This document shows positions 1 to 64,000 of a DNA stretch of 64,000 bases, piece after piece. Within the stretch, counting starts at the first letter, position 1. Every line of letters starts with the position of its first letter. The notes below the pieces were generated by a model, which was not told the origin of the DNA, ran no database searches, and saw nothing but the letters and a program-made list of their open reading frames with translations. Made by a program: the position numbers and the translations under genes. The DNA is from Deltaproteobacteria bacterium (GTDB lineage Bacteria; Desulfobacterota; DSM-4660; Desulfatiglandales; Desulfatiglandaceae). The stretch covers positions 124,001 through 188,000 of the forward strand of contig JAFDIV010000001.1 in assembly GCA_019307815.1 (NCBI GenBank), read 5' to 3'.

Positions 1-174
1 GTTTTGCTCTCTGGAGATCACGAAAGGATTCGAAACTGGCGAAGACGACAGGCTCTGAAAAGAACCTTGGAGCGCCGACCTGACTTGCTAGAGAGTGCGG
101 CTTTGACTGCTGAAGACAAGGCCATCCTTCGTGAACTAAAGGCCGAGAAGGCCTCCATGGATGAGGAATCGTAA
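1..174 (+). CDS. trmD: tRNA (guanine-N1)-methyltransferase TrmD, C-terminal part (truncated by window start)
   Basis: Frame 1 reads [30 protein letters not shown]...MDEES*, a typical TrmD C-terminus (LSGDH..I..WRR..AL..T..RRPDLL); upstream of rplS. Confidence 0.9.
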
Positions 175-202
175 AAGTATTTAGCAGGTATGGAAGGGGG
201 GA

Positions 203-757
203 ATGCGGCTTTATCTGGGGTTGATCCATTTTCCGGTCTACAACAAGAACCTGGAGACCATCGCCTCTGCTGTAACCACGCTTGATATTCATGATATCAG
301 CAGATTGGCGCGCACATACGGAGCAAAGCAGCTCCTGGTGGTTACCCCGCTGACGGATCAACGAGAATTGGTGCAAAGAATCAAGAGGCACTGGACCCAA
401 GGCTATGGTGCCTCCTATAACCCGGATCGGAAAGAGGCCATTGAGCTTGTCCAAGTGGCCCACTCTATTGATAAGGCCAGGCAGTACATTAAACAAAACG
501 AGGGTGAAGACCCCATTTGTATTGCTACGGACGCCTCTGGTTCAGTGGGAAGACTGATGACCTTTGATGAAGCCCGTGTACTGGTAAGAGGGGGCAGCCC
601 GGTTTTTATATATTTTGGAACAGCCTGGGGGCTTCACAGAGGTGTTCTTGAGGAAGCGGACTACGTATTAGAGCCCGTTTATGGCCCGACCGATTATAAC
701 CACCTCTCGGTCAGGGCAGCCGCAGCCATTATTATTGACCGATTGGTGAGGGCCTAA
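203..757 (+). CDS. RNA methyltransferase (Methyltrn_RNA_4-like SPOUT family)
   Basis: MRLYLGLIHFPVYNKNLETIASAVTTLDIHDISRLARTYGA; sits between trmD and rplS. Confidence 0.8.
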   Translation: MRLYLGLIHFPVYNKNLETIASAVTTLDIHDISRLARTYGAKQLLVVTPLTDQRELVQRIKRHWTQGYGASYNPDRKEAIELVQVAHSIDKARQYIKQNEGEDPICIATDASGSVGRLMTFDEARVLVRGGSPVFIYFGTAWGLHRGVLEEADYVLEPVYGPTDYNHLSVRAAAAIIIDRLVRA

Positions 758-874
758 AGAGGGAATTTCAAATTTAATGGTTTCAAAGAGATTCTTCTTT
801 TCTTGCTCCCATTGGAGGGATGAACGGAAGGTTCACTTAGGATAAGATAACTTCTGTGTGGGAGGACAACAGAG

Positions 875-1219
875 ATGGATATACTAGATATCTTGGAAAA
901 GGAACAGATGCGGACGGACATTCCCGAGTTCAGGGAGGGGGATACTGTCAGGGTCCATGCCCGGATCCAGGAGGGAGAAAAAGAGAGGATACAGGTATTT
1001 GAGGGCGTGGTCATCAGGAAGAGAAAAGGAAAGACAGGGGCCACGTTTACTGTGCGTAAGGTGAGCTATGGAATAGGGGTTGAAAGAATCTTCCCCCTTC
1101 ATTCTCCCCTGATAGACAAGATTGAGATCGTATCCAGGGGGAAGGTGAGGCGGAGCCGTCTGTACTACCTGAGAGGACTTAGGGGCAAGGCGGCCAGGAT
1201 TAAAGAGAAACGGACATAA
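875..1219 (+). CDS. rplS: 50S ribosomal protein L19
   Basis: [60 protein letters not shown]. Confidence 0.97.
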
Positions 1220-1243
1220 CCTGTAAAGCGGTGGCTAGGCTCA

Positions 1244-1897
1244 TTGTCCAGTCAAGCTGAGAAGCTATCTCTGTTTCCCAATCTAGAAAAGGGGTCCCTA
1301 GAGGCAGATCCGTTTTACTACGAGGCCCTAGCCAAAAGGGCCGGATATCATAATATTGCGGGAATTGATGAAGCGGGAAGAGGCCCGTTGGCAGGGCCCG
1401 TGGTTGCGGCAGCGGTTGTGCTCTTTGATGGCACAGATATGGAAGGGATTAGGGACTCCAAGGCAATGACAGAGAAGGCCCGCGATTTGGCCTTTTCGAA
1501 AATTGTGGGGACAGATGTTGCGGTTGGCGTGGGTGTCGTTTCCCACAGGGATATAGATGAGACGAATATCCTGCAAGCCACCTTGCAGGCCATGAAAAGG
1601 GCTGTAGAAAGCCTCCCTGTCCGAGCCGATTTTTTGTTGGTGGATGGCATTCATCCTGTTCCCCTTGATATCCCCCAGAGATGTATCAAAAAGGGAGATC
1701 GGTTGTGCCGAAGCATTTCTGCAGCCTCTGTTATTGCCAAGGTTTATCGAGATAGGATCATGTATTCCTACCATCAAATGTACCCGGAGTACGGGTTTGA
1801 CAGAAACAAGGGGTATGGGACAAAAGATCATCTCAAGGCCATAAAAAAGTTCGGGCCATCTCCCATGCATCGGCTTACCTTTAGAGGGGTTCGATGA
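1244..1897 (+). CDS. rnhB: ribonuclease HII (TTG start)
   Basis: IAGIDEAGRGPLAGPVVAAAV...DSKAMTEKAR motifs. Confidence 0.95.
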   Translation: MSSQAEKLSLFPNLEKGSLEADPFYYEALAKRAGYHNIAGIDEAGRGPLAGPVVAAAVVLFDGTDMEGIRDSKAMTEKARDLAFSKIVGTDVAVGVGVVSHRDIDETNILQATLQAMKRAVESLPVRADFLLVDGIHPVPLDIPQRCIKKGDRLCRSISAASVIAKVYRDRIMYSYHQMYPEYGFDRNKGYGTKDHLKAIKKFGPSPMHRLTFRGVR

Positions 1898-1898
1898 G

Positions 1899-2267
1899 GT
1901 GACTAGGGAAAGACTGGAGCTGGCAAGGCTGGGTGAAGCCCTGGCTTTGAAGGCAGTAAAAGAGCTTGGTTACAAGAGGCTAGTCAGCAATTACCGGTGT
2001 TCCTTGGGTGAAATAGACCTTATTGCTCAAGACGGAGACACACTGGTCTTTGTGGAGATCAAGACCAGGAAAGGAAGATCGGTAGCATATGCCAAGGAGG
2101 CGGTAAACCAACGCAAGCAGAGGCAGATTTCAAAGGTAGCCTTAGCATATATGAAACAATACGGATATGAAGATGTAAAGGCCCGTTTTGATGTGGTAGC
2201 TGTCTCCCTGACCCAAGATGGGCCGAATATAGAAGTGATAAAGAATGCCTTTGATTTGGCCTATTGA
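1899..2267 (+). CDS. YraN family protein (UPF0102)
   Basis: GEALALKAVKELGYKRLVSNYRCSLGEIDLIAQDGDTLVFVEIKTRK. Confidence 0.9.
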   Translation: MTRERLELARLGEALALKAVKELGYKRLVSNYRCSLGEIDLIAQDGDTLVFVEIKTRKGRSVAYAKEAVNQRKQRQISKVALAYMKQYGYEDVKARFDVVAVSLTQDGPNIEVIKNAFDLAY

Positions 2268-2342
2268 AAGAAGGGCTCCCGTTAATGGTAGAATCCCTAT
2301 AAGACTTCACATGAGGTGCGTCTGTAGCCTTTTGATGGGTCA

Positions 2343-3236
2343 TTGATCCCTCTCAGGAAGAATATGGAGCCACGCTCACAGCTTAGTGGGACCCTGTTTG
2401 TAGTGGCTACCCCTATCGGCAATTTGGGCGATATCACCTTCAGGGCTGTTGAAATCCTAAAGGGTGTGGACGTGATCGCTGCAGAAGGGGTGAACCGCAC
2501 CCGGGGGCTGTGCCAGTACTATGGCATCAAGACAAAGGTCAGGCGCTTTAATCAGCACAATCAAAGGAGGAGGGCCCAGGAGTTCCTTTCCCTGTTAAAG
2601 GCAGGCCGAGATGTGGCCTTAGTGACAAATGCTGGTACTCCCGGGATCTCGGACCCTGGAGCCTTCCTGGTAAGTAAGGCCCTGGAAGCGGGCATTTCGA
2701 TCTCAGTCGTCCCTGGTCCCAGCGCTGTGACAGCGGCTCTTTCAGTGGCTGGAATTCCTTTGGAACGTTTTGTTTTTTTGGGGTTTTTACCGGCTAGGGA
2801 AGGGCCCAGACGCAGGGAATTGAGTCGGTGGCGGACGCAGGGCTTGCCCCTGGTTCTATTTGAAGCACCCCATAGACTCAAAGACACGCTTGCCGATATT
2901 GTGGAGATAATGAACGATCCCCAAGTGGCCCTTCTCAGAGAGCTGACCAAGGCTTATGAGGAGGTCCGGCGGCAGAAGGCCAGTGAGATCCTGGCATCAT
3001 TAGGCCTGAAGGGTATAAAGGGGGAGATTGTGCTAGTAGTGCAGAGCAAGGCGGACAAGGATGATCCGCTGGATTCCAATGTTATGGAAGACATAAAACA
3101 TCTTATGAAAAAAGAGGGAACCCCCCTTAGGGAGGTGGCCACCCGTCTTTCAGAACAAACAGGCCTTCCATATAGAAGGCTTTATAAGGCTTGTTTGAAG
3201 ATCCGACGCCTTGAAGGAGCGGAAGGTATTGAGTAA
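2343..3236 (+). CDS. rsmI: 16S rRNA (cytidine(1402)-2'-O)-methyltransferase
   Basis: GTLFVVATPIGNLGDITFRAVEILKGVDVIAAE...TNAGTPGISDPGAFLV. Confidence 0.95.
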   Translation: MIPLRKNMEPRSQLSGTLFVVATPIGNLGDITFRAVEILKGVDVIAAEGVNRTRGLCQYYGIKTKVRRFNQHNQRRRAQEFLSLLKAGRDVALVTNAGTPGISDPGAFLVSKALEAGISISVVPGPSAVTAALSVAGIPLERFVFLGFLPAREGPRRRELSRWRTQGLPLVLFEAPHRLKDTLADIVEIMNDPQVALLRELTKAYEEVRRQKASEILASLGLKGIKGEIVLVVQSKADKDDPLDSNVMEDIKHLMKKEGTPLREVATRLSEQTGLPYRRLYKACLKIRRLEGAEGIE

Positions 3237-3247
3237 AAGTAAAAGGC

Positions 3248-3520
3248 ATGGAAGAGAGCAAGATCTTAAAGGTTAGGAACAATCTTGGGCTTCATGCCCG
3301 AGCAGCAGCGAAAATCGTTGAACTGGTCAAGAGGCATAATTCTGAGCTTTATTTGAGGAAAGATGACCAGGAGGTGGATGGGTCAAGCATCCTTTCCATT
3401 CTGACCTTGGCCTGCCCAAAAGGTACGGAGCTCCAGGTCAGGGCCGTGGGAGAAGATTCGCCTCAGCTTCTGGAGGCATTGGAACAACTCTTTGAAGACA
3501 GGTTTGGAGAAGGGCAATGA
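3248..3520 (+). CDS. ptsH: phosphocarrier protein HPr
   Basis: NNLGLHARAAAKIVELVKRHNSELYLRKDDQEVDGSSILSILTLACPKGTEL. Confidence 0.92.
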   Translation: MEESKILKVRNNLGLHARAAAKIVELVKRHNSELYLRKDDQEVDGSSILSILTLACPKGTELQVRAVGEDSPQLLEALEQLFEDRFGEGQ

Positions 3521-5316
3521 ATGCCCATGAGGGAGCAGACAAGAAAATACTACGAGGCATACCTGTTTCGCCGGGTATTATTATAGGTAAGGCCCATTTG
3601 GTGGACAGGAGCCGTGTAAAGATATTTTATCAATATCTAGTGGATGAAAAGCAGGCGGATCGGGAGCGCGAAAGATTTCGCGAGGCCATTGAGAAGACCG
3701 AACAACAACTGATCAAGCTGAAGGATCGGATGCCGGAGCATATCAAAGAACATGGCTTCATCATAGACAGCCATCTGATGATACTACAAGACGGCATGCT
3801 TACAGAGGCAACCGAGGAGCACATTCTAAATGAGAAGATCAATGCTGAATGGGCCCTCAAGAAGTCTCTCAATAATATCCGTCAGATGTTCGGCGAAATT
3901 GACGACGAATACATTCGTAATCGTCTGTTTGACGTTGAGAACGTTACAGAGCGGATCCTTCGTAACCTTTCAGGAGAAGAGCAAGAGAGCCTGGCTGAAA
4001 TTGCCAATAGGGTCATTATCGTAGCCCATGAGCTATCACCTTGCGATACGACCGAGATGAACGTGGGCAAGATTATGGGTTTTATCACGGATGTGGGTGG
4101 GCGGACCTCACATACCGCCATCATGGCACAGGCCCTCGAGATTCCGGCAGTTGTGGGGCTGGAGACGGCTACTAAGCAGATTGAAGACGGGGACCTACTG
4201 ATTGTGGATGGAACATCTGGCGAGGTGATTATTAATCCGAATGATTCCGATATCATTGCCTATCAAGAGAAGCAATTTCTCCATGAAAGGTATAAGTCCA
4301 GTATTGCAAAGACGAGTCATTTGCCTGCTGAAACCCTTGATGGTCACCGGATTGCGGTCAAGGCAAATATCGAGTTCCTGGAAGAAGTGGCTGCAGTAAG
4401 AGACCATGGCGGAGAAGGGATAGGGCTTTACAGAACAGAATTCCTTTATCTGCGTAGCAAGGGGCTTCCCAGTGAAGAGGAGTTGTTTGAGGATTATAAG
4501 GAAGTTGCCGAGATAATGGCGCCTGATCCTGTTACTATTCGCACCCTGGATTTAGGCGGGGACAAGTTTGCCTCAGATCTGTCCGTAAGTAAGGAGATGA
4601 ACCCGGCGCTCGGATTAAGGGCGATTCGTTTTTGCCTTAAGGAGCCAGAGATTTTTAGACAACAGCTCCGCGCGATCCTGAGGGCTAGTGCCTACGGCAA
4701 TATTCAGTTGATGTTTCCCATGATCTCCGGTGTTCAGGAGATCTTGGATGCAAAGAAAATTCTTGATCAGGTGAGACAAGAGCTGGACGAAAGGCAGGTG
4801 CCCTATGATCCTCATATGAAGGTGGGTATAATGATCGAGATACCATCTGCCGTGGCCATGGCAGAAGTTCTTGCCCAACACGTGGATTTTTTCAGCATCG
4901 GCACAAATGACCTTATTCAGTACGCACTGGCCATTGACAGGGTGAATGAGCATGTGGCTTACATGTATCAGCCGTTTCACCCGGCAATTCTTAGGATGAT
5001 AAGAGCGGCTGTGCAAGCAGCACATGATGCCGGGATCAGCGTGGCCCTCTGCGGTGAAATGGCTGGCGACCCCCTTTGTACAGTGATATTGCTGGGTCTG
5101 GGCATTGAAGAGTTCAGTATGAACCCCAGGTCAATTCCGGTGATAAAGAAGGTGGTACGTTCCCTTTCACTGAAAGAGGCAAAAAGTGATCTCAAAAAAG
5201 TCTTGCAGATGACCACCGCAAAGGCTGTGCGTGACTATTTGACCGAGCGGATGGGAGTAGTCCTGGCTGAGTTGGGCATTACCGAACATCTGGCCACATC
5301 CCAGATGGATTCCTAG
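3517..5316 (+). CDS. ptsI: phosphoenolpyruvate-protein phosphotransferase (PTS enzyme I)
   Basis: GGRTSHTAIMAQALEIPAVVG active-site motif; FLYLRSKGLPSEEELF; FFSIGTNDLIQYALAIDR. Confidence 0.96.
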   Translation: MNAHEGADKKILRGIPVSPGIIIGKAHLVDRSRVKIFYQYLVDEKQADRERERFREAIEKTEQQLIKLKDRMPEHIKEHGFIIDSHLMILQDGMLTEATEEHILNEKINAEWALKKSLNNIRQMFGEIDDEYIRNRLFDVENVTERILRNLSGEEQESLAEIANRVIIVAHELSPCDTTEMNVGKIMGFITDVGGRTSHTAIMAQALEIPAVVGLETATKQIEDGDLLIVDGTSGEVIINPNDSDIIAYQEKQFLHERYKSSIAKTSHLPAETLDGHRIAVKANIEFLEEVAAVRDHGGEGIGLYRTEFLYLRSKGLPSEEELFEDYKEVAEIMAPDPVTIRTLDLGGDKFASDLSVSKEMNPALGLRAIRFCLKEPEIFRQQLRAILRASAYGNIQLMFPMISGVQEILDAKKILDQVRQELDERQVPYDPHMKVGIMIEIPSAVAMAEVLAQHVDFFSIGTNDLIQYALAIDRVNEHVAYMYQPFHPAILRMIRAAVQAAHDAGISVALCGEMAGDPLCTVILLGLGIEEFSMNPRSIPVIKKVVRSLSLKEAKSDLKKVLQMTTAKAVRDYLTERMGVVLAELGITEHLATSQMDS

Positions 5317-5453
5317 TGGGTATCCATCCACGTCCTTGATATCTCTGGCCAAAGCTACCTTACAGCCAGCACAGTCTGTTGTCTTTTACCGATTCTTGCT
5401 AAAGGCCGAATACAGTAGAGGGGGAATTTCCCTTTCCCGGAAGGCATGAGGAA

Positions 5454-5918
5454 GTGAGTATGGGATTGCGAGTTATTTGCCAAAATAGGAAGGCCTCGCA
5501 TGACTACCATATTGAAGAGGTGATAGAGGCGGGTATTGCCCTACTTGGCCCAGAGGTTAAGTCATTGAGGGAGGGGCGGGCGAGCCTAGTGGACAGTTAT
5601 GCAAAGATAAAAAGGGGAGAAGTTTTCCTGTATAACATGCATATTACCCCTTATGCCCATGCAGGGCACGTGTCCCTTGATCCCCGGAGACCGCGAAAGT
5701 TGTTGCTGAAGAAGAGGGAGATCAAACGACTTATAGGAAAGACAGAAGAGAAGGGTTTTACCCTTATCCCCACAAAGCTCTACTTTTCGCCCAAGGGCTG
5801 GGTCAAGGTGGAGCTGGCCCTTGCAAAGGGAAAACGCAAATATGACAAGCGAAAGGCCCTTAAAGAAAAGGAACTGAAAAGGGAGATGGAGCAGGTCAAA
5901 AAACGAGGACCTTATTGA
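5454..5918 (+). CDS. smpB: SsrA-binding protein SmpB
   Basis: CQNRKASHDYHIEEVIEAGIALLGPEVKSLREGRASLVDSYAKI...GKRKYDKRKALKEKE; directly upstream of tmRNA. Confidence 0.96.
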   Translation: MSMGLRVICQNRKASHDYHIEEVIEAGIALLGPEVKSLREGRASLVDSYAKIKRGEVFLYNMHITPYAHAGHVSLDPRRPRKLLLKKREIKRLIGKTEEKGFTLIPTKLYFSPKGWVKVELALAKGKRKYDKRKALKEKELKREMEQVKKRGPY

Positions 5919-5962
5919 CTATAGGGGAAAGAGGGGTTATATTAGTTATAGCTCTTTGAGAT

Positions 5963-6318
5963 GGGGGCGAACTGGCTTCGACGGGGATAGTGAAGCTTAG
6001 GCTGCATACCGAGGTTCCATCTGCTCGTAAAACAGGTGGGCTAAACACAGACGCAGACGATTATGCGTATGCCCTAGCCGCGTAATGACGGCTAGCGTCC
6101 CTTTGATCTTTGCCTGCGGGATCAAACGGGGCGTCGGCTAGCAGGCTAGCTAAGCCGATGAACCTGTGCGTCGGTGAGGCGAAAGGCTACACAGGTTAGC
6201 CCTTTGGCGCCCTTGCCCGATAGGAACCCAGAGGGCGAACATTTTGTATCGGGCTATGTATGTAGACGCCTAAGTGGAATATTTCCGGACGGGGGTTCGA
6301 CTCCCCCCGCCTCCACCA
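5963..6318 (+). ncRNA. ssrA: transfer-messenger RNA
   Basis: 5' GGGGGCGAACTGGCTTCGACGGGG, 3' GGGGTTCGACTCCCCCCGCCTCCACCA; tag ORF gca gac gat tat gcg tat gcc cta gcc gcg taa at 6053-6085. Confidence 0.96.
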
Positions 6319-6789
6319 TTTTTCTTGTTATATTAATAGGTTAGCGGCTCAGCCCCTTTCTTGGGACACTTTTGGGTCGCTTTTTTTAGCTTTTTTCTCG
6401 TGTTTTTCTGTCAATTTTGAACCATCATTATACGAGATGTTATGCGTGATGTTAGGAATATGTGAAAAGTACTCACTTCCAATCTCCTCTTTTCAGCTGG
6501 CTCATAGAGACTTGACTGTCCAGTCATTTGGCTCCAACATCTAATAAGAGGCTTAAGGATCCCTCCATAGTAACCCTAACAAACTCGCTTATTTTTTGAC
6601 GCAAGACCCCTTTTCCCTTTTATCCCAATTTGATATCTGTTATTTTTTCCAATTGATACCATCCGAAAATAGTCAATGATTCAACGTGTTGGGCTCAAAC
6701 ACAATCCGAGACACGATTGATGCCTCCGCTGTGTTTTAAGCTGGAGAAGTGAATCCCTATTAACCCGTTCATTTGGGCCGATACAAAAG

Positions 6790-9700
6790 ATGAAATGCAG
6801 AAAGTGCCAATTTGATAATGATAATAATGCCAAATTCTGCAGCAACTGTGGTGCTAATTTAGAGTTGGTTTGTCCAGCTTGTGGCCACACGGTTAAGGGA
6901 GACAGCGTGTTTTGCGAGCAATGCGGGCACAGGTTGAGAGGGAGGGCCAAAGGCGATCTGAGTCTTGAAGGGGAGCGAAGGTATGTAACGGTGCTGTTTT
7001 CCGATTTGTCTGGGTATACTGGTATTAGCGAAAATCTTGATCCAGAGGTGCTCAAGGAACTGACAAGTCAGATCTTTAGGAAGATAGTCAAGATCGTAAC
7101 CTCGTATGAGGGGTTTATAGAGAAGTTCGTGGGAGATGCTGTTATGGCTCTTTTCGGTGTACCCACAGCCCATGAGGATGACCCGATTAGAGCTATAAAA
7201 ACGGCACAGGAAATACACGAGGCGGTGGAGGCCTTAAGCCCCGAGGTGGAAAAACGAGCAGGTTATCCTATTTCTATGCATACAGGTATCAATACCGGCG
7301 TTGTGGTCACAGGGGAAATAGATATTGAAAAAGGAACCCATGGGGTGGCAGGCGACACCATAAATGTTGCTTCTCGACTGTGTAGTATTGCAAAAAAAGG
7401 TGAGATTCTGGTCGGCCCCTACACCTACAAACAGTCTGAGGGTCTTTTCGCATTTAAAGAGATCGGCCCAACCCGGCTGAAGGGAAGGGCAAAGCCAGTC
7501 CAGATTTATAAGGTTTTGTATGCAAGGAAAAAGCCCCTTACAATCCATCGTCTTTCTGGTTTAAGGGCTGCGTTTGTGGGGAGAAAGAGGGAATTGGGTT
7601 TGTTGAGGGAGGCGTTAAACAGGCTTTATGCCGGAAAAGGCACGATTTTCTCGATTTGCGGTGAAGCTGGAACAGGAAAGAGTAGGCTCATTGAGGAATT
7701 CAGGGCTAGCTGTGATCTTAAAAAGATCCAATGGCTAGAGGGACATGCATATGCATGGGCTCAAAATATTCCCTATTTCCCCATGAGAGATCTTTTTTAT
7801 CGTGCATTTGAAATTGAGAAGTCTGATTCTCCGAGGGAGGTGAAAGAAAAAATCGAAACAGAGATTAAGGGACTCGTGGGAGGCAGGGAAGATGCCATTT
7901 ACTATATTGGCAGCTTATGTGCCCTTGAATACCCAGAGATGGAGGGTATAAGTCCAGAATTGTGGAAATCCGGTCTTCGAGAAGCAGCTAAGACTGTTAT
8001 TTCAGCCTTGGCCATAAGGGCTCCAACCGTCATTGTTTTTGAAGACCTTCACTGGGCAGACTTTTCTTTTGTAGAGCTCCTTCGTCATCTGCTAATAGGA
8101 ATTCGGCAACCTGCTGTTGTTCTGTGTGTTCACAGACCCACATTTAGGCTTTTCCAACACCCCCTTCCAAGCAACATCCACAAGATTTGCCGAAAAATTG
8201 AAATTCAAGATCTCTCCCCGTCTGAAGCAAGGGCCATGTTAGCCTCGCTTCTGAGAAGTAGGGACATTCCTGCTGATTTATGGCAGTTTGTGCAGAAAAG
8301 GACGGGAGGAAATCCATTTTACATTGAAGAGCTAGTCAATTCACTGGTTGAATCAGATACACTTATTTTTCATGGTGGAGGGTGGAAAATATCGAAACCT
8401 GTAGCTGACCTGGAAATATCGCCGACTCTATATGGCTTGGTTTTCGGGAGACTTGATAGGTTGGAAGAACAGATGAAGCGTTTACTCCAGGAAGCAGCAG
8501 TAATAGGACGAACATTCTCCTACGAAATACTCAGAATGGTGACAGGTGCCAAGGATCGGTGCGAAGAGCTTGTCAGTGGCCTGGAGCAGCTTGATCTGAT
8601 CCGGAAAAGGTCTCATGACCGGGGTCAAGAATATATCTTTAAGCATGCCTTTACTCAGGAAGTGGCTTACAAAAGCCTTCTGGTAAGGGAGCGAGAGCTG
8701 CTACATGAAAAAACCGCACGTGCAATAGAGAAACTGTTTCAGGAGAGGATCTCCGAGGCCTATGAGACATTGGCCTTTCATTTCAAAAAAAGTCGAGCTT
8801 CTTATAAGGCCGTATATTACCTGTCGAAATCAGGTGAGAAGAGCTTAAGAAGATATGCGGTGGAAGAGTCTCATCAATACTACAAAGAAGCTTATACAAT
8901 CCTGGTAGGAAAAGGGGAGATCACTGAAAAAAGTACGGAAATCCTAATAGATCTCTTTATCAAATGGGCGCATGTCTTTTATTACAGAGGTGATTTCAAG
9001 GGCTTGACTGAATTGTTATTATCCCACATCCATGAAGCTCAACAGTTGGACGACAGGAGTAAAACAGGGATGTATTATTGTTGGCTGGGGATGGGGCTAT
9101 GGGCCAGGGAGAGGTTCCGCGAATCCTATGAATATCTGCTCAAGGCCCTTGAATTGGGTGATCAAATTAATGATCTGGAAGTAGTGGGATATGCCTGCAC
9201 CTGGCTTGTGTGGACTTGCGGAGAGCTAGGGCTTTTGGGTGAAGCTGTCAGTTTCGGCAAGAGGGCTCAGGCAATATCAAAAGTTTTGGTGGGAGATCCT
9301 TATCTTTTTTTAGCCCTCTGGGAGCACTGGGTCATGTTTACTGGTATAGAGGAGAAATTAACAAAATATATGAAACTTCCGAGATACTTCTTGACTATGG
9401 GGATAAGAATCGAAGTCTAAGAAGCATTGTACTTGGCTGGATATCAAAAGGATATTACCATTTTTCAAAGGGGGAGTTTAGCCCTGCGAGTGAATCTTTC
9501 CGTAGTGCTATTGAGATGTCTAAGGATCCACTATACACCCACTATTCAATGTTGCTTCAAGGGTTTAGTTTTGTTTCTAGTGGTCGGTTTAAAGAAGCTG
9601 AACCTCTACTGAGGAAGGTGGTCTCTTATAGTAATGAATATGGCGCTGAGATAATCGGCACACCAGCCCAAGCCCTTCTGGGTATTGTAACACTTGCGAG

Positions 9701-10133
9701 TGGTAATATAAGGGATGGTGTTAGAATTCTGCAAGAAGTGATTGCTATCTCTAAAGCTAATGAAAGACAATATGTGGCGGCAATTTTCGAATATATATTG
9801 GGGAAAGTTTATCTGGAGATGTCCATTGAAAGGAAAATTGAGAGGGTACGTTTGTCAGTCAGGAATGTGGTCTTCTTGTTGAGCAACTTTCTCCGAGCAA
9901 GCAAGAAAGCTGAAAACTATTTCACGGATGCCATGGACCTGGCAAACCAAATCGGAGCAAAACTGTTGGCAGGTCAAATAGGTGCTGATCTAGGGTTATT
10001 TTACCACAGAACGGGCAAGGAAGAAAAGGCGAAGGCATACATAATAGAGTCGATCAAGCTCCTTGAGCGATGTGGGACGAATGCGTACTTGGAAGAGGCA
10101 AAGCGTATGTATCAATCCATTGCCATTAAATAA
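6790..10133 (+). pseudogene. zinc-ribbon / class III adenylate-guanylate cyclase / AAA ATPase / TPR protein, interrupted by a frameshift near 9335-9345
   Basis: CxxC zinc ribbons, RYVTVLFSDLSGYTGISE cyclase motif, GEAGTGKSRL Walker A. The ORF 6790-9420 is followed in another frame by continuous TPR-like sequence WYRGEINKIYETSEILLDYGDKNRSLRSIVLGWISKGYYHFSKGEFSPASESFRSAIEMSKDPLYTHY... ending at 10133. Confidence 0.75.
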
Positions 10134-10325
10134 GTGTGCGGTGAATTTGGGCCCCTTACCTGAACGCAAACAAAATACTATTGGTTGTGCAGAGTATCTG
10201 ATAAATAGGTGTGGAGATAGATAGCTCAAATGTTATACAAGCGATTTTGAACCAGAGTTATTTGAGGGAAATGCAAATATCAACTGATAGGTATGTTCAA
10301 GTAAAATATCTTGGAGGAGGGCAAC

Positions 10326-10394
10326 ATGAGCATTCTTATTACAGATGGGACCGGTTTTATCGGGGCACAGGTTGCGCGACTTCTGCTGGAATAA
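10326..10394 (+). pseudogene. N-terminal remnant of an NAD-dependent epimerase/dehydratase
   Basis: GGAGG-like SD, then MSILITDGTGFIGAQVARLLLE*: Rossmann TGxxGxxG-like start followed immediately by a stop. Confidence 0.55.
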
Positions 10395-10401
10395 AAGACA
10401 A

Positions 10402-10627
10402 ATGAAAAAAGGAACTAGACAAGAAATTTGACGAAGGAGAAAGCATCATTGAACACCTGGATATCTCCAATGCAAGAAGGCCCTCCCAAAGTCAAAAAAG
10501 AGTTAATGTTGATTTTCCATTATGGATGATTCGTTCTCTGGACAAAGAGGCCAAACGCTTAGGCGTCCCTCGCCAGTCAATTATCAAAATCTGGATTGCG
10601 GAAAGACTTCAAAAAGCTTCGGGTTAG
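10402..10627 (+). pseudogene. CopG/BrnA-like antitoxin, start codon out of frame by one A
   Basis: Frame from 10406 reads KKELDKKFDEGESIIEHLDISNARRPSQSQKRVNVDFPLWMIRSLDKEAKRLGVPRQSIIKIWIAERLQKASG*; ATG at 10402 is followed by six A's and is +1 relative to this frame; not in the ORF track. Confidence 0.7.
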
Positions 10628-10817
10628 TTAGGTTCGGATTAGGTCCTGCACTCTTTTGTGAGGCCTAGGGTTCTTGTTTGTGCTGCTTTTCGTCTTGATA
10701 ACAAGTCGAGCTGTGTTCTACCCGGTGAATTAACATCCCTGCGTCTTTACCATAGAAGAATTGCAATTTAGCTTGCCATTATGCATTTGATAAACACATA
10801 ACAAAAGGAGGCGAACT

Positions 10818-11018
10818 ATGTTAACCGCATCGAAATGGCTTTTGATAATAGCTGGCGCCTTGCTAATCATCGACTCAATAGGGATATTTACTGGCATACC
10901 TAACCCATTCTTTGGCTGGCCTTTGCCTTGTCCAGTGACTTTACTCCTACTTGGTGCGGGGATTCTTCTTTTTGGATTTGGTAGTAAGGCTTTCAAAAAG
11001 GAAAGGGGAGATCCTTAA
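10818..11018 (+). CDS. small two-TM membrane protein
   Basis: 66 aa with two hydrophobic helices, AAAGGAGG SD upstream. Confidence 0.6.
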   Translation: MLTASKWLLIIAGALLIIDSIGIFTGIPNPFFGWPLPCPVTLLLLGAGILLFGFGSKAFKKERGDP

Positions 11019-11196
11019 CTAACCAAGTAACTCGTTGAAAAAATAGGCAGGTCTTTCTTTTTTAGGGAAATTGGAGCCAGAGGTCGTTTAGGGATTCCCA
11101 ATTGATGAGGAGGAGTGTGCCGTGAGATCAAGCTAGTAATTTAATTTCTCCCATGAGCCGATTATTATATAAGATCCGAAAACTTTTCAGGCTATA

Positions 11197-12483
11197 TTGA
11201 AAGACGCTGATATGTTACAGGAATTTATCGCAAAATTTGGCAATTTCCTGTTGTCACTCTCGGATGCGATAGACATTGCAAGTCCTCAAATCGCTTCCCA
11301 TCAAATGAAAACAGCTTTTCTTGCCTGGAAGATTGCCCAAGCGGCAAGGCTTCCAGAAGATAAAATTGAAAAGCTTTATTTGGCTGCCCTGTTACATGAT
11401 ATAGGTGCATTGTCCTTAGAGGAAAAAATTCAGCTTCATACTGGATTTGATGAGATTGATCTAGATACTCATTGTATTCTTGGGGAAGCATTGTTCGACT
11501 TATCACCTCTTCTTGCCCCTGCTGCAAAAATTGTTCGATACCACCATAAGCCATGGCAAGCCTGGGTTGAATCAATTGATCCCCCTAATGTTTTAGAGTC
11601 TCAAACACTCTATTTAGCCGATATTCTCGAAAGATCAATTGTGCGTGATAAATATATCCTTCACCAGATAGATGAACTTAAATCTAAAGCAGTTTCCCTC
11701 TCTGGCTCTGAAATTCATCCGGATGTGGTAAATGTATTTATGGAAATATCTCGTCAAGAGGATTTTTGGTTAGATTTGACTTCACCACGTTTATATTCCC
11801 TGCTGTTGCATTTTGGTCCGTTTCGGCGGGTTGAAATCGATCAAAAAGATATTTTCTCAATAGCCTCCATTTTTCGCCATATTATAGATTTCAAGTCAAG
11901 ATTCACTGCAACACATTCCACTGGTGTAGCAGAATGTGCTGTAATGCTTTCACGATATTTTGGGTTCACAGATTCCGAAATAGCTCAAATGGAAATTGCT
12001 GGATATTTTCATGACTTAGGAAAACTTGCGGTGCCCAACTCGATTCTGGAAAAACCGGGGAAATTAACAAAAGAAGAATTTGAGGTCATTAAGCAGCATA
12101 CATATTTTACGTATACGGTTTTGAGTACTATAGGTGGCCTTGGGTTAATAGCGGAATGGGCAGCTTTCCATCACGAGAAGCTTGATGGCTCAGGCTATCC
12201 ATTTCATGTGACGGAAGAAAGAATAAATATAGGCGCAAGAATAATGGCTGTTGCAGATATCTTTACCGCTTTGGCTGAGGATAGGCCGTACAGAAGGGGT
12301 ATGGAAAGGCGACAAATCGAAGACATATTAAAATCACAAACTGCCAACAAAGCGCTTGATGGAAGTATCGTAAATATTCTTTTAGAAAATTTCGAAGAGA
12401 TATGGACCAACGTTAAATCAAAACAGATGATATCAAAAGATATTTTTGAAAAAAAGTTTTTAAAAGTCAAACGACAGGGGTAG
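11197..12483 (+). CDS. HD / HD-GYP domain phosphohydrolase (start uncertain, TTG 11197 or ATG 11212)
   Basis: LLHDIGAL in the N-terminal half; FRHIIDFKSRFTATHSTGVAE...YFHDLGKLAVPNSILEKPGKLTKEEF...HHEKLDGSGYP...DIFTALAEDRPYR. Confidence 0.9.
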   Translation: MKDADMLQEFIAKFGNFLLSLSDAIDIASPQIASHQMKTAFLAWKIAQAARLPEDKIEKLYLAALLHDIGALSLEEKIQLHTGFDEIDLDTHCILGEALFDLSPLLAPAAKIVRYHHKPWQAWVESIDPPNVLESQTLYLADILERSIVRDKYILHQIDELKSKAVSLSGSEIHPDVVNVFMEISRQEDFWLDLTSPRLYSLLLHFGPFRRVEIDQKDIFSIASIFRHIIDFKSRFTATHSTGVAECAVMLSRYFGFTDSEIAQMEIAGYFHDLGKLAVPNSILEKPGKLTKEEFEVIKQHTYFTYTVLSTIGGLGLIAEWAAFHHEKLDGSGYPFHVTEERINIGARIMAVADIFTALAEDRPYRRGMERRQIEDILKSQTANKALDGSIVNILLENFEEIWTNVKSKQMISKDIFEKKFLKVKRQG

Positions 12484-12770
12484 TCAAATTCTAAAATAGA
12501 TGCGTAGTGACCTAGAAAAGGACGGGTAACTCGTTGGAAGCAGGGCGGGGAGATAGTCCTCACCCCAGCAATTACCACTCCCCTAATGGCAAGCCGAAAA
12601 ATGTCATCCCACCCCAATTCCACAAGCATAAACAGGAATGAAAGAGTGGTTAGATGGTTGCAAAACTTCGTGGTATTTTGTAGCCATTACACAGCAACAC
12701 AGCGAAATGGCAGTAGTGCCTTGGTGACCAGGCAAAATCTGCTCAAGAGGGAATACAGGAGGAGTGGGAA

Positions 12771-13214
12771 ATGAGATATGAGAGTCATTATCGTGCGCTG
12801 GAGAGGATGTATCTTGCTGCACCCATAAACCGAATATTTGAGCCACGTATAACGGTCTCAAGAGAGATGGCTGAGATAGAAATGGATGTGGACGATTCTT
12901 TTTTCCATGCTGCTGGGGCTGTGCACGGCTGTGTTTATTTTAAGATGCTTGATGATGCAGCATTTTTCGCTGCCAATTCCATCGTGTCCGACTACTTTGT
13001 CTTGACTGTTTCCTTTACAACCTATTTAACAAGGCGCATTTCTACGGGCAGAATGAAGTCAATCGGAAAGGTTGTGAGCAAATCAAAGACCCAAATCATT
13101 GCTGAGTCAGTGGTCTATAATGAAAAGGGAAAGGAAATAGGAAGGGGTAGTGGAATATTTGTAAAGGGAAAACTCCGTTTGGTTGATGCGCTGGGGTATG
13201 CCAAAACAAAGTAG
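12771..13214 (+). CDS. PaaI-family hotdog thioesterase
   Basis: AAGAVHGCVYFKMLDDAAFFAANSIV hotdog motif. Confidence 0.75.
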   Translation: MRYESHYRALERMYLAAPINRIFEPRITVSREMAEIEMDVDDSFFHAAGAVHGCVYFKMLDDAAFFAANSIVSDYFVLTVSFTTYLTRRISTGRMKSIGKVVSKSKTQIIAESVVYNEKGKEIGRGSGIFVKGKLRLVDALGYAKTK

Positions 13215-13330
13215 GAATGTATCAATGACATGAAGATGGAGAGCAGACAGGATAAAGGGTTTTAAAGGGTGTGTCCCGCAATGTTTGCCGTAGGTGGCCT
13301 AAACATTAACATGTCAGACCATAGGCCGAA

Positions 13331-13726
13331 TTGACCAAAAAATGGCCAGGGCGCATGTATTATTTGATCGCTGCTAATTTATTAGTAGTTATCCACCTCG
13401 GGTTTGTCTGCTTTGTGGTGATGGGTGGATTCCTGGTTTTAAGGTGGCGGCGCATTGCTTTTTTACACATTCCGGCTGCGGTATGGGGAGCGATAATTGA
13501 GTATCAGGGGTGGTTGTGTCCGCTCACTCCACTGGAGCAAAGGCTCAGGCAAGCGGCAGGTCAGTTTGGATATTCTGGTGGTTTCATCGAGCACTACCTC
13601 CTGCCAGTATTGTATCCAGCCTATCTCAGCAGGGAATTGCAGATAGTCCTTGGCACTTTTGTCATTGTGATGAATATTGCAGTCTATGGCTGGGTGATAG
13701 CGCGGCTGGCAAGGAGTAGGAAATGA
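13331..13726 (+). CDS. DUF2784-like membrane protein
   Basis: HLGFVCFVVMGGFLVLRW...PAAVWGAIIEYQGWLCPLTPLEQRLRQAAG. Confidence 0.8.
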   Translation: MTKKWPGRMYYLIAANLLVVIHLGFVCFVVMGGFLVLRWRRIAFLHIPAAVWGAIIEYQGWLCPLTPLEQRLRQAAGQFGYSGGFIEHYLLPVLYPAYLSRELQIVLGTFVIVMNIAVYGWVIARLARSRK

Positions 13727-13793
13727 ATGTATCAACAAAGTAAGACTATAGCTTAGTTTTGATCAGGGTTTTACCTGGCCATTGAAGGAGGGC

Positions 13794-14870
13794 TCAGGAT
13801 GTCTCTTTCAAGATGTTCTGAATGATTTCAACACCCTTTATCATGTCTTTCACGGCAATATGTTCATCTTTTGTGTGTTCTGATTGAACGCCCATCCCCA
13901 TAACCACGGTTTCTATGCCCTTTTCATTATAAATGGCGGCATCAGTCCCACCGCATATGACTTTGGTTTTAGGGTTCAGGCCTGCGTTTAAAATGGCCTT
14001 TTTGGCAATTGCTACTGATTCAGTGTCTTCCGGAATCTGGTAGCATTTCACCAGGAGTTCCATATTGACTTCCGCCTTTGCCCCAATAGATTCCGCTGCA
14101 TTTTGGAATATCTGGCTTATTAATTCACTTCTCCTAAGGCATTTCTCGTGCGTTTGACTGCGACATTCAACCTTGACTTCTGTATTTTCCGGCACGGCAT
14201 TGAGAACCTCCCCGCCCCTAATGACTCCGACATTCACTGTTGTCTCATCATCCACCCAGCCTTCCTTTATCATGGATATGGCATATGATGCGGCCTTGAT
14301 GGAAGATATGCCCTTTTCTGGCTCCATTCCCGCATGAGCCGATCTACCGGTGATATCCACCGTAAGACTCATGTAAGACGGGCCGCCGATGATAATGTCC
14401 TCTAAGGTGTCTGAGTCAATCACGAACCCAAAATCCGCTTTGAGGATTGAGGTGTCCATATTCTTGGCCCCCTTGAAACCGATCTCTTCTTCTCTTGACA
14501 CGGCGATCTCTATGGGAGGGTGACGATCGGCTGTCCGGATTGCCTCTATGAGCTCTGCAATGCCTGCCTTGTCATCTGCGCCCAGGATCGTATTTCCTTG
14601 AGATCGTATGATCTGATCTTCAAGCACAGGTTCAATGCCCATACCCGGTTTAACCGTATCCGCATGAACCCCGAAAAAGATGGGTTTAACAGAGCCAGAA
14701 TTCTTGGCAGGCACCTTCGCTATAAGGTTTCCGTAATTATCTATAAGGCATTCGGCTCCCAACTCCTTTGAAAGCAGGCCATTGAGGTAATCGATGAAAT
14801 CCTTTTCATTGCCGGATTCACTGCTAACCCGAACCATCTCGAAAAAAGTATCTATTAACTTTTGGCTCAT
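13794..14870 (-). CDS. M20-family metallopeptidase (peptidase T-like)
   Basis: FFGVHADTVKPG, LGADDKAG, SREEEIGFKGA, GRSAHAGMEPEKG. Confidence 0.88.
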   Translation of the reverse strand: MSQKLIDTFFEMVRVSSESGNEKDFIDYLNGLLSKELGAECLIDNYGNLIAKVPAKNSGSVKPIFFGVHADTVKPGMGIEPVLEDQIIRSQGNTILGADDKAGIAELIEAIRTADRHPPIEIAVSREEEIGFKGAKNMDTSILKADFGFVIDSDTLEDIIIGGPSYMSLTVDITGRSAHAGMEPEKGISSIKAASYAISMIKEGWVDDETTVNVGVIRGGEVLNAVPENTEVKVECRSQTHEKCLRRSELISQIFQNAAESIGAKAEVNMELLVKCYQIPEDTESVAIAKKAILNAGLNPKTKVICGGTDAAIYNEKGIETVVMGMGVQSEHTKDEHIAVKDMIKGVEIIQNILKETS

Positions 14871-14897
14871 AAACCTTTCCTCTCCTTTTTTGGGGCT

Positions 14898-15641
14898 CTA
14901 TTCTCCATGATGTAACCCGAATTCATCAAGGATCTTATTATAGAGGCCACTCTCTTTAATCTTTTTTAGGCCAGCATTGAAGATATGAACCAGTTTATCA
15001 AGATTTTTTTGAAAAGCAACGTGGAGCTGTCTTGAAATTTGGTATCCCTTGACCGGTTCAATGTCAACAATGTGCATCTTCTGCATAAGATATGACGCAA
15101 CTCCCGAATCCATCAAGGCCATATCCAACTTTCCGGCCAAGAGATCTTTTAAGAGCTGTTCTTGGTTTCTGGCAGCTATCTTCACCGGCTCCTTCAAACG
15201 ATCAATGACAGGATCATAGCTATATCCTGATAAGACGCCTATCCTGAATTTCGTTAATTGGGGTAGTATTTCGGCATTGCCATGGAGTCTTACTGGAGAC
15301 CCGGATTTTTTGAAAAAAACAGTCCTTGCTGTCCTCAGGGGATGTGAGAATGCGTATGTCTTTTTCCTTTCAGGGGTGGGGGCAATTTGAAAAATGCCAT
15401 CAGCCTGCTTCATTTCCATCTGTTCAATACAGGCCTCCCATGGAAGAAGTCGAATTCGGGTTTCTATAAGGAATTCTCCGAAAGCCGCGGCAATGATGTC
15501 ATGATCAATCCCTTTGACAGTACCCCCTTCATCATATTGATAGGGGGGATATGGATCTGCAACAAGTTCTACGACCCGCATTTCCTTATCATCATTATTA
15601 TCAATGGAAATTACTTCCTTGGCAACGACGACCAACCACAC
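14898..15641 (-). CDS. periplasmic solute-binding protein family 3-like (GTG start)
   Basis: VELVADPYPPYQYDEGGTVKGIDHDIIAAAF...LPWEACIEQMEMKQADGIFQIAPTPERKKTYAFSHPL. Confidence 0.82.
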   Translation of the reverse strand: MWLVVVAKEVISIDNNDDKEMRVVELVADPYPPYQYDEGGTVKGIDHDIIAAAFGEFLIETRIRLLPWEACIEQMEMKQADGIFQIAPTPERKKTYAFSHPLRTARTVFFKKSGSPVRLHGNAEILPQLTKFRIGVLSGYSYDPVIDRLKEPVKIAARNQEQLLKDLLAGKLDMALMDSGVASYLMQKMHIVDIEPVKGYQISRQLHVAFQKNLDKLVHIFNAGLKKIKESGLYNKILDEFGLHHGE

Positions 15642-15670
15642 AGCGCACAGATTGTGGCAGACAAAGCCCG

Positions 15671-16717
15671 TCAGTGTCCGCAGGCCTTTGCCAGTTCTCT
15701 CAGTTCTGGATGAACAACCTCACCATCCTTGGTTATGGGCTGGCCATCGCAGGTCACCGAACACGCCAGACTGATCCCATCGATATGGGATGCGGCCTCT
15801 CTCGGCTTCCCCCCCGAATACATGGGGCCCTGATAGCCAAAACCCCACTCTGTACATCCCCATACCCTTTCATCTTCTGTGGTAGTATACCCAAGTTTCG
15901 CCTTTGGATTGAAACCATAGCAGACATGGGCAGCCAGATACATATTGGGATCATCCAGTTTCTCGAACCATTTCTTCACGATCTCGGCCTCTTTCCCTCC
16001 TCTGATCTCCTTGATCCTTCCCTTTTCAACTTCGTAAATGACCGGCTCTGATACAACCCCTATGTCAGCTTCGCCACCGCCCGAAATTGCTCCGTCAAAG
16101 ACAATGGTTCCATTAATGGTTTCTTCCCTTGGTGCCCAGCCGATCTGGCCTATAAGGAAATGTCCCCCGGGTGTATCCGCAATGTGTTCGTTTGCAAAAG
16201 GGCGATCAGGATGGTTTTCAAATGTGACGTTTGTTCCTGCGGCATTTACGATCTTCATTCCTTTTGCTCGCTTCGTTATCTCAACGACCTTCTCCTGGAA
16301 TGCAATTTGGGCCTGGATATCCACTTCTCCTATACAGCGGATCAATTGATCAGTAGACAGACCGCCGAGCATAAGGTTTCGCGTTCTCCCATTTGTTACC
16401 GCTCGTGTCCAAGGGGTCCCATACAAAAGCCACTGGTTGTTCAGTTCGATCCAGGCGTCTGTTGCAGGACAGGCAGCGAAAAGGGGTTCCGGCAGGTAGG
16501 GGTCACAGGCCTTGCCGTAGCCCTTGGGGGTGGTGTGCCAAGCCACCATTACCTTTGCTCCCAAGGCCTCACCAGCCTTGGCCATCTCTTCCGCCACCCT
16601 GAAGTCACTGATCGAATCAATGGTAATTAAAAGGCTCTCTCCCTCTTTAATTCGGATTATTTCTTTAACGGTCTTATAGGCCGCTTTAAACAATTCGAGG
16701 TCTTTGCTGGTAGGCAT
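15671..16717 (-). CDS. M29 aminopeptidase / NicX-like metalloprotein, copy 2
   Basis: MPTSKDLELFKAAYKTVKEIIRIKEGESLLITIDS...; GWAPREETINGTIVFDGAISGGGEADIG; start set at ATG 16717 behind GGTGAG SD. Confidence 0.75.
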   Translation of the reverse strand: MPTSKDLELFKAAYKTVKEIIRIKEGESLLITIDSISDFRVAEEMAKAGEALGAKVMVAWHTTPKGYGKACDPYLPEPLFAACPATDAWIELNNQWLLYGTPWTRAVTNGRTRNLMLGGLSTDQLIRCIGEVDIQAQIAFQEKVVEITKRAKGMKIVNAAGTNVTFENHPDRPFANEHIADTPGGHFLIGQIGWAPREETINGTIVFDGAISGGGEADIGVVSEPVIYEVEKGRIKEIRGGKEAEIVKKWFEKLDDPNMYLAAHVCYGFNPKAKLGYTTTEDERVWGCTEWGFGYQGPMYSGGKPREAASHIDGISLACSVTCDGQPITKDGEVVHPELRELAKACGH

Positions 16718-16769
16718 GATTTGTCTCACCTCCTGTTCCAGGCCCCTGAAAGGTCTTTCAGCGAGCCGA

Positions 16770-17813
16770 TTACTTTCCCAAGGGCTTGGCCAACTCGGCC
16801 AGTTTAGGGTCAACTACCTTGCCTTCATCCAGGATCTGGTGGCCGTCCAACCACACCGATGAATTGAGGCAGATGCCATCACAATGGGTTACTGCCTCGC
16901 CTGCGTTTCCTTGGAAAAACGGCCCTTGGTAGCCGAAGCCCCACTCGGTACTGCCCCAGACCCGCTCGTCCTCGGTACAGAGCCCCGAAAGCCGCGCGCC
17001 GGGATTGAAACCGTAGCAGACATGGGCCATGTTGTACATGTTGTCATCATTGAGGCTCTTCAGCCAATCGGCCAGGAATTTTGCTTCCTCGCCGCCCACA
17101 ATGTCCACAATGCGCCCCTTTTCCACCACCAACTTGATGGGCGTCTTGAGGATACCCAGGTCAGCAGGTCCGCCGCCAGAGAAAGAGCCGTCGAAGACGA
17201 TCTCCCCGTTGATGGATTCCTCCAACGGCGCCCACCCGATCTGGCCCAAAAGGAAGTGTGGCCCGGGCGTTGAAGCGTGGCACTCATTGGTGACGGGTCG
17301 GCCTACGTTTGTAAAGGACACGTCAGTACCGGCTGGTGTGGTGATGTGCATCTGTTTTGCGGCATGGGTCATATCCACCACCGCGGTCATAAACTCACGC
17401 AACGCCTTGAGATCAATTGCCCCGATGCAGCGATTGATCATGTCCACGTCAAGCCCCCCCAGGAACAAATAACGGGTTTTAGTGCCCTCCCGCATGGCCT
17501 CTTCCCAGGCGGAATTGTAAAGAAGCCACTGATTGTTGAGTTCCACCCAGGCATCGGCCCTGAGGATTGCCCCATAAAGGGAGTCTGGGAGGTAGGGATC
17601 ACCCACCTTGCCGTAGCCGGGTGGGGTGGAGTGGTATGCAATCATGGTCTTGGCACCGGCGCATTCGCCAGCCCGCGCCATACCTTCGGCGATGCGAAAA
17701 TCGGCTTTGGAGTCGATAGTGATCAGTAAGGTCTCGCCGGGCTTGACCTCTAGAATGTCGAAGATCGTCTTATGACAGGACACTGCCAACTCAAGCTCTT
17801 GACTTCCAATCAT
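16770..17813 (-). CDS. M29 aminopeptidase / NicX-like metalloprotein, copy 1
   Basis: Clearly homologous to the 15671-16717 product (GQIGWAPLEESINGEIVFDGSFSGGGPADLG; VCYGFNPGA; WGSTEWGFGYQGP). Confidence 0.75.
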   Translation of the reverse strand: MIGSQELELAVSCHKTIFDILEVKPGETLLITIDSKADFRIAEGMARAGECAGAKTMIAYHSTPPGYGKVGDPYLPDSLYGAILRADAWVELNNQWLLYNSAWEEAMREGTKTRYLFLGGLDVDMINRCIGAIDLKALREFMTAVVDMTHAAKQMHITTPAGTDVSFTNVGRPVTNECHASTPGPHFLLGQIGWAPLEESINGEIVFDGSFSGGGPADLGILKTPIKLVVEKGRIVDIVGGEEAKFLADWLKSLNDDNMYNMAHVCYGFNPGARLSGLCTEDERVWGSTEWGFGYQGPFFQGNAGEAVTHCDGICLNSSVWLDGHQILDEGKVVDPKLAELAKPLGK

Positions 17814-17885
17814 TTTTCTTTCCTCCTTATGTATTATTCAGACAATTTGTTCTTTCTCAAAAGGTTGGTAAGGCGTCCGCCCCTC

Positions 17886-18836
17886 TCAACCGGCGGTTGC
17901 AGGGCCTCTTCTGAATCCTTGTGTCAATCTCTTTGCGTATCGTTCCAGACTGGGGCCGACTCCTTTGGGAAGAAAGGCCAGAACCAGGACAAATATCAGT
18001 CCGAAGAGTATCCTTTGATAGCGCTCTACCCCGGAGAAGACATCTGGAAGTAGGATCACGATGAGGGTTCCAAGCAGGGGGCCGTAACACAGGCTGCTAC
18101 CCCCCAAAAGGGGGATGAAATAGATATAAATCGTGGTGAATACTTCAATGTCTACTGAGGATATAAATCCAGTGTAGTTGACGTAGAGGGCCCCGCCAAA
18201 ACCGGAAAGCAGTCCCATGATTCCATAAGCCAACACTTTGTATTTCATGGTGTTGATACCCACAGTTTGGGCCAGATCGTCGTTCTCGGCGATAAGGGTC
18301 AAGATTTGTCCCGTTCTGGTGGTCATCAGCCAAAACAGAAATCCCACGATGACCAAAGTACAAATAACAAGGATCACATAGTATGTATTAGGGTCCACCA
18401 CGGCCTGGATGCCGTCGAAGTATAGTCCGTTGCGTCCGCCTGTGATGGGTTTAAGGGCATCGACCACTTTGGGAAACAGAATGGCCAAAAGGAAGGAGGC
18501 CATACCCACGTAAAACCCCTTGGCCCGGCACGTGCTCAGGAAAATCCCCATCCCCACCACGCAGGACATCAACGATCCTGTGGCTACTGAGACTAGAATT
18601 GGCCATTGGTATATCTCGGTCAGAACGATGGTGCCATAAGCACCCAGCGACATGGTCACCGAATAACCGAAAAAAGGCTGGCCGGCCTTGTAAAGTAAGA
18701 ACCAGGCTACATACCCCTGAATCATAAACAGAAGGACGTGACCGGAAATCTCCTGTAAATAGCCGCCCCACAGCACGAAGAGGCTTGGAAGGGCCAATAC
18801 CACCAGAGTCAAAATGTGCTTATAGTGCTCTTTCAC
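17886..18836 (-). CDS. branched-chain amino acid-type ABC transporter permease (LivM-like)
   Basis: Hydrophobic; YGIMGLLSGFGGALYVNYTGFISS; LLGGSSLCYGPLLGTLI. Confidence 0.88.
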   Translation of the reverse strand: MKEHYKHILTLVVLALPSLFVLWGGYLQEISGHVLLFMIQGYVAWFLLYKAGQPFFGYSVTMSLGAYGTIVLTEIYQWPILVSVATGSLMSCVVGMGIFLSTCRAKGFYVGMASFLLAILFPKVVDALKPITGGRNGLYFDGIQAVVDPNTYYVILVICTLVIVGFLFWLMTTRTGQILTLIAENDDLAQTVGINTMKYKVLAYGIMGLLSGFGGALYVNYTGFISSVDIEVFTTIYIYFIPLLGGSSLCYGPLLGTLIVILLPDVFSGVERYQRILFGLIFVLVLAFLPKGVGPSLERYAKRLTQGFRRGPATAG

Positions 18837-19677
18837 TGCCTAAAATACCTCTGGGTGATACAATCAGCACAGTAATGACAATGGCATAGAGGAGTACACT
18901 TTGCCAGTTGCCGTCCAGGAAGTATCCGCTAAAGCTCAACACCAGGCCCATCAGCAATGCGCTCAACATGCCGCCCCAAATATTCCCGATGCCTCCCACA
19001 ACAGCGATGATGAAACCAAGAAAGCCCAACTCCCATCCGCTGAGCACGTTCAGGTTGTAAAGGGAACCCCAAAAGATGGCCCCGATGCAGGCAAGAGAGC
19101 AACCAATCCCATGGGCCACGGCATAAACCCTGTCGGTATTGACCCCCACCAACTTGGCCAACTTCAGGTTACGGGAAGTGGCTTGCCAGGACTGGCCGGG
19201 CCTTGTGTGAATCTCCAATAGGCGGATCGCCGTAAGGGTGCTGAGTGCGAAGACCAAGGCCAGCAGTTTTATCACTTCTACAGTCACTCCGCCGACCGTG
19301 AAGCTGCCCAGGTAGGGCAATGCAATGGAGATACTGGGGCGGGGAAATATGGCCCTGGTGAGGCCCTCAAAAACAAAACCCAGGGAGATGGTGATGACGA
19401 AAAAAAGAATGGCATCGCCCCCCTTGTTGCTAATGGGAGTCAAAAGAAGCTTCTGCAGGAAATAACCAATGGGGAAGCAGACCCCCACGCCCACGATCAA
19501 GGCCAACACCAGATTGTAGGATAAAAAATACCAGGTCACAAAGCCACCGAATACGCCGATCAGGCCGATGGCAAAATTGGGAATGCCTGTGATGCCATAG
19601 ACCACGGCTACCCCTAATACGGGTAGGGAGAGAATGCCGCCCATAATGATGCCGTTTATTAAGCCTGTAAGAATCAT
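18820..19677 (-). CDS. branched-chain amino acid-type ABC transporter permease (LivH-like)
   Basis: LTGLINGIIMGGILSLPVLGVAVVYGITGIPNFAIG; AVVGGIGNIWGGMLSALLMG. Confidence 0.9.
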   Translation of the reverse strand: MILTGLINGIIMGGILSLPVLGVAVVYGITGIPNFAIGLIGVFGGFVTWYFLSYNLVLALIVGVGVCFPIGYFLQKLLLTPISNKGGDAILFFVITISLGFVFEGLTRAIFPRPSISIALPYLGSFTVGGVTVEVIKLLALVFALSTLTAIRLLEIHTRPGQSWQATSRNLKLAKLVGVNTDRVYAVAHGIGCSLACIGAIFWGSLYNLNVLSGWELGFLGFIIAVVGGIGNIWGGMLSALLMGLVLSFSGYFLDGNWQSVLLYAIVITVLIVSPRGILGSERAL

Positions 19678-19692
19678 GCACCCACCTTGAGG

Positions 19693-20403
19693 TTACTGTC
19701 CCATATAGAGGTCTTGCAGGGTTTTCTCGTCCAGGTTGGACGACTTTTCTACGAACTTGATCTCTCCACCTTCCAGTCCGATGATTCGATCAGCAATTCG
19801 CAGTATCTTGACATTTTGCTCTGCCAGAAAAAGCGCTTTACCGGTTTCCTGTCTGATCTGGCTGAGATTACTGAAAAGCCGGGTGACCAGCTTGGGAGCC
19901 AGGCCAATGGAGGGTTCGTCAATGAGTAACAGCCTTGCATCGGAAACGATGCCTATTCCCACGGCCAGCATCTTCTGCTGCCCTCCGCTCAATGTATGGG
20001 CGCTTTGGGTAACTCTCTCCTTAAGGGCTGGAAAAAGAGAATACACGTAGTCAATCAAATGGTTGACTCTCTTGGGGCTGACGAGCACGCCACTGACTTC
20101 CAGGTTTTTTCTTACTTGCATCATGGGAAAGATGTATCTTTCTTGAGGCACCAGCATGAGTCCCATCCGTCGGCGTTCCCTCACGGACAAGCCGTCAATA
20201 CGTCTCCCCAAAAACGAGATTACTCCTTCCTTGTTTCTTAAAGTGCCAGCTATGGTTTCTAATAAAGTCGTCTTGCCAGATCCGTTTGGACCCACGATCC
20301 CAATGATTTCATTCTCAAAGACCTTAAAACTGATATTCTTTAAGGCCGTAACCTGGCCGTAGTTGGTTACCAGTCCGGACACTTCCAGTATTACATCGGG
20401 CAA
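19693..20403 (-). CDS. branched-chain amino acid-type ABC transporter ATPase (LivF-like)
   Basis: GPNGSGKTTLLETIAG, LSGGQQKMLAVGIGIVSDARLLLIDEPSIGLAP. Confidence 0.93.
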   Translation of the reverse strand: MPDVILEVSGLVTNYGQVTALKNISFKVFENEIIGIVGPNGSGKTTLLETIAGTLRNKEGVISFLGRRIDGLSVRERRRMGLMLVPQERYIFPMMQVRKNLEVSGVLVSPKRVNHLIDYVYSLFPALKERVTQSAHTLSGGQQKMLAVGIGIVSDARLLLIDEPSIGLAPKLVTRLFSNLSQIRQETGKALFLAEQNVKILRIADRIIGLEGGEIKFVEKSSNLDEKTLQDLYMGQ

Positions 20404-20406
20404 AGG

Positions 20407-21120
20407 CTATTCCTCCTCCGTTTCTAAATAGCAGGCCAACACGGCTGGATTGGTTCTGATCTCCTGGGGTGTGCCTTCTGCGATGGGGCACCCTTGATCC
20501 AGCACAAATATCTTGTCCGATGTCCGCATAATGGGCTTCATCTCGTGACCAATCTGGAAGATGGTGTACCCTCGGTCGCGCAGGTCAAGGACGATATCAC
20601 AGACATGATCGGTCTCGGCAGGAAGAAGGCCCCCAATCAGCTCATCCAGCAAGATCAGCTTGGGGCTGGTGGCCAAGGCCCTCCCCAAGTCCACCAGCTT
20701 GCTGTCAAGAGGCGGAAGATTGGAAACCACCGTGTCAGCCTTGTCCCTTAACCCCAGCAGCTCCAGGATTTCATGGGTGCGCCTCATTCTCTCTTTTTTG
20801 GTGAGGGCGTCCTTTAGAAATCCGGATCTGATGTTTTCAAAAACGGTCAGGTTGGGAAAGTTATTTCTAAGCTGGTAGGTCTTAGCGATCCCCGCCCGGC
20901 AGATTTGATAGGGTCGCAATCTGGTGATGTCCTTACCTAAAAACTTGACAACTCCTGCATCCGCCCGCAACACGCCGGTGATCACATTGAACAGGGTCGT
21001 TTTTCCAGCTCCGTTGGGGCCGATTAGGCTGCATATGGATCCTTCCTCCACATGAATGCTTACATTGTCCAAGGCCTTGAGTCCGCCGAAGGAAATCTCT
21101 ACATTCGCTACATCCAACAT
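20407..21120 (-). CDS. branched-chain amino acid-type ABC transporter ATPase (LivG-like)
   Basis: GPNGAGKTTLFNVITG, VDLGRALATSPKLILLDELIGGL; Walker B DE followed by LIGG. Confidence 0.92.
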   Translation of the reverse strand: MLDVANVEISFGGLKALDNVSIHVEEGSICSLIGPNGAGKTTLFNVITGVLRADAGVVKFLGKDITRLRPYQICRAGIAKTYQLRNNFPNLTVFENIRSGFLKDALTKKERMRRTHEILELLGLRDKADTVVSNLPPLDSKLVDLGRALATSPKLILLDELIGGLLPAETDHVCDIVLDLRDRGYTIFQIGHEMKPIMRTSDKIFVLDQGCPIAEGTPQEIRTNPAVLACYLETEEE

Positions 21121-21253
21121 GGGCCCATCGCTTATTCTACTCTTTGGCTAAAAGGAAATCCGCATTGGCATATTTAGCGGCAGTCCAACCCGAGAAATCA
21201 TCCCCAACCGCCGGCCCTATTCAAACAGGACCGGCTGTTGGGCGATTGTAGCC

Positions 21254-22567
21254 TTACTTGCCCCTAGGGTAAGTCTTCCCCTGCATGAGGCGCTCTTTCC
21301 CCTTGATCTGGGCCATCACCTGCTTGATGTTCATCTTTGGGGTGGTGAAGATCCTGACCAGCACAGGATGAAGGCCGAAGCTGGGATCCAGCTCCCCGGC
21401 GCCTGGTTCGAATTTCACGATCCCTGCCCTTGCACCCATATTGCTCCCAAAAGGACCCAGAGGACCCATGGGACTGATGCAGACGTTCTGGAAGGAAGTT
21501 TTGAGCATGGTGTCCATGACCTTTTCATGGTCTTTGGTACCCGCTATCTCAAAGGCCTTGATGGCCCAATACACCGCCTGATAGTAGTTATTGGTGTATG
21601 CCTCTGGGTATGCGTCTTTACCGTACTCGGCCTTCCACTTCTTTACGAACTCCTTCCAGGCTGCGCTACCCGGATCATGATCAGCCAGGGTGTAAATGTT
21701 CCTTGCACCCTTCACACCAGTAATCTTGGCGCCCCCCATGTTGGAATACGTGGTACCATAAAGGAAGTATTTAGGCTTGGCGCCGGCTGCGGCCAGTTGC
21801 TTGGCGGCGCTGAACCAGCCAGCCCCAGAATAGGGGCAGAACAAGGCGTCGGGCTTGGCATCCTTTATGATTTGAACCTCAGTGGAGTAGTCTGTCTTGT
21901 CCAGTGGGGTGTAAAGCACTGGCACGATCTCAAAAGGCCTTCCATGCTTCTCCCAGTAATCCTTAAGACCAAGACTGTTGCTGTAGCCCCAGTCGTAGTC
22001 CCCGCCCAAGAAGGCGACTCTTTTGGCGCCCATTTCATGAAAAAATTTGCCCGCAAGCTGCCCGGCAAAGAAGCTGGCGTAGCCGTAATAGGCAACCCAT
22101 TTGCTCACCGGTACATTCCCCGGGGGCATGTACTTGGTGACGCTCAAGTGGCCGCCTATGAAGTAAGGAAGCTTATACTTGGGAGCCTCCTTGCAGGGCA
22201 CCCGAATGGTGGTCTCCAGGGCTGCCCCGGCAGCGATGTCGGGCTTCCAAATCTGTACCTCTCTCCTTAGCTTTCGTGAAAAGACCGATGGTTTGGTTTC
22301 GATGTCGATAACCTTATACTCGACCCTGGAAAAGCCCCTAATCCCTGCAGCGTTGATCTCTTTGACCGCCAACCGCATGGCTCGATCATAGGCCGGCCCG
22401 ATGTTTCCCGCTGCCCCTGACTGAGACACTGTGCCCAACAGCCGTATGACCTTGTCCTCGGCCTTTACTGGCGGTGTGGGAGCCAAAAAGACCAGCAGCA
22501 GCAAGCCAACCAAGGCCCCAAGAATCCCTTTCCCCATTTGTTTTTGGAAGATACTGGAATAGATCAT
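21254..22567 (-). CDS. branched-chain amino acid-type ABC transporter substrate-binding protein
   Basis: Signal peptide; VIRLLGTVSQSGAAGNIGPAYDRAMRLAVKEINAAGI. Confidence 0.88.
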   Translation of the reverse strand: MIYSSIFQKQMGKGILGALVGLLLLVFLAPTPPVKAEDKVIRLLGTVSQSGAAGNIGPAYDRAMRLAVKEINAAGIRGFSRVEYKVIDIETKPSVFSRKLRREVQIWKPDIAAGAALETTIRVPCKEAPKYKLPYFIGGHLSVTKYMPPGNVPVSKWVAYYGYASFFAGQLAGKFFHEMGAKRVAFLGGDYDWGYSNSLGLKDYWEKHGRPFEIVPVLYTPLDKTDYSTEVQIIKDAKPDALFCPYSGAGWFSAAKQLAAAGAKPKYFLYGTTYSNMGGAKITGVKGARNIYTLADHDPGSAAWKEFVKKWKAEYGKDAYPEAYTNNYYQAVYWAIKAFEIAGTKDHEKVMDTMLKTSFQNVCISPMGPLGPFGSNMGARAGIVKFEPGAGELDPSFGLHPVLVRIFTTPKMNIKQVMAQIKGKERLMQGKTYPRGK

Positions 22568-22787
22568 TTCCCCTCCTCCTTTCTTGTGTGTGACAGGTAT
22601 GGTTGGCCTGCCAGAAAAGGTTGGACTCGTTATCCCCTAGACTCACAATATGGGAGGGGATGATAGGCTCCCGTTTGCAGGCGCCCCGCCCCCTCAACAG
22701 ATTCTGTTGAGCTGTATCAATCCGCGGAACGGCCTATAGAGAATGTGCGCATTTACCTGGGCAAATAACAGGTTCTGGGCGGACGAT

Positions 22788-23087
22788 TCAGCTCGGACCC
22801 GAATCAATATTGTTCACCTGAGTTAAAACCAGCGACTCCAGGAAATCCTTGAACTCCTCTTCTGTGCTCATGACAGTGTGCTTGCCTTCTTCGATCATGG
22901 CGCGAATTGAAGAAAGCCTGTCGCTGGCCACGCCGGCCCCTTCCAGAATTCGAATCAGCCAACTGGCCGACTCCACAAGGCGGAATGGGCCATAGCGAGC
23001 TGGTTCCTCCAATAGATTCCTAGCAGAAACTATGATATAGGAAACCAGCTCAAAAATTTCTTTTTCAAGAACAATCCTGTCCACCAT
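22788..23087 (-). CDS. conserved small protein (possibly DUF6092-like)
   Basis: 99 aa ORF in operon; ELVSYIIVSARNLLEEPARYGPFRLVESASWLIRILE. Confidence 0.6.
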   Translation of the reverse strand: MVDRIVLEKEIFELVSYIIVSARNLLEEPARYGPFRLVESASWLIRILEGAGVASDRLSSIRAMIEEGKHTVMSTEEEFKDFLESLVLTQVNNIDSGPS

Positions 23088-23688
23088 AGGTTTCCCACCA
23101 AATGAGTTCCTCGAACTTGCGAGGAGGGGGCGGGGGATTCGCTGCCGGGTGACCTACGCTAACTATGAGCTGGGGGAGGATATGATCAGGGAGTTTCAAG
23201 ATTCTGCCTACAGCTCCGGGGTGAAAAGAAGCGACTACACAGGTGCCCAAGCCCATTTCATAGGCGGCCAGCAGTATATTCTGGGCGGCCATGGCCGAGT
23301 CCATCTTTGCCAGCGACTCTTTGCCCATTTTGCCTCCCTTGCGTTCTGCCAAGGCCAAATCCTGGGCAATGACGATCGCCGCCGGCGGTCTGCCCAGGAG
23401 TCCAGGGCTGACCATTCTGAGCCTTCTCATCCTTTCTGGGTCGGTGACCACCACGAAACGCCAAGTTTGGGCATTACCCCCGGAAGGGGCCCAAACCGCG
23501 GCATCCAAAAGTTTCAACAGGGCCTCCTTGCCCACTGGCTGGCCGGTAAACTTACGCACACTGCGCCGACCTTTAATGGCCGCCATTACATCCATGGCCC
23601 CTTTCCCTTTATCTTTTTGCTTTCGGCCCCTTAAGCTGGCCCGCCCTACATTCCGACCCAAAAGCCCACTATGGAGGAAGGCAGGCAA
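23065..23688 (-). CDS. nitroreductase family protein (start likely at the MDVMAAIKGRRSVRKF methionine)
   Basis: AIKGRRSVRKFTGQPV...AAVWAPSGGNAQTWRFVVVTD...GLGTCVVASFHP. Confidence 0.88.
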   Translation of the reverse strand: MPAFLHSGLLGRNVGRASLRGRKQKDKGKGAMDVMAAIKGRRSVRKFTGQPVGKEALLKLLDAAVWAPSGGNAQTWRFVVVTDPERMRRLRMVSPGLLGRPPAAIVIAQDLALAERKGGKMGKESLAKMDSAMAAQNILLAAYEMGLGTCVVASFHPGAVGRILKLPDHILPQLIVSVGHPAANPPPPPRKFEELIWWETYGGQDCS

Positions 23689-23709
23689 GCCGGATGACAG
23701 ACACCTGGA

Positions 23710-24177
23710 TCAGAGGACATACCGAAGCTGCCAATGGACCCCTCTTTCGCAAAAGAAGGTCTCAACCGCCAGAAGACCATCCACTTTTGGGAGTTCCTCA
23801 AATATGAATCTCTCGTGTGAGAACTCTTGATTAAAGAACATGACGGCCATGATATCATAGCGTCCGCTCACACAACTTGCCATGACCACCCCTTTCATGT
23901 TTCCAATCTGCTCAAGAACTTGAGCCACCTTACTTGGTACCGCCTTAAAGGCCATGAACGCCGAGTAATGCCCTGACACTGCTTTGGGGTCCACAAGCCC
24001 GATTATCTGCAGTACGCCGGCCTTGAGAAGCTTATTAACCCGGTTCCGAACGGTGTTGGTGGTCATTCCCAGATCCTTGGCGATTTCAGCGTAGGGCTTG
24101 CGCCCGTTCCACAGGTGGCGGATGATCGCCAGATTGATCTCATCCATATTGGCAACCTTTGGAGTTTTCAATTTCAA
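23710..24177 (-). CDS. Lrp/AsnC family transcriptional regulator
   Basis: MDEINLAIIRHLWNGRKPYAEIAKDLGMTTNTVRNRVNKLLKAGVLQIIGLVDPK. Confidence 0.92.
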   Translation of the reverse strand: MKLKTPKVANMDEINLAIIRHLWNGRKPYAEIAKDLGMTTNTVRNRVNKLLKAGVLQIIGLVDPKAVSGHYSAFMAFKAVPSKVAQVLEQIGNMKGVVMASCVSGRYDIMAVMFFNQEFSHERFIFEELPKVDGLLAVETFFCERGVHWQLRYVL

Positions 24178-24443
24178 ATTGCTTATTGCTTACCCTTTTA
24201 GATTATTTTGCATTTGTCAAGAAAAAAATATTTTTTTTTAGCAAATACCAAAAAATTTAAAAAAAAAGAGCCACTTTCCTCATTTTTCCGGACGCCATCT
24301 GAAAAGTGGTTTCCCAGCACTCTGGCCATGACCGAGCAGCACCGGTTAGGGCCTCCGGGGGCAGGGTGTGACCCCTGATGCGGATCTCCAGGTCCTTGAA
24401 CCCGGTAAAACCCAAAAGCCTCTTTTAAATTTCTCTGTGATTT

Positions 24444-25730
24444 TTACCGCTCCAGCAATTCGGAGCAAATTCGATTCCAGGTGATCCAGAATCCCGGGTA
24501 GGATTTGTTTACGCAAGATTGATTCTTGATTACCATGTCAGGAAGTTTTAGCCCTATTACTGCAAGGCTCATGGCGAGGCGGTGGTCGTCGTGTGGATCG
24601 GTAGCTTCAGGTTTCAAAGGATATCCACCATGTATCACGAGACCGTCTTCAAGTTCATCAACCCTTCCCCCCAAGAGTTTCCACTGGGTTGCAATGGTAT
24701 GCAAACGATCGCTTTCCTTGTGACGTAAATGGGCGACGTTTCGGATGGACGTCCTGCCTTCTGCAAAGAGGGAGACGGCCGCCAGCGTGGGCACCATGTC
24801 GGGCATCTGGCTCAAGTCCGCCTCTATGGCCCTGAGATGTGCACCCCGTACGGTTACCTGGTCTTTTTCCCTTTTTACTTGGCATCCCATTTCCTCCAGA
24901 AGATTAAGAAACCCGATATCCCCCTGCCTGGTGCTGTAAGGATATATGTTTTCGGTGATAACTTGGCCGCCTGTGACAGCGGCTGCGGCCCAAAAATAGG
25001 ATGCGGAAGAGACATCGCCCTCGATGGTAAGGTCCTGTCCAGTATACCTCTGGCCCGCTGGAATCCTGAAATATTTGTATCCCTTCCGCTCGACCGATAC
25101 ACCGAACCTCTCCATTACATCCAAGGTAAGGTCGATGTAGGGAAGAGAGACCCGATCCCCCGTCACCTCGATTTCCACGTCCCTTTGGGCATAGGGGGCA
25201 CACAATAGGATCGAGGAGACAAACTGGCTGCTTTGGGTGGCATCCACGGTGGCGCCTCCCCCGCTAATCCCTTCTCCCCGCACCAGAACAGGCGGAAAAC
25301 CGGGTTTTCCAAGAGATTGTGCGCTTACACCGAGTTGGGCCAAGGCTTTTATCAGGTCACTTATGGGCCGCTCGTTCAAACGGGGGCTGCCGGTGAGGAT
25401 AACATTTCCCCGTGCAAGTGCTGCAACGCTCAAAAGCAGTCGAAGGGAGGTGCCACTGTTACCTAGGTATATCTCCTCTTTGGCTGGTGGCACACAAAGA
25501 TCTCCTGCCGATCCTGTCACCTGAAGCCTTCCTTCACCAAAGGAGATATCCACTCCCAGCCGAGCCAGGGCTTCGGTTGTATAAATCGTGTCATCACACC
25601 GGAGGAAATTCCTAATATGGCTTTCTCCCTTTCCAAGGGCTGCAGCTATTGCAGCCCTGTGGCTTATGCTTTTGGATCCTGGGATCCTGATCCTTGCATT
25701 GACCTTTTCTGTTGATTTTAGTTCCTTCAT
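24444..25730 (-). CDS. aroA: 3-phosphoshikimate 1-carboxyvinyltransferase
   Basis: IRIPGSKSISHRAAIAAALG; LGNSGTSLRLL; DMVPTLAAVSLFAEG; HKESDRL; DPHDDHRLAMS; start ATG 25730. Confidence 0.94.
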   Translation of the reverse strand: MKELKSTEKVNARIRIPGSKSISHRAAIAAALGKGESHIRNFLRCDDTIYTTEALARLGVDISFGEGRLQVTGSAGDLCVPPAKEEIYLGNSGTSLRLLLSVAALARGNVILTGSPRLNERPISDLIKALAQLGVSAQSLGKPGFPPVLVRGEGISGGGATVDATQSSQFVSSILLCAPYAQRDVEIEVTGDRVSLPYIDLTLDVMERFGVSVERKGYKYFRIPAGQRYTGQDLTIEGDVSSASYFWAAAAVTGGQVITENIYPYSTRQGDIGFLNLLEEMGCQVKREKDQVTVRGAHLRAIEADLSQMPDMVPTLAAVSLFAEGRTSIRNVAHLRHKESDRLHTIATQWKLLGGRVDELEDGLVIHGGYPLKPEATDPHDDHRLAMSLAVIGLKLPDMVIKNQSCVNKSYPGFWITWNRICSELLER

Positions 25731-25935
25731 TAAGGTATTCCTTGGTTCAGGTTGAACCGAGGTGTCGTTCTTTGTATATCCTAACCTAGAAACCACGTTT
25801 TGGGGACTTTTATTATTTCACCCAATCAATGTGGTTTTGGGCAAAAGGTGGGCCAGAACATAAGGCCCGATCCCCTTTCCTTGTATCGGCCCATGGTACT
25901 TCTTGTGATGTCATAGCAAGTGGGGACATATGAAA

Positions 25936-26928
25936 TTATTTTTCAGTAATTGTTTCATGGACCTTGTAACCAAAATGTCTTCCTTCCTTCTCCACATATC
26001 CCAACACCGTGTTCCCGGCCTTAAGATGGACTACTGAAACTGGATTTCCCTGTGGTGCAACCAGTCGGATGGTCTCGGCATTCTGAACGATTGTACTCAC
26101 AGGCCCATTTGGCCCCGTGGCCTGGATCAGAAGAAGGGGCCTTCTCTCAATCTTCACCCTTCCCACCAAGATCGGGGTGGACTTCCCCTTTGCATTGACC
26201 CCCATAACAAGGTCACCGGCCTTGAGCTCGCACAAGTACCTGGTCTTACCTCCTGGTACCATCACATAGGCATGGACCGGGCCCGCATTAACCCTGAAGG
26301 GTCGGGGGGAAACATAGGGATTTTCCACGCTCTCGCAGTGGATGAGAAACAATCCCTGGCTGCTGTTTCCCACAAGCAGGCCATCACCTTCTTTCATCAT
26401 GGTGCAGGTGTCCACACAAACCCTGTCACCCATTGCGGCAGGGACAACCGATTCAATGGTAAATTCTACAAGGTGCAGGGACTCGTGGCCGGATTTGATC
26501 TTGCCAATAATTTCTTTGACCTTGGCAGGGTTTCTGTCTTCGATAATAATGCCTGCCACCCCCTTTTCCAGGATGCCCAGTGCCGTGTTTGCCTCTTGAG
26601 CGCTGGTTATGGTCACAAAGATATTGTCAGATCGGGCAACCAGATTCTCAAGCGGTATAATGGTCCAGTCCGTGGTGTCCACCACCACCTTTTTGTTGCG
26701 GCTGAGGCAGGCGATTTTTTTCTCGTCTTCGCGGGAGCGGATCTGTGCCCGAACCACATCCTTTTCCCATTTGAGGTCTCCGGCCTTGGCCACCGTAGTG
26801 ATAATCCCCAGCTCCTTGGCTGCCTTTACCTTGTCATCGGGTACGATCACCGCATCTGCCCCTGCCTCGAGGGCGGCTGTCACCAGCTCCTTCTGCCAAG
26901 GATCGGCCTTGACCCAAATCTCCTTCAT
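25936..26928 (-). CDS. 3-dehydroquinate synthase II (archaeal-type AroB')
   Basis: MKEIWVKADPWQKELVTAALEAGADAVIVP...VVVDTTDWTIIPLENLVA...VAGIIIEDRNP...GMGVNAKGKS-like motifs; start ATG 26928. Confidence 0.9.
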   Translation of the reverse strand: MKEIWVKADPWQKELVTAALEAGADAVIVPDDKVKAAKELGIITTVAKAGDLKWEKDVVRAQIRSREDEKKIACLSRNKKVVVDTTDWTIIPLENLVARSDNIFVTITSAQEANTALGILEKGVAGIIIEDRNPAKVKEIIGKIKSGHESLHLVEFTIESVVPAAMGDRVCVDTCTMMKEGDGLLVGNSSQGLFLIHCESVENPYVSPRPFRVNAGPVHAYVMVPGGKTRYLCELKAGDLVMGVNAKGKSTPILVGRVKIERRPLLLIQATGPNGPVSTIVQNAETIRLVAPQGNPVSVVHLKAGNTVLGYVEKEGRHFGYKVHETITEK

Positions 26929-27730
26929 GGTTGCCTTCCTCCTCGGTGAAATACTTCCTGAGGGATAGAAACAGTTCCTCAAAGGCCTTTCTTTGTTTCG
27001 TATTGATTATGTCTGCTAGCTGCTCGCATGTTTTTGTGTAGGACTCGATGAACTGGCTTGAAAATGGATTATCCATCAGCAAAGAGGCAAAAAGATCAAG
27101 TGGTTGACCCAGCATGAATCTGATCCTATCTATCGACTGCCTAAAGACATAGGTGGAATACGCCAAGATGTCCTCCAATCTGTAATTGGAGTCCATGATA
27201 CACGTGGCAAGGACAAGCATGGCAAAATGGTGTGCTCCCTGGATAAGACCCATCAGATGGTCATGGAGCAAAGGATTGAGCATAATGGGTCTTAGGCCGC
27301 TGGCCTTGAGTATTCCGAGGGTCCATCGAAGGCCCTCTTCGCCCCGTCCAGGACAAACCGCTATTGACATAGGGCCCTGAGCTGCTCCATGTTCATGGTT
27401 CGGGCCAAAAAGCGGGTGAAGACCTACCACCTGGGAGTTTGAGCATTTGAGCATGACGGAGAGGGGTAGTGTCTTGATGGATGTTAGATCAACGAGAAGG
27501 CCCTCTTTTGGCACCAAAGGGGCAATCTCCCGTATCACATTCTCTGTATCAGTTATAGGCACCGAGATAACAATCACATCGCACATGGAGACCATCTCTT
27601 TGGGCCTGAGCCTGGTGGACCTACTAGAGCGCATCACCTCCAGGCCAAGATCTTCCAATAGTCTCGCAAACCACGAGCCCATCCTCCCTGTGCCCCCAAC
27701 TATTCCCACCTTCGGCCTGTCTAGTCCCAC
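26834..27730 (-). CDS. tyrA: prephenate dehydrogenase
   Basis: VGIVGGTGRMGSWFARLLEDLGLEV; VVGLHPLFGPNHEHGAAQG; 95 bp 3' overlap with the next gene. Confidence 0.88.
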   Translation of the reverse strand: MGLDRPKVGIVGGTGRMGSWFARLLEDLGLEVMRSSRSTRLRPKEMVSMCDVIVISVPITDTENVIREIAPLVPKEGLLVDLTSIKTLPLSVMLKCSNSQVVGLHPLFGPNHEHGAAQGPMSIAVCPGRGEEGLRWTLGILKASGLRPIMLNPLLHDHLMGLIQGAHHFAMLVLATCIMDSNYRLEDILAYSTYVFRQSIDRIRFMLGQPLDLFASLLMDNPFSSQFIESYTKTCEQLADIINTKQRKAFEELFLSLRKYFTEEEGNHEGDLGQGRSLAEGAGDSRPRGRGRCGDRTR

Positions 27731-28830
27731 GGCTCACCTCCTGCTGGATAGGATCCAAGGTGCTTGAAAAAACAGCACACCTCTTTCATTTCCTTTAAGG
27801 CGCGATCCACATGGGTGTCCTGTTTGTGGCCTTGCATATCCACAAAAAAGAGGTATTCCCATTTTCTTGTGCGTGCAGGCCTCGATTCTATTTTGGTCAT
27901 ATTGATGTTATGCCTAGCCAGTGGTTCAATGGCCCTGTAAAGGCTACCCGGCCTGTGGTGAAGAGAAAATAAAACAGATGTCTTGTTGTTCTCGGAGCGC
28001 TTGGGCTCTCCTTTCCCTATAATGAGGAACCGGGTGACATTGTGGGATGTATCTTCAATGCCTTTTTCCAAAATGGACAGGTTATAGATTTGGGCGGCCA
28101 GCTCGCTTGCAATGGCTGCGGCATCCTCTTTTTCAGCCGCCTTTTGGGCTGCCTCAGATGTGCTTCCTGTCTCCATGATCTTTACCTGGGGCATATTTTC
28201 CTTGATCCACATACGGCACTGGGACAGGGCCATGGGGTGGGAGTAGAGGTATTTGAGGGCTTTTTTATCCCTTTGATTACCTAACAAGTTATGCCTTATC
28301 CGGAGGAAGATCTCACCCTGGACCCTTAAATCATACTCACAAAACAGGTCAAGGGTGTCTCCTACAGTGCCATGGTAGGAGTTTTCAACCGGAACCACCC
28401 CCATGGTGCACAGGTCCTTTTCCACCAGTGAAAAGACATCTTCGATACTTACACCTGGGCACAACTCATGGGCCTGGCCAAGGAACCTAACTCCGGCCTG
28501 ATGGCAAAAACTCCCTTCAGGGCCCAGGTATGCCACCCGGAAGGCCTGCTGCACAGAGCGGCTAGCTGAGATGATTTCCGTAAAGATTGCCCTTATGGCC
28601 TGAGGGGTCAAAAGGCCCCTGCCATGTGCCATGAGCTTACCCATGACCTCCTGCTCTCGGCCGGGGTCAGTGGTGTCCAAGCCCAAAGCTTTTTTGTGTT
28701 TTCCTATTTTCCAAGCAAGTTCCTGTCTTGCTACAAGGAGGGAGAGGATCTTGTTATCGATGCTGTCGATCCGGCCCCTGAGGTTTTCAAGCTGCCACAC
28801 GTTCCTCGCGCCATGTGTGGTTTGTTTCAT
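27721..28830 (-). CDS. pheA: bifunctional chorismate mutase / prephenate dehydratase
   Basis: [98 protein letters not shown]. Confidence 0.93.
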
Positions 28831-29638
28831 TTGTTCCTCCGCCGTTATGGTGCAAGAACTCCAGGGCCTTTTCCACACTTGCCCCCTGGTGGACTATCAT
28901 GGCAAGGGCCGCCACCATCCTGGTGGGATTAGGGTGTTGAAACACGTTCCTACCAATGGATGTACCTGCGGCCCCTGCCTCCATGGCGCCCTTGACCATC
29001 TCAAGCACTGCCCGGTCCGACTCCATCTTGGGCCCTCCTGCAATGATTACAGGCACGTGACATCCTTCTACCACCTCCCTGAAGGTCTCTGGACCTCCTG
29101 TGTAGGAGACCTTCACCACATCAGCTCCAAGCTCTGCCCCTAGGCGGGCTGCATGTTTGATGGCCTCCGGGTCATATTCGTCCCTGATCTTCTCACCCCT
29201 GGGATAGATCATGGCAAGGAGTGGTATGCCCCATTCAGAGGCCCTCTCAGCTATCCGACCCAGATCGGCCAGCATGTCTTTTTCCCTTCCGCTGCCGATA
29301 TTTACATGGACAGATACCCCGTCTGCCCCCAGCTTGATGGCCTCTTCCACGCTGCACACAAGCGTCTTGGCATTGGGCTCAGGGGAAAGGGATGTGCTCC
29401 CCGAAAGATGAATAATTAGCCCCATATCAGAGCCACTTTTCCTGTGGCCCCTTGCCACAAGCCCCTTGTGGACCACAATTGCATTGGCCCCTCCATCTGC
29501 TACCTGCGCCATGGCCTTTTTTATGTCCGAAATTCCCCTAATGGGGCCGGCACTCACACCGTGGTCCATAGGAACGATGACCGTTTTTCCCGTATTCCGG
29601 TCAATGATCCTTGCTAGTCGGATTTCCTTTCCTATCAT
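28787..29638 (-). CDS. 2-amino-3,7-dideoxy-D-threo-hept-6-ulosonate synthase (class I aldolase-like, archaeal-type AroA')
   Basis: [25 protein letters not shown]...[34 protein letters not shown]...[17 protein letters not shown]. Confidence 0.88.
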
Positions 29639-29718
29639 TTTGTCCCTCCTTGCTTAGTGTCATGAAAACCACTGTTTCCTGTCACCCTTGTGCTGCAAGT
29701 AGCTGTGCTATGTATGGC

Positions 29719-29922
29719 CTAGGCTTTTCGCCCTGTTTTACCGGGCTGCCTCTTTCCAAAGGAGATAGCTGTTATGGACGAAAAAAGCCACGGGCTGTAT
29801 GGTTCCACCCGTGGCTTTTTTGCAACACCTTGCCCAAGTGCCACGGGTGGACCCCTCCAATAATGAAACCAAAACTGGTTCATATGAAAGGCATGTTTTT
29901 GGTTCGTATAAATGCTAACCAT
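29719..29922 (-). promoter_or_regulatory. second aro attenuator: aromatic-rich leader ORF and terminator/antiterminator hairpins
   Basis: ORF MVSIYTNQKHAFHMNQFWFHYWRGPPVALG... with AAGGGG SD. TCCACCCGTGGC and GCCACGGGTGGA, on opposite sides, are 12/12 complementary (+ strand arms 29840-29851 and 29804-29815). Terminator AAAAAAGCCACGGG...CCCGTGGCTTTTTT (29781-29821). Confidence 0.7.
29781..29821 (-). terminator. intrinsic terminator of second aro attenuator
   Basis: AAAAAAGCCACGGG-loop-CCCGTGGCTTTTTT. Confidence 0.85.
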
Positions 29923-29986
29923 GGAATCAATTCCCCTTTGTACTTGTGCCGATATTTCTTCTTATTGATTACATTCCCCGTAAAAC

Positions 29987-30022
29987 AAAAAAGCCGTGAG
30001 CTTTTGGTCTGCCCACGGCTTT
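29987..30022 (-). terminator. intrinsic terminator of first aro attenuator
   Basis: minus strand AAAGCCGTGGGCAGACCAAAAGCTCACGGCTTTTTTG, 9-bp stem (one GU) plus U tract. Confidence 0.85.
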
Positions 30023-30042
30023 AAAAAAAATGAAATAGACCA

Positions 30043-30114
30043 TCAGTCCATGGGCAGACCTCCGCATCCCCAAAAATAAAAGTTCCAGCCTTCCCATGAA
30101 CGATTGATGATCAT
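30043..30114 (-). CDS. aromatic amino acid leader peptide MIINRSWEGWNFYFWGCGGLPMD
   Basis: 24-codon ORF with W, W, F, Y, F, W codons. Its last codons GGT CTG CCC ATG G form the arm (30048-30060) complementary to 30006-30018 (12 of 13 plus one GU). Stop TGA directly after the arm. Confidence 0.78.
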   Translation of the reverse strand: MIINRSWEGWNFYFWGCGGLPMD

Positions 30115-30178
30115 TGTGGTAATGTTCCTTCGTTCTGCAGAATTGAATTTTAAATAATTAAAAACCTCCTTAGCTGTT

Positions 30179-30184
30179 TGTCAA
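30179..30184 (-). promoter_or_regulatory. candidate -35 box (TTGACA) for the aro operon
   Basis: minus strand ctcTTGACAaacagctaaggaggttttTAATTAttt; weak -10. Confidence 0.4.
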
Positions 30185-30242
30185 GAGAAAATTTCAACTT
30201 ATTTAAAAAATCATGATACAGATGGAGCGCTAATATTTTTAC

Positions 30243-30273
30243 TTGACAATCTTAAGAGATCTGCTTAGATAAT
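30243..30273 (+). promoter_or_regulatory. candidate trp operon promoter
   Basis: TTGACA at 30243-30248 and TAGATAAT around 30266-30273. Confidence 0.5.
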
Positions 30274-30337
30274 TTTTATTCAAAGATTGGCATTTTCGGA
30301 TAAGAGTATTTTGCATTCAGCCTTCAGGGTAAAAAGC

Positions 30338-30442
30338 ATGGAATTCAGAAGCCAGAAGTCAGAATGGAATAGAGATATGGTTATTGGCTCATCAATTTGC
30401 CTGTGGTGGTGGCGCCTCCAAACAGAGGTGATCCCACCATAG
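30338..30442 (+). CDS. trp leader peptide with WWW run
   Basis: MEFRSQKSEWNRDMVIGSSICLWWWRLQTEVIPP* (TGG TGG TGG at 30404-30412); stop overlaps attenuator region. Confidence 0.8.
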   Translation: MEFRSQKSEWNRDMVIGSSICLWWWRLQTEVIPP

Positions 30443-30460
30443 TAGGATAACAGCCGCAAT

Positions 30461-30502
30461 AAAAACCGTGGGGTCACCTCCGGATGGCCCCGCGGTTTTT
30501 TT
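30461..30502 (+). terminator. trp attenuator terminator hairpin
   Basis: AAAAACCGTGGGG tcacctccggatgg CCCCGCGGTTTTTTT. Arm GGGGTCACCTC (30470-30480) can alternatively pair with GAGGTGATCCC (30425-30435) in the leader. Confidence 0.85.
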
Positions 30503-30515
30503 GTCTGTGTTTGTT

Positions 30516-30555
30516 AGAAAAGGCCGTGGGGCTTAAGGACCTCACGGCCTTTTCT
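30516..30555 (+). terminator. second hairpin between trp attenuator and trpE
   Basis: AGAAAAGGCCGTG...CACGGCCTTTTCT inverted repeat (13-nt arms) just upstream of the trpE SD. Confidence 0.65.
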
Positions 30556-30571
30556 ATTGTGAGGAAAGGTG

Positions 30572-32044
30572 ATGCAGGTCCGGCCTTCATTTACAGAATT
30601 TGAGCATATGGCGGAGCAGGGTAACTTGATTCTCCTTCAATATGAGTTCCCGGCCCATACAGAAACCCCTGTCTCGGCATATCTCAAACTAACAAACAGC
30701 TCATCTTTTTCCTTTCTCCTTGAAAGCGCCAAGTTTCCCAGGAGCTGGGGCAGATACAGCCTTATTGGCTGTGACCCGCATGTCTTGGTCTTCATCTACG
30801 ACGGTGGGGTGGAGGTATGGAAAGGGGTTCAAAAGACCCGGGTCAAGGCGCCCGATCCGCTCACCCCCTTGAAAGATATGGTCCGGGAGACCAAACCTGT
30901 TGCGGCAATAAACGACCTTCCCTTCGACGGCGGGTTAGTTGGGTATCTAAACTACGACTTGGTGAGAAAGTGGGAGAGGCTGACTGGACTCGTACCCCCT
31001 GACCCTGTGCTCCCTGAAGGGGTGTTCATGGCCCCCCAAAGGCTCGTGGTATTTGATCATCTCAGACATCAAGTGCGTATCATGGCCCTGGTATATCTAA
31101 GGGAGGGGATGAGCCTGAAAAAACAATATGATCTAGCCTGCCAAAGCATTGAGAAGACATTGGCAGAGCTGCAGTGTCCCCTGAACCCTTCAGCAAATGA
31201 GGGGATAGAGATCTCACCTTTCGTCTCAAACATGGAGAAATGGGAGTTTGAGGCATCTGTGGCCAGGATCAGGGAGTACATAACAGCAGGTGATGTGATC
31301 CAGGTGGTGCTTTCACAGAGGTTCTGCGCGGATATTTCGGGGGATGTTTTTGGGATATACCGAAGACTCAGAGACCTCAATCACTCTCCTTACATGTTTT
31401 TCCTCAACTTCGGACAGACCAAATTAATTGGCGCATCCCCTGAGGTCCTTGCCCGCCTTACCAAGAGAAATATTGAGCTTTGTCCCATTGCTGGGACCAG
31501 GCCCAGGGGCACAACCGTAGAAGAAGACAAGGCCCTTGAGCAGGAGCTTCTCAGAGATACCAAAGAAAGGGCGGAGCACGTGATGCTGGTGGACCTTGGG
31601 AGAAATGATGTGGGCAAGGTAGCGGTTCCTGGGTCTGTGAGGGTTACGAAATTCATGAAAGTTGAGCGCTACTCCCATGTCATGCACATGGTCTCGGAGG
31701 TGCAGGGTATGCTCAGGCCTGGAAAAGATTGTTTTGACCTTTTTAGGTCGGCCTTTCCAGCCGGGACCGTCACCGGTGCACCCAAGGTGAGGGCCATGGA
31801 GATCATCAATGAACTGGAGCTCCAGCCAAGGGGGTCCTATGCGGGGGCGGTGGGCTATTTTGCCTTTAACGGGGATATGGATTTTTGCATCACCATCCGA
31901 ACCATCATCATCACAAATGACATGGCCTCGATCCAGGTGGGAGCAGGCATTGTCTATGACTCCTTACCTGAAAGGGAATACGAGGAGACCTTGAGAAAGG
32001 CAGAGGCCATGTTTAAGGCCATTGATGAGGCAAAAGTAAGATGA
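30572..32044 (+). CDS. trpE: anthranilate synthase component I
   Basis: SPEVLARLTKRNIELCPIAGTRPRGTTVEEDKALEQELLRDTKERAEHVMLVDLGRNDVG; FPAGTVTGAPKVRAMEII. Confidence 0.96.
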   Translation: MQVRPSFTEFEHMAEQGNLILLQYEFPAHTETPVSAYLKLTNSSSFSFLLESAKFPRSWGRYSLIGCDPHVLVFIYDGGVEVWKGVQKTRVKAPDPLTPLKDMVRETKPVAAINDLPFDGGLVGYLNYDLVRKWERLTGLVPPDPVLPEGVFMAPQRLVVFDHLRHQVRIMALVYLREGMSLKKQYDLACQSIEKTLAELQCPLNPSANEGIEISPFVSNMEKWEFEASVARIREYITAGDVIQVVLSQRFCADISGDVFGIYRRLRDLNHSPYMFFLNFGQTKLIGASPEVLARLTKRNIELCPIAGTRPRGTTVEEDKALEQELLRDTKERAEHVMLVDLGRNDVGKVAVPGSVRVTKFMKVERYSHVMHMVSEVQGMLRPGKDCFDLFRSAFPAGTVTGAPKVRAMEIINELELQPRGSYAGAVGYFAFNGDMDFCITIRTIIITNDMASIQVGAGIVYDSLPEREYEETLRKAEAMFKAIDEAKVR

Positions 32045-32613
32045 TCCTGGTGATAGATAACTACGATTCCTTTACCTATAACCTCGTCCAGATGTTTGGG
32101 GCAATGGGGCAGGATGTGGTGGTAAAGCGCAATGACCACATAAGGCTTGATGAAATGGAGGAATTGAGGCCGTCGGCCCTTGTGATCTCTCCTGGGCCTT
32201 GTACACCAAAGGAGGCGGGTATTTCTGTGGAAGCGGTGCGCTGGTTTGCCCCAAAGATCCCTGTACTGGGGGTGTGTCTAGGCCATCAGGCCATTGCCAC
32301 TGCCTTTGGCTGCAAGGTGGTAAAGGCTCCACGAATCATGCATGGCAAGACCTCAGCGGTCTTACATGACGGAAAAGGTATTTATGAAAACATCCCAAAC
32401 CCATTTGAGGCGACTAGGTATCATTCCCTCATTGTGGATAAGAGCTCGCTTAATGATCTTCTTGTGGTGAGCGCCTGGACTGAGGAGGGAGAGGTTATGG
32501 GACTGAGGCATTGTCACCATAACGTGGAGGGAGTGCAGTTTCACCCGGAGTCCATACTAACACCAGAGGGGAGGCGGATTGTGGAAAATTTCATTCGACA
32601 AAATGGTCTTTGA
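32041..32613 (+). CDS. trpG: anthranilate synthase component II (glutamine amidotransferase)
   Basis: MILVIDNYDSFTYNLVQ; SPGPCTPKEAGIS; GVCLGHQAIA; VQFHPESILTPEG. Confidence 0.95.
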   Translation: MILVIDNYDSFTYNLVQMFGAMGQDVVVKRNDHIRLDEMEELRPSALVISPGPCTPKEAGISVEAVRWFAPKIPVLGVCLGHQAIATAFGCKVVKAPRIMHGKTSAVLHDGKGIYENIPNPFEATRYHSLIVDKSSLNDLLVVSAWTEEGEVMGLRHCHHNVEGVQFHPESILTPEGRRIVENFIRQNGL

Positions 32614-32747
32614 CAGGGGGCAATAGATGCCCAGAGGAAAGGAGGGATAAGATGTGGCAGAAGGATAAGAGCAACCTCAGGCCATGAGACATCTTTAGCA
32701 TATTTAGAAATCCACTTTAAGCTCAAGAACAAAAAAGGAGGGGGGTC

Positions 32748-33830
32748 ATGAAAATTAAGGAAGCCATTTCAAAGGTAGTAAAAGGGGAAGACCTGTCAGA
32801 ACCTGAGATGCAGGAGGTCATGGATCAGATCATATCGGGTAAGGCCACGCCTGCCCAGATCGGTTCCTTTATCACGGCTCTCAGGATGAAGGGGGAGACT
32901 GTGGAGGAAATCACAGGGGCGGCCAAGGCCATGAGGGCCAAGGCGAGGAAAGTGCGGGTCAATAACGGTCTTATCAATATTGATCGGGATGAAATCAATA
33001 TTGATGATGAGACCATCCTTGATACCTGCGGTACTGGAGGGGATAGTACAAGCACCTTTAATGTGTCCACTGCCACTGCCTTTGTGGCAGCAGGGGCAGG
33101 AGTCAAGGTAGCCAAGCACGGCAACCGGGCCGTATCCAGCCTCTGTGGCAGTGCTGATGTGCTAGAGGCCCTGGGGGTGAAGCTGGAGATCAATGAGGCC
33201 CTTGTGGAGCAGTGTATCCGGGAGATCGGTATCGGCTTTCTCTATGCCCCCCTTTTCCATGGGGCCATGAAATATGCGGCAGGACCCAGGCGGGAGATAG
33301 GGCTCAGGACCATCTTCAACCTCCTTGGTCCGCTCACTAATCCGGCCAGTGCCACGGTGCAGGTCCTTGGTGTCTATTCCCCGCATCTCACAGAAAAGAT
33401 AGCGCAGGTACTTGGGAGACTGGGAACAAGGGAGGCCTTTGTGGTCTGTGGTGAGGGGACCTTTGATGAGATAAGCATCTGCGGGGTTACGTGGGTGTCA
33501 CACCTGAAAGGAGGGGCTGTGAAAACATTCCAGATTACCCCGGAGCAATTCGGGTTGAACCGGGCCTCGCCTGAGTCCATCAAGGGGGGAAATGCGCGAC
33601 AAAATGCCCAAATTATAAGAGAAATCCTCAGCGGGGAAAAGGGCCCCAGAAGGGACGTGGTGGTTCTAAACGCAGCAGTGGCCTTTGTGGCAGCAGGGCT
33701 GGACAATGACTTTGACTCGGGAATGGAAAGGGCGAGGGATTCCATTGACTCTGGCCGGGCAAAAGAAAAGCTCGACTCCCTCGTCCGCTTCACACAACAG
33801 TGTGGGCACTTTGTACGGGCTGAACTCTAG
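32748..33830 (+). CDS. trpD: anthranilate phosphoribosyltransferase
   Basis: [53 protein letters not shown]. Confidence 0.96.
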
Positions 33831-33835
33831 GGGTC

Positions 33836-34660
33836 TTGGATACAATGAATGCGCACCTGAAAAAGATATTGGCCGAGAAACGCCGCGAGGTGAACCGCAT
33901 CAGGAAGCAAGGGATTCCGGTTGTATGGCACGGGGATATGCCTTCTATTCGGGATTTCCCGTATGCAATCTCAAGCCCTCACAAGGTGGGCCTGATAGCT
34001 GAGATAAAGTTTGCCTCTCCAACAGCGGGCAGGATTTGCCAGGCCACTGACCCTGTCCACATTGCCAGGCTCTATGAGGGACACGGCGCAGCGGCCATTT
34101 CCTATTTGACAGACAAGCGGTTTTTCGGCGGGGATTTGAGAGGGCTTCCCCGAATCAAGACCGTGGTCTCATTACCCATATTGCGCAAGGATTTTATCAT
34201 AGATGAGGTTCAGGTGGTGGAGTCTGCGGTCTATGGGGCGGACGCTGTCCTGCTTATTGCCCGTATCCTGTCCAAGGTACAGCTCAAGGACCTGGTTGAG
34301 GCGGCAAAGGCGCTTCATATGTGTCCGCTTGTGGAAGTCCATGATGCCCGGGACCTGGACAAGGCCCTTTCCTGCGGGGCAGAGATCATCGGGATCAATA
34401 ACCGCAACCTGGATACCTTTGAAGTGGATCTCAATACCACTTTCACCCTTCGGCCCATGGTGCCGGAGGAATGCATTGTAGTAAGCGAAAGTGGCATCGG
34501 CAGCGCAGAAGAGGTAAGGCGACTTGGGGAGGCAGGGGTCCACGCAGTCTTAGTGGGTACGGCCATTATGAAGGCCCAGGATATGGAAGGGAAGGTGAGA
34601 GAACTTGCAAGTGCTGGAGGGATGCCCCTTGGTTCGGGTCAAGGTCTGCGGCATAACTAA
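33836..34660 (+). CDS. trpC: indole-3-glycerol phosphate synthase
   Basis: LIAEIKFASPTAG; YLTDKRFFGGDL; LRKDFIIDEVQV; IGINNRNLDTFEVDLNTT; VSESGIGS. Confidence 0.95.
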   Translation: MDTMNAHLKKILAEKRREVNRIRKQGIPVVWHGDMPSIRDFPYAISSPHKVGLIAEIKFASPTAGRICQATDPVHIARLYEGHGAAAISYLTDKRFFGGDLRGLPRIKTVVSLPILRKDFIIDEVQVVESAVYGADAVLLIARILSKVQLKDLVEAAKALHMCPLVEVHDARDLDKALSCGAEIIGINNRNLDTFEVDLNTTFTLRPMVPEECIVVSESGIGSAEEVRRLGEAGVHAVLVGTAIMKAQDMEGKVRELASAGGMPLGSGQGLRHN

Positions 34661-35270
34661 CCTAACTGACGCAATGATTGCTGCAGAGCTAGGTGCCCAC
34701 GGCCTGGGGTTCATATTTGCGCCCAGTCCACGTAGGGTGAGCCCTGAGGCGGCACAAAATATCATCAAAAGGCTTCCGCCTTTTGTGCAGGCAGTAGGGG
34801 TGTTTGTCAATGAGAACCCAGGCAGGATAAAGGAGATCATGGACTATTGCGGCCTGGACCTTGTCCAACTCCACGGAGAAGAATCTCCTGATATGTGCAA
34901 GGCCCTGATGCCAAGGTGCATTAAGGCCATAAGGATTGGCACCAAGGTAAATCTCAAGTTACTCCAGGGTTACGAAGGAAAGGTGCGGGCCCTGCTTCTT
35001 GATACCCATTTCCACAAGATAAGAGGGGGCACGGGTGAAGTGTTTGACTGGCGTCTTGCAGCGCATGCCAAGGGGGCAGGCCTGCCCATTATCCTGGCAG
35101 GGGGCCTCAATCCAGGCAATGTAAAAGAGGCGGTTGAGAAGGTTAAACCGATGGGCGTTGATGTAAACAGTGGGGTGGAGCAGAGACCTGGTAAAAAGAG
35201 CCCCATGCTTTTGGAAGAGTTCATGAACAAGATAAGGGAGATTAACCACGAGGACCAGACATATGGATAG
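34605..35270 (+). CDS. trpF: phosphoribosylanthranilate isomerase (start uncertain)
   Basis: VRVKVCGITNLTDAMIAAELGAHGLGFIFAPSPRRVSPEAA; ILAGGLNPGNVKEAVEKVKPMGVDVNSGVE. Confidence 0.93.
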   Translation: MQVLEGCPLVRVKVCGITNLTDAMIAAELGAHGLGFIFAPSPRRVSPEAAQNIIKRLPPFVQAVGVFVNENPGRIKEIMDYCGLDLVQLHGEESPDMCKALMPRCIKAIRIGTKVNLKLLQGYEGKVRALLLDTHFHKIRGGTGEVFDWRLAAHAKGAGLPIILAGGLNPGNVKEAVEKVKPMGVDVNSGVEQRPGKKSPMLLEEFMNKIREINHEDQTYG

Positions 35271-36489
35271 AGCAGGTTATTACGGACAGTTTGGAGGGGC
35301 CTTTATTCCTGAGACCCTGTTTTCCACCATTGAGGAGCTTGCTCGACAGTTCCGTGAAGCCAGAGAAGACTCTTCATTTTGGAGACAATATGAGGAAATC
35401 CTGTCCACCTATTCCTGCAGGCCTACTCCCCTTACCTTTGCCCAAAACCTGACCAGACATTTTGGTACTTCCCGCATCTATGTAAAACGTGAGGACCTCA
35501 ACCACACGGGAGCCCACAAGCTCAACAACGTCATTGGCCAGGGCCTTTTGGCCAAGAGGATGGGAAAGACCAGGGTCATTGCAGAGACAGGGGCAGGACA
35601 ACACGGGGTGGCCACGGCCACCATGGCAGCGCGGTTTGGCCTTCGCTGTACCATTTATATGGGAGAAGTGGATATGGAAAGGCAGAGACCCAATGTCTTC
35701 TGGATGGAACAATTGGGCGCAGAGGTGGTCCCGGTAAAGGACGGCACGGCGACCCTAAAGGACGCCATCAATGAGGCCCTGCGAGACTGGGTAACCAATA
35801 TGGATCACACCCATTATGTCCTTGGTACGGCCTGCGGTCCCCATCCTTTTCCTGAGATGGTCTCCTATTTTCAGTCCATCATCGGCAAAGAGGCACGCAC
35901 ACAGATTATGGAGCGGGAGGGAAGACTGCCCAGCCGGGTTTATGCCTGCGTGGGCGGGGGGTCCAATGCCCTGGGAATCTTTAGTGGTTTTATGGACGAC
36001 CCTGTGGAGCTTGTTGGCGTGGAGGCAGGAGGAAAGGGGCTTGACACAGGGCTTCACGCCAGCCGCCTTGCATCAAGGGATGGGAGCATTGGTGTGGCTC
36101 ATGGATACAAGAGCTACTTTCTCCAGGATGGAGAGGGTCAGATGAGAAAAACCCATAGTGTAGCAGCCGGCCTGGACTATGTGGGGGTATCCCCTTTACT
36201 TTCATGGCTAAAGGAAAAGGGACGCATCCGATTTGAGGCGGCTACGGACTGGGAGGTGCTGGAGGCCTTTTCCCTCACGGTGAGGAAAGAGGGACTGGTT
36301 CCTGCGCTGGAATCGGCCCATGCCTTTTCTCAGGCCTTCAAAGAGCTGCCTCATATGTCACACCATGATATTGTGCTGATCAATCTCTCGGGCCGCGGAG
36401 ACAAGGATATCTTTACGGTAGCAGATGCCTTGAATGATCCGGAATGGAAGGCCTTTATCCAAAATAAGGCGGGCAGCTATGGAGCTTGA
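35263..36489 (+). CDS. trpB: tryptophan synthase beta chain
   Basis: YYGQFGGAFIPETL; KREDLNHTGAHKLNN; AETGAGQHGVATAT; CVGGGSNALGIF; LSGRGDKD. Confidence 0.97.
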   Translation: MDRAGYYGQFGGAFIPETLFSTIEELARQFREAREDSSFWRQYEEILSTYSCRPTPLTFAQNLTRHFGTSRIYVKREDLNHTGAHKLNNVIGQGLLAKRMGKTRVIAETGAGQHGVATATMAARFGLRCTIYMGEVDMERQRPNVFWMEQLGAEVVPVKDGTATLKDAINEALRDWVTNMDHTHYVLGTACGPHPFPEMVSYFQSIIGKEARTQIMEREGRLPSRVYACVGGGSNALGIFSGFMDDPVELVGVEAGGKGLDTGLHASRLASRDGSIGVAHGYKSYFLQDGEGQMRKTHSVAAGLDYVGVSPLLSWLKEKGRIRFEAATDWEVLEAFSLTVRKEGLVPALESAHAFSQAFKELPHMSHHDIVLINLSGRGDKDIFTVADALNDPEWKAFIQNKAGSYGA

Positions 36490-37243
36490 ATCTTATATCA
36501 GGGACAGATGCAGAGAAAAGGGGATCCTGCTCATGACCCATATTATGCTTGGATACCCCTCATTTGAGGAGTGCTTCCACATAATAGAGGCAATGGTCAA
36601 GGCCGGAGCTGATCTCATGGAGCTCCAAATACCCTTTTCCGAGCCCATTGCAGACGGGCCCACAATCCTAAGGGCCAACCAGGTGGCCCTGGAAAACGGA
36701 GTAGGCGTGGAGAAATGCCTTGATTTTGCCGCTGATGTGGCCAATACTTTTGAAATTCCTTTTCTAATTATGACGTACTTCAATATTGTCTTTAGATATG
36801 GACTGAATTCATTTATATCTGCCATGGCGGATAATAAGCTTCAGGGTGCTATTATTGCTGATCTTCCCCCTGAAGAGGCGGGTGATTACCTTCGGGCCAT
36901 GAAAGACGCAAATCTCCATCCCATATTTATGTTTTCACCCACTACCGGTGATGAACGAATGCGCCATATCGCATCCCTGGGCAGGGGATTCATATACTGT
37001 GTTGCACGAAAGGGTGTGACAGGGGCCCGGACCAATTTTTCTGAAGGGCTGGCCCACTACCTTGCCCGCTGCCGCAGGGCCACCTCTTTGCCCCTTGCCG
37101 TGGGCTTTGGTGTGAAAGAAAAGAGGGACGTGAGCTTTTTACGAGGAAGGGCCCACATTGCCGTAATCGGCTCCCAGGCTATACGTGTCATTGAGGAGCA
37201 AGGGATTCACGGTGTAGAGAGTTTTATAAAAGGGCTGCGCTAA
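36479..37243 (+). CDS. trpA: tryptophan synthase alpha chain
   Basis: GADLMELQIPFSEPIADGPTI...FLIMTYFNIVFRYG; start set at ATG 36479. Confidence 0.9.
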   Translation: MELESYIRDRCREKGILLMTHIMLGYPSFEECFHIIEAMVKAGADLMELQIPFSEPIADGPTILRANQVALENGVGVEKCLDFAADVANTFEIPFLIMTYFNIVFRYGLNSFISAMADNKLQGAIIADLPPEEAGDYLRAMKDANLHPIFMFSPTTGDERMRHIASLGRGFIYCVARKGVTGARTNFSEGLAHYLARCRRATSLPLAVGFGVKEKRDVSFLRGRAHIAVIGSQAIRVIEEQGIHGVESFIKGLR

Positions 37244-37253
37244 GGAATTTTGA

Positions 37254-38687
37254 ATGATTCCCGGCAAAATAATTGAGACCATAATAGTCATGGCCTACTT
37301 CCTGACCATGCTCTTTTTTGGTTGGAGGGGTCGGAAGCAATCTGCAGAATCTTATTGGATCGCGGAGCGTAGATATTCTGCCACCCGGATAACCATATCA
37401 TTGGTGGCGACCATTTTCGGGGCATCTTCTACTATCGGGATAATTGGCTTGGGCTATGCCAGGGGGCTCACAGGTGCCTGGTGGTCATTGATGGGGGGTA
37501 TTGCCTTAATTCCCTTTGCCCTTTTTCTGGCCTCTCGTGTACGGGCTTCCAACGCATATACCCTTCCGGACATATTAAAGAAGGCTTATGGTGAAAAGGT
37601 TTCAATGCCGGCAGGTATTGTGATTGCAGTGGCATGGTGCGGCGTGATAGCAGCTCAATTGGTAGCCGGGGGCCGGCTTGTGGCAGGGTTGTTTTCAGTG
37701 GACTTCCAGGTTGCCCTTTTTGCAGTGGCAGTTGTCTTTACAGCGTATACTTTTTGGGGTGGGCAGCTTTCTGTGATCAGGACCGATTTCTGGCAGTTTA
37801 TGTTTTTCGGCGCAGGGTTTCTGATTGCATTGGCATTCCTATTATTATCCCTTTCCTCCACGCCTGTGCCTTGGTGGAAAAATATCCCGGTGGGGCACTG
37901 GCGATTTCCCGTTTCTTCCTCATTCGGGTGGTATGACGTGTTGGTCTATTACCCGCTCATCGTGGGGCTGCCCTATCTTGTTGGACCTGACATATACTCA
38001 AGAGTACTCTGTGCAAAAAGCGGCCAGGCAGCCAAAAAGGCCGCCCTCAATGCCGCCGTCATTGTTATGCCCTTGTCCTTTCTCCTGGCCCTTTTTGGCC
38101 TCCTGGCCAGAGCCAAATTTCACGGGATACCAGCCGATGCCGCATTGCCAAAGGTCTTGGCCGCTTGTATCCCCACCGGGTTGAAGGGGCTCGTGGCAGT
38201 GGGCTTTCTCAGTGCCATTATGTCATCAGCCGATACTTGCCTCATCTCTGCCTCCACCATACTGGCCCTAAACGTGTTCCGCCCGGTTTACGGTGGTAAT
38301 ACCGGGCAGTATCTAAAAGTCACCAGGTGGGGGGTTGTGTTACTGGGGACCATATCCTGGCTCATCGCAAGCCAGGAGCAAGGGATCATCTCCTCCCTGC
38401 TTCTTGGCTATACCGTATTTGTAGGTGGTATTGTAATGCCCATCCTGGGCACCTTTTTTCAAGAGCGCTTGAGGATTACCCCAAAGGCTGCCTTCTGGGC
38501 GGTTATAATCGGGGGTGGCACTGCCATTGCAGGAAAGGTAAGTGGTGGGCTGGCAATGAAAACACTTCTTACAGGACATGGCCAGGTGTTTCTGAGAGAA
38601 GTCCTGGGACCTCAGTATATGAGCATCTTCCCAATCCTTTTGTCTGTATCTGTCTTGCTGTTGATAAGCAGGATAAACCGAACGTGA
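37254..38687 (+). CDS. sodium:solute symporter family protein
   Basis: ~13 TM SSF protein: GRKQSAESYWIAERRYSATRITISLVATIFGASSTIG; FLSAIMSSADTCLISAST. Confidence 0.87.
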   Translation: MIPGKIIETIIVMAYFLTMLFFGWRGRKQSAESYWIAERRYSATRITISLVATIFGASSTIGIIGLGYARGLTGAWWSLMGGIALIPFALFLASRVRASNAYTLPDILKKAYGEKVSMPAGIVIAVAWCGVIAAQLVAGGRLVAGLFSVDFQVALFAVAVVFTAYTFWGGQLSVIRTDFWQFMFFGAGFLIALAFLLLSLSSTPVPWWKNIPVGHWRFPVSSSFGWYDVLVYYPLIVGLPYLVGPDIYSRVLCAKSGQAAKKAALNAAVIVMPLSFLLALFGLLARAKFHGIPADAALPKVLAACIPTGLKGLVAVGFLSAIMSSADTCLISASTILALNVFRPVYGGNTGQYLKVTRWGVVLLGTISWLIASQEQGIISSLLLGYTVFVGGIVMPILGTFFQERLRITPKAAFWAVIIGGGTAIAGKVSGGLAMKTLLTGHGQVFLREVLGPQYMSIFPILLSVSVLLLISRINRT

Positions 38688-38769
38688 TCTATGTTTAGGT
38701 TCTGTCATGAGCCGGCACAATTCCGGCCGGGGAATCTATTGACCCGAAAAGGAACTTAGGGAGGGGGTT

Positions 38770-39708
38770 ATGCGAGAGGTGGAGAACATAGCCATAATAG
38801 GAGCAGGGGCACTAGGGTCTTTTTATGCCAGCAAGTTATATGAGATGCACCCAGAGGCAGTCTCCCTTATTGCAAAGGGGGATCGATACCGCGCGCTCGA
38901 AAGAGAAGGACTGGTGATTAACGGAAAACCCTACTCTTTCCGACTGATGGATCCCAATGGAAATCCTTCACCTCCTGACCTGATAATTATAGCGGTGAAG
39001 CATCATCACCTTCCCCAGGCCATTATGGATATAAAGAATCTGGTGGGCGATGAGACACAGATTCTCTCGGTGATGAACGGGATCGACAGCGAAGAGCAAA
39101 TAGCGGCCACCTACGGCATGGACCGGGTTATATATGGCGTAGCCTTAGGGATTGATGCGGTGAGACAGGGCAACAGGATCACCTATAGCAAAGAAGGGAC
39201 GCTTTTCTTTGGTGAGGCGAAAAATACCCCGCCTGCAGATAGAATAATGGCGGTAAAGGGCTTATTTGATAGAGCCGGGATCGTCTGTGAGATCCCAGAA
39301 GACATGATTCGAGTTCTGTGGTGGAAATTTATGATCAATGTGGGAGTTAACCAAATGTCCGCAGTACTGAGGGCCCCATACGGGGTCTTTCAAAGAGTCA
39401 AGGAAGCAGCCGAATTGATGGAAGCGGCTATGCAAGAGGTGATGGCGCTGAGTGAAGCGGCAGGCGTGGATTTGCGAAAAGAAGATATTGAGGACTGGTA
39501 TGAGATCATGTCGGGTCTCTCACCAACGGGCAAGACCTCCATGCTCCAGGATGTAGAAGCAGGGAGGAAGACAGAAGTGGAGATGTTTGCAGGCCGCGTT
39601 ATCAAGCTGGGCCAAAAGTACGATATCCCCACCCATGTGAACGACCTCATTTTTAAGATCATCAAGGTGTTTGAAAATTCGGCGGCCCAGATCCCGAAGG
39701 GTTCCTGA
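38770..39708 (+). CDS. 2-dehydropantoate 2-reductase family (ApbA/PanE-like)
   Basis: NIAIIGAGALGSFYASKLYE; VKHHHLPQAI; MNGIDSEEQIA; WWKFMINVGVNQMSAVLRAPYG. Confidence 0.85.
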   Translation: MREVENIAIIGAGALGSFYASKLYEMHPEAVSLIAKGDRYRALEREGLVINGKPYSFRLMDPNGNPSPPDLIIIAVKHHHLPQAIMDIKNLVGDETQILSVMNGIDSEEQIAATYGMDRVIYGVALGIDAVRQGNRITYSKEGTLFFGEAKNTPPADRIMAVKGLFDRAGIVCEIPEDMIRVLWWKFMINVGVNQMSAVLRAPYGVFQRVKEAAELMEAAMQEVMALSEAAGVDLRKEDIEDWYEIMSGLSPTGKTSMLQDVEAGRKTEVEMFAGRVIKLGQKYDIPTHVNDLIFKIIKVFENSAAQIPKGS

Positions 39709-39774
39709 TGTGAGCCCTTGACTGGGGGCAATGTGTCCAAAGTGTTTGGAAGCTAGCTCATTACTCGGCGGGCA

Positions 39775-40221
39775 TCATTTTCGGCCCTTGTGCTTTCCCT
39801 TACCTTTCCCTTTTGACTTACCCTTGCTAGTGTAACCGTCATGATAAAGGTCCTGGCTGTTTTTGAGGGCATGGAACTCTCTTGACCCGGGTTTTATGCC
39901 TAGGCTTTTGGCGATAATTCCCCAGCCCTTTCCCCTGTGGGCCCTGTAGGCCTCCAACACCTGGTCTACAGGCCTCTCCGACATCTCCCCCATCCGAAAC
40001 ACCATATAGGCGTCCGAGGGTCTTTCCACATTTGTGAGCACGGTCCGGATTTCCAGGTCTCCGATGTGAAAACGAGCAGCAAGCAGGGCCTTGAAACCAG
40101 ATGGGTCTGCCTCGGCCCTTATGTTGAAATCTTCTATCCAGTCAAAATCCCCTGCTGCGGCCGTAGACAAAAAAACAGTGATTACCACGATGCTCAGAGA
40201 TAAGACTTTCAGTATCCTCAT
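39775..40221 (-). CDS. secreted protein with GKGWGIIAKSLG motif and basic C-terminus
   Basis: Signal peptide MRILKVLSLSIVVITVFLSTAAAG; C-term KGKSKGKGKGKHKGRK. Confidence 0.65.
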   Translation of the reverse strand: MRILKVLSLSIVVITVFLSTAAAGDFDWIEDFNIRAEADPSGFKALLAARFHIGDLEIRTVLTNVERPSDAYMVFRMGEMSERPVDQVLEAYRAHRGKGWGIIAKSLGIKPGSREFHALKNSQDLYHDGYTSKGKSKGKGKGKHKGRK

Positions 40222-40560
40222 TGATTCCTCCTGCCTGGTGGTTATTGGGAGGCGACTCAGACTGAGATTATCCTGTGAACTTCAAACGCTCCATCGGAGC
40301 CCTTGCTAAAGGTCTGACAGAGCCATAAATGAAATCTAACACAAACGTATAATCGACCGAATATTCTTTTCACTTGAAAATGACTTCAACTCACAGGTTC
40401 TTTTTATTTGGTCCGTATTGCTTCTTTTTTCCAGACAAACCAACAAAGGTCTGGAAAGAGAAGAAACCAGGCCTTCGGGTAAACCTTGACCATTCTTTAT
40501 TCGTATAAGACAATGAGTTCCATCCATTAGACGAAATTTCAAAAAAACAGGAGGCCCATC

Positions 40561-41190
40561 ATGAAGGCAAAATACTATGTGTGCATCGCCATATTGGCGT
40601 TTCTAGGTCTTCTTCCTCAGCACCATGCGGGGGCCAAATCTTCAGATGAGGCCCGCCTGGTAGCGATGCAGGAGGAGATGGATGGGGACGCCGCTGTAGA
40701 ACACCACGAGATCCATGTTAGCCGCATTGCCCAGCAGTTTCAAATTGCCCCAGATACGGTAAGACAGTTGCGAAGCTCAGGGCAAGGATGGGGAGAAATC
40801 ACGATTGAGCTTTCCATGGCACAACACCTTTCGAAATTGGATCCGCAGGGTTTCCCCACCATCGAGGATGCCCTAGGCAGGGTAAGGGGCCTAAGGGCGG
40901 ATGGCTTAGGATGGGGCCAAATTGCCCAAGATTTGGGGTTTAAGTTAGGCCCGGTGGTCAGTTCGATCAAAAGTGCCCGTGATGTAACCTTTGGGGTACC
41001 ACCCACCAAACGCCCCATCGCAAAGGGAGCTGAACCACAGGTTGAGGGAAGTGTTCACATTAAGGTAAAACACGTCAGGGAAGCAAAACCCGGATCGAAT
41101 CATCACATAAGGCCTTTACGTGTCACGCGGGTTAAGCTGACACCCGTAAAGCATTTGCGGCCCCACAGACCCATGAGACCAGGCAAGTAG
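40561..41190 (+). CDS. secreted protein with repeated GxGWGxI motif
   Basis: Signal peptide; SSGQGWGEITIELSM and ADGLGWGQIAQDLGFKLG. Confidence 0.7.
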   Translation: MKAKYYVCIAILAFLGLLPQHHAGAKSSDEARLVAMQEEMDGDAAVEHHEIHVSRIAQQFQIAPDTVRQLRSSGQGWGEITIELSMAQHLSKLDPQGFPTIEDALGRVRGLRADGLGWGQIAQDLGFKLGPVVSSIKSARDVTFGVPPTKRPIAKGAEPQVEGSVHIKVKHVREAKPGSNHHIRPLRVTRVKLTPVKHLRPHRPMRPGK

Positions 41191-41334
41191 CCAGTACACT
41201 ACAATCATTTGATGCGCACTGGAATTGACTCTCCTTTGATGGGTAGCTGATTACCATGGTCTAGTGGAGATACTGTTCGGCCCAATCAATTTATTCTTAA
41301 CAAGCTTTTATTTTCCTATGGAAAGGATCGGAAT

Positions 41335-42153
41335 ATGTTACGAAAAAAAGCAATACTCCTCGGAATTATTGTCGTTTTCATGAGCCCGGTATTGGTCTTT
41401 GGGGTGGTCGAGACATGGGAGGTAGGTGTTGAGCCAAGCTTTACTAGTGGAGATTATGGGACCGGTACTGATACGGATATCACCTATGTTCCGGTAACCA
41501 TTCGTCGTTCCTTTGGGGATGGTGATCTGTCTCTTATCATACCTTACATTCATATCGAAAGTACACAGAATGTCACCATTGTTGGGGGGAGTCCCAACCG
41601 AATCAAGAAGGCCAGAGGAGGCGGGGGTGGAGTGGTTGGCACCTCTGTCACTACAAGAAGAACCACTGAAGAGGGGCTTGGAGATCTCATACTTCAGGGG
41701 CGCTATTACGTCCTGGAAGAGACCGAGGTGTTACCCCTGATTGGCCTCATCGGGCGCATTAAGTTTCCCACAGCTGATGAAGACAAGGGCCTTGGAACAG
41801 GGGAATTGGACGTGGGATTCGGGCTGGAGTTGAGCAAGAGTTTTTCAGAAGAATGGGAGGGGTATTTTGATGTGGGTTATACCTTTATCGGGGACCCTTC
41901 GGGCCTTGACCTAAGAGACCAGTGGTATTATAGCCTTGGATTGGGACATTACCTCACAATGGACTTACTGGTAAGTGCATATTATGAGGAATGGAGGGCC
42001 CTGGTGGCGGGCGAGCCTAACCCGAGGGATCTGTTCTTCACCGTGAACTACAACTTTTCACAAGAGATAGAATTCACTGCAGGGCTCATGTTGGGCCTGT
42101 CCGATGGAGCTCCTGACTATGGTGTAACGGGCGGAATCCGAGTCAGGTTTTAG
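41335..42153 (+). CDS. outer-membrane beta-barrel / transporter-like protein
   Basis: Signal peptide, alternating beta pattern, C-terminal ...YGVTGGIRVRF terminating in F. Confidence 0.7.
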   Translation: MLRKKAILLGIIVVFMSPVLVFGVVETWEVGVEPSFTSGDYGTGTDTDITYVPVTIRRSFGDGDLSLIIPYIHIESTQNVTIVGGSPNRIKKARGGGGGVVGTSVTTRRTTEEGLGDLILQGRYYVLEETEVLPLIGLIGRIKFPTADEDKGLGTGELDVGFGLELSKSFSEEWEGYFDVGYTFIGDPSGLDLRDQWYYSLGLGHYLTMDLLVSAYYEEWRALVAGEPNPRDLFFTVNYNFSQEIEFTAGLMLGLSDGAPDYGVTGGIRVRF

Positions 42154-42221
42154 AATCATACCAGAACCTCGGCCATCTGGGCCAGCTTTTGGCTTTTTTC
42201 GCTGAGAGCTGAACGGCAGAA

Positions 42222-42422
42222 ATATTATCGTGGGTTCATCAAGTTATCTGTAGTGGCGCCACCTCCAAAACGAGGTGATCCTGCCAGAGTAGGATAACAA
42301 GATCGAGAAAAACCGTGGGGTTACCTCCGGATGGCCCTACGGTTTTTTTGTTTGTACTTGTTTGGAAAGGGCATAGAGGTTCGATCTTCATTTACAAAAT
42401 TTGAGCATATAATGGAGCAGGG
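42222..42422 (+). repeat. degenerate duplicate of the trp leader/attenuator and the 5' end of trpE
   Basis: ctgtagtggcgccacctccaaaacgaggtgatcctgccagagtaggataac...aaaaaccgtggggttacctccggatggccctacggttttttt...cttcatttacaaaatttgagcatataatggagcaggg aligns with 30401-30613. Confidence 0.85.
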
Positions 42423-42515
42423 AAAGGCCATGAAGTGGTGGATTGCGCGGTGGACGCTTGAATAATTGCAGGGAATCGGTTATGGTTGCCGGAAACTCTA
42501 GGAGGCCAAGAAAGA

Positions 42516-43238
42516 ATGAAGATTTCCGAAGGCATCTATTTCATTGAGGGACAGGATGAATTTATCCCAGACGCCCATGCCTATGTACTCGGCGATCCTT
42601 CTTCAGGGGATTTGACCCTTGTGGATGCGGGACTGATGGGAAAGGGTAGCTATAAAATTAACTCTATCGAGGGATTGGGCATTGAGCTTTCGCACATAAA
42701 GCGGGTTATTATGACCCACACACATCTGGATCACATCGGGTGCCTTCCTGAAATCTTGGAGGCCATACCAAATGCGGAATTGTGGGTTCACGAGGAAGAA
42801 GGAGATCCCCTTGAACAAGGAGATGAACGGATCGTCTATGGGATGGAGATGTTCCGCTCCATGTGTCAGTCCCAGTACGGGATCCCTGACGGGCGATTTA
42901 GATTTCAGGTGGCCCGCAAACTCAAGGGGGGCGAGGCCTTGGAGCTAGGCGGCACAAGGTGGGAGGTAATCCATATCCCCGGGCACTCCCCGGGTAGTAT
43001 TGCGCTCTACTGGCGCGAGCAAAGGATCTTGATTCCAGGAGATACAGTGTATGCGGACTATGCCATAGGCCGATTTGATCTTCACGGGGCAAGCGGTCCC
43101 CAATTGAGGAAATCGCTAATGAAGCTGGCAGAGCTGGAAGTGGACGTGCTTTTGCCCGGCCATAATCGGATTCTCACACAGGTCCCTCCTGGCTACATCC
43201 AGGAGGTGGCAAAGCAATGGGCGCCATACTTGGGTTAG
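42516..43238 (+). CDS. MBL-fold metallo-hydrolase
   Basis: VIMTHTHLDHIGCLPEIL; IHIPGHSPGSIALYW; LIPGDTVY; LPGHNRIL. Confidence 0.9.
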   Translation: MKISEGIYFIEGQDEFIPDAHAYVLGDPSSGDLTLVDAGLMGKGSYKINSIEGLGIELSHIKRVIMTHTHLDHIGCLPEILEAIPNAELWVHEEEGDPLEQGDERIVYGMEMFRSMCQSQYGIPDGRFRFQVARKLKGGEALELGGTRWEVIHIPGHSPGSIALYWREQRILIPGDTVYADYAIGRFDLHGASGPQLRKSLMKLAELEVDVLLPGHNRILTQVPPGYIQEVAKQWAPYLG

Positions 43239-43558
43239 TATTTATCAATACTTAATGAGGTCTTTTTTTGAAGGCTGTCAGCAACTGACTCGAGCACTGC
43301 GCTTTCGGGTCATACATGAAAGAAACAGCCTTCCAAGCTATCTCTTAGGAGCGAAACGGCAAATTCCCTCCGCTAACTTCCCGCTTGAGGCGGGTAAGTG
43401 CTGCACCATTGTGGCTCCACTCACTGCGGATCAGGTACTCAGTTTGTCAAGGTAGCAACATTGTCATTTCGAGGAGCGATAGCCCTGCCCGCCGAAGCCT
43501 CGGCACAGGCGGGGGGCATCCCGTTGCGCTGCTGAGCGGCCCCATGGAAGCCTGTTTC

Positions 43559-44023
43559 TCAGGAGCTTAGACCCTTGAGGGATGCCTCAAGGTCACGAAT
43601 ATGGCGGTTTTCTTCTTCAATTATCTTGGTGAGGTATGGCAGGGCATCCTCGTCAACTGCACCAAGGAGCATTTCATAGAACAGAACCGTATCCCTTTCA
43701 AATTCAAGGGCTGTTTCAAGTATTGCCTTGGGCCCTTTCATGGCTGTAAGGTCAGCCTCTCCTAAGGAAAAGCTTTGCTCACCCAGAATTGCATTGAGTA
43801 TTTTTTGGCCCATTTCGTGGAGAGAGGGATCTTTAAGTACCTTTCTTGATTCTTCCAAGAGGTTCGAGAACCACTCAATATGCTTCACTTCATCTTCTGC
43901 AAGGCGCAGGACAAGGTCCTGGAGAGGGCGCTGGTCCATGTTTTCTGCCGCCTTTCGGTAGACTCGTTCTCCATTTTCCTCTATCTTGATGGCCAAATCG
44001 ATTACTTCGTGAAGCGTAAACAT
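43559..44023 (-). CDS. ferritin-like / rubrerythrin-type diiron protein
   Basis: KIEENGERVYRKAAE...RLAEDEVKHIEWFSNL...ALEFERDTVLFYEMLL...IIEEENRHIRDLE. Confidence 0.83.
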   Translation of the reverse strand: MFTLHEVIDLAIKIEENGERVYRKAAENMDQRPLQDLVLRLAEDEVKHIEWFSNLLEESRKVLKDPSLHEMGQKILNAILGEQSFSLGEADLTAMKGPKAILETALEFERDTVLFYEMLLGAVDEDALPYLTKIIEEENRHIRDLEASLKGLSS

Positions 44024-44102
44024 ATTGTACTTACCTCCAATAACGATATACACCAAATGGGAAGTTCTATAAAGGGCCTTTCAGGGCTCAGGGAAACGGG
44101 TG

Positions 44103-44540
44103 ATGGGCGAGGAAAAGACCATATATACCATTGGTACGAGTAACCGGTCCGCAGAGGCCTTCTTTTCTCTCTTGAAGGGTTTTGAAATAAGGCAACTGGT
44201 TGATATAAGACGTTTTCCCAAGAGTTCAAGGTACCCGCATTTTGCCCGTGAAGTCCTTAAGCTGCGTTCAGAGCAAATGGGTCTGGCCTATATATGGATG
44301 GGGGATCTTTTGGGAGGTTTTCGAAGTGGGGGCTATGATAAATACCGATCCACAGAGGCATACCAAAAGGGTCTTGAAAAACTGGAGTACTTGGGGCAAA
44401 AGGAGAGGACCGTTTTTTTATGTGCTGAGCGGCTACCCTGGAAGTGCCATCGCCTCCAGGTATCACGCGATCTCGAAGAACGGGGCTGGCGGGTGATCCA
44501 CATTATTGACGAGGGAAGGGTGTGGGAGCCTGGAAGGTGA
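44103..44540 (+). CDS. DUF488 family protein
   Basis: TIYTIGTSNRSAEAFFSLLKGFEIRQLVDIRRFPKSSRYPHFA...FLCAERLPWKCHR. Confidence 0.88.
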   Translation: MGEEKTIYTIGTSNRSAEAFFSLLKGFEIRQLVDIRRFPKSSRYPHFAREVLKLRSEQMGLAYIWMGDLLGGFRSGGYDKYRSTEAYQKGLEKLEYLGQKERTVFLCAERLPWKCHRLQVSRDLEERGWRVIHIIDEGRVWEPGR

Positions 44541-44592
44541 GGGGCCCAAAGACGCGAAGCCAGGTGCAAGACAAAATAACAGGAGATACTCC

Positions 44593-45087
44593 ATGTCACA
44601 AAAGAATAAGGCAAAGAGACTAAACCCAGCATACCTGGAAGAGGTGTTTCGGCATGTGAATACTTGTCCCTATTTCCAGCTCCTTTCCATTGAAATTAGG
44701 GCCCTGGATTGGGGCAGGTCCCACCTTCAGGCCCGTGTTCAGGAAAAGCATCTTCAGCCCTATGGGATGGTCCATGGAGGTGTATGCGCATCCCTTGTGG
44801 ATGCAGCCTGTTTCTGGGCCACTTGGACCCAGGTGGAAGGGGAGGCAGGCCTTACCACCGTGGAGCTTAAGCTCAATTACCTGGCCCCTGTGTCCGCGGG
44901 CCTGCTCATTGCAAGGGGCCGGAGCATCAAGACGGGGCGCACCCTGTGCCTTTCCGAGGCCTCGGTGGAAAACGAAAAGGGAGCACTCATTGCCCACGGC
45001 ACCTCTACCCTCATGGTGCTCGAATCGCTTCGGATCGGAGGCCAATCGCACCAAGTCCCCAAATATCTTGACATAGAGGCGCCCTAA
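44593..45087 (+). CDS. PaaI-family hotdog thioesterase
   Basis: QPYGMVHGGVCASLVDAACFWA...VELKLNYLAPVSAGLLIARG. Confidence 0.88.
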   Translation: MSQKNKAKRLNPAYLEEVFRHVNTCPYFQLLSIEIRALDWGRSHLQARVQEKHLQPYGMVHGGVCASLVDAACFWATWTQVEGEAGLTTVELKLNYLAPVSAGLLIARGRSIKTGRTLCLSEASVENEKGALIAHGTSTLMVLESLRIGGQSHQVPKYLDIEAP

Positions 45088-45123
45088 GAACCTGTGTAAA
45101 TCAGATGACAGTACGTGAGGCAG

Positions 45124-46149
45124 TCAGGCCGGGGTTGAAGGCGGTGGTAGGGCACGGACAAAGGCGGCTGCCACCTTTTGGGCGATGATGGGGGCATTGC
45201 CTCCTGAGCGGTTGTTGATCAATATGTTGGCCCTGAAACCCCGATCAATGGCTTCCTTGGCAAGTCGTGCCGTCTCCTGTACCATGGATTCCTGCAACAT
45301 GCCATGTATCAACTTATCAAAGGGATGGGCCTTGGCATAGGCCTCCTCATATCTCATGCCCCTTGGGGTCATGAGCCTGATGATCACATCCCCTGAGGCG
45401 GCCAAGAACCTTTGTCCTGACAAATGGAACTGGCGCCGCAGCGGTGGAAGCCAGCTCCAGTGACTCAAGACCTGGCCTACACCGTGTTTTTCCAATACCT
45501 CGAAAAGGGGAGGAGAGAGGAAGGATTCGGTACGCAACTCCACATGGTAGCGGGGATCCTTAGGGATAGCCTCGAAGAACCGATCCAGTTCCTGGGCCAC
45601 TTCCCTAGCTGATGGCCGGTCTTGTTTTCGGTGGTATTCCTGCTCAAAAAGGAGGCCGCAGAGCCAGGGATCCACTAGTTCCAGTGCCGGCTCGTAAAAC
45701 TGATTTTTAAAGGCCCGAGCATCCAGATAGGTGGGATTGGGGCCGAATACCTCCTGTTGCCACACCTTCTTGGCAAAGAAGGCCTGGGGCACCTTTAATA
45801 CCAGGTGGTCTTCCTTTTTGAGATATTGGCTGTATGCCCTTAAGGTGTGGTAATTTTGGGTGGGGTTGCCCTCTTGGTCCTTTAAGGGGCGATAGAAGGT
45901 GAAGTCCAGCTCCAGCACACTGAAATGCTGGAAGTACTCCTCCACGCTCTCAACCGGTAGGATCTCCTCCACAAAACTCTTGCTCCCTACCTTTTTGGAG
46001 CGCCGTTTGATCTTGCCCTTGTATTTTTCCGGTGAATAGATCTGGCCCAGCCAGCCAGCGTACCGATCACTTGTAGTGCCCATGAACAGGAAGGGGTGGA
46101 TGGACCTGAAGTGGAAGGACCGAATCTTCGGATCATATGAGATGGCCAT
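45124..46149 (-). CDS. DUF72 family protein
   Basis: LGTTSDRYAGWLGQIYSPEKY...VESVEEYFQHFSVLELDFTFYRPL. Confidence 0.8.
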   Translation of the reverse strand: MAISYDPKIRSFHFRSIHPFLFMGTTSDRYAGWLGQIYSPEKYKGKIKRRSKKVGSKSFVEEILPVESVEEYFQHFSVLELDFTFYRPLKDQEGNPTQNYHTLRAYSQYLKKEDHLVLKVPQAFFAKKVWQQEVFGPNPTYLDARAFKNQFYEPALELVDPWLCGLLFEQEYHRKQDRPSAREVAQELDRFFEAIPKDPRYHVELRTESFLSPPLFEVLEKHGVGQVLSHWSWLPPLRRQFHLSGQRFLAASGDVIIRLMTPRGMRYEEAYAKAHPFDKLIHGMLQESMVQETARLAKEAIDRGFRANILINNRSGGNAPIIAQKVAAAFVRALPPPSTPA

Positions 46150-46181
46150 AATGACCTCAATGGTTCAGGCAAGGGGATCTG

Positions 46182-48146
46182 TTATCCAAGCTCTTCCTTT
46201 ACAGAATTCAGCGCCCCACCTGCCAGGAGGTAGTTGCGCTGCCGATCAGAGACATCCAGCAGGGTCATGATCTGCCTGCCGCCCACCTCCACTGGGATTT
46301 CCCTCTCGCCCCTGTCCAGTCGCCTCCTGATGTCTTTAAGTATGATCTTGCTGTGCTCCGCAATCCCTTCATAGTCCGAAGGATCCTTGAATACAAGTGG
46401 AAGGATGCCAAAGTTGCATAGATTGGCCTTGTGGATTCGGGCAAAGCTTTTAGCGATCTTGACCTGTACGCCCAGGTACCGTGGTGCCAGGGCAGCATGT
46501 TCCCGGCTGGAGCCCTGGCCGTAATTTTCTCCGCCCACGATAACCACGGCCTCGGTTTTCTTGCATCTGGTGGCAAAGTCATGGTCCAGGCGGCAATATG
46601 CGTATTGGCTCAAGGCCTCAATATTAGAGCGAAGAGGCAGGATATCGCTGCCTGCAGGCATGATAGTGTCTGTGGAGATGTTGTCCCCCACCTTAAGGAG
46701 TACCTCTGCCTCAAGGCTTTCGGGAAGCGGTTCCATGGCAGGAAGGGGCCGGATGTTCGGGCCTCGTATCACCTCAGTGTCTCGCAGGGAAGGGGAGGCA
46801 AAGATGATGGAGGAGGTGTCGATCAGGTATGTGTCCAGCTCTTGCACCCGGGGATAGGCCATTTCAGCCCCAAGATCCCTGGGATCGGTGATCATCCCTT
46901 TGAGGGCAGCCGCTACAGCAGTCTCCGGAGAGCAAAGGTATACTTGGTCATCTTTGGTACCTGAGCGGCCCGGAAAGTTCCTGGGAAAGGTCCGCAAGCT
47001 CACCTGCCCTGTGCCCGGGGCCTGTCCCATGCCAATGCAGCCCATGCATCCTGATTCGTGGAGCCTTGCCCCTGCAGCCAGCAGGGGGATCAGGCCTCCT
47101 TGGGCAGCCACGTTTTCCAGTACCTGCCGGCTCCCAGGATTTACGTGAAAAAAGGTATCACGATTTACGTGACGGGCTTCCAGGACCTTGGCAACGGTCA
47201 TAAGATCCCGGAAAGAGGAGTTCACACAGCTACCGATGATTACCTGGTGCACCTTGACACCAGCCACCTCCCGCACCGGTTTTACATTGCCGGGGGAAGA
47301 GGGGCAGGCAATCAACGGCTCAAGGGAGGACAGATCGATCTCATCGTATTCGTCGTATGTGGCATCCGGGTCTGGGCCCAGTTCCACCCAAGCCCCTTCC
47401 CTTCCCTGGGCCTGGAGGAAGGCAAGAGTTTGATGGTCGGAGGGGAATACCGAAGATGTGGCCCCCAGCTCTGTGCCCATGTTGCCGATGGTAAGCCGAT
47501 CTGTAACAGTAAGGGTGGCCACCCCAGGGCCGTAGTACTCTATCACCTTTCCCAGGCATCCCTTCACATCATAGCGGCGCAACATCTCCAAAACCACGTC
47601 CTTGGCGCTGACCCAATCGGGCAACTCACCAATCAGTTTTACCCCAAGGACCTTTGGGCAGGGAAAATAATAGGGTCGCCCTGCCATGGCCAGAACCACA
47701 TCCAGCCCACCGGCACCCATGGCGAACATGGATACACCCGCTGCACTGGGAGTGTGACTGTCTGCCCCCAGAAGGGTCTTGCCAGGCTCTCCAAAGCGCT
47801 CCAAGTGCACCTGATGGCAGATGCCATTACCTGGAGGACTAAAATGTATGCCATATTTCATGGAGGCTGTCTGGAGGTACCGATGATCATCGGCATTCTT
47901 GTGGTCCCCTTGAAGGATGTTATGGTCAACATACTGGACCGAGCACTGGGTCCTCACCGCCTCAAGCCCCAAGGCCTCGAATTCCAGCATGGCCATGGTG
48001 CCTGTGGCGTCTTGAAGGAGGGTCTGATCTATCTTGATCCCGATTTCTTCTCCGGGAATGAGTTTTCCTTCAACAAGATGGGATTCAAGGATCTTGTGGG
48101 TAAGGTTCTTGCCCATAAATAGACTAATCTCCTTTCCATGACACAT
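46182..48146 (-). CDS. aconitate hydratase
   Basis: DSHTPSAAGVSMFAMGAGGLDVVLAMAG; VIIGSCVNSS; GCMGCIGMGQAPG; GGENYGQGSSREHAALAPRYLGV. Confidence 0.95.
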   Translation of the reverse strand: MCHGKEISLFMGKNLTHKILESHLVEGKLIPGEEIGIKIDQTLLQDATGTMAMLEFEALGLEAVRTQCSVQYVDHNILQGDHKNADDHRYLQTASMKYGIHFSPPGNGICHQVHLERFGEPGKTLLGADSHTPSAAGVSMFAMGAGGLDVVLAMAGRPYYFPCPKVLGVKLIGELPDWVSAKDVVLEMLRRYDVKGCLGKVIEYYGPGVATLTVTDRLTIGNMGTELGATSSVFPSDHQTLAFLQAQGREGAWVELGPDPDATYDEYDEIDLSSLEPLIACPSSPGNVKPVREVAGVKVHQVIIGSCVNSSFRDLMTVAKVLEARHVNRDTFFHVNPGSRQVLENVAAQGGLIPLLAAGARLHESGCMGCIGMGQAPGTGQVSLRTFPRNFPGRSGTKDDQVYLCSPETAVAAALKGMITDPRDLGAEMAYPRVQELDTYLIDTSSIIFASPSLRDTEVIRGPNIRPLPAMEPLPESLEAEVLLKVGDNISTDTIMPAGSDILPLRSNIEALSQYAYCRLDHDFATRCKKTEAVVIVGGENYGQGSSREHAALAPRYLGVQVKIAKSFARIHKANLCNFGILPLVFKDPSDYEGIAEHSKIILKDIRRRLDRGEREIPVEVGGRQIMTLLDVSDRQRNYLLAGGALNSVKEELG

Positions 48147-48231
48147 TTCTCAATAAAGACGAGACCATAGCACACCAAAGAGCGGTTGATCAAAGGGTTT
48201 TTGGCCCCTGGCACCAATGTCAGGAAGGCAA

Positions 48232-49650
48232 CTAGAGTTCAAGGCAGTTCTTCTGTATAGCAAGATCCGTGTGGACCTCTCTCAAGAAAATTCCTTTTTG
48301 GAAAAAGGGGAGGAAAAGCAACTCCTTATGCCTGAGTTGTATCTTGGCGTTTTTCACGGCCTCTTGGGTGGGTTTGGCCCTTTTGGGGGTCATGGAAAAG
48401 AGCAGCAGTTGGGCCATCTCCATTGCCTCTCCCAGTGGAAGCCAGGCGGGCGCGGCCTGTTGACCCCGAAGCGTGGAGGACGCCCCTGGGATGAAGGGCT
48501 GCTGTAAAGTGAGCCTTGCCGCGAACTTGTCAACGGCCACGGGATTTTTTATGCGAAAGGCGGGGATATAGAAATGGATGGGTTTGGTCTCCAACTCGAC
48601 CTGGTCAAGTACCCTGGGCCGGGGGAAGAGTGCGAAAAAATCCTTTTGGGTAAGACATTGCCCTTTGGGCGTGGTGATAGACACCTCTAGCCTCCACAGG
48701 GGAAGATAGATGATATTATTTTTTCCAGGCACCCTGGCATCCGGCTCCCAGACCTTATAGTGTACCTGATGGAACCGACCTCCGAATTCCTGCCATGCCT
48801 TTCCGCATGTGGTGCATAGATGGATCCGTGCAGAGGGCTGGAAAGGAAGATCCCAACCGCAATTGGGGCATTTAAAGGGGATGAAGTTTAGAGGTGTGTA
48901 GGGAAGCCCCTTTTCATTGGAATTTCGGGTCAAGGCACCCACAGGAAGGGTCCCTTTTACGACCCTGTGGGAGAGGCCGTCCACAATTAGCTGGTGCCGG
49001 GAAGTTCCTGTATCCAAGAGAAAATAAAAGAAGGGAAAGTAGAGAAGACTGTATTGCTCACCAATGAGGGCAGTCTTGTTGATGTGCAGACTTAGTTTGC
49101 CGCCATCTAGCAACGGCGAAGAGGTCTGAAGTGATTTCTTGACCGCCTCTTTTAGGGAAACCTCCTGCTCCAACACTAGGGCGTCACTACCCATTTTTTC
49201 ACGATTAAAGGGCCACATCCTCATGGCCTGGGCCCTGAGCCCAATGGAGATAAGCTGAAAGGTCTCTGAATTGAAGGCAGGGAATGTCCTGTGGTAGGCT
49301 ACGGCGCGCAACTTCTTGAAATAATCAAATGAGGGCCCATCATATGTGCTTGATTCATACTTTCTGCCAAATGCCCATTGAAAAAGCATCCCTTTAACCC
49401 GCCAGTAAGGCGCATACACCAGATGAGATTCTACCACCGTGGCACTAATCCCCCGCTTGTCCTTCAAGGTTCGAAGGAGGGCTTTTTGCACTGCCTGTTT
49501 TTTCCCTTTTGGGGGAAAATAAAAGGATTGCACCTGGTTTCGACCAGTGGGTTTAAGGGTGGAATCACAGAAGGCGCAGTGAAACACTGAGGCGTCCTCT
49601 GATAATTCCACCTGGCCTCCGCACTGGGGACATGTTAGGGCTATTTGCAT
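48232..49650 (-). CDS. zinc-ribbon protein of unknown function
   Basis: N-terminal CPQCGGQVELSEDASVFHCAFCDS; second zinc site FKCPNCGWDLPFQPSARIHLCTTCG. Confidence 0.75.
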   Translation of the reverse strand: MQIALTCPQCGGQVELSEDASVFHCAFCDSTLKPTGRNQVQSFYFPPKGKKQAVQKALLRTLKDKRGISATVVESHLVYAPYWRVKGMLFQWAFGRKYESSTYDGPSFDYFKKLRAVAYHRTFPAFNSETFQLISIGLRAQAMRMWPFNREKMGSDALVLEQEVSLKEAVKKSLQTSSPLLDGGKLSLHINKTALIGEQYSLLYFPFFYFLLDTGTSRHQLIVDGLSHRVVKGTLPVGALTRNSNEKGLPYTPLNFIPFKCPNCGWDLPFQPSARIHLCTTCGKAWQEFGGRFHQVHYKVWEPDARVPGKNNIIYLPLWRLEVSITTPKGQCLTQKDFFALFPRPRVLDQVELETKPIHFYIPAFRIKNPVAVDKFAARLTLQQPFIPGASSTLRGQQAAPAWLPLGEAMEMAQLLLFSMTPKRAKPTQEAVKNAKIQLRHKELLFLPFFQKGIFLREVHTDLAIQKNCLEL

Positions 49651-49656
49651 GAGCTT

Positions 49657-50436
49657 TTAATGGTCCCCGGGTTTTTCAATATGGGCCGACTGAGGGCCGC
49701 GACCCAAGACCGCCTCGGCCCTTCGTACCTCTTGGACAAACTCTCTCACCCTTTTGAAATCCTTTTTGAAACGAATGGGCTTTCCGTGTCTGTTCAATTG
49801 GTTGGTCCTGGTACAACTATCGGCACCAGCAGGTTTCACCTTGACAATCGCTTCAAATACATTTTCAGGTGAGAGGCCGCCTGCCAGGATAACTGGCAGG
49901 TGGGTCTGCTCCACCAACCGAGCCGCCACATCCCAATCCAGGGTCCTCCCGGTGATTCCTATATAGCCTCCTACCGGCTCATGGCCTAGCCAGGTGTCAG
50001 TGAGGAACATATCGCTTACCGCCTCAAAAGACCTTGCGATGGACAAGGAGGGCACGACAGGGGAGCGACCCGTTGGGGCTATTGGGATGGAGCGCATGAT
50101 GGTCAGCTCAGGGAAGCGGCGCTTTATCCTTTCTTGCCTTTCCACAAGCGGCTCTGGGTCAATGGGGATCCCCCTATGATCTGTGAGGGATTCGCAGAAG
50201 TGGATGATGTCCGGTTGGTAGTAATCAATGGCCTTATAGAGGGTATCCTCGTTGTCAAAGAGGAATATCAGGCTGTTCTTTTTGCCTGCCTCGTGTGTGA
50301 TACGGATCAAGGTCCTGATTTCCTGGTCTTGACAGTGCTGTGGAGAGAGGATCACGCTGCCCAGGTGATCCACTCCCAGCTCCAGGCATTTTTCCGCCTC
50401 CCATGGGGTCTGGATTTCGTAAATTTGGATGATCAT
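49657..50436 (-). CDS. TrpF-like (phosphoribosylanthranilate isomerase-like) TIM barrel protein
   Basis: HLPVILAGGLSPENVFEAIVKVKPAGADSCTRTN resembles the operon TrpF [30 protein letters not shown]. Confidence 0.75.
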   Translation of the reverse strand: MIIQIYEIQTPWEAEKCLELGVDHLGSVILSPQHCQDQEIRTLIRITHEAGKKNSLIFLFDNEDTLYKAIDYYQPDIIHFCESLTDHRGIPIDPEPLVERQERIKRRFPELTIMRSIPIAPTGRSPVVPSLSIARSFEAVSDMFLTDTWLGHEPVGGYIGITGRTLDWDVAARLVEQTHLPVILAGGLSPENVFEAIVKVKPAGADSCTRTNQLNRHGKPIRFKKDFKRVREFVQEVRRAEAVLGRGPQSAHIEKPGDH

Positions 50437-50478
50437 AAAAAGATGAGCCCGTCGGGAAGTGTAATTTTTTTGGAGCAC

Positions 50479-51402
50479 CTAAGGCTTACAGAGGGCCACG
50501 AGGTCCTCAAGGTGGCCCTCTGCCAGGGCAATGCAGGTATCAGCCGCTCCGTAGTATAATTTCACTGTATTGTCTTCCTCCACAATGGCCCCGCAAGGAA
50601 ACACCACATTGGGCACGTCTCCTGTTCTTTCGTAGGGAAACTCTGGTCCAAAGATGAAGTTGGGGGCACAGCCGATCACCTTTTCGGGGTTCTCGAGATC
50701 CAGGAGCATGGCCCCAATCCGATAAATCCTACCTCCACCGGTCTCTCTTACTCCGTGATAGAGGGCAAGCCATCCCTCGGGTGTCTTGATGGGAGGGGTG
50801 CACATACCCACCTTGGAGGGGCCCCACCCTGGCTCAGGCGTCAGAATGAGGTGTGCTTTGCCCCAGTAAACTAGGTCAGGGGAATAGGTAATCCATATGG
50901 CGCCCCTCTCCCCTCCCAAGCCCTGTGGCCTGTTGAGTACAGCGTAATCGCCGTTGATCTTTTCAGGAAAAAGGACCGCATCCTTGTCATCAGGGGCGCT
51001 GATCATGGAGATCCGTTCAAATGCCTCAAAATCCTTTGTGTAGCCAATAGCCGGTCTAGGTCCATAAGGCCCGTAGGCGGTATATGTGATGAAATATGTA
51101 TCGTCCATCTGAGTGATGCGTGGATCTTCAACCCCATACCGCTCATAAATCTCCATTTCGGGATCTTGGGTGGGGATGATCCAGGGCTCCTCCTCCACTT
51201 CAAAGTGATACCCATTGTCTGAGCGGGCCAGGGTGAGGTGGCTGTGCCCCCTGAGGTCTTCGATCCGCAGCAAAAGCAGATATTGGCCCTGAAATTTACA
51301 GGCCGCTGCATTGAATACTGTATTGCAGGGATAGGGAATATCCTCCCGCGTTAGGATCGGATTGTGCTCAAATCGCATGAACGGGTGCAGTTTCGCTTTC
51401 AT
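50479..51402 (-). CDS. GH130-family glycoside phosphorylase/hydrolase
   Basis: NPILTREDIPYPCNTVFNAAACKFQGQYLLLLRIEDLRGHSHL...YGVEDPRIT...YGAADTCIALAEG. Confidence 0.88.
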   Translation of the reverse strand: MKAKLHPFMRFEHNPILTREDIPYPCNTVFNAAACKFQGQYLLLLRIEDLRGHSHLTLARSDNGYHFEVEEEPWIIPTQDPEMEIYERYGVEDPRITQMDDTYFITYTAYGPYGPRPAIGYTKDFEAFERISMISAPDDKDAVLFPEKINGDYAVLNRPQGLGGERGAIWITYSPDLVYWGKAHLILTPEPGWGPSKVGMCTPPIKTPEGWLALYHGVRETGGGRIYRIGAMLLDLENPEKVIGCAPNFIFGPEFPYERTGDVPNVVFPCGAIVEEDNTVKLYYGAADTCIALAEGHLEDLVALCKP

Positions 51403-51412
51403 GGGTCTTGCT

Positions 51413-52570
51413 TTACTCCGTGGTAATTATCCTTACCTGGACCTTTGGGACATATGTGATCTCCCGATAAAGGTCAAGGTGTTTGTCTGCTATTATCGAC
51501 CAGGAAATGTAAGTCTTTACAAAATGCCTGCCGTTATTAGAGAGATCTTGAGCAAGCTTGTCGTCTGAAAGAATCCGAACAATGCTATCGATGAACTCAT
51601 CTCTTTCATTGCACACAAGTCCTGCTTTGGCCCAGTCCAGGGTCTCGACCAGTGCACGACTGCTGCTTGCCACAAGGGGCCTTCCAAAGGCCAGACAATG
51701 GGCCAATATTCCGCTTTGGGACACGATCTTGTAAGGAAGAACCACTACGTCAGCCGCACAGAGGATCTGGTCGAAGACCGGCTGGGGCAATTGCCCCCTA
51801 ATGATAATGATATTGTCACGGGCAGGAGAATTGGCGATTCTGTCGAGTAATTGATTTCTGTAGTCGATATACTCCTGTCCTCGTGTCTTGCCGGCCATCA
51901 CGAGTACGGCATTTGGATATTTGGCAAGGATATCGGGAAAAATATCCACGATCAACTCGAAATTTTTGGAGGGCCGGATGTAACCAATAATAAGCACTAC
52001 CTTCTTGTCCTCTGGCAGCCCCAGCTTTGCCTTGGCATCAGGAATGATTTCCACCTCCCTTGCTCCGTGGGGGATAACCCTGAGCTTGCTGTGGAGGAGT
52101 TCGGGGAGGAACCCTTTTAATGTCTCCATCTGATAAGGCTCATGGACAATAACTCGATCCGAATTGGAAATGATGGCCTCCAGGATGGTCCTATGCTGCA
52201 TGTCCATATGAGGGTAAACGGTGTGAAGGGTGCTTACTACAGGGATGCCCAGCATCTTGAATTGCAGAATAAGGGGCACTACAGACACACCGAGATGCTT
52301 GCCGTATAGCCCAAACTCGTGCTGTATATGGACCACATCAGGTGTAAAACGAATCATGGTGGAAAAGGCCTTTTCAGCCAAGTCGCCGTCTTCGTAGTCA
52401 AATGCTGGAAAGACCTGTGGGCCGGATCCACCGATATGAGAAACCACATAAATGTCTGTTTGTTTAGTTTTCAAGGCGTCAGTAAGATACTGGGTATAGG
52501 TGGCAATCCCGCATTCAATGGGCGGATAAGTTGAGACAAAGCCTATGCGCATGGTATGGCCTCCTTTCAT
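51413..52570 (-). CDS. glycosyltransferase (GT4-like)
   Basis: MRIGFVSTYPPIECGIATYTQYLTDAL; VVHIQHEFGLYG; VLIIGYIRPSKNFELIVDIFPDIL. Confidence 0.88.
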   Translation of the reverse strand: MKGGHTMRIGFVSTYPPIECGIATYTQYLTDALKTKQTDIYVVSHIGGSGPQVFPAFDYEDGDLAEKAFSTMIRFTPDVVHIQHEFGLYGKHLGVSVVPLILQFKMLGIPVVSTLHTVYPHMDMQHRTILEAIISNSDRVIVHEPYQMETLKGFLPELLHSKLRVIPHGAREVEIIPDAKAKLGLPEDKKVVLIIGYIRPSKNFELIVDIFPDILAKYPNAVLVMAGKTRGQEYIDYRNQLLDRIANSPARDNIIIIRGQLPQPVFDQILCAADVVVLPYKIVSQSGILAHCLAFGRPLVASSSRALVETLDWAKAGLVCNERDEFIDSIVRILSDDKLAQDLSNNGRHFVKTYISWSIIADKHLDLYREITYVPKVQVRIITTE

Positions 52571-52581
52571 AGAAAGCCGGG

Positions 52582-53175
52582 TCAGGAATGTTCCTTCACA
52601 ACCCTGGCCACAAGGCTTTGAAGTGTTTTATCTTCATATTTGAAGCCTTTCACCAGGTGCCTTAAACCAGGGGAAAGCCGCAGATACCCCCAAATGCACC
52701 TTCTTTCCACTTCTTGGAGATCGTGTCGCTTGAAATAATAGGGGAGATTGACCTCAAAAAATGAAATGGCATCTGCATCCCGCAACAGATCCGAATCTTC
52801 ATCGCCTCCGGTTTCGTGGCGAGTCACAATCCGTGACACGATTTGGATAGAACGGGTGTCCCATCCACATTCTTCCATTAACTTGGCAAGAATTCGGGCA
52901 CTGTTTGCTGCATGTGCGGATTTAAAGGCATTATAATCGGAGAAATCCTCCTTTCGAACCTTTTTTTCAGGGACGGCCCGTTCAATGTCATGGCCCAATG
53001 CCCCTATTTCAAGCAGCGGCCCTGGATTTGGCCTAAGTGTCCTGACCCATTTGAGGGTATTGTGGGCATGCTCAGCGTCTTCGGGCACTTGGGAGCGCTT
53101 GACCGTTTCCAAGATTCGCTCCTTTACACACTCAAGAAGTTGGCTAATGGCCCTTGCTTCTTTGCCATGCCCCAT
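52582..53175 (-). CDS. HD-like DUF4202 family protein
   Basis: LEIGALGHDIERAVP...HAANSARILAKLMEECGWD...RHETGGDEDSDLLRDADAISFFE. Confidence 0.75.
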   Translation of the reverse strand: MGHGKEARAISQLLECVKERILETVKRSQVPEDAEHAHNTLKWVRTLRPNPGPLLEIGALGHDIERAVPEKKVRKEDFSDYNAFKSAHAANSARILAKLMEECGWDTRSIQIVSRIVTRHETGGDEDSDLLRDADAISFFEVNLPYYFKRHDLQEVERRCIWGYLRLSPGLRHLVKGFKYEDKTLQSLVARVVKEHS

Positions 53176-54484
53176 AAAGCACCCAAATCCTGCGTATATT
53201 TTCTAAGTTCATAATAAGGGCAATTATAACAAGGGTAGCAAACACCTTATCCAATAATGCCCCCAGAAACACAATCAGTATTCTTACATCCCTTCCCAGG
53301 CGAAAGGCTACAGGCCTGCCCTCTTGTTTCTTTCTAAGATACACATCATATCTGCGGGCCGTATAACTGTTGATGAGGCTCCCAGTGAGGGCGAAATAGC
53401 CTGCTGCAACGGAGCCCAAGCCCGGGTCTGTCCGTATAAGATGAAGTGTCAGGCCAAAGAGGATACAGGCGTCTGCATAGCGATCTAAGACTGCGTCAAA
53501 CCAGCCGCCAAATTCTGTCATCTGGAATTTAAGGCGAGCCACCTCGCCGTCGCAGCCGTCAATCACAGAGGAGAATTGGGCCAAAAGGGCTCCAAAAATC
53601 AGGGCTACATGTCCTTTTAAGGCAAAGCAGAGGCCTGCTACAATGGCTGCCATGAATGAAATAAATGATATCTGGTTTGGAGAAAGATCCTTGGTGACCA
53701 GGTATCTTGTGAGCCGTAATGAGATGGGGCGATTGAGATACCTGGATACTGGCCCATCCGTATCCTTTTTTAGTAGACGAAGCAGCCCCTGTTGGGCCTT
53801 CTGGAGTGAGTTTTCATCGTCCACGTCGAACCATGGAGCCCCTCCCATATCAAAGGCCCTCACCCGACCTTGGGTGGCCAACACCTTTATACCTCTGGAT
53901 AGGGTGGTATCTCCCTCTTCTGCTGCCTTTTCAAGGGCGTCAAATAGGGCAGGAGTGCAAAGAAACAGACCAGTATCAATACCGTTGTATTGTTGGAGCT
54001 GCTTGCTTATGTCCAGAACCTTGCCCTTTTGGGTGAATACCTTGGTGGCTTCGGCAACCTCCTCTGAGGAGAGGTGCTCAAACTCATGGTCTACACAAAC
54101 AAGCACCTCATCTCCACCTATGGGCGTATCTTTCAATGCCCTAAGGGTGTCTTCTGTGAACAAGTGATCACACATGGTCAAAAGAAAGGGTTCATGGAGA
54201 TAAGGCCTTGCCTTCAGGGCGGAGAGCCCATTTTCCTTGTCCCATTGTTCGTTCAGGACATGTATGATGGATATATCTTCCCTTTCTTGAAGCTCATCAA
54301 GAAAGCCCCTCACAGCCTTGCCCTGGTAACCGGTGACCACAAGGAAGTCGGTGATCCCACAGGCCTTGGCGGTCAGGATCACCCTTTCGATCAAACTCTT
54401 CCCCAAAACCGAAACAAGGGGCTTTGGAAGCCCCTTGTTGGATAATCTGCTGCCCTTTCCAGCCGCTAGGATCAGGCACTTCAT
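53144..54484 (-). CDS. bifunctional nucleotidyltransferase / CDP-alcohol phosphatidyltransferase (IPCT-DIPPS-like)
   Basis: N-term LILAAGKGSRLSNKGLPKPLVSVLGKSLIERVI; C-term DGEVARLKFQMTEFGGWFDAVLDRYAD fits DGx2ARx8Gx3Dx3D. Confidence 0.88.
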   Translation of the reverse strand: MKCLILAAGKGSRLSNKGLPKPLVSVLGKSLIERVILTAKACGITDFLVVTGYQGKAVRGFLDELQEREDISIIHVLNEQWDKENGLSALKARPYLHEPFLLTMCDHLFTEDTLRALKDTPIGGDEVLVCVDHEFEHLSSEEVAEATKVFTQKGKVLDISKQLQQYNGIDTGLFLCTPALFDALEKAAEEGDTTLSRGIKVLATQGRVRAFDMGGAPWFDVDDENSLQKAQQGLLRLLKKDTDGPVSRYLNRPISLRLTRYLVTKDLSPNQISFISFMAAIVAGLCFALKGHVALIFGALLAQFSSVIDGCDGEVARLKFQMTEFGGWFDAVLDRYADACILFGLTLHLIRTDPGLGSVAAGYFALTGSLINSYTARRYDVYLRKKQEGRPVAFRLGRDVRILIVFLGALLDKVFATLVIIALIMNLENIRRIWVLYGAWQRSKGH

Positions 54485-54490
54485 GGGGGA

Positions 54491-55597
54491 TCACACCTCT
54501 CGATCACCTCGAATGAATTCTTCGGTCATCCGGTGGGCTTCGTCGTCAGTAAACTGTTTAGGAGGATGTTTCATAAAATAGGCCGATGGGGAATAGAGGA
54601 TTCCCCCTTTGCCTCTGTTAAGGGCCAGCTTACAGCATCGAATGGCATCAATGACCACGCCACCCGAATTGGGGGAGTCTTCCACTGAGAGCCGAAGCTC
54701 CAAATTCATGGGAATATCCCCAAACAACTTTCCTTCCATGCGGATGAAGCAGATCTTGTTGTCCTTTTGCCAGGCTACCCAGTCGCTCGGGCCGATGTGG
54801 ATATTTTCATCCACGAGCCTCAGCTCTCCCAGCTGTGACTGAACTGATTCGGTCTTGGATTTCTTTTTTGAGGCCAGGCGGCTTCGGTCCAACATGTTAA
54901 GAAAATCGGTGTTGCCACCTGTGTTTAGTTGGTAGGTTCTTTCCAGCTTTACCCCACGATTTTTGAATAGGTTGGTAAGGACCCTATGGACAATGGTGGC
55001 GCCCAGCTGAGATTTTATATCATCACCTATAATGGGCACATTTTTTTCCTCGAATTTTCTTCCCCACTCAGGGTCACTAGCAATGAAGACGGGCATGCAG
55101 TTAATAAAGCCCACTCCAGCAGCAAGTGCACATTCTGCGTAAAATCTGGCTGCCTTTTCTGAGCCCACTGGGAGGTAGTTAAGGAGAATCTCGGCCTTGG
55201 ATTCCTTTAAGGTTTTTACAATGTCTTCTTGATCGGGTTCTTCCTGATCAGCCGGTAAAAAGGTATATTTTTCGTCGTAATTTTTCATGTGATCAGCCAC
55301 GCCATCAATGATACGTCCCATGCTTACTGTGACGCCTGTTTTGGGGATATTGGGATAGATGGGCTTGGTACAATTGGGCAATTGAAAAATCGCCTCGGCC
55401 ACGTCTCGGCCCACCTTCCGCTTGTCAATGTCAAAGGCAGCTACCACCTCAATATCTCCAGGTGTATACCCCCCAATGTTCCAGTGCATAAAACCGATGG
55501 CATCATCTTCTGTCTTGTGCCTGTAATATTCAATCCCCTGGATCAAGGCGCTTGCACAGTTTCCAAGACCCACGATGGCGATCTTGATCCTATCCAT
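54491..55597 (-). CDS. inositol-3-phosphate synthase
   Basis: IKIAIVGLGNCASALIQGIEYYRHKT...GDIEVVAAFDIDKRKVGRD...GDDIKSQLGATIVHRVL...LNTGGNTDFLNML. Confidence 0.93.
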   Translation of the reverse strand: MDRIKIAIVGLGNCASALIQGIEYYRHKTEDDAIGFMHWNIGGYTPGDIEVVAAFDIDKRKVGRDVAEAIFQLPNCTKPIYPNIPKTGVTVSMGRIIDGVADHMKNYDEKYTFLPADQEEPDQEDIVKTLKESKAEILLNYLPVGSEKAARFYAECALAAGVGFINCMPVFIASDPEWGRKFEEKNVPIIGDDIKSQLGATIVHRVLTNLFKNRGVKLERTYQLNTGGNTDFLNMLDRSRLASKKKSKTESVQSQLGELRLVDENIHIGPSDWVAWQKDNKICFIRMEGKLFGDIPMNLELRLSVEDSPNSGGVVIDAIRCCKLALNRGKGGILYSPSAYFMKHPPKQFTDDEAHRMTEEFIRGDREV

Positions 55598-56064
55598 GAA
55601 CTAATCCCTCCTTTCACCTACGATGTGCCGGAATGTTCATATGGGTGCTCAGGGGAATCCCGTATTGTTTGGTCAGGAAATAACAAGAGTCCCGTTGGGC
55701 GTCCAAAATCATAAATTCTATTAAAAAGCACAGAAACAAAAGAATTTCAAATGTTTTATTTGCAGTGATCAGGAAGAGTGCGGCAGTTGGGATGATTACC
55801 CGTGAAAATACGCTGCGGGCCGGGTTTGCGCGGTATCACACTTGAAAGTGGAAGCTGGCTCGGTGTGGATTTACCTCTTCCCTTGGTGCGCATACCAGCG
55901 CTGGTCCAGGCCCAATTCTTCCTGAATCAGAACTGCATCCACACCATGTTGAAGAAGGCTCTCTGCCGTTAAATCAGGATGCATTTCCAGCCCGGGCCAT
56001 CCTCCCCATAAAAAAACAACAAAAACATAATCACTCTATGTTTGTTGTCAAGAAAATGGGGATA

Positions 56065-57795
56065 TTATTCGGCTTGCAACTGTTTCAAATTTTCTCTGGC
56101 AAAATCAATGGTTGGGTCCAGCTCCAGGGCAAGCTTATAGTATTGAATGGCCTGTTCCCTATCGCCCAACTCCCGATAGTTTGAGGCGATGTTGGCGTAA
56201 TCAATTGCAGAGGTGGGATCAATGCTTAGAACCTTTTCAAAACATTGGATGGCCTTTTCGTGTTCTTTAAGTTTGAAATAGCAGTAACCCATGAGATTGT
56301 ACACATCTGTTCTCTCGGAGTCAGCTCGCTCAGCCCTTTTAAGGAGGTCTAAGGCCTCCCGAAACTTTCCCAGCTCTTTCAGGCTTACAGCCATATATGA
56401 GCATATGGTGGGGATATCCTCTTGATGTGGATCGAGCCCTAAGGCCCTTTCAAAATAGGAGATGGCCTTTGGGTGCTCACCCAGGGCAAGGTGACACAGC
56501 CCAAGGTAAAAATGGATATAGTATTTGTCTCCCACGAGACTGTTCATCCATTCAAGGAAGGAGATGGCCCACTTTTTATCAGGGGACTGGGAAACCAGCT
56601 TTGCTGAAAACATTCCTACGCTGGTCCCGGCAGCCCTTTCCCGAAAATGGGCCCCAGGGATGATAGTATAGAAAGCAGGAATCTGGAGCTGGGGATGTGT
56701 AACATCAATTTCAAAGACTTCCATTTGGATTTTTTCAAGAGCTCCCAGGCAATTTTCTATTTCAATTCGAATATTGTCGTCGGACAGATCAGGCAGGTCA
56801 TTTATGGATACCTTGTGTTCTGGATGGGTAATAAATTGGGCCTCATCAAGCTCTTTGAATTTTGGGAGGCCGCTTGCCACATATTTGGACAGGGTATCAA
56901 AATCTCCGGCCAACTGGGCCACCTCTGTTAGGGCCCTTATCAGTGCCTTTTCAGGACTGGGCGTGGTTCCTGCGGTCCAGACGATCTCGCTTCTTACAGG
57001 GAAAGTACTCGGGTCATAGGCCAGAACCCCCACGGTGGGAATGCCTGTATCAAGCGTAAAGTCATTGGCGAAAAGTCTTACCCCTGCCCGGTGGTATTTT
57101 TTGATGAGTTCACAGGCAAGTGGCTCTTTGACAGATTCAAGGGCCAAGCCAGGCACTTTCAGTTTATTACGGCTCACCAGGGAGGACACGTGTCTTTCCA
57201 CCACCTCGCAAATGCCCTGAATAATGGCCTCCTCCGTGCAATTGCCTGAAGATGGACCGTTAAACTCGTTTATGGCAAAAAACCAATTGAAGGGGATTAG
57301 GACTGCTTGTTGCCGTGTGAGATTATATGCCCACGTCCACTTCAATGGAATCTTGGAAAAAATGATTTCAGCCACGGCAAGGTCCTGAGAATCATCGTGT
57401 ACGGACTGGGCGATCTTTTCAAAAGGAAGAGCCTTTTCCTTGACATTTTCATATGTGTCCACAAAGAATTTGCTCTCATCCTTACAAAAACTGAAAAAGC
57501 TAAAACGTTCGGCCAGTTCCATGACCGCGCTGGCCTCGGCCTGGTGGGGGGTTCCTCCTTTTCCCATCTGTTTTTTTGTGCCGATTATATCTTGTGCGTC
57601 CTGGCCGCAGAGACTGAAATATACGGGAATGTCCAGCCGACCCTGATCAATGCGAATTGTTTCCTTTAGGATATCTAGGTCTATAGTCTTGAGTCGGTGC
57701 CTAAAGCGTTTAACGGTTTCTTGGGGTGGAAGGACCTTGTCTTGATCCAGGGTGTAATTTTTATATGCGTCACGCAATATGATCTTGTAACCCAT
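56065..57795 (-). CDS. YcaO domain protein with C-terminal TPR repeats
   Basis: MGKGGTPHQAEASAVMELAERFSFF; EEAIIQGICEVVERHVSSL; IVWTAGTTPSPEKALIRALTEVAQLAGDF; three or more TPR units at C-term. Confidence 0.9.
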   Translation of the reverse strand: MGYKIILRDAYKNYTLDQDKVLPPQETVKRFRHRLKTIDLDILKETIRIDQGRLDIPVYFSLCGQDAQDIIGTKKQMGKGGTPHQAEASAVMELAERFSFFSFCKDESKFFVDTYENVKEKALPFEKIAQSVHDDSQDLAVAEIIFSKIPLKWTWAYNLTRQQAVLIPFNWFFAINEFNGPSSGNCTEEAIIQGICEVVERHVSSLVSRNKLKVPGLALESVKEPLACELIKKYHRAGVRLFANDFTLDTGIPTVGVLAYDPSTFPVRSEIVWTAGTTPSPEKALIRALTEVAQLAGDFDTLSKYVASGLPKFKELDEAQFITHPEHKVSINDLPDLSDDNIRIEIENCLGALEKIQMEVFEIDVTHPQLQIPAFYTIIPGAHFRERAAGTSVGMFSAKLVSQSPDKKWAISFLEWMNSLVGDKYYIHFYLGLCHLALGEHPKAISYFERALGLDPHQEDIPTICSYMAVSLKELGKFREALDLLKRAERADSERTDVYNLMGYCYFKLKEHEKAIQCFEKVLSIDPTSAIDYANIASNYRELGDREQAIQYYKLALELDPTIDFARENLKQLQAE

Positions 57796-57818
57796 AGATT
57801 TATTCTCCTTAAAAAAAC

Positions 57819-57840
57819 ATTACTACCACAAAGTAGTAAT
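57819..57840. promoter_or_regulatory. palindrome upstream of the YcaO gene
   Basis: ATTACTAC-cacaaa-GTAGTAAT followed (minus strand) by T7 and the AAGGAG SD. Confidence 0.6.
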
Positions 57841-58557
57841 AGTGGCAGAGTATACATTAAAAGTCAAGGGACAGAAGGCCTTCTCTTATTTCCTAGGGGC
57901 CCGATAAAAGTGTATCTCATTCGGGGCGGATCCATCAATGCACAAATGGGGAATTCCTATTATTATGGCTTCCTGTAACTACCTACTTTAAACCCGGATT
58001 ATGCGCCAATCTTCTAATTGACTCGTGGGGCAACATATTACACTGTTCTGGCACCACCTGCTTGGTGAGAGATAATGCCTGCCTGCCAGAGCCCAGGCGC
58101 AGGCAGGGGCCATTCCCTCTGCTGCTTTCCTGTGGGGAGGAGCGGCAGCTCCGAGAAATCTTTTCGAACACAATCATGCAAAGATTTCTCCTCCGCTTAC
58201 GCGGGAGTGGAAATGACATTGTTGGGCTTCGGACCAAAAGTGAGTACGTGATATGCTACTTCCGCCAACACCCATTGCCCTAAATGGATTCAGTCGGCGT
58301 TCGCGCGCAATCTGGGTTAAAATAATAAGCTCAAAAAAGCTTTGCAAACTGGAGCAACAGCCCATTTTTCCCTTTTGATTATTTTGGCTCTGGCAAAGAA
58401 AAAGCTTGCTTTTTGCTGAAAAGGGTTTATGGTAAAAGGTGTCCATCAAGGAGGAGTCCTTGGTGGAGAGATGGTTTCGTACTCAGGAAGGATCCATTTG
58501 ACAGAGTGGCCCCTGATGTTTGGAACCAGGAAAATTATTGAGAAAGGGGGTGTCACT

Positions 58558-58758
58558 ATGGCAAATGGAATCGTGAAGTGGTTCAGTGACCAAAAAGGTT
58601 ACGGCTTCATCGAGCAGGAAGACGGCCCTGATGTGTTCGTGCATCATACGGGCATCAATGGCAGCGGTTTCAAGACTCTGCGAGAAGGTGATCGCGTCAC
58701 GTTCGAGATTGAGCAGGGCGCAAAGGGTCCTGCGGCCGTAAACGTAACCGTAGTTTAA
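58558..58758 (+). CDS. cold shock domain protein
   Basis: [66 protein letters not shown]. Confidence 0.95.
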
Positions 58759-58779
58759 TATCCGACTTCGGTAAAAGAC

Positions 58780-58822
58780 AACAGGGGCATTTTTCTATCT
58801 CTTGAGGAAATGCCCCTGTTTT
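58780..58822 (+). terminator. intrinsic terminator after the cold shock gene
   Basis: AACAGGGGCATTT...AAATGCCCCTGTTTTTTT. Confidence 0.85.
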
Positions 58823-58836
58823 TTTGCTCTCCAGCA

Positions 58837-59694
58837 TTAGCTGTTCAATCCTCGATTCATCTTTCCGCTTGTATATCCTTCCAGGTCTAATGCCACATGA
58901 TGGTAACCGATGTCCCGCAGGACCTTCACCACCTCATCCCGCAGGCCCTTTTCCATAGCCCTGGCCAGATCATCAGGAGGCAGCTCAATGCGGGCCACAT
59001 GGCCATGATGCCTTACCCGGACCTGCGTGAAGCCCTTTTCCAAAAGGAACGCCTCGGCTGTTTCTATCATTTTCAGCTTTTCCATGGTGATGGGCTCGGC
59101 ATAAGGAATTCTTGTGGCAAGGCAACTCATGGATGGTCTGTTCCATGTGGCAAGGCCCATTTCTCTTGCCAGATACCGAATTTCTTCCTTCCCCAGATAC
59201 ACATCTAGGAGAGGCGCTACAGCCCCCATTTCACGGGCAGCGCGGAACCCGGGCCTAAAATCACCAAGATCATCCCGATTGGCCCCGTGGGCTACATGGG
59301 CCATCCCCTCTTCTTTGGCGATGCGCAAGAGCATCTTCAGCAGGGCCCGCTTGCAGTGATAGCAGCGGTCTGGTCCGTTGGCCAAAAACTCGGCCTGCCC
59401 CATCTCTTTGGAAGGGAATAGGATGTGGCGTACGTCATGGTCCAGGGCAAAGCGCTTGGCAGCCTCCCTTTCCCAGGAGGGATGTATGGGAGAGATAGCG
59501 GTAGCAGCTACCACGCATTCTTTACCCAAGGTTTCCCTGGCAAAGGCGAGGAGAAGACTGCTGTCTGTTCCACCGGAGAAGGCTACAACCATGGAGCCTA
59601 ATTCTTTGAGGCGGGCCCTAAGGGCCTCAGCCTTTTCCTTTATTCCTTTTTTGTCTGGATGGTTTGGTCTTTTTCCCATGTGGTTTTTCAACAA
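58837..59694 (-). CDS. larE: ATP-dependent sacrificial sulfur transferase LarE-like
   Basis: VVAFSGGTDSSLLLAFA PP-loop; CYHCKRALL; MSCLATRIPYAEPIT. Confidence 0.88.
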   Translation of the reverse strand: MLKNHMGKRPNHPDKKGIKEKAEALRARLKELGSMVVAFSGGTDSSLLLAFARETLGKECVVAATAISPIHPSWEREAAKRFALDHDVRHILFPSKEMGQAEFLANGPDRCYHCKRALLKMLLRIAKEEGMAHVAHGANRDDLGDFRPGFRAAREMGAVAPLLDVYLGKEEIRYLAREMGLATWNRPSMSCLATRIPYAEPITMEKLKMIETAEAFLLEKGFTQVRVRHHGHVARIELPPDDLARAMEKGLRDEVVKVLRDIGYHHVALDLEGYTSGKMNRGLNS

Positions 59695-60715
59695 GGTCTT
59701 CGGGTTTTTTCAGAAAGGCCTCCGCCGCCCACTTGGGTATTATAAACACCCATCGGCTGAATCGGTCATTTATTTGTTTGGCCTTTTGTGCAGCCTCCTT
59801 CTTTATCTGGAGATAGTATTCCTTTTTGTTTGTGCCTTTTGGAGCGGCAGTGCGGATGTGGTAACGTACACCATCAAAGAGTTCATAGGTGATGGTTGTT
59901 TCTTGATCCAGCCCCAAGGTTTGAGGGTCAGTAGCCGGATCAAGCACGTCTTGCAGCCACAGGGAGGAAACGGCCCGCTCCAGGCGTTTTAGCTTGGACT
60001 GGTTGATTTTGCTGCCTTTCAAGGGCCCGATCGGCTCAAGGCCCTTTCCCTTTTCGGTCCGTTCAAAGGCATAAATGAGCTTGTCTGCTTTGCCAGTGGC
60101 TGAAATGCGTCTTATTTGCTCCGGGGGTACCTTCAAGAGTTTTTTGTCCAGCCAATTGACAGGATCCGTTTCAGTGAGCGGAAATGTTCTGTCCACAAGA
60201 AAGATGTCGGTTTTGCCCGCAATTCTTACATATTGGCCTGCCCTCGGGAAACCGGCCTTTTGGCTCCGGCGGGTCTTTCCGAGAATGACCTCGGCCACAG
60301 TGGAGCCTTTTTCGTCTCTGAGTGAAATCAATGTACCTTTTTCTTCTTTTTTGGCCGTTTTGTCTAGGGGTGAGTGAAGGGAAAGCCGGGCAAGCACATC
60401 TTGGGATCCTTGGAACCGCCTTCCTATCTTAAGTTGGGCCATCTTTCGCAACAAATCGACAATCCTTGAAAAGTCCGCCGGATACCCATACCTTTCCACC
60501 ACTTCCCAGTGGCCTTTTCCCCTTCGGAGGCTCACCTTTTTCTCAGGGCCTTGAATGGTAACCCAGGCAATTTTGTTTACGGCCAGATCATGAAAAAGGG
60601 GTGTGCCTAGGGCTTCTTGTTGTTTTGTTCCCCCCTTTTTGTGAAGAGATATGCCCACAATGGCAGCCAGAGCTGCCAGAACACCCAATAGAAAGACCAG
60701 GGTTTTTGTTCTCAT
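59627..60715 (-). CDS. DUF4340 family protein
   Basis: LAVNKIAWVTIQGPEKKVSLRRGKGHWEVVERYGYPADFSRIVDLLRKMAQLKIGRR. Confidence 0.82.
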   Translation of the reverse strand: MRTKTLVFLLGVLAALAAIVGISLHKKGGTKQQEALGTPLFHDLAVNKIAWVTIQGPEKKVSLRRGKGHWEVVERYGYPADFSRIVDLLRKMAQLKIGRRFQGSQDVLARLSLHSPLDKTAKKEEKGTLISLRDEKGSTVAEVILGKTRRSQKAGFPRAGQYVRIAGKTDIFLVDRTFPLTETDPVNWLDKKLLKVPPEQIRRISATGKADKLIYAFERTEKGKGLEPIGPLKGSKINQSKLKRLERAVSSLWLQDVLDPATDPQTLGLDQETTITYELFDGVRYHIRTAAPKGTNKKEYYLQIKKEAAQKAKQINDRFSRWVFIIPKWAAEAFLKKPEDLVEKPHGKKTKPSRQKRNKGKG

Positions 60716-62571
60716 GGCCTTTTCATCCTCCTATGGCGATGCCAAGCAAGCAGTAACCCTGCCATAGACACACAAAAGGGCATAGCAAAGATGTTAATGG
60801 CCTTAAGTGTTCTTCCAAGGCACTCAATATCAGCCCTCAGATTCTTCCTCACCTCTTTGAGTTCTTTTTTGATCCGCTGTTTCTTTTCCCTGAACCGGGC
60901 AATCTCCCTTTCCTGCTCGGGACTGATAATCAGTTTTTGGGAAGGATCCTTTTGTTGCTCCAATTCTCGGAGTTTTTTGTTTGTGGCCTCCACTTGTCTG
61001 GCCAGTTCCTGTTCCTTGGCCAGCCACCGCTGTTGTGCCCGGCGCTGCAAGGCAATGACCGTGGTAAATGGCCTTTCAAATCGTCCCCGGGATCGGATGC
61101 TGATAAGCTCATCGCCTCCTGTCAACATCTCGCAGGCATTGGCCACAAAGTTTAGATTGTCATTAAACATCTTTGTGAGCACAAAACCCAGTACGCGTCT
61201 CTTTTGGACATAAAAGCGGTCAGCCAGCATGTCAGCATCGGCTACGATGATAATGGTTGATTCCTTTTTGGCCTCCTTGATTTGTTTGGCTAAAGAATTC
61301 TTTTTATAAGGAGGGCCTGCGGGAAAGGCGGTCTTGAATTTGCCTCTTACTTGGGCGATCAGGGTAAAGGGCTCGGGCGCGGCCCTGAATTCCCTACGGA
61401 TGGCCTCTGGGCCAAGACTGGTCTTAAATGAATCAAACAAGGCCGCATTCTTGCTGGTGCGGACAAGGGGGGTAAAGGAGTATGGGCTCTGGGGAGACTT
61501 TTGTAAGGCACCTGCAACGGGAAAGAGCATCTTTTCCAGCTTGGAGGTAATAATTTCCTTAGATGCAAAGGTGTCGTCTCTGGCGCTGATCCATAGGGGG
61601 CTCTGCACCACCCTGTTGCCTCGACTCCTTAGAGTAGTGGGCTGATCCAGGTCAGCTACGACCTTGGATGCATCCATCCTAATGCCCCATGCCCGAAACA
61701 GGGTCTTAAGTGATGATTTGGACGGTTGTATGAGATTCCTTTGGCCTTGGGATTGATCAGACAGGCAAAAAGGGTCCACAAAAACAAGGGCATTTTTGCC
61801 CGAAAGCACAAACTGATCTATTGCATACTGAAGTTTTTGGTTAAGATTTTTGGGGTGCACTATAATGAGGAGATCTATGTCCGGGTCAATCTTATCTGCA
61901 AAAAGGCCGATTTGGCGGACATCATAACTTTTTTTGAGTTCTGAGACAAAGAGCCAGGGAGCGGAGGCCCCTTGCCATTGCCTTGAGGTGGCTTCTCCAA
62001 AGACGGGCAGGGTGCTGATGATCCCAATGATCTTTTTCTTGGGGCTTTGGACCCTATAGATACTCCGTGTGATATCGTATTCCAGAAGCTCTTCCCTTGC
62101 TGGGTCCAGGAACGGGATTATATCCTCCTGGTCGGCGGCGGTGAAGACAAGCCCGCAATACATCCTATCGCCAGTTCCCAATTGTAGGGGGCGAAGTCCG
62201 TATTTTTGGGCCCAGTCCTCTTCATCCGAGTCAGGCCTTGGATCATATTTTTGAACCCTCACCTTGCCCCTTGCAGCATGTTCATATTCGGCCAAGAATT
62301 CCTCCACACGTCTGACATAGAGCTTTAGGTCTGTGGGAAGGTTTCTGCTGCTCCGGTTGAAGAAAAAGGAGATGGTCACGGGCACAGTGATCCGTTCCAG
62401 TATCTTTTTGCTGCCTTTAGAAAGGGAATAGATCTTTTCCTCTGTCACATCCCAGCGCACATTGGCAAAGGACAGCAGGACATTGACCAGAATGATGATC
62501 AGAAAGACCACCCCCAGTCCCATGAAGGAGACCAGAACCCTGCGCACACCCATATTCATCTTGTCTGCCAT
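60712..62571 (-). CDS. GldG-like ABC-type auxiliary protein
   Basis: WDVTEEKIYSLSKGSKKILERITVPVTISFFFNRSSRNLP...VEEFLAEYEHAARGKVRVQKYDP. Confidence 0.88.
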   Translation of the reverse strand: MADKMNMGVRRVLVSFMGLGVVFLIIILVNVLLSFANVRWDVTEEKIYSLSKGSKKILERITVPVTISFFFNRSSRNLPTDLKLYVRRVEEFLAEYEHAARGKVRVQKYDPRPDSDEEDWAQKYGLRPLQLGTGDRMYCGLVFTAADQEDIIPFLDPAREELLEYDITRSIYRVQSPKKKIIGIISTLPVFGEATSRQWQGASAPWLFVSELKKSYDVRQIGLFADKIDPDIDLLIIVHPKNLNQKLQYAIDQFVLSGKNALVFVDPFCLSDQSQGQRNLIQPSKSSLKTLFRAWGIRMDASKVVADLDQPTTLRSRGNRVVQSPLWISARDDTFASKEIITSKLEKMLFPVAGALQKSPQSPYSFTPLVRTSKNAALFDSFKTSLGPEAIRREFRAAPEPFTLIAQVRGKFKTAFPAGPPYKKNSLAKQIKEAKKESTIIIVADADMLADRFYVQKRRVLGFVLTKMFNDNLNFVANACEMLTGGDELISIRSRGRFERPFTTVIALQRRAQQRWLAKEQELARQVEATNKKLRELEQQKDPSQKLIISPEQEREIARFREKKQRIKKELKEVRKNLRADIECLGRTLKAINIFAMPFCVSMAGLLLAWHRHRRMKRP

Positions 62572-62584
62572 GATCAGCTCTCCT

Positions 62585-63331
62585 TTAGATGCTCCTCCGA
62601 TATTGGAGTATCACACCATTTGCAAAGAGCATAAAGGCAATTACAGAGACAAAATATACGATGTCCCGTAGGTCAATGACTCCCCGCTGAAGGGAGGCGA
62701 AGTGGGAGATGAAGCTGAATCCAGAGACAATATCCACAAGCCATAGGGGTGCCCAGCCCGACAGGGCCCCTGTAACCGGAGGCCAGCCTGCCAAGACAAA
62801 AAAGAGGCAGATGACCACCGAGACAATGAAGCTGATGACCTGATTCCGTGTTAGCGATGAGGTCATGCTCCCAATACTGAGATAAGCCCCCGCCAACAGA
62901 AAGCTCCCAAAATAGCCCGCCACGATGGCGCCCATGTCTGGATGCCCCAGATAGATCACTGTGAGCACCAAGGGAAACGTGAGCAAGAGGCCCAGGGAGA
63001 CAAAAAGCCATGCGGCCAGAAATTTTCCTAGCACCACTTCAGGCAGGGTGACAGGCAGTGTCAGGATTAATTCAATGGTCCCGCTTCGTCTTTCATCAGC
63101 CCAGAGACGCATGGCAACTGCCGGGACCAGGAAAAGGAAGATCCAAGGAATCCACTCAAAAAAGGCTCGAAGGTCGGCCTGTCCTGCCTCATAAAAGTGG
63201 CTCACGGAAAAGGTGAAAAACCCACAAAGCAGCAAGAAGATCACAATGAATACATAGGCAACAGGAGAGCCGAAATAACCTCCCAGCTCTTTTTTAATCA
63301 CGGCCTTCACGTTTCTCAAGGATCGTGTCAT
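62585..63331 (-). CDS. ABC transporter permease (ABC-2 type, GldF-like)
   Basis: VKAVIKKELGGYFGSPVAYVFIVIFLLLCGFFTF; RLWADERRSGTIELILTLPVT. Confidence 0.9.
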   Translation of the reverse strand: MTRSLRNVKAVIKKELGGYFGSPVAYVFIVIFLLLCGFFTFSVSHFYEAGQADLRAFFEWIPWIFLFLVPAVAMRLWADERRSGTIELILTLPVTLPEVVLGKFLAAWLFVSLGLLLTFPLVLTVIYLGHPDMGAIVAGYFGSFLLAGAYLSIGSMTSSLTRNQVISFIVSVVICLFFVLAGWPPVTGALSGWAPLWLVDIVSGFSFISHFASLQRGVIDLRDIVYFVSVIAFMLFANGVILQYRRSI

Positions 63332-63345
63332 GGATCTGCTCCTTG

Positions 63346-64000
63346 TTATTTGGAAGCGGACGTTGTGATGGCACGGAAGACCTGATTCAGCCTGCCTTCC
63401 TCTCTGGAAAAGGAAAGGACCTTGCAGTTCATGTTGGCAAGTCTGTGGATCAGTTCATTGGCAATGCTGCTGTCTATTTCTTGGGGATAGACCCGAAGTG
63501 TCAGGATGCCCTTGTCTCGACCCAACTCCTCCACCCTCTTTACCACTTCCATGGCCCTGATTTGATTAAGGTGGCCTTGCTCCTGGTCTGAGGGTAATTC
63601 CAACGTCACCCGAAACGAGCCATGGATTGGCGAAGTGGCCTTCAATCCTTCGGGCGTGTCGTCGGCCACGATTTTTCCCCCAGCAATGATGATGACCCGG
63701 GTGCAGACGGCCTCCACCTCTTCCAGGATATGGGTGGACAGGATAATGGTCTTTTCCTTGGCCATTTCCCGGATCATGGATCTGACCTCGTGTTTTTGAT
63801 TCGGGTCAAGGCCGTCAGTGGGCTCGTCCATGATCAGGTACTCTGGATCATGCAGGATACTTTGGGCAAAGCAGACCCGCTGCTTGTAACCCTTTGACAG
63901 GGTGCCCACGGGCTGGTACCGAACCTCTGAGAGAAAGCATCTTTCAATGATTTCATCCAGTTTTTTGGCCTTTTCCTTTCCAGAGAAACCTCGGATCTCG
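63346..64000 (-). CDS. ABC transporter ATP-binding protein (GldA-like), N-terminus beyond window
   Basis: LSKGYKQRVCFAQSILHDPEYLIMDEPTDGLDPNQ; the frame stays open upstream of 63909 (EIRGFSGKEKAKKLDEIIERCFLSEVRYQPVGTLSKGY) to the window edge. Confidence 0.9.
   Translation of the reverse strand, partial: EIRGFSGKEKAKKLDEIIERCFLSEVRYQPVGTLSKGYKQRVCFAQSILHDPEYLIMDEPTDGLDPNQKHEVRSMIREMAKEKTIILSTHILEEVEAVCTRVIIIAGGKIVADDTPEGLKATSPIHGSFRVTLELPSDQEQGHLNQIRAMEVVKRVEELGRDKGILTLRVYPQEIDSSIANELIHRLANMNCKVLSFSREEGRLNQVFRAITTSASK

Follow-up and report, generated by a model that had tools for sequence, protein, structure and literature searches.

Features of the locus

The window, that is, the whole 64,000-nt stretch of DNA that was analysed, carries on its minus strand an operon headed by ADH synthase. 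NCBIfam models identified ADH synthase, DHQ synthase II, EPSP synthase and genes of the Phe/Tyr branch, bearing out the archaeal-type aro operon that an earlier sequence-only reading of the window had placed here:

28787..29638, minus strand: ADH synthase (2-amino-3,7-dideoxy-D-threo-hept-6-ulosonate synthase), leading gene (TIGR01949 equivalog, 378.9 bits, cut-off 299)
27721..28878, minus strand: chorismate mutase-prephenate dehydratase (NCBIfam)
26834..27730, minus strand: prephenate dehydrogenase (under the curated cut-offs, best 170.7 bits)
25936..26982, minus strand: 3-dehydroquinate synthase II (NF002627, 477 bits)
24444..25796, minus strand: EPSP synthase aroA (TIGR01356, 440.7 bits)

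The aroK-aroC genes of the source genome lie 89 kb from this operon, and no leader was found upstream of them.

A 23-aa leader with W7, W10 and an F/Y/W cluster had been proposed ahead of the operon, and it is present base for base at 30114-30043 of the minus strand. This ORF and the elements around it are referred to as module 1:

30043..30114, minus strand: leader ORF MIINRSWEGWNFYFWGCGGLPMD, closed by a stop codon (23 aa; W7, W10, F12, Y13, F14, W15)
30086..30112, minus strand: segment 1, predicted to form a protector/pause hairpin with 30060-30038 (-28.9 kcal/mol, z = -2.95)
30048..30060, minus strand: arm A (segment 2), GGTCTGCCCATGG, the final leader codons
30006..30018, minus strand: arm B (segment 3), CCGTGGGCAGACC, partner of arm A (antiterminator) or of arm C (terminator)
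29982..30022, minus strand: intrinsic terminator, B:C hairpin and T6 (-19.0 kcal/mol)
29992-29987, minus strand: T6 of this terminator, whose letters run GCCGTGGGC...GCTCACGGC-T6
30179..30184, minus strand: candidate -35 hexamer TTGACA, proposed from sequence only, with a weak TTAATT (30161-30156) after 17 nt, and not among the results of the promoter scan

The pairing of arm A with arm B (30060-30048 with 30018-30006) was confirmed as 13 positions, 12 of them Watson-Crick and one G-U, with an energy of -26.2 kcal/mol, and none of 3000 dinucleotide-shuffled versions of the leader gave a duplex as strong. The terminator that takes arm B as its 5' arm was likewise recovered; its stem has nine GC-rich pairs, or 12 in the fold when the A/T flanks are counted, and is followed by T6. 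Folding of the 151-nt leader, which had been suggested as a check, gave z = -4.07, with none of 200 shuffles equally stable. The default fold is predicted to be protector plus terminator, and when the leader is folded alone, the loop formed by segment 1 holds most of the aromatic codons. The module had been described as a three-segment attenuator; arms A, B and C stand, but the folding model adds a fourth segment, so that module 1 is modelled as a four-segment design (1:2, 2:3 and 3:4) in which segment 1 would sequester arm A.

Only one attenuator had been proposed before the aro operon. That attenuator is there, but a second complete module (leader ...NQFWFHYWRGPPVA...) lies ca. 190 nt downstream, ahead of the same operon, at 29922-29781 of the minus strand:

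29719..29922, minus strand: module 2 leader ORF, beginning MVSIYTNQKHAFHMNQFWFHYWRGPPVA (F17 W18 F19 H20 Y21 W22)
29840..29853, minus strand: module 2 arm A (pairing with arm B matched by 0 of 3000 shuffles)
29801..29815, minus strand: module 2 arm B, which pairs with arm A
29781..29821, minus strand: module 2 intrinsic terminator, B:C hairpin and T6 (-23.6 kcal/mol)

As in module 1, the shuffles were dinucleotide shuffles of the module's own leader, and the A:B duplex was stronger than in all 3000. The default fold predicted for module 2 is the antiterminator, and a 1:2 pause/protector hairpin does not appear in its predicted minimum-energy fold. Because the modules differ in default fold, they may respond differently to absent leader translation. 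They also differ in the stop codon, which had been said to follow arm A directly: this holds for module 1, where the stop comes after the codon cluster and before the terminator, but not for module 2, whose first in-frame stop (29721-29719) is past the terminator, the ORF running through its own terminator. A stop ahead of the terminator is present in nearly all relatives, and in most it stands shortly behind arm A. Its loss from module 2 may mean that this module is degraded or leaky; ribosomes would not be released close to arm A, and basal read-through may be altered.

A third leader is found on the opposite strand, in front of trpE:

30338..30442, plus strand: divergent trp leader ORF MEFRSQKSEWNRDMVIGSSICLWWWRLQTEVIPP, closed by a stop codon (Trp-only control)
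30425-30437, plus strand: trp arm A, pairing with arm B at 30468-30480
30461..30503, plus strand: trp attenuator terminator (z = -4.60)
30518..30555, plus strand: second terminator hairpin, directly before trpE (-23.8 kcal/mol)

This leader ends in CLWWWRLQTEVIPP, a Trp cluster (WWW, TGG codons), and has the same arms-and-terminator design. Since it shares the architecture but uses Trp codons only, the leader codons match the pathway products, and the three leaders fit their operons: W for trp, and F/Y/W for the common/Phe/Tyr operon.

Chance controls in the source genome

Contigs of the same genome totalling 404 kb (808 kb counting both strands) were searched for ORFs with at least five aromatic residues in eight codons followed by a terminator. 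Only eight such combinations were found, among which the two modules of the window ranked first and second and had the strongest antiterminators. The third combination (G000 C1:292223-292104, minus strand, equal to L188:12104-12223), whose leader ends in GREYGFFYFYGLLCPWPGGG and which is also matched by the covariance model described below, is a further copy of the aromatic attenuator in this genome. It precedes a gene for a 637-aa acetyl-CoA hydrolase/transferase, and may connect acid activation with the metabolism of aromatic amino acids. When the window was searched against Rfam, no family, T-box included, reached its gathering score over the leaders (a tmRNA was found elsewhere only), and relaxed thresholds yielded only sub-threshold chance matches, the best of them to unrelated families. 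A scan with promoter and terminator consensus sequences was uninformative for the aro leaders because their loops are longer than the scan allows.

Conservation across Desulfobacterota

Regions upstream of ADH synthase were gathered phylum-wide and modules were detected in them automatically, giving 77 modules. At least 18 of the 29 sampled Desulfobacterota families carry an aromatic leader with A/B/C arms before ADH synthase, and presence is near-complete in many families (f13, f55, f44, f46, f14, f24, f54 and f42). Scanning of the upstream regions did not detect the element in families f34, f72 and f37, which have ADH synthase, and the Hydrogenobacter, Odinarchaeia and Halobacteriales loci likewise yielded no clear module ahead of that gene. 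All 77 leaders contain both F and Y, and 57 of them also W. Aromatic codons number 508 in the leader frame vs 130 and 136 in the other two frames; within the aromatic cluster, C makes up 19.5% of the letters at codon position 3 vs ca. 3% at positions 1 and 2; and the distance from the cluster to the stop is near-constant (median 33 nt). In some clades (rows L082/L086 of alignment A1, see below), arm A has shifted to a different frame and the aromatic frame has been retained. Judged by these patterns, the aromatic cluster behaves as coding sequence.

Pairing was evaluated in A1, an alignment of 37 modules. The antiterminator A:B forms in 83.8% of its cells and in at most 43.3% when slid; for the terminator B:C the values are 95.3% and at most 55.7%. 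Cells changed on both sides number 16 in the antiterminator and 41 in the terminator, with compensatory pairs such as 56:122, UA to CG in eight sequences, and 117:139, UA to CG in ten. Since kinship among the sequences inflates shuffle counts, the covariation is judged mainly by the slide control together with the compensatory pairs. About 16% of the antiterminator cells are non-standard pairs, and part of the A:B covariation could be explained by arm C constraining arm B. The mean A:B pairing is -27.3 kcal/mol within a locus vs -20.1 kcal/mol with arms swapped between loci. Conservation of the aromatic codons and of the pairing arms, on which the sequence-only reading had staked its case, is thus observed in relatives, and both helices covary. 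The region appears to combine the features by which an attenuator is recognised: a cluster of end-product codons, a terminator before the first gene and a covarying, mutually exclusive antiterminator.

Regulon of the element and probable origin of the tandem

A covariance model, R1, was built solely from modules upstream of ADH synthase, and gave 71 matches in 38 of 47 genomes of the family. The gene context was inspected in 20 regions. In 11 of these, the module precedes shikimate kinase, with chorismate synthase next if the contig extends that far, and in six of the 11 a second module stands ca. 1.7-2.7 kb further on, before ADH synthase. DAHP synthase takes the place of ADH synthase behind the second module in genomes without ADH synthase. 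Further contexts of R1 matches are an aminotransferase, an MBL-fold protein (ca. 860 aa) or an AroG-type DAHP synthase behind the module. In four loci (L255, L256, L260 and L261), the protein behind the attenuator is 857-867 aa long, with an N-terminal MBL-fold domain. A class I/II-type aminotransferase follows the attenuator in L253 and L264, and that of L253 stands behind a tandem pair of leaders, YLFFIYYFWGYPYPRP and YYFAYYFWGYYYIHGPE.

The aroK leaders of relatives share the pattern (S/P)W(Q)..FYF...(P/S)M(D/C), which module 1 of the window matches in the form SWxxxxFYF...PM(D/C), while RGPPV is common to many ADH-synthase leaders of relatives and occurs likewise in module 2. By these motifs, module 1 is assigned to the aroK-type leaders and module 2 to the RGPP-type ADH-synthase leaders. 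Many relatives carry aroK-aroC between the two leaders; in the source genome these genes are now far away, which would account for the tandem. The simplest history would be that the genes between two leaders left, the leaders thereby becoming adjacent, with gene relocation as the presumed step. Tandem pairs are also found in L013/L058/L059 and in L253, and the similar tandems of L013/L058/L059 indicate that the arrangement is not unique to the source genome.

Proposed mechanism and alternative explanations

The ADH-synthase-led operon is very probably controlled by two transcription attenuators arranged in series, both of the classical leader-peptide (ribosome-mediated) kind. The sequences, pairings, conservation, covariation and gene contexts are as observed above; from here on, we infer transcription, translation, stalling and the identity of the signal. 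The signal would be how much Phe-, Tyr- and Trp-tRNA is available in charged form. If any of the three were short, a ribosome would stall at the F/Y/W cluster and leave arm A free to pair with arm B, forming the antiterminator, and RNA polymerase would enter the operon. If all three were plentiful, the ribosome would continue and cover arm A, B:C would form, and transcription would end at the T tract. Should module 1 go untranslated, segment 1 would fold onto arm A, and the lack of translation would also lead to termination.

The alternative most deserving of attention, though doubtful, is that only one of the two modules works, module 1 being a relic after the departure of aroK-aroC or module 2 decaying after the loss of its stop. 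The aroK-type leader of module 1, whose genes are elsewhere, and the position of the module 2 stop past its terminator both speak for this; against it, the arms, terminators and F/Y/W clusters remain near-perfect in both modules, the two take ranks 1 and 2 within the 404 kb, and tandem pairs recur in L013/L058/L059 and L253. We consider it unlikely that a single attenuator was duplicated to give the tandem, instead of the intervening genes having been lost. Tandem pairs elsewhere, for example that before the aminotransferase in L253, would agree with duplication, but relatives have two distinct types of leader on either side of aroK-aroC (SW..FYF..PMD and RGPPV), and the window has one of each, so that its leaders do not look like sister copies.

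Two further explanations would replace leader translation altogether. Codons for F, Y and W are T-rich, so that any U-rich tract yields aromatic residues in some frame, and the leader could be an untranslated RNA element that is U-rich and conserved, such as a protein-binding site, beside an ordinary conditional terminator. This is very improbable, as the aromatic codons are confined mostly to one frame (508 vs 130 and 136), C is tolerated at third codon positions only, the near-constant spacing to the stop is kept, the aromatic frame stays when arm A shifts frame in L082/L086, and the adjacent trp leader uses TGG codons in the same architecture. Control by a protein- or tRNA-sensing switch (T-box, TRAP-like) is the least credible of all: T-box operons can have leaders with several terminators, but no Rfam family, T-box among them, reaches its gathering score here.

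Such control would give a regulatory logic to the 'archaeal-type' (ADH synthase/DHQ synthase II) aromatic entry in sulfate reducers and their relatives, in which the cell probably makes the pathway only when end products run short. Leaders for all three products on the common pathway and a Trp-only leader on the trp branch stand side by side within less than 800 bases, and the tandem pair offers a natural experiment in serial attenuation. A phylum-wide regulon is defined, together with a searchable RNA model, and it points to further genes of aromatic metabolism, namely the aminotransferase, the ca. 860-aa MBL-fold protein and the acyl-CoA hydrolase/transferase.

Aromatic leader ORFs in Archaeoglobi

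An Archaeoglobus ADH-synthase match (L028) with an aromatic ORF upstream was the starting point for an analysis of Archaeoglobi loci (L028/L140, L146-L174 and L210-L214), in which leaders were sought within ca. 260 nt upstream of ADH-synthase paralog 1. An aromatic ORF (at least four aromatic residues in eight) was present in 35 of 35 loci, and 33 of the 35 had at least five. Five or more were seen in 1 of 15 loci of the other Archaeoglobi paralog, which like paralog 1 scores as ADH synthase, and in 0 of 20 among the remaining archaea of the phylum. Examples of these leaders are MHNVAKVEKVYGFYFGFSFGYWFSF and MPKLLKGKAVYELFWFGFWFSYQ, each closed by a stop codon. A TATA-like box lies ca. 28-31 nt before the leader ATG in most loci, the distance expected for a leaderless mRNA. 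Folding revealed neither a bacterial-type hairpin terminator nor a fold common to all of these leaders. It is likely that in Archaeoglobi an aromatic leader peptide controls the ADH-synthase gene, the leaderless mRNA starting at a 20-30-codon ORF rich in F/W/Y. If so, this would be archaeal leader-peptide control by a non-bacterial mechanism (U-tract termination or translational coupling), a question that these leaders make directly testable.

Other features were noted at archaeal loci. In L161, L165, L170, L171 and L174, a second Shine-Dalgarno-like site (GGGAGGTG/GGGGTG) lies between the leader and ADH synthase, followed by a further small ORF ahead of the RBS of the gene, often with cysteine codons (e.g. 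MAPCLCMGLCSKN...). In L163, L164, L166 and L168, the leader coding sequence opens with GGCTCTCxCCC, which can pair with the middle of the same sequence (GGGAGAGCC or similar) and so make a strong hairpin ahead of the aromatic codons. Palindrome-like stretches such as GTGCTACTATGTCACATAGTAACAC and TTGCCACTTTGAAACTCAATAGC, perhaps an operator for a repressor, recur around the TATA box of the ADH-synthase genes at the archaeal loci L195-L209 and L266-L285.

Comparison with known systems

The sequence-only reading knew of no attenuator described for an archaeal-type aro operon. This needs correction, as a putative attenuator was tabulated in 2005 ahead of the Desulfovibrio vulgaris operon aroA'>aroB'>aroQ-pheA>aroF>tyrA>[trp operon], drawn from Merino's web database (PMC1173090, Table 7). 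That entry resembles the present case in that phylum and leading gene of the operon agree and an attenuator is predicted ahead of it, but as tabulated it comes without a leader peptide, amino-acid signal, conservation, regulon or tandem (PMC1173090, Table 7). Apart from it, no described aromatic leader peptide of Desulfobacterota or archaea was found in the open-access papers searched. The kind of attenuator is known; within the literature searched, leaders that mix F, Y and W codons, a regulon of this kind spanning the phylum and the tandem arrangement appear to be undescribed. The Rfam trpB motif RF04312, a cis-regulatory RNA, matches module 1 only weakly (24.8 bits, far under its gathering score of 59), and module 1 is not a member of that family.

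In the classical gamma-proteobacterial trp and phe attenuators (trpL, pheL and pheST), a short leader ORF with the regulated codons is combined with protector, antiterminator and terminator arms and a T tract. The modules described here share all of these elements, but mix codons of three aromatic amino acids, stand before an ADH-synthase/common-pathway operon and occur as two in series. The leader peptides of ilvGMEDA and ilvB are multi-amino-acid attenuators, and a single leader is predicted here, too, to sense several end products of a branched pathway; theirs are the branched-chain amino acids, without a tandem, whereas here the products are aromatic and the leaders are arranged in tandem.
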